From Myxococcales bacterium (GTDB lineage Bacteria > Myxococcota_A > UBA9160 > JALSIO01): a DNA stretch of 11,323 bases. The stretch spans positions 1 through 11,323 of the forward strand of contig JALSIO010000699.1 in NCBI GenBank assembly GCA_026989995.1, given 5' to 3'. Under the pieces are notes generated by a model. It worked only from the letters and a program-made list of their open reading frames with translations, was not told the DNA's origin and made no database searches. A program made the translations under genes and the position numbers. This document shows, one piece after another, positions 1-11,323 of this stretch (position 1 is the stretch's first letter; each line of letters begins with the position of its first letter).

Positions 1-2
1 GG

Positions 3-1334
3 GGCCCCGGCGCCGCAGGGGGTGACGAGAAGGCGCTCGCCCGCCGCGCGCGCCTCGTCGAAGTCGACAAGCGGCGCGTCTGGCATCCCTACACGCCGAT
101 GGACCGCTACCGGGAGGAGGTGGATCCCCTGGTGGTCGTCCGTGCCGAGGGCGTGCGCCTCTACGACCTCGACGGCCGGGTCTACCTCGACGGCAATGCC
201 TCCTGGTGGACGAGCACCCTGGGCCACGGGCACCCGCGGCTCGTGGAGGCGCTCCACCGGCAGTCGGAGCGGCTCTGCCACACGGCGCTCGCGGGGATCA
301 CCCACGAGCCCGCCGCCGAGCTCGCCGAGGAGCTCGTCGCGGTGGCGCCCGCGGGACTCGAGCACGTCTTCTACAGCGACAACGGATCCACGGCCGTGGA
401 GGTCGCCATGAAGATGTGCCTGCAGTACTGGGCGCAAAGCGGCCGTCCCGAGCGCCGGAGCTTCGTGGCCCTCGAGGACGCCTTCCACGGCGAGACCCTG
501 GGCGTGACAGCCCTCGGCGGCGTCGAGGTCTTCCGCCGTCCCTTCGCGGGCAGTCTCCTCGAAGCCGTGCACATCCCCTCGCCGGCGGCTGGCGACGAAG
601 CGCGATCGGTGGCCGCCCTCGAAAACGCCGTGCTCGGGGCACGGGAGCAGGTCGCGGGGGTGGTGCTCGAGCCGCTCGTGCAGGGTGCCGCGGGGATGCG
701 CATCTACGGCCCCTCCTTCCTCCGCGAGGCCCGGCGCATCTGCGACGAGGCCGACGTCTTCCTGGTCTTCGACGAGGTCTTCAGCGGCTACGGGCGGACG
801 GGAACCTTCTGGGCCTGCGAACAGGCGGGGGTGGCGCCGGACCTCCTTTGCACCGCCAAGGGGTTCTCGGGCGGGTTCTTTCCCATGGCGGCGACCCTCG
901 TCTCCCCGCGGATCTTCGAGGGCTTCCTGGGTGGCCCGGAGCGCGCCTTCTACTACGGGCACACCTTCTGTGGCAATCCCCTCGGCGCCGCCGTGGCGCG
1001 GGAGGTGCTCCGGATCTTCCGGGAGGAGCGGGTGATCGAGGGGATCCCGGAGCGTTCCTACCGGATCGAGGCGGCCTTCCGCGAGCTCGAGGCTCTGCCC
1101 GGGGTTGCGGAGTCGAGATGTCTCGGGATGATCGGCGCGCTCGATCTCGCAGGCGACTCGGGCTACCTCGCCCGCGCCGGCTGGGATGTCTTCGAGGAAG
1201 CCCGAAGGCGCGGCGCCTACCTGCGCCCGCTCGGAAACGTGGTCTACGTGACCCCGGCGCTCAACATTCCGCTCGACGATCTCGAGGAGCTGCTCCGGAT
1301 CGTCCGGGAGAGCGTCGCGGCGGTGGCCGGCTGA
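3..1334 (+). CDS. bioA: Adenosylmethionine-8-amino-7-oxononanoate aminotransferase (DAPA synthase), 5' partial
   Basis: BioA is a PLP-dependent class III aminotransferase. It converts 7-keto-8-aminopelargonate to 7,8-diaminopelargonate in cytosolic biotin synthesis, classically with SAM as amino donor. Visible landmarks are the N-terminal VWHPYTPM block (codons from about 78), the SAM-site Trp pair in NASWW, SDNGSTAVEVAMKM (phosphate binding), FDEVFSGYGRTG with the PLP-pyridine Asp, TAKGFSGG with the Schiff-base Lys at 858-860, and YLRPLGN with the substrate-carboxylate Arg. The open frame runs to the left window edge without an ATG, GTG or TTG before the ATG at 99. Starting at 99 would remove the conserved VWHPYTP block, so the true start lies upstream of the window. 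About 443 residues are visible, full family size. E. coli Tyr144/Asp147 (YHGDT) are Phe/Glu here (FHGET). Its 3' end overlaps the convergent SRPBCC gene by 74 bp. Confidence 0.93.
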   Translation, partial: GPGAAGGDEKALARRARLVEVDKRRVWHPYTPMDRYREEVDPLVVVRAEGVRLYDLDGRVYLDGNASWWTSTLGHGHPRLVEALHRQSERLCHTALAGITHEPAAELAEELVAVAPAGLEHVFYSDNGSTAVEVAMKMCLQYWAQSGRPERRSFVALEDAFHGETLGVTALGGVEVFRRPFAGSLLEAVHIPSPAAGDEARSVAALENAVLGAREQVAGVVLEPLVQGAAGMRIYGPSFLREARRICDEADVFLVFDEVFSGYGRTGTFWACEQAGVAPDLLCTAKGFSGGFFPMAATLVSPRIFEGFLGGPERAFYYGHTFCGNPLGAAVAREVLRIFREERVIEGIPERSYRIEAAFRELEALPGVAESRCLGMIGALDLAGDSGYLARAGWDVFEEARRRGAYLRPLGNVVYVTPALNIPLDDLEELLRIVRESVAAVAG

Positions 1335-1806
1335 GGCGCTGCCCGGCGCGTCGATCGGCCGCCTCGAGCGCCTCCTGCACGGCTTCGAGGACACCTCCGG
1401 CGAGGTCCGTGACGAGCTCTCGCACGAGGAAGCGGTCCATGAGCCCACCCACCACCGGTGCTCTATTGGGCGCGACCAGCTTCACGTGCAGGCGCGTGGC
1501 CGGATTCCGGCCCGGCTCGGGACTCAGGGTGAAGGTCTGCTCCAGGCGGAGCCCGCCGAGGGCGAGCGCCGCACGGAACTGCTCAGAGGGCGACACGACG
1601 AGCGGGGTCTCGCGGAGCTCAACGGGAATGCGGCCGAGCCGGCAGCGCCAGCGCACGGGGTGGCCCGGCGCGGGGTAGGGCCCCGAGTCGTCGAGGCTCA
1701 GGAAGGAGAGCGGCCCCCATCGGGTGCGGCGATCCGGGGCGGTGAGGGTGTCCCAGATCTCCTGGCGGCCCGAGCCGATCACGGTCGACATCGCGACGGT
1801 GATCAC
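1261..1806 (-). CDS. SRPBCC-fold (START/polyketide-cyclase-like) protein
   Basis: The 181-residue product has the features of the SRPBCC helix-grip fold. A first strand (residues 1-10) is followed by the GRQEIWDTLTAPDRRTRWGP segment typical of helices 1-2. Further strands carry the alternating pattern VRWRCRLGRIPVELRE and LRLEQTFTLSPEP, and a C-terminal amphipathic helix covers about residues 120-150 (LMDRFLVRELVTDLAGGVLEAVQEAL). Such proteins bind hydrophobic ligands in a cavity; no specific ligand can be named. I chose the GTG at 1806 because it keeps the whole first strand and has a GGAGG about 13 nt upstream. ATG 1791 is an alternative with no visible Shine-Dalgarno. The last 25 or so residues are basic, low-complexity and encoded antisense to the end of bioA, so they may be a non-functional tail. 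It lies 79 bp downstream of the CBS-GGDEF gene on the same strand. Confidence 0.72.
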   Translation of the reverse strand: MITVAMSTVIGSGRQEIWDTLTAPDRRTRWGPLSFLSLDDSGPYPAPGHPVRWRCRLGRIPVELRETPLVVSPSEQFRAALALGGLRLEQTFTLSPEPGRNPATRLHVKLVAPNRAPVVGGLMDRFLVRELVTDLAGGVLEAVQEALEAADRRAGQRLSRPPPRRSPGRSGAAPRDRRAEC

Positions 1807-1885
1807 GGCAGCGTGTTCGCCTCCGCCATCCGCGCAATGGTGCCGAAAGCGCGGCGTTTGGCAAGGATTCGGCCGTCTGGCGGTT

Positions 1886-2902
1886 TCAACGCGCCGCGTC
1901 GGGGCCCACCGCGGCGAGCGCGACGCGGTTCCGGCCCTCCTGCTTGGCCCGGTACAGCGCGTCGTCGGCCCGGCGCAGGACCTCCTGCCAGCAGCCCGGC
2001 CATCCGGGTCCGGGGGTCGCCACGCAGACCCCGACACTCACCGTCACAACGCCGAGGGGCGCGCCGGCGTGGGGCACCGACAGGGCCTCGACCTCACCGC
2101 GGGCCCGCTCGGCCACGGTTCGGGCGCCCTCGGGGTGGGTCTCGGGCAGGATTCCCAGGATCTCCTCGCCCCCGTAGCGGTAGAGCGTGTCGATGCGGCG
2201 GAGGGCCCGGGCGAGGGTCTCGGTGATCCGGCGGAGCACCTCGTCGGCGCGAAGGTGGCCGTAGTGGTCGTTGTAGGCCTTGAAATGGTCCACGTCGAAG
2301 AGCAGGGCGCCCCACGCGCGGCCGGCGCGCCGGGCCATCTCGTGGACCTGGGGCAGGTCGGCGCTCATGGCACGGCGATTGGCGATGCCGAGCAGGTGGT
2401 CGCGCAGCGACTCGTGCTGGAGGCGGAGGTTGGCGGCCACGAGCTCCCGGGTGCGGGCGGCGAGGTCCCGTTCGAGCAGGTCCCGTTCGAGCTCGAGCTG
2501 CACCGCCCGGTGGGCGAGCAGCCGTGGGCGCTCGACGAGGCCGAGGAAGTCGCCGTCGCCGTCCACCACCGCCAGAAAGGCCTCGCCGGTCGCGTCGAGG
2601 AGCTCGAGGGCGTCCTCGCAGGTGGCGCCCGCCGGGATCCGGGTGGGCGGGCGCGCCATCACCTCCCCCACGGTGGCCGGAAGCCGGCGGCCGGTGCGCA
2701 GGTACTCGTCGAGCAGCACGAGGAGGTCGCCGAAGCCGACGCTTCCCACCGGCCTGCCCTCCTCGAGCACCACCGCGAAGGCACAGCCGGTCGTCCGGAG
2801 CAGGGCCACGGCGTCGGCGAGCGGTTGCGACGCCGAGAGCGGACGCGGGTCCTTGGCGAGCAGTGCTTCGACGGGGGCGTTCCTGGCAGATCGGCGGGCC
2901 AC
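1886..2902 (-). CDS. CBS-pair/GGDEF diguanylate cyclase (soluble)
   Basis: This 338-residue protein should make cyclic di-GMP from two GTP. Two CBS motifs occupy about residues 12-65 and 76-130, a module that usually binds adenosyl nucleotides. A charged coiled-coil-like linker (about 134-165) leads into a GGDEF domain opening with LRDHLLGIANRRAM. That domain has the metal Asp203 in FDVDHFKAYND, the active-site variant GGEEI (244-248) and a product-inhibition I-site R235-x-x-D238 exactly five residues before it. It ends with DDALYRAKQEGRNRV. No membrane segment or signal peptide is seen, so it is cytosolic. The GTG start at 2902 is favoured because GAGGAG sits 8 nt upstream; the frame stays open far upstream but only antisense to fdhD. 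Catalytic and inhibitory residues are intact, so activity is likely; the ligand of the CBS pair is unknown. Confidence 0.9.
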   Translation of the reverse strand: MARRSARNAPVEALLAKDPRPLSASQPLADAVALLRTTGCAFAVVLEEGRPVGSVGFGDLLVLLDEYLRTGRRLPATVGEVMARPPTRIPAGATCEDALELLDATGEAFLAVVDGDGDFLGLVERPRLLAHRAVQLELERDLLERDLAARTRELVAANLRLQHESLRDHLLGIANRRAMSADLPQVHEMARRAGRAWGALLFDVDHFKAYNDHYGHLRADEVLRRITETLARALRRIDTLYRYGGEEILGILPETHPEGARTVAERARGEVEALSVPHAGAPLGVVTVSVGVCVATPGPGWPGCWQEVLRRADDALYRAKQEGRNRVALAAVGPDAAR

Positions 2903-3037
2903 GGGGGGTGCTCCTCGTTTCTCCTTCGGCCTGCGGGGCACCTCCGTTGAGGGGCCCCGGTGGGAAGCACACCCGGGAGAAGGCCCGAGAGGTACCCCTG
3001 CGTTGTCCCGAGGCAGTCCCTGGGCGATCCTCCGGGC

Positions 3038-3943
3038 ATGGCACGCGCGCCCGCCGACGGATCCCCGAGCCGGTCGCCGTGGCCCGACGAGGAGCCGACG
3101 GCATCCGTGGAACTCCGCCGCTTCGGTGCCGGCCCGGGCCCCGGCCGGCGCTTCCGAGACCGGGTGGCCGTGGAGGAACCCCTCGAGATCCGCCTCGGCG
3201 ATGCGCCGCTCGCCGTCGTGATGCGGACTCCCGGACACGACGCGGAACTCGCCCGAGGCCTGCTCCTCGCCGAGGGCGTGATCCGGGGGGAGGAGGATCT
3301 CTTCGCCGTGCGCCCCTGCACCCTCGCCGGTCCGGACGGCGAGCCCGCGGGCGTGGTGCGGGTGCAGGTGCGTGCCGGCTGCCTGCCCGACCCGGCCCGG
3401 CTCCGCCGAAACCTCTTCGCGAGCAGCTCCTGCGGGGTGTGCGGCAAGGAGACCCTCGAAAACCTGACGGAGCGATTCGCGCCCCTCGCCGACGAGTGGG
3501 GTCCTCGCGTCACCGCGGATCTGCTGCGGAGCCTCCCGGCTCGCCTCGAGGCAGCGCAGCCGGTCTTCGCCTCGACCGGGGGATTGCACGCGGCAGCCAT
3601 CTTCGACGCCGGGGGGCGGCTGCGCGTGGTGCGCGAGGACGTCGGTCGACACAACGCCGTCGACAAGGTCCTCGGTCACAGCCTGGCCGCCCGGGAGCTT
3701 CCCCTGGGTGGCGACCTGCTGCTGGTCTCCGGGCGGATCTCCTTCGAGATCGTGCAGAAGGGCCTCGCCGCGGGGGTGGCGCTGGTGGCGGGCCTCTCGG
3801 CTCCGACCTCGCTCGCCGTGGGCCTCGCCGAGCGTTTCGGAATGACCCTGGTGGGCTTCCTCCGCGAGGGCGGTTTCAACGTCTACGGTCGCCCCCACCG
3901 CGTGCGCGGACGGATCGGTCCGGCCTCCGGAGCGGGGTCGTGA
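3038..3943 (+). CDS. fdhD: Formate dehydrogenase accessory sulfurtransferase FdhD
   Basis: FdhD carries sulfur from a cysteine desulfurase to the molybdenum bis-MGD cofactor, which formate dehydrogenases of this superfamily need for activity. The 301-residue product shows the family blocks in order: VAVEEPLEIRLGD (43-55), MRTPGHDAELARGLLLAEG (62-80), the catalytic CxxC in SSSCGVCGKETLE (Cys132 and Cys135), STGGLHAAAIFD (179-190), REDVGRHNAVDKV (199-211) and SGRISFEIVQK (231-241). ATG 3038 is chosen over an in-frame ATG at 2960 because family homology begins near residue 22; neither start has a convincing Shine-Dalgarno. The 135-bp region shared with the divergent GGDEF gene shows no clear promoter to me. 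The next gene, its probable client enzyme, starts 17 bp after the stop. Confidence 0.93.
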   Translation: MARAPADGSPSRSPWPDEEPTASVELRRFGAGPGPGRRFRDRVAVEEPLEIRLGDAPLAVVMRTPGHDAELARGLLLAEGVIRGEEDLFAVRPCTLAGPDGEPAGVVRVQVRAGCLPDPARLRRNLFASSSCGVCGKETLENLTERFAPLADEWGPRVTADLLRSLPARLEAAQPVFASTGGLHAAAIFDAGGRLRVVREDVGRHNAVDKVLGHSLAARELPLGGDLLLVSGRISFEIVQKGLAAGVALVAGLSAPTSLAVGLAERFGMTLVGFLREGGFNVYGRPHRVRGRIGPASGAGS

Positions 3944-3959
3944 GGCCTCCCTGGGGGCG

Positions 3960-6212
3960 GTGGTGAGCGGCGGCGAGCCGCCGGCGGGCGGCCCCCGCGC
4001 CGTCCGCGAGACCGCGCGCCACCTTCTGCGCGGGCCGGGCGTGCTTCGCGGCGCCTCCGCGCTCCGGCGCATGAATCGCGAGGGCGGCTTCGACTGTCCG
4101 GGCTGTGCCTGGCCGGCCGATCCCCATGCCGGACTCCTCGACTTCTGCGAGAACGGGGCCAAGGCCCTGGCCCACGAGGCCACGCGCCGCCGGGCGGACC
4201 CCGATTTCTTCGCGCGCCATCCGGTGGCCGCGCTGCGGGAGCGCGCCGACGCCTGGCTCGAGGCACGGGGGCGGATCACCCATCCGATGCGCCGGAGGCC
4301 GGGGGCGAGCCATTTCGAGCCGGTCTCCTGGGATCTCGCCTTCGAGCGGATCGGGCATCACCTCGGCCGCCTCGAGTCGCCCGACCAGGTCGTCTTCTAC
4401 ACCTCCGGTCGCACCTCGAACGAGGCGGCCTTTCTCTACCAGCTTTTCGCCCGGCGCCTCGGCACCAACAACCTGCCCGACTGCTCGAACCTCTGTCACG
4501 AGTCGAGCGGGCGGGCGCTTCTCGAGACCCTCGGCTCCGGCAAGGGCACCGTCTCGCTCCAGGATTTCGACCGGGCCGATGCCATCTTCGTGATCGGCCA
4601 GAACCCGGGCTCCAATCATCCCCGCATGCTGTCCGCCCTCGCGCGGGCACGCCGCCGCGGGGCGCGGATCGTCAGCATCAACCCGCTTCGGGAGCGGGGC
4701 CTCGTGGCCTTCGCCCACCCGCAGGAGCCCGCCGGGCTCCTCGGCGTGGGCACGCCCCTCGCCGAGCTCTTCTGCCGGGTGCGGGTGGGGGGCGACATCG
4801 CGCTGCTCGCGGCGATCATGCGGGAGCTTCTCGACCGCGAGCAGCGGGAGCCCGGGAAGGTGCTCGACCGCGGCTTCATCGCGGAGCACACCGAGGGCTT
4901 CGAGGCCTTCGAGGCGCAGCTCCTGGGACTCGATCGCGAACGCCTCCGCCTGCTCGCAGGAGTGCCGGAAGAGGAGATCCGCCGGGCGGCGGAGATCTAC
5001 GCCGGCGCGGGTCGCACCATCGTGTGCTGGGCCATGGGCATCACGCAGCACGAGCACGGCGTGGACAACGTGCGGCAGATCGTGAACCTGCTGCTTCTGC
5101 GCGGAAACGTGGGGGTACCGGGTGCGGGTGCGCTCCCGGTGCGGGGCCACAGCAACGTCCAGGGCGATCGCACGATGGGGATCGTTCCCGATCCGAGCCA
5201 CGCCTTGCTCGACGCCCTCGCCCGGGAGTTCGCGTTCGAGCCGCCGCGAAGGCCGGGACTCGACAGCGTCGGTGCCCTCGAGGCCCTCGATGCCGGTCGG
5301 ATCCGGGTCTTCGTGGGACTCGGCGGAAACTTCGCCGTGGCCAACGCCGACAGCGAGCGCGCGCAGGCGGCGCTCGGCCGGGCTGCGCTCGGGGTGCACG
5401 TGGCCACGACCCTGAACCGGACCCACCTCGCGGCGAGCGGGGAGGCGATCCTGCTTCCCTGCCTCGCCCGAAGCGAACGCCTTCCGGGCGGCGAGTCCGC
5501 CTTCGTGACCGTCGAGGACTCCATGGCGGTGGTCACCCGATCCGTGGGGAGGCTTCCGCCCGCATCGCCCCACCTCCTGAGCGAGATGGCCATCGTCGCC
5601 GGCATGGCCCGGGCGGCACGCCCCTCCGATCCCCTCGACTGGGAGGCGCTCGCCGCCGACCCCGACCGGGTGCGGGAGCACATCGCCCGGGTCATCCCGG
5701 GCTTCCACGACATGAACCGAAGGGTCCGGGAGCCGGGCGGCTTCGTCCTGCCCCGGAGCGGCTTCGGCGGGCGCCACTTCGGCACGCCGGGAGGGCGCGC
5801 CCGCTTCACGCCGATCTCGCCGCCGGAGCCCTCGCTCGCGCCCGGTGAGCTGCTCCTCACCACGGTGCGCAGCCACGACCAGTTCAACACCACGGTCTAC
5901 GGCGAGGACGACCGCTACCGGGGGATTCGCGGCGGCCGGCGCGTGGTGATGCTCCACCCCGACGATCTCGCCCGCCTCGGCCTCGCCGATGGATGCGCCG
6001 TGCGACTCTCGAGCCGTCTCGGGGACCGGGTGCGCACGCTCGAGGGATTCCGCGCGGTGGCCTACGACGTTCCCCGAGGCTGCGCGGTCACCTACTTCCC
6101 GGAAGCCAATCCGCTGGTCTTCGCCGAGCGCCGGGATCCCCGGAGCCGCACGCCGGCGTTCAAGTCCATTCCGGTCCGGATCGAGCCGGCCTCCGATGCG
6201 CCGTCCGGGTGA
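3960..6212 (+). CDS. Molybdopterin oxidoreductase alpha subunit, FdhA/YdeP-like
   Basis: This 750-residue protein matches the single-subunit 'formate dehydrogenase alpha-like' group that includes E. coli YdeP (about 759 residues). The N-terminus has a three-cysteine pattern, GFDCPGCAW...DFCENGAK (Cys46, Cys49, Cys63). It precedes SWDLAFERIGHHL and a Mo-site segment NLPDCSNLCHESSG, in which Cys179-His180 aligns with the Cys/Sec-His pair of formate dehydrogenases. The C-terminal molybdopterin-dinucleotide domain (about residue 629 on) carries VRSHDQFNTTVYGEDDRYRG, YFPEANPL and TPAFKSIP, which are typical of the group. No Tat signal is seen, so it should be cytoplasmic. The frame opens with two GTG codons (3960, 3963) behind a G-rich stretch; the exact start is uncertain. 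Placement 17 bp after fdhD indicates an operon and FdhD-dependent activation. True substrate and electron partner are unknown: no Fe-S, NADH or cytochrome partner gene is adjacent. Confidence 0.9.
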   Translation: MVSGGEPPAGGPRAVRETARHLLRGPGVLRGASALRRMNREGGFDCPGCAWPADPHAGLLDFCENGAKALAHEATRRRADPDFFARHPVAALRERADAWLEARGRITHPMRRRPGASHFEPVSWDLAFERIGHHLGRLESPDQVVFYTSGRTSNEAAFLYQLFARRLGTNNLPDCSNLCHESSGRALLETLGSGKGTVSLQDFDRADAIFVIGQNPGSNHPRMLSALARARRRGARIVSINPLRERGLVAFAHPQEPAGLLGVGTPLAELFCRVRVGGDIALLAAIMRELLDREQREPGKVLDRGFIAEHTEGFEAFEAQLLGLDRERLRLLAGVPEEEIRRAAEIYAGAGRTIVCWAMGITQHEHGVDNVRQIVNLLLLRGNVGVPGAGALPVRGHSNVQGDRTMGIVPDPSHALLDALAREFAFEPPRRPGLDSVGALEALDAGRIRVFVGLGGNFAVANADSERAQAALGRAALGVHVATTLNRTHLAASGEAILLPCLARSERLPGGESAFVTVEDSMAVVTRSVGRLPPASPHLLSEMAIVAGMARAARPSDPLDWEALAADPDRVREHIARVIPGFHDMNRRVREPGGFVLPRSGFGGRHFGTPGGRARFTPISPPEPSLAPGELLLTTVRSHDQFNTTVYGEDDRYRGIRGGRRVVMLHPDDLARLGLADGCAVRLSSRLGDRVRTLEGFRAVAYDVPRGCAVTYFPEANPLVFAERRDPRSRTPAFKSIPVRIEPASDAPSG

Positions 6213-6222
6213 GGGAGGTGCG

Positions 6223-6259
6223 GAATTCGGGCGGAAGGGAGCCTCTCGCCGCTGAATTC
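6223..6259. other. Imperfect inverted repeat between fdh-like gene and histone promoter
   Basis: Two GAATTC sequences (6223-6228 and 6254-6259) bracket GGGCGG and CCGCT, giving arms that match at about ten positions with a 14-nt loop. The right arm ends 3 bp before the -35 hexamer of the histone promoter. It could be an operator or activator site, or a hairpin at the end of the upstream transcript. No T-tract follows, which argues against a classical intrinsic terminator. Confidence 0.35.
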
Positions 6260-6262
6260 GCT

Positions 6263-6290
6263 TTGACAGGGAGGCCGGAACCCGTATGAT
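6263..6290 (+). promoter_or_regulatory. Sigma70-type promoter for the histone-like gene
   Basis: A perfect -35 hexamer TTGACA (6263-6268) is followed after 16 bp by TATGAT (6285-6290), one mismatch from the -10 consensus. This is the only strong sigma70-like promoter I could find in the window, and it stands out in sequence this GC-rich. Transcription would start near 6297, leaving a leader of about 160 nt before the ATG at 6457. Confidence 0.72.
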
Positions 6291-6296
6291 CCGCCA

Positions 6297-6456
6297 CCAC
6301 GGGACGCCGCTACCGGCGGTGTCCGGGCCTGCCGCCCGGGGGGGGTGGCTCGCTCCGCGGCGGCGACCGACCCGCGCCGCGGGCGGAAGAGCAAGACGCG
6401 AGTCCCGGACCCCGCGGCCGGAATGCCGCGGCGGGGCTCCGACTGGAGGGGAGAGC
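6297..6456 (+). promoter_or_regulatory. Structured 5' leader of the histone-like mRNA
   Basis: About 160 nt separate the predicted start of transcription from the ATG. They contain three visible hairpins: CCGGGC/GCCCGG (6323-6328 with 6334-6339, 5-nt loop), CCGCGGCG/CGCCGCGG (6355-6362 with 6375-6382, 12-nt loop), and GGACCCCGCGGC pairing with the stretch 6425-6440, with a bulge (6407-6440). The third ends only 4 nt before the Shine-Dalgarno GGAGGGGAG (6445-6453). The layout would suit translational control, but I recognise no known riboswitch. In DNA of this GC content some hairpins are expected by chance. Confidence 0.4.
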
Positions 6457-6678
6457 ATGGCTGCTCGAAAGAAGAAGAAGGCGGCGCGGCGCGCGGCGAA
6501 GCGCGGTCCGGCGGAGCTGATCATTTCGAAGGCCCGCACGAAGGCGACGGTGCGGAAGTGCAACGTGGGCTCCGAGTTCTACCAGGCCCTCGACGCCAAG
6601 GTGCGCGAGCTGATCAAGGCCGCGGAGGAGCGGGCGCTTGGCAACAAGCGCAAGACGCTCAAGGCGGTGGACCTCTAG
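6457..6678 (+). CDS. Bacterial histone-fold protein with basic N-terminal tail
   Basis: The 73-residue product looks like a single-fold bacterial histone, the group that includes Bdellovibrio bacteriovorus Bd0055. Residues 1-18 form a tail with nine Lys/Arg (MAARKKKKAARRAAKRGP). Residues 19-32 (AELIISKARTKATV) fit helix 1, 38-62 (from VGSEFYQALDAKVREL to ALG) the long helix 2, and 67-73 a short helix 3. The loop-2 signature R65-K66-T67 followed by D72 has the same seven-residue R-to-D spacing as archaeal histones (GRKTIKAEDI). Helix 3 stops at the Asp-Leu, so the extension archaeal histones use to join dimers is missing. Expected role: a dimeric, nucleoid-associated DNA-binding protein. The ATG at 6457 is supported by GGAGG 7 nt upstream; the in-frame ATG at 6286 lies inside the -10 box. 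It is probably monocistronic. The assignment rests on recognised pattern, not on a search. Confidence 0.8.
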   Translation: MAARKKKKAARRAAKRGPAELIISKARTKATVRKCNVGSEFYQALDAKVRELIKAAEERALGNKRKTLKAVDL

Positions 6679-6694
6679 GTCCGCTCACCCGCCA

Positions 6695-6722
6695 GCGGGG
6701 GGCGCCACGGCGCGCCCCCCGC
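6695..6722 (+). terminator. Strong GC hairpin after the histone-like gene
   Basis: An 11-bp perfect stem (GCGGGGGGCGC, 6695-6705, with GCGCCCCCCGC, 6712-6722) and a 6-nt loop begins 17 nt after the stop codon. It is the natural candidate for the transcript end, but no U-tract follows. A second perfect 7-bp hairpin (CCGCCGG 6719-6725 with CCGGCGG 6731-6737) shares four bases with the first, so the two cannot form fully together. Confidence 0.5.
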
Positions 6723-6855
6723 CGGCGCCTCCGGCGGAAGCGCCCGCCCGGTTCCGTCCCATCCCATTCGGTCCCACCCGGTTGCGCCCGCCCGCGCGCG
6801 GCAGGCCGCGGTTCGCGGATGCGCCGGCTGCGGCGCTCCCGGGGGGTGCCCGCGC

Positions 6856-6960
6856 GTGGCCTCCGCCGGGGCGCACGTGGCCTCGGCTGCGCCGCGGGTG
6901 GGCTCTGCTGCGAAGTGCACGGACTCCACTCCGCTCCGCGTGGGCGCGGCTCCGCGGCCC
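6856..6960. repeat. Degenerate 21-bp tandem repeat, five units
   Basis: Five consecutive 21-bp units begin at 6856, 6877, 6898, 6919 and 6940. Four begin with GTGG, and units 1-3 and 5 share GTGGSC at the start. By my count neighbouring units 1/2 and 2/3 match at 15 of 21 positions, and 3/5 at 14 of 21. Unit 4 is the most diverged. Because 21 is a multiple of three, the frame starting at 6856 reads a seven-residue pattern (VASAGAH, VASAAPR, VGSAAKC, TDSTPLR, VGAAPRP). The minus strand also shows a seven-residue pattern (AAEPTRG-like). There is no start with a Shine-Dalgarno, so I treat it as intergenic repeat DNA. Confidence 0.5.
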
Positions 6961-6979
6961 GACGGGGCCGGGGCGGGGC

Positions 6980-8164
6980 CTAGCGGGGTTCCGGGAATCC
7001 GGGGCCCGCGGTCGCGAGCCCCGCAGCCGGCCTTCCGCCCGCCGCGCGCTCGAGGTTGGCTCCCACGCGGACCAGGCGCGCGAGCGGCACCCGGCGGAGA
7101 ACCTCCACCTCGTCTGCGTCGCGCGTTTCGGCGATGTGCCCGAGGCCCCGGCTCGCGAGCTCGGCGGCGCGCTCCACCGCGCCCGGAAGGGAGTCGGCCT
7201 CGCCGAGCGGCAGGCCGATGGCGCGGGCGAGGGCGTTGGCCACCGCGACGAAGGCGTAGAAGAAGGCCTGTCGCTCGCCCCGGTCGAGACGAGCGGCGGC
7301 GCGGAAGATCGGGTGGCGCGCGTCCTCCTCCACCGGGAGGGAGGGAAGCCACACCGGCAGGCGCCACGCATCGGTCTCGAGCGCCGTCGGGCGCTCGGAC
7401 CAGTCAGCCAGGTGCTCGGGCGGCAGGTGGGCGATGAGCTCCAGGGCCTCCTCCCGGGGCGGGAATCCGAGGTCCTCGAGGCGCCCGTCCCGCCACCGCC
7501 GGGCGAATTCCTCCATCTCGCTTCGGAGCTCGTAGGAGGGGGCGAGGAGCAGCCGGTGGTAGGTGGGCGGGTCTTCGGTGAAGAGCACCCGCAGGAGCCG
7601 GAGGAGGTCGGCGAGGTCGTCCCCGGCACGGAGCGCGCGCAGATAGATGCGTCCATCGATGGTGACCGCGCCCTCCGGCGGCCCGGCGGCCTCGGTGTCG
7701 GCGGGCGGGATCACCTCGACCCGGTCGGTCAGGTAGAGCACCGCGACCTCCGGATCCACGGCCCGCACGAGGCGGAGCAGGGTGGCGTCACCGGCTTCGG
7801 CGGCCGCGGCCAGGTAGCGGCCGAAGCGCTCCGGGGAGAGATCCTCGCCCTGCCACGCGTCGAGGTCCACGCAGGCGGTGATCTGCTCCGGGGTGGCGTG
7901 CTCCAGGATCCAGCCGGCCTCGGGCACGCCCACCGCGTCGAGCGTGGTGCAGAGATCCACCTCGGGGATCCGCGCGATCACCGCCGCCGGGTCGGGGGCG
8001 AGGTCGAGCAGAGCGGGCCGAGCGCGCGCGGGCGCCAGGCAGACCAGCTCCGCGAAGGAATCGGGATCGAGGTCCGCGGCGCTGCGCCGGGCCGCCGCCC
8101 GGTCGCGGGCGGCGAGCTCGAGCAGCGCCCGGGCGCGCGGGGGGAGGCGTCGGGCGGGGAGCAT
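6980..8164 (-). CDS. DUF6178-like protein of unknown function
   Basis: The 394-residue soluble protein is Leu/Ala/Glu-rich and mostly helical, with no signal peptide or membrane segment. It resembles the DUF6178 family, common in deltaproteobacteria, whose N-terminal part is built like the MgtE_N/flagellar-motor helical repeat. Examples are PAAVIARIPEVDLCTTLDAV (59-78), ILEHATPEQITACVDLDAW (86-104) and a following RFGRYLAAAAEAGD stretch. The middle part holds LTDRVEVIPP and YLRALRAGDD segments. The C-terminal half has RQAFFYAFVAVANALARA and AVERAAELASRGLGHIAE helices. No catalytic motif is visible and the function is unknown. The ATG at 8164 is the only good start, though its Shine-Dalgarno is weak. 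It is divergent from the PD40 membrane gene and convergent with the histone gene. Family assignment is from memory and moderately sure. Confidence 0.72.
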   Translation of the reverse strand: MLPARRLPPRARALLELAARDRAAARRSAADLDPDSFAELVCLAPARARPALLDLAPDPAAVIARIPEVDLCTTLDAVGVPEAGWILEHATPEQITACVDLDAWQGEDLSPERFGRYLAAAAEAGDATLLRLVRAVDPEVAVLYLTDRVEVIPPADTEAAGPPEGAVTIDGRIYLRALRAGDDLADLLRLLRVLFTEDPPTYHRLLLAPSYELRSEMEEFARRWRDGRLEDLGFPPREEALELIAHLPPEHLADWSERPTALETDAWRLPVWLPSLPVEEDARHPIFRAAARLDRGERQAFFYAFVAVANALARAIGLPLGEADSLPGAVERAAELASRGLGHIAETRDADEVEVLRRVPLARLVRVGANLERAAGGRPAAGLATAGPGFPEPR

Positions 8165-8167
8165 GGA

Positions 8168-8213
8168 CCGAGGCTAGCAGTGGCGCGGCGGGGCGGGGGT
8201 CTCCGGGCCTCGG
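8168..8213. promoter_or_regulatory. Inverted repeat in divergent intergenic region (possible operator)
   Basis: CCGAGGC (8168-8174) and GCCTCGG (8207-8213) form a perfect 7-bp inverted repeat spaced by 32 bp. It sits in the 86-bp gap between the divergent DUF6178-like gene and the membrane propeller gene. It could be an operator serving both, but in DNA this GC-rich a chance match is quite possible. No convincing -35/-10 pair is visible in the gap. Confidence 0.2.
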
Positions 8214-8250
8214 CTACCCTGGAGGCTCCGTTTCGATCTCGGGAGTGCGG

Positions 8251-9849
8251 GTGATCTGGCGGCTGTGGGTCTTCGTGGCGGGCTGCCCCGTGGGCGCGGT
8301 CGCCTTTCTCGGGTGCACCCTGCACGCGGGCCCGGCCCCCGCCCGGGGCCTCTCGGCGTGGGCGGCGGCCAACCCGTGGCTGGCGCTGGCGGGCTGCTCG
8401 GCCCTCGTCGGCGCGGGGGCCGTGCTCCTCGCCTCCTGGCTGGCCCGCCGCGGAGCGGACGAGCCGGAGCGGCCACTCCACCTCGCGGCCGGGGCGAGCT
8501 TCGGGCTTGCGGGGCTGCCCGCGGCCGTTGCGGCGTGGCTCGACCTCGCCCCGGGCCCTCTCGCGCATGCGGCGCTCGCCGGGGCCGCTTTCGCAGCCGG
8601 ACTGGTCTTCGGGGCCCGGGCGCAGGGGTCGGCCGGCGGGCTCCCGCGCCGCGCCGGCCTCGCCGTGGCGGGGGTGGCGGCCACCTCGATCGCGTTGGTG
8701 GCCCTTTCGGTGGCGGTCGGCGCGGTGGCGGGCCCCGGGACGACGCCTCCGAGGGGCCTCGCGGCGGCCGTGCTCGAGGTGGACGCGCGCACCCCGCTCG
8801 CGCCGGCGCGGAGCTGCCGGCTGTCGGGACCGGCCGAGGTGCTGCTCGATCGCGGTGCCCATCCGGCCTTCGGTCCGGACGGCCGGGTGCTCTGGCTCGA
8901 CGCCCCGGACGAGGCGGGCACACGGCAGATCCACCGCCTCGACCTTCGCACCCGGGAGCTCCAATGCTGGACCTGTGGCGAGCCCGGTCACAACCTGCGT
9001 CCGCGACCGGTGCCGGGCGGCCGTGCCCTGCTCTTCGTCACCAGCCGCCACCGCCGCACCCTCGCGCCCGCGCAGTGGGAGATCCACAGCGTCCGGGCCA
9101 CGGGCGCGCGGCCGCCGCCCGGCTCCCGCCGCCTCACCTTCCACCCGGCCTGGGACGACATCCCGGTGGCGCCTCCGCTTCCGGAGACGGTGGTCTTCAC
9201 TCGCCGCGGGCGGGGCCGGACCGACGTCCTGCTGGCCACCGTGCGCACCGGGCACGGCGGTCTCCTCCTCGGTCCCGCGTCGGTGCTCTTTTCCGGCGGG
9301 CCCGCATTCGCGACCAGCCTGGGATGGTCGCCCGACGCCCGGGCGCTTCTCCTGGCGCGCGGCAACCCGCTCGGCCCGCTCGAGGTGCGGACCCTCGATC
9401 CCGCCACCGGGGAGCAGCGCGGGCTCGGGGACGGGATCGCCTGGAACGCCGGCGCGGCCTTCGCTCCGGACGGGAGCCTGGTCGCGCTGGCCACCACATC
9501 GCGGGCCAGCGCCCTGGGCGTCCTTCCCGGCTGGCTCGGCGCCGTGCTGGCTCCCCTCGCGCTCGGCCGCGACGCCTTCGGGGTGCTCTTCCGCGGGACG
9601 GGTCTTCGTCTGGCAGCCCGCGAAGGCCCGCCGGCCGACTTCGATCTCGGCGAGGCGGGCGACTGGGGCAGTCCCACCGGGATCGGGCTCGCCCCCGATC
9701 TCGGGAGCGTGGTGCTCGGCCAGCGCCGGGAAGGGAAGCGGGGGCTCGAGGAGCGGATCGTGCAGATTCCGCTCCGGTGCGGGACCCCGGACGCCGGTGG
9801 AGCGGGCCGGGGAGCGACGGGGACGGGGCGGGATGCCGCGCATCGATGA
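8251..9849 (+). CDS. Five-TM membrane protein with PD40/TolB-like beta-propeller domain
   Basis: The 532-residue product has five hydrophobic segments at about residues 4-24, 39-64, 76-97, 104-123 and 134-160. A soluble region follows with repeated propeller-blade motifs: HPAFGPDGRVLWLDA, IHRLDLRTRELQ, LRPRPVPGGRALLFVTSRH, SLGWSPDARALLLARG, VRTLDPATGEQRG and AFAPDGSLVALAT. These [PW]-x-[FW]-S-P-D-G-type blades belong to the PD40/TolB family. The arrangement suggests a membrane-anchored sensor or scaffold whose propeller lies on the side opposite the first helix's start; topology is not certain. GTG 8251 is preferred since GGGAG lies 5 nt upstream; GTG 8245 is the alternative. The C-terminal tail (about 20 residues, Gly/Arg-rich) overlaps the Nudix gene by 17 nt, so the two are likely co-transcribed. 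I recognise no named homologue; function unknown. Confidence 0.75.
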   Translation: MIWRLWVFVAGCPVGAVAFLGCTLHAGPAPARGLSAWAAANPWLALAGCSALVGAGAVLLASWLARRGADEPERPLHLAAGASFGLAGLPAAVAAWLDLAPGPLAHAALAGAAFAAGLVFGARAQGSAGGLPRRAGLAVAGVAATSIALVALSVAVGAVAGPGTTPPRGLAAAVLEVDARTPLAPARSCRLSGPAEVLLDRGAHPAFGPDGRVLWLDAPDEAGTRQIHRLDLRTRELQCWTCGEPGHNLRPRPVPGGRALLFVTSRHRRTLAPAQWEIHSVRATGARPPPGSRRLTFHPAWDDIPVAPPLPETVVFTRRGRGRTDVLLATVRTGHGGLLLGPASVLFSGGPAFATSLGWSPDARALLLARGNPLGPLEVRTLDPATGEQRGLGDGIAWNAGAAFAPDGSLVALATTSRASALGVLPGWLGAVLAPLALGRDAFGVLFRGTGLRLAAREGPPADFDLGEAGDWGSPTGIGLAPDLGSVVLGQRREGKRGLEERIVQIPLRCGTPDAGGAGRGATGTGRDAAHR

Positions 9850-10438
9850 GATCCGGGATGCGCTCGGTCGTCGACACCCTCGCCTCCTCGAAGGCGACAG
9901 GCGGGCGGCCGTGGCCCTGGTGCTCCGCGAGGGCGCGCGGGGGTCGGAGGTCCTGTTCATCGAGCGGGCGCGCTTCGAGGACGACCCGTGGTCCGGCCAC
10001 ATGGCGTTCCCCGGCGGCCGCGTCGACCCGGGCGACGCGGATGCGCGCCGGGCCGCGGAGCGCGAGACGGAGGAGGAGGTGGGGCTCTCGCTGGCCCGCG
10101 CCGAGCCCCTCGGTCGACTCCACGATCTGAAGGAGTTCGGGCGGCCGGAGGGGCTGGTGATCTCGGCGTTCGCGTACCACCTCCCGGATCCGGGCCCCCT
10201 GCGGCCGAACTACGAGGTGGCCTCCGCGTTCTTCGTGCCCCTGCGCGACCTCCTCGATCCCGCCCGCCACGTGGCGTGGAGGCGTCCGGGTCTCCCGGTC
10301 GCCTTCCCGGGGATCGTGGTGGGGGACCCGGACCGCCACGTGGTGTGGGGGCTCACCTTCCGCTTCCTCGAGGACTTCTTCGAGGCGCTCGGGCGCCCGC
10401 TTCGGCACCCGGTTCCCTTTCCGAGGCGAGCGCGCTGA
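9833..10438 (+). CDS. Nudix hydrolase, CoA pyrophosphatase (NudL)-like
   Basis: The 201-residue protein carries a Nudix box: FPGGRVDPGDAD leading to RETEEEVGL (residues 59-85). Glu78, Glu80, Glu81 and Glu82 provide the metal-binding Glu cluster. The spacing, with eight residues between the Asp after GGxVDPx and the RE, matches E. coli NudL (CoA pyrophosphatase) rather than the standard seven. The preceding VLFIERARFEDDPWSGHMAFPGG corresponds to the UPF0035 signature before the box. Such enzymes split coenzyme A and its esters to phosphopantetheine and adenosine 3',5'-bisphosphate. ATG 9833 overlaps the end of the propeller gene by 17 nt and has a GGGGCGGG purine run before it, so translational coupling is likely. 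Substrate is by family inference; other Nudix activities are possible. Confidence 0.87.
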   Translation: MPRIDEIRDALGRRHPRLLEGDRRAAVALVLREGARGSEVLFIERARFEDDPWSGHMAFPGGRVDPGDADARRAAERETEEEVGLSLARAEPLGRLHDLKEFGRPEGLVISAFAYHLPDPGPLRPNYEVASAFFVPLRDLLDPARHVAWRRPGLPVAFPGIVVGDPDRHVVWGLTFRFLEDFFEALGRPLRHPVPFPRRAR

Positions 10439-10467
10439 GGGGACCGGAGGCGGGGTGCCCGGTCGCT

Positions 10468-10501
10468 GCCGCCGTGTGGAGTGGGATCGCCAGCCGGCGG
10501 C
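10468..10501. terminator. Possible bidirectional hairpin between convergent genes
   Basis: GCCGCCG (10468-10474) pairs perfectly with CGGCGGC (10495-10501) across a 20-nt loop. The pair sits in the 65-bp gap between the convergent stops of the Nudix and ACT genes. There is no T-tract on either strand and the loop is long, so this is a weak candidate. Confidence 0.2.
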
Positions 10502-10503
10502 GC

Positions 10504-11046
10504 TCAGGTGTCGGCGGGCATGAGCGCCACGTCGATCACCAGCCGGTCGGCCTCTGCCTCGAGCGCCTCCCGGAGCCTGCGGGGGTCGACGGGCTCGGGG
10601 ACCTCGACCCGCATCCGCAGGACGTAGTGCGGCGAGCCGCCCGGGCCGGGGCGGCTCTCGGTCTCGAGCTCCGCGATGTTGACACCGTGGTCCGCAAGCA
10701 CCCGGCACAGGCCGGCCACGATTCCGGCCCGGTCCTCACCGGCGGCCTCCACGCGGTAGAGCCGCGTGCCCGGTGCGGGCACCGGCGGGCGTCGCTCGCC
10801 CTCGAGGCGCCGGATCAGGATGGTGAGGCCGTGGTCGCGTTCGAGCTGCTTGGCGCCGACGGCGAGGCGGTGGCCGGCCTCCTCGTCCGCCGCGGAGCAG
10901 AGGAGGATCGCCGCGAAGTCGCTCCCGAGCAGCGTCATCCGCGAGTCCTCGAGGTTGGCATCGCACTCGTAGACGAGCCGCGCGAGGTCCGCCACGAGCC
11001 CCGGCCGATCGCGGCCGATCGCGGAAAGGATGAACCAGCGCCTCAT
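10504..11046 (-). CDS. Double ACT-domain protein, GcvR-like
   Basis: The 180-residue protein consists of two ACT domains. The first (about 3-77) has FILSAIGRDRPGLVADLARLVYECDANLEDSRMTLLGSDFAAIL in the family order: beta-1, the DRPGLV turn, helix, NxxDSRM strand. The second (about 96-176) has YRVEAAGEDRAGIVAGLCRVLADHGVNIAELETE. This is the layout of GcvR, the E. coli regulator that restrains GcvA at the glycine-cleavage operon by sensing glycine. No gcv genes are in view, so the amino-acid ligand and target are unknown here. ATG 11046 has GGAGG 4 nt upstream and overlaps the preceding gene's stop as ATGA, showing translational coupling. Confidence 0.88.
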   Translation of the reverse strand: MRRWFILSAIGRDRPGLVADLARLVYECDANLEDSRMTLLGSDFAAILLCSAADEEAGHRLAVGAKQLERDHGLTILIRRLEGERRPPVPAPGTRLYRVEAAGEDRAGIVAGLCRVLADHGVNIAELETESRPGPGGSPHYVLRMRVEVPEPVDPRRLREALEAEADRLVIDVALMPADT

Positions 11047-11264
11047 CGGTCCTCCCGGCCAGGCGCGATCCTAGCAGAGCCCCCGGTGGCCTCCCGGGCT
11101 TCGAAGCCCGGACAGGCCGCGACCGGAAGGGGCGGGTAGCGGCGATAGCGGGGATCCCCGTCCGCCCGCGCGCAGCGCCAGAAGCGGCTGCCGCGGGCAC
11201 TCACCTGCAGGCGGGCGTGTCGGCATCGGCCACAGAGGCCGGGGTCCGGGGCGGAATCGCTCAC
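11043..11264 (-). CDS. Four-cysteine mini-protein (putative zinc-ribbon-like)
   Basis: The 73-residue protein has a CxxC pair (Cys11, Cys14 in GLCGRCRH), then Cys31 in GSRFWRC and Cys51 in LPVAACPGFE, with a YPPLPV segment between them. Four spaced cysteines suggest a structural metal site, presumably zinc, though that is inference. Similar small 'C..C...C...YP.LPV..C' proteins are widespread and uncharacterised as far as I recall. The GTG at 11264 overlaps the stop of the upstream gene as GTGA, and its own stop overlaps the next ATG as ATGA. That tight coupling is the main support for the start and for this being a real gene. Function unknown. Confidence 0.75.
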   Translation of the reverse strand: MSDSAPDPGLCGRCRHARLQVSARGSRFWRCARADGDPRYRRYPPLPVAACPGFEAREATGGSARIAPGREDR

Positions 11265-11323
11265 GGCGCCGGCTCGACCTCCAGCAGGCAACCGCGTCCG
11301 GTGTCGGGCACGCGAATCTCGAG
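11261..11323 (-). CDS. C-terminus of an unidentified gene, truncated by the window edge
   Basis: Only the last 20 codons are present (LEIRVPDTGRGCLLEVEPAP, then TGA). The frame is open to the right edge and its stop overlaps the GTG of the four-cysteine gene, so it is probably the upstream member of the same operon. The product cannot be identified from this fragment. Confidence 0.55.
   Translation of the reverse strand, partial: LEIRVPDTGRGCLLEVEPAP

Follow-up and report, generated by a model that had tools for sequence, protein, structure and literature searches.

The window, as we call the whole stretch of 11,323 nucleotides analysed here, comes from an uncultured bacterium of Myxococcota/Deltaproteobacteria type and carries on its forward strand a short gene that starts with ATG and encodes a 73-residue histone, P0001 (MAARKKKKAARRAAKRGPAELIISKARTKATVRKCNVGSEFYQALDAKVRELIKAAEERALGNKRKTLKAVDL). 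The gene, its upstream signals and its convergent downstream neighbor are arranged as follows:

6263-6290, forward strand: near-consensus sigma-70 promoter, TTGACA-16-TATGAT, 11 of 12 positions (one found, against a mean of 0.0 in shuffled sequence)
6291-6456, forward strand: presumed 5' leader from the inferred transcription start, with a 10-bp hairpin at 6302-6324 and a run of eight G at 6338-6345
6445-6449, forward strand: Shine-Dalgarno GGAGG, 7 nt 5' of the ATG (scored as a 5-base match)
6457-6678, forward strand: histone gene, 73 aa, stop codon included (open reading frame, PDB sequence and fold matches, AlphaFold2)
6457-6513, forward strand: N-terminal tail, residues 1-19, with nine K/R and no acidic residue (compared with tail statistics over 72 loci)
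6514-6675, forward strand: histone fold, residues 20-73 (AlphaFold2 and PDB matches)
6631-6672, forward strand: face-to-face (FtF) signature R59-x3-N63-x-R65-x-T67-x4-D72 (sequence comparison)
6980-8164, reverse strand: gene of the DUF6178 family (PF19676; E 1.3e-62), located 3' of the histone gene and pointing toward it

The locus was compared with a set of homologous loci, comprising the window (L001) and L021-L096, while L004, L006-L008, L012, L014, L016, and L019 were not part of the statistics. Leaving out L090, which is truncated and has no start, gives 76 loci, and leaving out L071, which has only short upstream DNA, gives 75. In 53 of the 76 named loci the histone gene is followed, on the opposite strand, by a DUF6178 relative; among the 62 loci that have 2500 nt or more of sequence past the histone gene, the number is 46. 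The aligned piece of this relative starts 103-754 nt past the histone stop in 40 loci and 1.7-2.1 kb past it in 13. No mention of DUF6178 was found in the literature searched. Upstream of the window's histone gene lie FdhD and a molybdopterin oxidoreductase, each of which neighbors the histone gene in 0/76 named loci (flanks of up to 3 kb).

A tailed histone with a one-turn third helix

The initial annotation had counted nine basic residues within the first 18 of the product, and the translation of 6457-6678 gives the same number (R4, K5, K6, K7, K8, R11, R12, K15, and R16). Direct reading of the sequence revealed no in-frame ATG, GTG, or TTG inside the tail, which is therefore probably translated. 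Across the relatives, tail length was taken up to the residue before the lead residue, acidic or other, of the LIISK/EMIISK landmark, which is recognizable in 72 of the 76 loci (it is missing from L091, L092, L094, and L096). Tails measured in this way span 8-21 residues (median 15) and hold 1-11 K/R (median 7), with at least five in 60/72 loci and an acidic residue in none of the 72; their composition is dominated by K (0.38), A (0.31), and R (0.11). Judging from these sequences, the charge of the tail is kept while its sequence is loose. According to Schwab et al. (PMC11390915), bacterial FtF histones commonly have tails, most of them positively charged, and most bacterial singlets are described by Hocher et al. 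(PMC10627809) as having no long tails. The tail of P0001 is thus real and of a kind already in print.

AlphaFold2, run on a single chain with a 54-row alignment (mean pLDDT 78, pTM 0.50), predicted helices at residues 18-32 and 41-62 and a final helical turn at 70-72, with the protein ending at residue 73; tail residues 3-15 were also modeled as helical, but at a pLDDT of about 58. The best PDB matches of this model are two FtF histones, then HBb (Bd0055), then other histone folds: in Foldseek, ranks 1-4 are chains of HTkC and HLp at E 0.019-0.068, followed by HBb, with nothing at E ≤ 0.001, and VIA-align Z-scores for HLp (6.4) and HBb (6.0) are tied. These predictions, together with PDB sequence matches to histones, uphold the original reading of a true histone fold with a very short third helix (residues 70-72 only), and R65-K66-T67 and D72 stand where they had been placed. 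Loop 1 carries a cysteine, C35, within a [KR]CNV motif that is found in P0001 and 119/120 homologues (the best 120 of 1430) as well as in 72/76 loci, one of which, L025, reads RCNV.

Assignment to the face-to-face histones

Two properties of the sequence identify P0001 as an alpha3-truncated FtF histone, a type already described. The first is its similarity to solved structures. A phmmer search of P0001 against the PDB sequences returned a single chain, 9F2C (E 3.1e-4), which is the archaeal FtF histone HTkC (PMC11390915). A profile built from 54 relatives ranked 9F2C first (1.6e-10) and HLp second (9QT0, 2.1e-9), well ahead of the HBb entries 8CMP (0.021) and 8FVX (0.026); the other 15 of the 19 PDB rows, at E 0.05-1.4, are non-histones by name. 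P0001 therefore groups with FtF rather than dimer histones in a ranking of profile E-values, as distinct from a tree or CLANS map. The dimer model of HBb/Bd0055, to which the reading of the initial annotation amounts, is not supported by this ranking. The second property is the set of residues that define the type. Schwab et al. (PMC11390915) list R48, N52, R54, T56, and D61 as conserved in the FtF profile, and the HLp tetramer is reported to be built by R49, N53, and R55 with a truncated helix 3 (PMC12701072). The corresponding signature, R-x3-N-x-R-x-T-x4-D, is present in the window and in 75/75 named loci examined, in the query and 120/120 homologues (the best 120 of 1430), and without variation across the 54 aligned rows. 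P0001 has both R59 and N63, whereas dimer histones are recognized by the missing R48/N52 pair; its predicted one-turn helix 3 fits the 3-4 residues of FtF histones and not the ~10 residues of nucleosomal archaeal ones. The initial annotation had concluded that the short helix 3 leaves dimers unable to stack. Since FtF histones are reported to form tetramers precisely through a truncated helix 3 (PMC11390915, PMC12701072), and since R59, N63, R65, T67, and D72 are the FtF-defining set, that claim is probably wrong.

Some genomes of the class also encode a second, weaker histone, five of which were read (L100-L104, from G037, G078, G074, G075, and G014). For the four searched, L100-L103, HBb ranked first in the PDB (E 5e-13, 1.2e-10, 6.5e-14, and 3.6e-8, respectively), with HLp and HTkC behind. 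By eye, the position of N63 is D in L100-L103 and E in L104, while L100, L102, and L104 have another residue in place of R59, which is kept in L101, L103, and L109 (the latter from outside the class), so that none of the five has the R59/N63 pair. Because R59 is kept in some second histones and HTkC itself carries Glu at the position of N63, no single residue decides between FtF and dimer histones, and on present sequences it is the PDB ranking that settles the matter. The opposite ranking of L100-L103 and P0001 supports the FtF call and argues against dimers that cannot stack. Several histone types thus coexist with HU in the class. By eye, the N termini of L103, L104, and L109 include a Cys-rich segment resembling the ZZ domain of Schwab et al.

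The search for homologues of P0001 retained 1430 of 1437 candidates at E ≤ 1e-3 (P0002, an antisense translation, was excluded from the counts). P0001 matched in 56/60 genomes searched, its own included, and in 33/33 good genomes, at one place per genome except in G023, which has two in one frame. With a profile search, the histone was detected in 83/90 class genomes (its own assembly among the 90) and in 42/42 of those at least 90% complete and at most 5% contaminated. In a sample of the phylum, 31/112 genomes had a match, namely 23 of the class and 8/89 others, all weaker, where 61 non-matching genomes were taken as outside the class from their handle numbering. Titles of the named loci refer to Myxococcota, Myxococcales, Myxococcaceae, or Deltaproteobacteria in 55/76 cases; the remainder include unplaced bacteria, Proteobacteria, Spirochaeta, Latescibacterota, Methylomirabilota/NC10, Gemmatimonadetes, Planctomycetota, and two Thorarchaeota. 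The latter, L091 and L092, encode tailless FtF-like histones 53% and 51% identical to the query over its residues 21-73, and they share GNKRKTLK with the bacterial group; the loop-1 [KR]CNV motif was not seen in them. Either cross-domain transfer or misassignment of the metagenome-assembled genomes is possible. The two matches of G023 form a fused doublet histone of 125 residues (P0003/L052/L099, G023:C50:163422-163793), whose halves are identical at 165/165 nt, which points either to a duplication in frame that happened very recently or to an artefact of assembly; its model (pLDDT 50) was unusable for viewing a handshake dimer.

Promoter and leader of the histone gene

At the level of sequence, the strong promoter that had been proposed for the gene is confirmed. 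TTGACA-N16..18-TATGAT occurs once in the 3.83-Mb assembly, at the histone gene, and the TATAAT version of this pattern is absent from the same assembly (other 11-of-12 variants fall outside the count). Among the window and its relatives, a search of the 300 nt before the gene for the most promoter-like site gave a score of 9-11 out of 12 in 52/75 sequences, compared with 5/430 control windows of the same loci that score at least 9, controls that were not matched for being intergenic. Across 90 class genomes TTGACW-N16-TATGAT was found at 35 sites, against one in the reversed control, and a comparison of coordinates places 21 of these immediately 5' of the histone gene and the other 14 at different locations; the exact pattern is missing from 58/90 genomes. 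As judged from these patterns, the histone promoter is unusually conserved in the class.

A run of five G is found 18-140 nt upstream of the histone gene in 47/75 loci, compared with 383/2803 control windows, and CCCCC in 7/75. In f4, one family of the order, the leaders follow a common plan, with a hairpin, the G-run, a long stem that encloses a further hairpin, and then the Shine-Dalgarno sequence (L029, L035-L038, L040, L042, L044, L046, L048, L055, L057, L058, and L072; e.g. L044:2852-2945). A first leader model, R1, was built from seven sequences after L079, L029, L037, L040, and L072 had been dropped because of MAFFT misalignment, and it recovered all of these except L079. L057, L058, and L035, which scored E 0.06-0.14 with R1 over 76 sources, were admitted to the second model, R2, at E 0.01-0.03 when only 14 chosen loci were searched; for these three, R2 is therefore partly self-fulfilling. 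Once 14 sequences were fitted to the model, a procedure that favors the structure, 17/23 pairs displayed two-sided changes and 93.4% of cells could pair, and 0/500 shuffles reached either value. In the seven-row MAFFT alignment, 6/23 pairs covary, which 4/500 shuffles reached. A second group of eight leaders (L045, L049, L054, L067, L068, L070, L073, and L074), aligned by MAFFT alone, gave 9/15 pairs and 0/500 shuffles, with the structure derived from that same group.

Searching the 90 class genomes with R2 yielded 14 matches at E ≤ 3.3e-5, each immediately 5' of the histone gene; since they have the same bit scores as the 14 training sequences, they are those sequences. One new match (G011, E 0.0058) is likewise placed immediately 5' of the gene, and 13 other places, at E 0.0075-1 and including G087:C1 at 0.0075, lie elsewhere. 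By its sequence matches, the R2 element belongs specifically to the histone gene in 15/30 f4 genomes, and with this model it is demonstrated in those alone. Rfam, at its gathering scores, placed no family in 12 leader loci. These leaders of the relatives possibly serve autoregulation or stabilize the mRNA.

The leader in the window has a G-run and a hairpin that resemble those of the relatives. It is unmatched by R1 and R2, each of which has one weak match elsewhere in the window (E 3 and 7.6), and it folds no better than shuffled sequence (z -0.70, with 44/200 shuffles at least as low); for these reasons, we claim no structured leader RNA here. The single Rfam match in the window (E 0.54) is below the cut-off.

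A probable nucleoid-associated histone beside HU/IHF

We consider it probable that P0001 is a nucleoid-associated FtF histone, expressed from its own strong promoter, which forms a DNA-wrapping ring tetramer with additional tail contacts and acts beside HU/IHF. Two chains would form a handshake dimer, and contacts made by the end of helix 2, by loop 2, and by the one-turn helix 3 (R59, N63, R65, and the C terminus) would join a pair of such dimers into a torus-shaped tetramer. By analogy with its relatives, DNA would wrap around this ring, over about 60 bp if HLp is a guide, while the flexible K/A/R tails would add non-specific DNA contacts; the gene's own promoter would drive strong transcription, and the product would work alongside HU/IHF. 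For HLp, a tetramer that protects 35-72 bp of DNA, as well as DNA wrapping and compaction, has been reported (PMC12701072). The proposal of the initial annotation that the protein would be a major chromatin component is plausible by analogy with relatives.

The bacterial histone HBb/Bd0055 of Bdellovibrio bacteriovorus (8CMP, 8FVX) offers a different model, in which P0001 would form dimers only and bend or coat DNA. The two proteins do have the alpha3-truncated fold and the RKT motif in common, and the near-equal VIA-align scores of HBb and HLp are in keeping with such a role. However, HBb is reported as a dimer that has no R/N tetramer pair, and dimer histones generally as having neither residue (Schwab 2024, PMC11390915), whereas R59 and N63 are invariant here; profile E-values are seven to eight orders of magnitude better for the FtF structures, and the actual dimer-type histones of related genomes rank in reverse. 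We therefore regard a dimer-only histone as improbable. A protein that is no histone, such as an HU-like, ribosomal, or other basic protein, deserves next to no weight. In Pfam and NCBIfam, the matches were all to other families and none was significant, which reflects a limit of those libraries and is not evidence against a histone, and PADLOC gave two insignificant matches only. The check for a better match to an HU-like or ribosomal family turned up none: PF00216 (HU/IHF) has no match listed to P0001 at E ≤ 10, the sequence and structure matches in the PDB are histones, and the organism's own genome (G000) encodes an HU/IHF-family gene separately.

More serious is the view that P0001 is a minor or specialized DNA-binding protein, for example a regulatory or RNA-binding one, and that HU/IHF does the packing. 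This role is compatible with an FtF fold, so that its odds overlap with those of the tetramer, and HU/IHF-family (PF00216) matches in 60/60 genomes searched, its own included, speak for it. Against it stand the presence of the histone in nearly all sampled class genomes, its possession of the genome's sole TTGACA-N16..18-TATGAT promoter where the TATAAT version is absent, and the report that the FtF homologue of Leptospira interrogans is highly expressed and essential (PMC11390915). On balance, we find a minor role rather unlikely and prefer the nucleoid-associated, DNA-wrapping FtF histone.

Among solved histones, HTkC of Thermococcus kodakarensis is closest to P0001 in sequence, and its fold begins at about residue 2, leaving no tail, in contrast to the tailed P0001. 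HLp of Leptospira perolatii (9QT0-9QT2), a bacterial FtF histone, shares the truncated helix 3, the R/N/R tetramer residues, and the RD clamp residues, with 23% identity over 56 aligned residues. P0001 is longer before the fold (its residue 17 aligns with residue 8 of HLp) and is distinguished by its loop-1 cysteine; the reported neighbors of HLp are SMC/MAP rather than DUF6178, and Leptospira is reported to have no HU (PMC12701072), unlike the genomes searched here. The nucleosomal archaeal histones of the HMfB type share the histone fold and RKTxxxxD, and differ in a helix 3 of about 10 residues, in hypernucleosome stacking, and in being generally tailless (PMC11390915).

The protein type is in print, as are positive tails on bacterial FtF histones, in a literature that covers bacterial histones and Myxococcota (PMC11317129, PMC12701072, PMC11390915). 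As far as our searches go, supplementary tables aside, no description was found of a class-wide histone beside HU or of its leader RNA. Bacterial histones are usually called patchy in their distribution, and here one occurs in nearly all sampled genomes of a class. Because this near-universal, tailed histone stands beside HU/IHF, the class would be a natural system for studying how histones and nucleoid proteins share their work and what tails contribute. The conserved promoter, together with the leaders of the relatives, suggests that histone dosage is controlled. We tentatively extend this to a wider proposal, more doubtful than the reading of P0001 itself, that throughout the class the tailed FtF histone serves as a core chromatin protein working with HU/IHF and that, in part of the class, a dedicated structured leader tunes or autoregulates its synthesis. 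If true, this would make the leader the first RNA control element for a histone gene in bacteria.
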